From a bacterium (GTDB lineage: Bacteria > Patescibacteriota > Minisyncoccia > Phycocordibacterales > 1-14-0-10-42-12), in the NCBI GenBank assembly GCA_030432135.1, contig JAUIHD010000007.1, forward strand, positions 1 through 10,201: DNA of 10,201 bases. The letters run 5' to 3'. Within the stretch, counting starts at the first letter, position 1. The number at the start of each line of letters is the position of its first letter. The notes beneath the pieces are model-generated. The model was given only the letters and a program-made list of their open reading frames with translations. It searched no databases and was not told the origin of the DNA. The position numbers were made by a program, and so were the translations under genes. Of this stretch, positions 1 through 10,201 are shown piece by piece.

Positions 1-1
1 T

Positions 2-784
2 ATCCTCGCGCTTGCTGATGATAATGTAGAGAAAAATCTGCGAGAACTTCTTTCGTATCGATTCCCAATACAAAACAAAGAAACATCACTTGATGGCGCA
101 ACAATGGGAAATTTGCTCCTCACTGCGTTGACTTCAATCACTGGGAGTCTTCCACAGGCAATAAATGAAATGTGTAAATGGTACGGTGTAAAAGGAAAAG
201 TGCTTCCAGTCTCCCTTGATGATGCGCATGTTAAAGCGACACTTTCAGATGGATCTCACGTGCTTGGAGAAAAATATATCGACACACGTTCTATAGATGA
301 TGACAGGACTATTACTGATGTAGAACTTGAACCAAATGCGCATATTTTTGTTGACGCATACGAAGCGATTGTGTCGGCGGACAAAATTGTATTTTGTCCG
401 GGCGATTTATATACATCACTCATCCCAAATTTTCTTGTCGACGGGTTTCAGGAAGCGCTCCAAGAAAGTAATGCAAAAATAATTTACGTTACAAACATAA
501 TGACAAAGAAGGCAGAAACTGGTGGATTTTCTGCAAGTCAGTTTGTAAAGACGATCAAGAAATATATCGGTGAAAAAGAAATAGATATTGTAATTGTAAA
601 TAATGGGACTATTACACCTGAAATAGAAGAGTCATATAGTGAGCAGAAGTCTCACATTGTTCACTTGGACAGCGAGGAGCTTTCTAAAGAAGTTGGTGAA
701 GTTATCGAAGGTGACCTTGTAGATATCGCAGGAGGTATTGTGCGGCACGACGAAAAAATAGCGAGTCTTATAGCTGATTTATAG
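2..784 (+). CDS. yvcK: YvcK/CofD-family gluconeogenesis factor, C-terminal part (5' end outside window)
   Basis: The reading frame is open to the left edge and ends at TAG 782-784, so the window holds the last 260 residues. The ATG at 104 is internal: its codons continue a typical family segment that begins upstream. Visible landmarks are a GATMGNLLLTAL segment around 98-130, matching the family's Gly-rich GN-L-AL nucleotide/ligand loop, a CPGDLYTSLIPNFLVDG segment at about 397-445, and the ETGGFSAS motif at about 517-540. All are characteristic of the YvcK/CofD fold. Family members bind UDP-sugars (YvcK) or transfer phospholactate (CofD). YvcK proteins in Firmicutes are cytoplasmic and affect cell shape and growth on gluconeogenic carbon. 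A bacterium with no sign of F420 synthesis nearby makes YvcK the likelier assignment. Full-length YvcK is about 310-330 residues, so roughly 55-70 residues are missing. The argS start follows 20 bases after the stop. Confidence 0.88.
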   Translation: MLALADDNVEKNLRELLSYRFPIQNKETSLDGATMGNLLLTALTSITGSLPQAINEMCKWYGVKGKVLPVSLDDAHVKATLSDGSHVLGEKYIDTRSIDDDRTITDVELEPNAHIFVDAYEAIVSADKIVFCPGDLYTSLIPNFLVDGFQEALQESNAKIIYVTNIMTKKAETGGFSASQFVKTIKKYIGEKEIDIVIVNNGTITPEIEESYSEQKSHIVHLDSEELSKEVGEVIEGDLVDIAGGIVRHDEKIASLIADL

Positions 785-789
785 CTTTG

Positions 790-798
790 TGATATTAT
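790..798 (+). promoter_or_regulatory. Extended -10 promoter of argS, predicted leaderless start
   Basis: TGATATTAT matches the extended -10 form TGnTATAAT in eight of nine positions, counting n as free. The hexamer TATTAT occupies 793-798. Six bases separate it from the argS ATG at 805, so a transcription start seven bases after the hexamer falls on the A of the ATG. No convincing -35 is seen 16-18 bases upstream. GGAG at 800-803 lies one base from the ATG, too close to work as a Shine-Dalgarno site. Confidence 0.6.
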
Positions 799-804
799 CG
801 GAGC

Positions 805-2499
805 ATGCAAGAAGCCATTAGAAACTGGATACAGCAGTATATTGGAGAAGGAGATTTTGTGGTGGAGTACCCAACTAGTCTTGATTATGGTGACTATGCG
901 ATAAATCTCGCGCTTGTTAATGCTAAAAACGAAGGAAAGAATCCTCGCGAACTTGCGGAAATATACCTAGAAAAGCTTCAAGAAAATCTTTTGCCTGAAA
1001 TTGAAAAAATAGAGATTGCTGGTCCTGGTTTTATAAATGTTTTTCTCAAAAGAGATTTTTTTGTACAGACAGTTGGCGAGGTTTTGGATAAAAAAGGGGA
1101 GTTTGGAAAGAATGATTCTGTAAAAGAGAAAATAAGTTACGAATATACAAATACAAATGTATTGAAGCCGATGCACATTGGACACTTGATGGGGAACGTG
1201 ATCGGAGAATCGCTTTCGCGGCTTGCAGAATGGAATGGGGCAGAGGTGGTGCGCAATACGTACCAAGGGGATGTTGGACTTCATATTGCAAAAACAATAT
1301 GGGGTATTAGAAATTCAGAAGGAATTGTAGCAGGGAAAAATCTTTCTGAAGAAGTCGCATACATTGGAGACGCATACACCAAAGGATCAGAGGTGTATGA
1401 AGAAAGTGAAGAGGCTCAAAAAGAAATAAAAGATATAAATAAAAAAGTATATGAGGGTAATGATTCAGAAATAAATACTATAAAAGAGTGGGCGAAAGAT
1501 ATTAGCCTGCGACACTTTAGAGAACTCTATAAAATTTTAGGGACAGAGTTCGATGGTGAACTTTTTGAAAGTGAAGTCGCGGAAGGTGCGGTAAAGGTTG
1601 TTGAAGAATTTAAAGCGAAAGGGATTTTTGAAGAAAGCGATGGAGCCATTGTGTTTAATGCAGAAAAATATAATGAAGCACTGCATACGCGCGTATTTAT
1701 TACATCGCAGGGTGTACCAACATACGAAGCAAAAGACATTGCACATGCAATAAGAAAATATGAGTTATATAACTTCGATACATCGTTCATTATTACAGCG
1801 AATGAGCAGAATGAATATTTCAAAGTTGTGCTCACTGCGTTAGGACAGATACGACCAGATATTGCAGAGAAAACAAAACACCTCTCTCACGGCATGCTTA
1901 AACTCACCACGGGAAAAATGTCTTCTCGAAAAGGAAATGTCATTACAGGTGAGTCACTTATAAACGAGGCAATTGATAGTGTGAGAAAAATTGTCGCAGA
2001 AAATAAAGGGGAAGAGCAAATAAGTGAAGAAGACACAGAGAAAATTGGCGTTGCTGCAATCAAGTATTCAATCCTCAAACAGGCACCAGGTAAGGATATT
2101 ATTTTTGATATTGAAAAATCTATTTCATTTGAAGGGGATTCAGGTCCATACCTTCAGTACACTGCGGTACGAACAAAAAGTATAGAGGAGAAGGCTCGTG
2201 AAGCGGGGGTAGAAGCGAAAGCAGAAAACCCTACAGATCTAAAGCTCTACGAAGTCGAACGAGTACTTCACCGATTCCCTGAAGTCATCAACCATGCGTA
2301 CGCAGAACTTGCTCCGCAAACCGTGGTGACATACCTTATAGAACTTGCGAGTGCTTTCAATCACTTCTACGCAGAAGAAAAAATTGTTGATACGAAAGAT
2401 GTAGACAGTTCATACAAGCTTGCGCTGTCACAGGCAGTAGGGCAGGTGCTTGTAAACGGACTCAATGTGCTCGGTATGAGTATTCCACAGAAAATGTAA
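805..2499 (+). CDS. argS: Arginyl-tRNA synthetase
   Basis: This class I aminoacyl-tRNA synthetase attaches arginine to tRNA-Arg in the cytoplasm, using ATP and bound tRNA. The 564 residues match the usual ArgRS length of about 550-600. An N-terminal tRNA-binding (Arg-S additional) domain spans about residues 5-85 and includes YGDYAINLAL. The Rossmann catalytic domain follows, with a perfect HIGH at residues 124-127 within NVLKPMHIGHLMGN. A KMSSRKG signature at 371-377 takes the place of KMSKS. Many ArgRS have a degenerate second signature, whereas this one keeps a strong version. The alpha-helical DALR anticodon-binding domain occupies about 445-564 and ends in GLNVLGMSIPQKM. The start at 805 is fixed by the extended -10 element six bases before it, and the protein N-terminus is normal for the family. 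No Shine-Dalgarno site is present. A near-consensus promoter begins six bases after the stop. Confidence 0.97.
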   Translation: MQEAIRNWIQQYIGEGDFVVEYPTSLDYGDYAINLALVNAKNEGKNPRELAEIYLEKLQENLLPEIEKIEIAGPGFINVFLKRDFFVQTVGEVLDKKGEFGKNDSVKEKISYEYTNTNVLKPMHIGHLMGNVIGESLSRLAEWNGAEVVRNTYQGDVGLHIAKTIWGIRNSEGIVAGKNLSEEVAYIGDAYTKGSEVYEESEEAQKEIKDINKKVYEGNDSEINTIKEWAKDISLRHFRELYKILGTEFDGELFESEVAEGAVKVVEEFKAKGIFEESDGAIVFNAEKYNEALHTRVFITSQGVPTYEAKDIAHAIRKYELYNFDTSFIITANEQNEYFKVVLTALGQIRPDIAEKTKHLSHGMLKLTTGKMSSRKGNVITGESLINEAIDSVRKIVAENKGEEQISEEDTEKIGVAAIKYSILKQAPGKDIIFDIEKSISFEGDSGPYLQYTAVRTKSIEEKAREAGVEAKAENPTDLKLYEVERVLHRFPEVINHAYAELAPQTVVTYLIELASAFNHFYAEEKIVDTKDVDSSYKLALSQAVGQVLVNGLNVLGMSIPQKM

Positions 2500-2504
2500 A
2501 ACTC

Positions 2505-2533
2505 TTGACAAGAAAAACAAGGAGGAGTATATT
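2505..2533 (+). promoter_or_regulatory. Near-consensus sigma-70-type promoter upstream of the leader RNA
   Basis: TTGACA at 2505-2510 is a perfect -35 hexamer. A 17-base spacer separates it from TATATT at 2528-2533, which matches TATAAT in five of six positions. The predicted transcription start is near 2539-2541. It is the strongest promoter by sequence in the window and the only one with a perfect -35. The spacer contains AAGGAGG (2519-2525), which looks like a Shine-Dalgarno site but lies upstream of the predicted transcript start. Confidence 0.8.
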
Positions 2534-2538
2534 CGAAA

Positions 2539-2586
2539 GTGGAGAGATCAGAAATCGTACGTGTCTTGCCCATAATTTCCGCCTAA
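2539..2586 (+). CDS. Possible 15-codon leader peptide upstream of ileS
   Basis: A GTG at 2539 opens a frame that ends at TAA 2584-2586 and would encode MERSEIVRVLPIISA. Six of 15 residues are Ile, Val or Leu, including adjacent Ile codons ATA-ATT at 2572-2577. The GTG lies five bases after the -10 hexamer, so the transcript would begin on or beside it, like the leaderless starts of other genes here. The codons overlap the 5' arms of both alternative long-range helices (2555-2568). A downstream terminator and then ileS complete the layout of a leader-peptide attenuator. Against this, the peptide is short enough to arise by chance, its branched-chain enrichment is modest, and ileS appears to have its own promoter after the terminator. 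Confidence 0.28.
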   Translation: MERSEIVRVLPIISA

Positions 2587-2656
2587 GCCCTGCCCGCCTA
2601 AAAAGCGCCGGGGAACAGCACCGCCTAGGGCACTTCCGTACGACAAGATCACGCCA

Positions 2657-2694
2657 GGGGCCCGTCGTGTAGACGACGGGCCTTCTTTGATTTT
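2657..2694 (+). terminator. Rho-independent terminator of the leader RNA
   Basis: A perfect 10-bp GC-rich stem pairs GGCCCGTCGT (2659-2668) with ACGACGGGCC (2673-2682) across a GTAG loop. Two G-U pairs could extend it at the base (2657-2658 with 2683-2684). The tail is TTCTTTGATTTT (2683-2694), uridine-rich but interrupted. It lies downstream of the leader RNA and 43 bases before the ileS ATG, so it ends the leader transcript or is the switchable element of an attenuator. Confidence 0.85.
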
Positions 2695-2702
2695 CAATAT
2701 TT

Positions 2703-2730
2703 TTGAATAAAGAGTGAGAAATGCTATATT
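2703..2730 (+). promoter_or_regulatory. Promoter of ileS, predicted leaderless start
   Basis: TGCTATATT (2722-2730) is an extended -10 with hexamer TATATT at 2725-2730. A partial -35, TTGAAT (2703-2708), sits 16 bases upstream of the hexamer. The ileS ATG lies at 2738, seven bases after the hexamer, so transcription should begin at or one base before the start codon. No Shine-Dalgarno site lies in between. The element follows the terminator, so ileS can be expressed independently of the leader RNA. Confidence 0.6.
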
Positions 2731-2737
2731 TTTCCTT

Positions 2738-5700
2738 ATGGATAGCGAAGTAGAGAAAAGCCGATTAGCGAAAAGAGAGGAGGAAATACTCGATTTTTGG
2801 GATATAAAAGATGTTTTTAATAAAAGTCTTGAGAAGGAATCACCTAAGGGTGAGTTTGTATTCTATGAAGGACCACCGACTGCAAATGGTAAACCAGGCA
2901 TTCACCATCTTGAAGCTCGGTCTTTTAAAGATATTATGCTTCGGTATAAAACGATGCAGGGATATCATGTACGCCGAAAAGGAGGTTGGGATACGCATGG
3001 GCTTCCTGTTGAACTCCAGGTAGAAAAAGCACTTGGCCTTTCTTCAAAGAAAGAGATCGAAGCCTACGGCATTTCTGAGTTTAATAAAAAATGTAAAGAA
3101 AGCGTTTGGGAGTATGTCGACCTCTGGGAGCGGTTTACTAAACGTATCGGATATTGGGTTGATCATAAAGATCCGTACATTACCTACGACACTGCATACA
3201 TAGAGTCTGTATGGAATATAGTTAAAAAAGTTTCTGACCAAGGGCTTCTCTACAAAGACTACAAAGTGGTCCCATGGTGTCCACGCTGTGGCACTGCGCT
3301 TTCGTCTCACGAGCTTGCGCAAGGATATGCGGATGTGAAAGAACTTTCTGTCTATGCAAAGTTTGAACTTGTCGAGGAACCAGGAACGTATCTGCTTGCA
3401 TGGACAACAACTCCGTGGACCCTTCCAGGGAACGTCGCACTTGCAGTAGGGGAGAATATTGAATATGTAAAAGTGAAAGTCGGTGACGAGCAATTTATCT
3501 TAGCCAAAGAAAAACTTTCTCTTATTGAAGAAGAATATACAGTTGTCGATGAACAGATTTCTGGTGCACGACTTGTTGGAAAGGAATATAAACCCCTCTA
3601 CGATTTTCTCTGTCACGAAGGAATGATACAAGGTATCGACAATGCGTTTAAAGTTTATCCAGCAAATTTTGTAAATACAGAAGATGGAACAGGAATTGTG
3701 CATACTGCTGTTATGTATGGGCAAGAAGACTTCGAGCTTGGCACAGAGGTCGGCCTTCCAAAAGTGCATGTAGTAAAAGATGATGGACACTATATAGACA
3801 GGCTCGGTTTCCTTGCAGGGCGATTTGTAAAAGACGAAGAAACTGCGGTGGAGATTATCAAAGACTTGGCGCATCGAGGACTACTTTTCAAAAAAGAAAA
3901 GTATGAACATTCATATCCGCACTGTTGGCGATGTAAAACTCCACTTATCTACTTTGCGCGTGATTCGTGGTACATTCGCATGTCTGAATTGCGCCCACAG
4001 CTTGTCGCAGAAAATGAGACAATCAACTGGGAACCAGCTCACATAAAGCAGGGACGTTTTGGGGAGTGGTTAAAAGAAGTAAAAGATTGGGCCGTTTCTC
4101 GTGAGAGATATTGGGGTACACCGATGCCACTCTGGCAGAAGGTTACAACTGGGTCGCTTGTTGCCATTGGTTCTTTAAATGAACTACGTAGTTACGCGGT
4201 GTCTTCAGGAAACAATTATATGGTTATGCGGCACGGAGAGGCTGAACATAACGTAGCGGGCGTGGTGAGTAGTAAAAACAAAAAAGTACGTCTGACTGAA
4301 ACAGGAGAAGCACAAGCACAAGCACGCGCTGAAGAACTTAGAGATTCAAACATTCAAGTCATTATTACCTCGCCATACGCCCGGTGTAAAGAAACTGCAG
4401 ATATCCTACGGAAGGAGCTTGATATCGACTCAGACAATTTCATTGTGGACGACCGATTAGGAGAATTACACGCAGGAGATTTTGACGGAGCCCCTATTGA
4501 CGAGTACCACAGCAATTTTAAAAATACCGAAGAGAGATTCACAAAAGAAGTCGGTGGAGGAGAGACGCTTAAAGATCTTCATAAACGTGTTGCGCAATTT
4601 ATGTATGAAATTGATGGAGAATATAAAAATAAAAATATATTGATTGTTAGTCATCAGGCAGTGATTACTGCGCTCCATACACTTTCAAAGGCGCGCAATT
4701 TAAAAGAAATGGTGGAGATTAAAGAGGATATGTCGTATCACCCAGATGTATCAGAAGTTAGAGAACTTGATTTCTGGCGGGCGCCACGAAATGAAGAATG
4801 GGAAATTGATGTTCATAAACCTTACATAGATGACATTCAACTTGTCGATAGAGATGGCGAACAACTTATCCGTGTTCACGAAGTGCTCGACGTCTGGTTT
4901 GACTCAGGTGCTATGCCATTTGCGCAGGATCACTATCCATTCAAAAACGAAGCGTGGATTGATGGTCCAGGATATCCTGCGGATTATATTACAGAGGCGA
5001 TAGACCAAACGCGTGGGTGGTTTTATACACTTCATGCAGTCGGCGCGCTTATGGGGCGGGGTAAAGCGTACAAAAATGTTATTTGTCTCGGGCACATTCT
5101 TGATGAGCACGGAAAGAAGATGAGTAAATCAGTGGGTAACATCATTGATCCATGGGAAATGACACATAAGTATGGAGTCGACCCTCTACGTTTTTGGATG
5201 TACACCGTGAATCAGCCAGGGGATTCAAAAAATTTTGATGAAAAGACAGTCGACGAAATTGTTAAAAAAGTTTTCAATCTTATCTCAAACACATATACAT
5301 TCTATGAACTCAATGCGCATGACAGTGTTGTAGCTCATAACCAAAGTAGTCATGTGCTCGATAGGTGGATTTTGTCACGACTCCATACTCTGATTGGAGA
5401 AGGAGAAAAGAATCTCGATAGATATAAAATTTTTGAAGCGTGTCGAGCAATTCGTGATTTTGCGAACGATCTTTCAACGTGGTACATCAGACGTTCTCGG
5501 GATAGATTTAAGTCTGAAGATACGGAAGACAAAGAAAATGCACTTGCGACTACTCGATTTGTGTTGAGAGAGCTTTCAAAGTATATGGCTCCGTTTACGC
5601 CTTTCTTTGCAGAAGATTTGTACCAAAAGGTAAGAAAAGATTCTGAACCCGAAAGTGTACACCTAGAATCATGGCCAACAAGTGGTGAAGTAGATACACA

Positions 5701-6169
5701 ACTTATGCAGAATATGGAGCAGGTGCGCAGTATTGTGAGTGAAGCACTTCGTCTGCGGTCTGAGAAAAACATGAAAGTTCGCCAACCACTTGCATCTCTT
5801 TCAATCACTGAAAATCTCTCAGAAGCATTTCTCTCTCTTATAAAAGACGAGGTGAATGTAAAACAAGTGATGGTCGGCGCATCTCAGATGATACTTGATA
5901 CAAACCTCACGCCAGAACTTATTGAGGAAGGAAAAGTTCGAGATTTGATTAGATATATTCAGGAAGCTCGAAAGAAACATGATTTTGTTGCTGAAGATCA
6001 TGCGCGGATGAATATTGATACAGACCAAATAGTGTATGCGCTCATAGAAAAATACAAAGTGCTTATCGCAGCAGAAGCAAATATTCACGAAGTAGTTCGT
6101 GGAGGTGCTACGGGGGAGCCGGTAAAAGTGGGGGACAGTAGTGTAACTATTTCGCTTTCACGTTTGTAA
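2738..6169 (+). CDS. ileS: Isoleucyl-tRNA synthetase with inserted histidine-phosphatase domain
   Basis: This class I synthetase charges tRNA-Ile and edits misactivated valine. It has 1143 residues from ATG 2738, against about 1040 for relatives such as the Thermus enzyme, and the surplus is an inserted domain. Order: catalytic N-part with PPTANGKPGIHH (the HIGH position reads GIHH, residues 54-57, a form I recall from other IleRS of this type), zinc cysteines C181/C184 and C396/C399, CP1 editing domain with WTTTPWTLPGN at 222-232 and GTGIVHTA at 317-324, inserted phosphatase at about 490-682, remaining catalytic core with DVWFDSGAMPFAQ and KMSKS at 794-798, helical anticodon-binding domain, and a C-terminal domain. 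A GTG 24 bases upstream (2714) is in frame, but the -10 element lies between it and 2738, so 2738 is preferred. Three bases separate the stop from recO. Confidence 0.96.
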   Translation: MDSEVEKSRLAKREEEILDFWDIKDVFNKSLEKESPKGEFVFYEGPPTANGKPGIHHLEARSFKDIMLRYKTMQGYHVRRKGGWDTHGLPVELQVEKALGLSSKKEIEAYGISEFNKKCKESVWEYVDLWERFTKRIGYWVDHKDPYITYDTAYIESVWNIVKKVSDQGLLYKDYKVVPWCPRCGTALSSHELAQGYADVKELSVYAKFELVEEPGTYLLAWTTTPWTLPGNVALAVGENIEYVKVKVGDEQFILAKEKLSLIEEEYTVVDEQISGARLVGKEYKPLYDFLCHEGMIQGIDNAFKVYPANFVNTEDGTGIVHTAVMYGQEDFELGTEVGLPKVHVVKDDGHYIDRLGFLAGRFVKDEETAVEIIKDLAHRGLLFKKEKYEHSYPHCWRCKTPLIYFARDSWYIRMSELRPQLVAENETINWEPAHIKQGRFGEWLKEVKDWAVSRERYWGTPMPLWQKVTTGSLVAIGSLNELRSYAVSSGNNYMVMRHGEAEHNVAGVVSSKNKKVRLTETGEAQAQARAEELRDSNIQVIITSPYARCKETADILRKELDIDSDNFIVDDRLGELHAGDFDGAPIDEYHSNFKNTEERFTKEVGGGETLKDLHKRVAQFMYEIDGEYKNKNILIVSHQAVITALHTLSKARNLKEMVEIKEDMSYHPDVSEVRELDFWRAPRNEEWEIDVHKPYIDDIQLVDRDGEQLIRVHEVLDVWFDSGAMPFAQDHYPFKNEAWIDGPGYPADYITEAIDQTRGWFYTLHAVGALMGRGKAYKNVICLGHILDEHGKKMSKSVGNIIDPWEMTHKYGVDPLRFWMYTVNQPGDSKNFDEKTVDEIVKKVFNLISNTYTFYELNAHDSVVAHNQSSHVLDRWILSRLHTLIGEGEKNLDRYKIFEACRAIRDFANDLSTWYIRRSRDRFKSEDTEDKENALATTRFVLRELSKYMAPFTPFFAEDLYQKVRKDSEPESVHLESWPTSGEVDTQLMQNMEQVRSIVSEALRLRSEKNMKVRQPLASLSITENLSEAFLSLIKDEVNVKQVMVGASQMILDTNLTPELIEEGKVRDLIRYIQEARKKHDFVAEDHARMNIDTDQIVYALIEKYKVLIAAEANIHEVVRGGATGEPVKVGDSSVTISLSRL
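4205..4780 (+). other. Histidine phosphatase (phosphoglycerate mutase-like) domain inserted in IleRS
   Basis: Residues about 490-682 of IleRS form a complete branch-1-like histidine phosphatase domain, in frame. The RHGE motif (R498, H499) supplies the phospho-accepting histidine. SPYARCKETA carries the second arginine (R549), RLGELHAGDFDG the acid residue (E576), GGGETLKDLHKRV the usual pre-helix segment, and LIVSHQAVI the second histidine (H639). Every canonical catalytic position is kept, so an active phosphatase is likely. It begins after the IGSLNELR segment that follows RYWGTPMPLWQ and ends before WEIDVHKPYIDDI. In standard IleRS these are joined by a short linker. The substrate is unknown. 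A phosphorylated nucleotide, a tRNA end or a small metabolite can be imagined, but nothing in the sequence decides between them. Confidence 0.92.
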
Positions 6170-6172
6170 AAC

Positions 6173-6760
6173 ATGTATCACACGTACACAACAGACGCAG
6201 TCGTGCTTCAAAGTGAATCTTTGGGGGACGCACATAGGAAACTGTTACTCTTTACAAGAGAGTTTGGTCTTATATATGTACGTGTGCAAAGTGTACGGGG
6301 GCATCTTTCAAAATTACGTCCACTGACTCAAGTATTTTCTCGTGGAGTGTTTACTTTGGTACGAGGCAAGTATGGGTGGCGATTGATAAATGTCATCGGG
6401 GACGAAAACTATTTTTATGAAACGAAGGGGGATGAGACACGACTTGTCCTTGCTCGAGCCCAAATACTTATTAGAAAATTTGTTGGTATTGATGAGGCAC
6501 AACAAGAGATTTTTGATATTTTTGTAAAAGCTATGGGTATGTTACCGCAGTCACACAACACCGAGGCGCACATTATTGAGTCGCTTATGACGTGTCGTGT
6601 TTTGAAACTGCTCGGGTTTCTCACTGATGAAGGATTTCCAGAAGAAATTATCAGTCCGTACACTGATTTTTCAAATGAGCTCATTCTCAGAACCGCGCCT
6701 TATAAAAAGCGTATAAATAGCAGAATTAACAGTGCTCTTCGCGAAAGTGGGTTGAATTAA
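6173..6760 (+). CDS. recO: DNA repair protein RecO, short form
   Basis: RecO helps RecR load RecA onto SSB-coated single-stranded DNA in the RecF pathway of recombinational repair. The N-terminus (residues 1-78) fits the RecO OB-fold, with TTDAVVLQSESLGDAHRKLLLFTREFG followed by a basic VRGHLSKLRPL segment. A helical part covers about 85-195. At 195 residues it is shorter than the 240-260 typical of model bacteria. It has a single cysteine (in MTCRVLK), so the four-cysteine zinc finger of many RecO proteins is absent. The ending ALRESGLN resembles a natural C-terminus, so this is a compact form and not a broken gene. The ATG follows the ileS stop by three bases (AAC) with no Shine-Dalgarno site or -10 element, so co-transcription and coupled translation with ileS are likely. 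The stop codon lies just before the next promoter. Confidence 0.85.
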   Translation: MYHTYTTDAVVLQSESLGDAHRKLLLFTREFGLIYVRVQSVRGHLSKLRPLTQVFSRGVFTLVRGKYGWRLINVIGDENYFYETKGDETRLVLARAQILIRKFVGIDEAQQEIFDIFVKAMGMLPQSHNTEAHIIESLMTCRVLKLLGFLTDEGFPEEIISPYTDFSNELILRTAPYKKRINSRINSALRESGLN

Positions 6761-6761
6761 G

Positions 6762-6770
6762 TGATATAAT
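6762..6770 (+). promoter_or_regulatory. Extended -10 promoter of the 635-aa surface protein gene
   Basis: TGATATAAT is a perfect extended -10 with consensus hexamer TATAAT at 6765-6770. It begins two bases after the recO stop. Eight bases separate it from ATG 6779, so the predicted start lies zero to two bases before the ATG. No -35 of quality is seen 16-18 bases upstream and no Shine-Dalgarno site is present (the spacer is TTACCCCG). Confidence 0.68.
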
Positions 6771-6778
6771 TTACCCCG

Positions 6779-8686
6779 ATGAGTGATGAGAGAAGGCAAA
6801 GAATCGAACGATTGAAAAATCGATTGTATTCTCGGGATTACAAAGATTCTCGTACAGGTGGGAGGAGTAGTTTTGAAGAGTCTGAACACCAAGGTGCGAC
6901 TGACTGGAGTTCTGGAGACAAAATTCCAGACCTTCTTTCCGAGACGCAGGATCTAGAAAAAAAATCTATTTGGGCGAAACGCATTTTTGCGGGGTCTATT
7001 GTGTTTTTTATTGTCGCTGCAGCAATAACTCTCTATATGTTTTTTGGCGGTCTCAATACCGTATCAAGTAAAAATGTTGATGTAGAAGTTGGCGGTCCGA
7101 TTGGTGTGGCAGCAGGAGAACCGAACGAATTTGAGGTTACGATAAAAAACGGTAACAATGTCCCACTCGAGCGAGTGATGCTGGTTGTTACATACCCAGA
7201 AGGAGCACGGGATGAAGGTGGTGAATTACTCACGGGGGAAAACAGGATACCACTTGATGATATTGGTTCAGGATCTCTTTTGCGTCACGTACTTACATTT
7301 GCTTCGTATGGAGAGAAAGAAAGTGTACAAAAACTATTTTTGGCTCTTGAATATACCGTACCTGGCTCTAATGCAACGTTTGTAAAAGATAAGGAACATG
7401 AAATTACCATTTCCTCAGCACCGCTTATTATTGATATTGATTATCCAGAGGAAGTAACCTCAGGACAAATTTTTAGTTTTGATGTGCAGGTCTCTTCAAA
7501 CAGTACAGTTGATCTTGAAAATGTTGTGGTGCGTGTTGAACGACCGTTTGGCTTTTCTCTTGAGAACTCCAACCCAGAATCAGTGGCACAGGACGTGTGG
7601 AATTTAGGAGATATGAAGCCAGCAGAGAAGAAAACTATTACGCTTACTGGCCGTTTGCAGGGTCAAGATGAAGATGAGAGGACTTTTAGATTTTACACAG
7701 GAACAGGAACAGGTGATGGAAAAGACATAGACACAGAACTCGTATTATCTCTTGAAACAATCACCATTAAGAGACCATTTATCGCACTCAAAAATACCAT
7801 TAACGGCCAGACGGGTGACCAAGTTGTTATTAGGGGTGCAGATTCCAATAGTGGAACTATTAGATGGGAGAATACTACTCCTGATTTACTCACTGATTTA
7901 GTGGTTGAAGCTGAGCTTATTGGGCTTCCGCTTGAACGAGAAAGCGTCGTAGTGCCAGCAGGTTTCTACCAGTCGATTAGGAATTCAATGATTTGGGATA
8001 AAAGCACTAATCCTGATCTTGCTTCAATAGACGTAGGGGATGAAGGTAATCTGAGCTATTCTTTTAATACCAAGGATAGTAATTTCAATGAAACTGAGGG
8101 TATTATCGAAATCCTTCTGAAGGCACGCGCTGTTCGTGTTACTGGATCAACTCGAGAAGTGATTACGTCAGAGACAACACAGAAGGTTCGTCTTGCGGCG
8201 GGGCTCGCACTTTCTGGGCGAGCAGTATATTCATCAGGTCCATTTACTAATACCGGACCGATTCCTCCAAAAGCAGAGACAGGAACAACCTACACAGTTA
8301 TCCTTTCTGTTGGGGGGTCATACGGCGATATTACTGATACGCAACTGACGGCGGTACTTCCAGTTGCTGTTGAGTGGCTTGGTGTATCAAGCCCATCAAG
8401 CGAGTCTGTGACGTTTAATAACAGTGGGCGCCGTCTTACGTGGAACCTTGGCACGGTCCGGGAAGGGAGCGGTATTACGCGACCAGTACGTGAACTCGCA
8501 TTCCAGGTGCGTCTTACTCCAAGCGTGAACCAGGTCGGTAGTTTGGTGAACCTTGTTGACCAAATAGAGATTATTGGGCAAGATAGCCGTGCAGGGACAG
8601 CGGTGACCGATCGTATCCAAGCGATCACTACAAGCATCTCAACTGACCCACAATATAAGCAATTAGACGGATTTGTAGTTAACTAA
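6779..8686 (+). CDS. Membrane-anchored extracytoplasmic protein with repeated beta-sandwich-like domains
   Basis: I cannot assign this to a named family beyond resemblance to DUF11/CARDB-type adhesion folds. A hydrophilic, charged cytoplasmic N-terminus (residues 1-68) is followed by one transmembrane segment at about 69-91 (IFAGSIVFFIVAAAITLYMFF). Lys and Arg residues on its N-terminal side predict N-in, C-out topology. The outer 540 residues contain no cysteine and are rich in Val, Thr, Ser and Gly. Apparent domains lie at about 100-212, 214-330, 332-470 and 475-620. Domains 1 and 2 share a pattern of F-V-[IV]-N/S followed by a L-x-[RN]-V-x-[LV]-V-V segment (116-138 and 232-254), as in tandem Ig-like folds. 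The protein lacks a cleavable signal peptide and an LPXTG motif. It may act in the cell envelope or in host/neighbour contact, which is inference only. glyS starts three bases after the stop. Confidence 0.8.
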   Translation: MSDERRQRIERLKNRLYSRDYKDSRTGGRSSFEESEHQGATDWSSGDKIPDLLSETQDLEKKSIWAKRIFAGSIVFFIVAAAITLYMFFGGLNTVSSKNVDVEVGGPIGVAAGEPNEFEVTIKNGNNVPLERVMLVVTYPEGARDEGGELLTGENRIPLDDIGSGSLLRHVLTFASYGEKESVQKLFLALEYTVPGSNATFVKDKEHEITISSAPLIIDIDYPEEVTSGQIFSFDVQVSSNSTVDLENVVVRVERPFGFSLENSNPESVAQDVWNLGDMKPAEKKTITLTGRLQGQDEDERTFRFYTGTGTGDGKDIDTELVLSLETITIKRPFIALKNTINGQTGDQVVIRGADSNSGTIRWENTTPDLLTDLVVEAELIGLPLERESVVVPAGFYQSIRNSMIWDKSTNPDLASIDVGDEGNLSYSFNTKDSNFNETEGIIEILLKARAVRVTGSTREVITSETTQKVRLAAGLALSGRAVYSSGPFTNTGPIPPKAETGTTYTVILSVGGSYGDITDTQLTAVLPVAVEWLGVSSPSSESVTFNNSGRRLTWNLGTVREGSGITRPVRELAFQVRLTPSVNQVGSLVNLVDQIEIIGQDSRAGTAVTDRIQAITTSISTDPQYKQLDGFVVN

Positions 8687-8689
8687 ATT

Positions 8690-10009
8690 ATGGCGGAAAA
8701 AGGAAATACCAATATGGAAAAAATAGTAAGCCTCGCCAAGCGCCGAGGTTTTGTGTACCAAGGGAGCGAGATTTACGGAGGCCTTGCAGGAACATGGGAC
8801 TACGGACCACTCGGAGTTGTTCTCAAAAATAATATAAAAAATATCTGGTGGAAGATGTTCGTCGAAGATCGTGAAGATATGTACGGTCTCGATGCTGCAA
8901 TTTTAATGAATGGAAAAGTGTGGGAAGCAAGCGGACATGTTGGCGGCTTTTCTGATCCGCTTGTTGAATGTAAAAAATGTAAAAAGCGTTTTCGTGCTGA
9001 TCATGTAGAAGGAGATGAGTGTCCATCATGTGGTGGTGAGCTTGGAGAAGAAAGGGAATTTAACATGATGTTTGAGACAAAGGTTGGTGCGATGGAAGAT
9101 AGTAGTTCAGTGTCATATCTCCGACCAGAAACAGCACAGGGTATTTTTGTAAACTTTAAAAATGTTGTTGACTCGTTCCACCCAAAGCTACCGTTTGGTA
9201 TCGGGCAAATCGGTAAGGCATTTCGTAATGAAATTACTCCGCGTGATTTTATTTTCCGGGTTCGCGAGCTTGAACAAATGGAAGTCGAGTATTTTGTGAA
9301 GGAAGATACATTGAAAGAGCACTTCGAAAAATGGCAGAAAATCATGTGGGATTTCATCGACATTATTGGTCTTGATAAGGAACATGTGCATGAGCTTGAA
9401 GTAGAGGCAGAAGACAGGGCGCACTATTCAAAGCGCACGATTGACTTTGAATTTGATTTCCCATTTGGACGTAAAGAGCTCTATGGTCTTGCGTACCGGA
9501 CTGATTATGACCTTAAAAAACATCAGGAACACTCAAAGGTAAGCCTTGAATATCTTGATGAAGAGGCAAAAGAGAAAATAATTCCTCACGTTATTGAACC
9601 TTCTCTTGGTGTGGACAGAACATTTTTGGCAATACTTGCTGATGCGTACAGGGAAGATGAGATGGGTGGAGAGACTCGAACCTATCTCAAACTTTCACCA
9701 ACAATTGCGCCGGTGAAAATAGCTGTCTTTCCACTTCTTAAAAATAAGCCAGAGCTTGTAGCAAAAGCTCGAGAGATTTTTGCTGAACTTAAAAAACAAT
9801 TTGGTAAAGTACAGTTTGATGACAATGGAAATGTAGGCAAGCGATATCGTAGGCAGGACGAAATTGGTACACCATACTGTGTGACTGTCGACTATGACAC
9901 TATTGAAAAAGACAATACTGTGACGGTACGTGATCGTGACACAGGAGAACAAGAGCGTGTTTCAGTGGAGGATCTTGTACAATTCTTTTTGGACAAGAAG
10001 ATGATATGA
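8690..10009 (+). CDS. glyS: Glycyl-tRNA synthetase, dimeric (alpha2) type
   Basis: This class II synthetase charges tRNA-Gly. It is the single-chain homodimeric form, unlike the GlyQ/GlyS tetramer. Its 439 residues fit the short bacterial version, as in Thermus. Signatures: GSEIYGGLAGTWDYGPLG at residues 25-42, a zinc ribbon with C94, C97, C111 and C114 inserted in the catalytic domain, YLRPETAQGIF at 143-153, motif 2 with FRNEITPRDFIFRVRELEQ at 178-196, motif 3 with EPSLGVDRTFLA at 303-314, and an alpha/beta anticodon-binding domain at about 338-439 beginning with LSPTIAPVKIAVFPL. The ATG at 8690 is three bases after the upstream stop and has no Shine-Dalgarno site. A second in-frame ATG at 8714 (residue 9) has AAAGGAAA upstream at 8699-8706 and may be the true start, since family homology begins near it. 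The gene ends in TGA inside the next promoter. Confidence 0.96.
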   Translation: MAEKGNTNMEKIVSLAKRRGFVYQGSEIYGGLAGTWDYGPLGVVLKNNIKNIWWKMFVEDREDMYGLDAAILMNGKVWEASGHVGGFSDPLVECKKCKKRFRADHVEGDECPSCGGELGEEREFNMMFETKVGAMEDSSSVSYLRPETAQGIFVNFKNVVDSFHPKLPFGIGQIGKAFRNEITPRDFIFRVRELEQMEVEYFVKEDTLKEHFEKWQKIMWDFIDIIGLDKEHVHELEVEAEDRAHYSKRTIDFEFDFPFGRKELYGLAYRTDYDLKKHQEHSKVSLEYLDEEAKEKIIPHVIEPSLGVDRTFLAILADAYREDEMGGETRTYLKLSPTIAPVKIAVFPLLKNKPELVAKAREIFAELKKQFGKVQFDDNGNVGKRYRRQDEIGTPYCVTVDYDTIEKDNTVTVRDRDTGEQERVSVEDLVQFFLDKKMI

Positions 10010-10010
10010 T
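10002..10010 (+). promoter_or_regulatory. Extended -10 promoter of the AI-2E gene, overlapping the glyS stop codon
   Basis: TGATATGAT is an extended -10 with hexamer TATGAT at 10005-10010. The TGA stop of glyS (10007-10009) lies inside the hexamer. Nine bases separate it from ATG 10020, giving a predicted 5' leader of about three bases. No matching -35 and no Shine-Dalgarno site are visible. Confidence 0.5.
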
Positions 10011-10019
10011 ATCTATTGT

Positions 10020-10201
10020 ATGGGTAGCAGTACTCAAAACTATTTCAACATCAGCGTAGGCACTATCGCAAAAGTATTTCTTGTTGCTATATTTTTTATA
10101 GCACTTTATATACTTCGCGATGTCGTTCTTGTACTTCTCACGAGTATTGTGGTCGCGTCTGCGGTAGAGCCAGGGGCGCAGGTTGATGTCGGCGACGGCC
10201 G
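10020..10201 (+). CDS. AI-2E-family (PerM-like) membrane protein, N-terminal part (cut by right edge)
   Basis: The frame from ATG 10020 stays open to the window end and gives 60 complete codons. A short polar N-terminus (MGSSTQNYFNIS) leads into a hydrophobic segment at about residues 17-32 (AKVFLVAIFFIALYIL). Then comes RDVVLVLLTSIVVASAVEP, which matches the N-terminal hairpin of AI-2E/PerM/YdiK-type transporters, where an R-D pair and an E-P pair bracket the second membrane segment. Known members have six to eight membrane segments and about 330-400 residues. They export autoinducer-2 or act as Na+/H+ antiporters, and most, including those in small-genome bacteria, have no tested substrate. 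The residues after EPG (AQVDVGDG) are less typical, but the fragment is too short to judge. The start lies 10 bases after the glyS stop. Confidence 0.7.
   Translation, partial: MGSSTQNYFNISVGTIAKVFLVAIFFIALYILRDVVLVLLTSIVVASAVEPGAQVDVGDG

Follow-up and report, generated by a model that had tools for sequence, protein, structure and literature searches.

Aminoacyl-tRNA synthetases with extra enzyme domains are already known as a kind. In Mycoplasma penetrans, the aminotransferase appended to the methionyl-tRNA synthetase (MetRS) is reported to be able to provide the amino acid that this synthetase uses (PMC7694997), and a fusion of Sat with a histidine phosphatase is reported for one Sulfolobus genome (PMC11237513). 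For some isoleucyl-tRNA synthetases (IleRS) of the IleRS2 type, a GXHH variant of the HIGH motif has been described and linked to mupirocin hyper-resistance (PMC10485003). Among the open-access papers listed in our searches, none describes a phosphatase fused to IleRS or to the valyl-tRNA synthetase (ValRS). What appears to be new is a conserved phosphatase inside the isoleucine and valine synthetases across much of the candidate phyla radiation, its carriers forming a large assemblage of very small bacteria, most of them uncultured.

The ileS gene of the window and its insert

The window, i.e. the whole stretch of 10,201 nucleotides that was analysed, carries on its plus strand a yvcK-like gene (truncated by the window start), argS, ileS, a recO-like gene, a gene for a DUF11 protein and glyS, in this order. 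The features needed below are the following (HP, histidine phosphatase; counts refer to complete embedded HPs).

805..2499, plus strand: argS, upstream in the same cluster (NCBIfam)
2738..6169, plus strand: ileS, IleRS with embedded HP, 1143 aa from the ATG
2786..4204, plus strand: IleRS core, first part of tRNA-synt_1 (PF00133 match), including the editing domain, which we take to be CP1
2897..2908, plus strand: GIHH, the swapped GXHH form of the class I HIGH signature (residue 62)
about 4199..4792, plus strand: whole insert, residues 496-693 from the GTG, delimited by alignment with homologues and insert-free relatives
4223..4711, plus strand: HP domain, branch 1 (PF00300), residues 504-665 from the GTG
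4229..4234, plus strand: R506-H507 of the RHG motif (H in 254/254, R in 252/254)
4382..4384, plus strand: R557 (254/254)
4463..4465, plus strand: E584 (E in 250/254, D in 3, S in 1)
4652..4654, plus strand: H647 (253/254)
4793..5215, plus strand: IleRS core, second tRNA-synt_1 part, with KMSKS at 5117-5131 (residue 802)
5360..5791, plus strand: anticodon-binding domain (PF08264), residues 883-1026
6173..6760, plus strand: recO-like gene, next in the cluster after ileS (PF11967, above the Pfam cut-off)

An alternative GTG start of ileS at 2714 would add eight residues, and the frame 2714..6169 is uninterrupted; the homologue P0001, with 96% identity over the alignment, has 1143 aa, the same length as the ATG-start form. 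Pfam splits tRNA-synt_1 of the window protein in two, with His_Phos_1 between the pieces and Anticodon_1 and DUF5915 thereafter, and the NCBIfam model ileS matches in two stretches with 884.6 bits against a cut-off of 621.4. Both marks of IleRS membership, the class I signature and KMSKS, are present, the signature in the swapped GIHH form. Among 186 HP-bearing frames with an IleRS motif, classified by a simple pattern, 58 had GxHH, 100 HxGH and 28 neither. The recO-like gene reached 27.7 bits with TIGR00613, under the cut-off of 48.7, and its position after ileS is repeated in relatives.

The initial annotation had proposed a complete histidine-phosphatase domain inside IleRS at 4205-4780, and the Pfam search bore this out: His_Phos_1 (PF00300) matched with E 4.8e-35 and 121.4 bits (curated cut-off 21.7), and the proposed position agrees with the whole insert and with the domain in it. 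The insert is flanked by GSLNELR and WEIDVHKPYID and lies in the second zinc-knuckle segment of IleRS, which we take to be "CP3"; the short linker that had been supposed to be usual at this place is seen in the insert-free relatives compared. The five catalytic residues first listed as R498, H499, R549, E576 and H639 are all present and become R506, H507, R557, E584 and H647 when counted from the GTG. We assume the roles usual for the family, with H507 as nucleophile, R557 in the phosphate pocket, E584 as proton donor and H647 as second active-site histidine. The AlphaFold model has a mean pLDDT of 89.7 (95.1 for the HP domain alone), and the domain is predicted to adopt the alpha/beta fold by which the histidine phosphatase superfamily is recognised. 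Its nearest solved folds are chains of PhoE and PSP1, both metabolite phosphatases, at 24-27% identity, PSP1 being the nearest.

Since the match is in frame, reaches profile level and is found again in numerous separate assemblies at an identical site, the insert is more than a product of chance. Faulty assembly, binning or frame reading might be suspected because the window genome is fragmentary (71 contigs, 417,070 bases, 59% complete; the window contig is C37 of G000), but the fusion forms a single open frame, its junctions are identical in many assemblies, and it stands on the complete chromosome CP011215.1. The assembly error that the initial annotation had named as a danger is thereby excluded, and we give an artefact of any kind practically no credence. 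What IleRS contains here is a genuine histidine phosphatase domain of branch 1, its type being that of PhoE and phosphoserine phosphatase (PSP1).

Conservation, occurrence and history of the domain

A homology search with the insert as query (target lengths 0.55-1.75 of the query) returned 42 proteins, all with PF00133, PF00300 and RHGEA, and another, started with a ValRS insert, returned 45, all with PF00133. These 87 large HP proteins were closer to IleRS in 49 cases and closer to ValRS in 38, as typed by two-way BLAST against one IleRS and one ValRS, with no LeuRS or MetRS reference. In frames of at least 700 aa we counted 256 HP segments distinct by core sequence, 254 of them complete. All five catalytic residues were retained in 248/254, i.e. 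in 206/207 HPs of IleRS-like and 42/47 of ValRS-like frames, with the qualification that all embedded HPs were found via similarity to intact ones, so that degenerate copies may be under-counted. When the 66 IleRS HPs obtained by a scan that used RHGEA among its patterns were left out, 140/141 were intact. A catalytic position was altered in six HPs (L062, L063, L065, P0066, P0079 and the second HP of L070), five of which are in ValRS. The expectation that H507 and H647 would be kept in most homologues with the insertion thus held (254/254 and 253/254). Of the standalone HPs, 90 were complete; all of these have H507 and R557, 87 have R506, 85 H647 and 81 E584, the other 9 having D at the last position.

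Among 25 listed pairs, the six with the least saturation had, by simple Nei-Gojobori-type counts, a dN/dS of 0.04-0.20 in the HP and of 0.07-0.15 in the synthetase body. The HP had the higher dN in 18 of these 25, two entries among the 25 being the same gene pair from two sources, which suggests that the domain evolves somewhat faster. A degenerate, non-catalytic insert is ruled out by these ratios together with the conserved catalytic residues. Judged from its sequence, the embedded HP is apparently kept under selection as an active enzyme, and we hold it to be very probably an active phosphatase. The domain might instead serve as a structural or ligand-sensing module that aids tRNA binding or senses a phosphorylated ligand, catalysis being secondary. 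It does sit within a synthetase segment, and both cysteine pairs are still found around the HP in 79 of 183 inserts at the site of the window type (site A). Nevertheless, the intact catalytic residues in 248/254, the catalytic positions largely kept in the 90 standalone HPs as well, and the relatives that manage without the domain make such a role very improbable.

In the window's order, at least 136 of 148 sampled genomes have the HP inside a large frame (at least 131 in a frame of at least 1000 aa, at least five in frames of 595-862 aa) and at most 12 are without it. Six of these 12 have an ileS uninterrupted at the insert place (G405, G428, G399, G427, G256 and G505, the gene of the last being broken further on), and the assemblies of the other six contain a broken ileS or none. 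At least 6/148 genomes thus have an IleRS without the insert, which implies that aminoacylation can do without the HP. The typed loci of the order, a subset of the 136 frames, were IleRS-like in 39/39 cases (L039-L057, L135-L154, the same gene being repeated in some). In a sample of 152 genomes of the class, at least 92 have the HP in a frame of at least 1000 aa and at least 10 more in frames of 577-939 aa, which are untyped. A scan of named genomes gave 425 confirmed loci; among the best 80, 74 pass a length and motif check, five are shorter than 1000 aa and one lacks the motif. The titles of these 80 include Nomura-, Yonath-, Kaiser-, Campbell-, Taylor-, Zambryski-, Wolfe-, Lloyd-, Adler- and Vogelbacteria, Parcubacteria without further name and uncultured bacteria. 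Carriage by viruses was addressed with a single scan of viral_contigs (alignment A3), in which none of 154 pattern matches was confirmed.

Besides site A, the HP occurs in IleRS just after A (site B, a second copy in tandem, family f83), after the WFDSG segment (site C) and between the catalytic and anticodon parts (site D). The 1572-aa IleRS of L070:2167-6882 has three HPs at three sites, the maximum per protein. In ValRS, HPs lie at the equivalent of site A (L058-L065, and two in tandem in L074) and at site C (L066, L067), with further ones in L075 and L076; all five HP-bearing ValRS tested exceed the valS cut-off. Because the sites differ among the 24 loci mapped, several insertion events are indicated. 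Separate HPs in both IleRS and ValRS are present in 6 of the 13 genomes with a ValRS HP (G411, G490, G223, G365, G242, G046); for the other seven, no IleRS HP was among the matches listed. The ValRS of L075:1695-5537 has about 200 extra residues ahead of the HP, including a serine-hydrolase match, and the IleRS of L073:2638-6990 a GNAT match beside its HP. The database names P0069 isoleucyl-tRNA synthetase/bisphosphoglycerate-dependent phosphoglycerate mutase, so that the fusion has already been met by automatic annotation.

Fusions to proteins other than synthetases were only two among the fetched loci, which represent the frames of 437-544 aa in part. One joins the HP to an MFS/ATG22-like membrane protein (L131:2685-4556). 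The other is a 463-aa HP-bearing frame (L068:981-2369), presumably a DedA-like membrane protein.

In part of the class the phosphatase is a gene of its own. Six insert-free loci (L235, L245, L250, L253, L254, L255) have a standalone HP, about 190-200 aa long, immediately between argS and ileS, the stop-to-stop frames of argS and HP and of HP and ileS overlapping in L253. In L251 the standalone HP directly precedes ileS at a contig end, in L252 it follows argS, with only an ileS-like piece 1.7 kb away at the contig end, and in L256 it lies 1.8 kb before ileS. The order in L236 is argS, HP, a small HD-domain gene (HD_4, L236:5045-5548) and ileS; an HD domain is also found fused to the C-terminus of the IleRS P0038. 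These ten operon or near-operon loci have recO in eight cases and the DUF11 gene in seven. Related solo HPs of G174 and G619 are located elsewhere than beside ileS, no ileS was found within the stretches fetched around the solo HPs L132-L134, L237-L240, L258-L263, L265 and L266, and an HP between argS and ileS was absent from the three insert-free clusters checked (G205, G405, G428).

An HP tree of 121 rows, built by a quick method and with 52 of 118 inner branches open, contains one set of 55 rows (SH-aLRT 95) that unites 8/10 operon or near-operon HPs, 26/28 site-A HPs of the order and class, 9/9 free relatives, 8/14 site-A HPs from other classes, 3/20 solo HPs and one HP of L070. L154 and L084, site-A HPs of the window's order that had been assigned their own group before the tree was built, fall elsewhere, as do the operon HPs of L236 and L256, which are placed near the IleRS insert of L116. 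AU tests did not reject one clade of all site-A HPs with the operon and free relatives (p 0.634; 0.552 for a smaller set) or one clade of everything but the solo HPs (p 0.343). Independent origins of the domain, as might be read from the tree, were dropped, as the tree does not distinguish one source from several. The standalone gene between argS and ileS corresponds to the IleRS insert in part of the class.

Loci L079 (G405) and L150 (G475) belong to the same genus, and only the latter has the insert. In G405 the insert-free IleRS retains LPQNENGEPDLHKPYID, similar to the post-HP linker FPHNENYELDLHRPYID of G475, and we read this scar-like linker as a sign that the HP was probably lost secondarily from the G405 gene. 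Of the other insert-free members of the order, G428, G399 and G256 were located by the pattern used and have no linker of this kind; G427 and G505 were unmatched by the pattern. The phenomenon is thus wider than first noted and comprises standalone HPs, ValRS and further sites, tandem copies and a probable secondary loss.

What the phosphatase might do

The explanation that we prefer, and to which we give about half of our belief, is that an active HP works in cis on a small phosphorylated molecule tied to isoleucine and valine activation. Placed in the zinc-knuckle segment of IleRS, it would use the phosphohistidine mechanism of its family to remove the phosphate from a molecule that arises at, or inhibits, the activation of these amino acids. 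The best single guess for this target would be a nucleotide by-product or inhibitor, and we regard a nucleotide substrate as doubtful. The initial annotation had suggested an adenylate-derived nucleotide or a phosphorylated tRNA end as candidate substrates. A functional link of the HP to isoleucine and valine charging is likely, while for action in cis on a charging-related molecule the balance is even. The strongest hint for the latter is the presence of the HP in both IleRS and ValRS in the six genomes named above; against it stands the standalone form, which is untethered. The varying sites in IleRS (A, B, C, D) and ValRS imply that a fixed geometry beside the synthetic site is not required.

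A bolder version would make the HP a third catalytic centre in charging, attacking the phosphate of a charging intermediate or derivative such as a misactivated or released adenylate, i.e. proofreading or product clearance by a phosphatase, next to the classical editing site and acquired several times by IleRS and ValRS alone. We consider this improbable. A role in clearing AMP was rated low by reasoning, as destruction of AMP would waste purine.

The main rival to a role in charging is a general metabolite enzyme (of the PhoE, PSP or riboflavin-precursor type) that was swallowed by the neighbouring ileS, the fusion only securing co-expression in a reduced genome. The nearest folds, being general metabolite phosphatases, fit such an unrelated housekeeping role, and so do the HP gene next to ileS in some relatives, the varying insertion sites and the genomes from which the HP is missing. 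A parked enzyme accounts less well for separate HPs in IleRS and ValRS of 6/13 genomes, for tandem copies, for large HP proteins that are IleRS- or ValRS-like in 87/87 cases, and for the scarcity of other fusions, of which the fetched loci contain only two (MFS, DedA-like); on the whole we find it unlikely.

Histidine phosphatases also include protein phosphatases such as SixA and Sts, and kinases that phosphorylate synthetases exist, as with HipA acting on GltX. The HP might thus reverse an inhibitory phosphorylation of the synthetase or its tRNA by a kinase-type toxin or stress kinase, which its placement in cis would suit. Conservation across whole lineages suggests housekeeping rather than defence, and we judge this reading quite improbable.

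The fused HP and the standalone neighbour gene point to an undescribed link of protein synthesis to a phosphatase. They give a handle on the question of which phosphorylated molecule joins isoleucine and valine charging and the phosphatase, and related genomes offer fused, separate and absent versions of one system.

Comparison with described families and fusions

Of 30 NCBIfam matches 25 were listed; the phosphatase and mutase models among these all scored the window below their cut-offs, and SixA phosphohistidine phosphatase was not one of them. Alpha-ribazole phosphatase CobC (TIGR03162) was rejected with 97.3 bits against a cut-off of 162.9, phosphoglycerate mutase with 86.7 against 225 (NF038349), 47.6 against 261 (NF002901) and 34.4 against 316 (NF002339), and PspA or phosphoserine phosphatase 1 with 65.6 against 350 (NF045917) and 60.5 against 277 (NF009994). 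The window HP differs from PhoE and PSP1 in being embedded in a synthetase.

The best solved match of the whole model is IleRS2 of Priestia megaterium (PDB 8c8v; Foldseek E 1.4e-91, 33% identity). Unlike the HP-bearing IleRS of the window, IleRS2 is treated in a paper whose main text does not contain the word phosphatase (PMC10485003). NCBIfam NF040702, ileS_w_GNAT, is likewise named for an IleRS with an additional enzyme domain, so that the kind is known, but the domain is an acetyltransferase, and the score reached by the window is 335, the cut-off being 1999. In the Sulfolobus Sat fusion an HP is likewise joined to an adenylate-forming enzyme, but this is a single case and Sat is no synthetase (PMC11237513). 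The MetRS of Mycoplasma penetrans also unites an enzyme domain with a synthetase; it differs from the window protein in that the addition is N-terminal and both the enzyme and the synthetase are different (PMC7694997).
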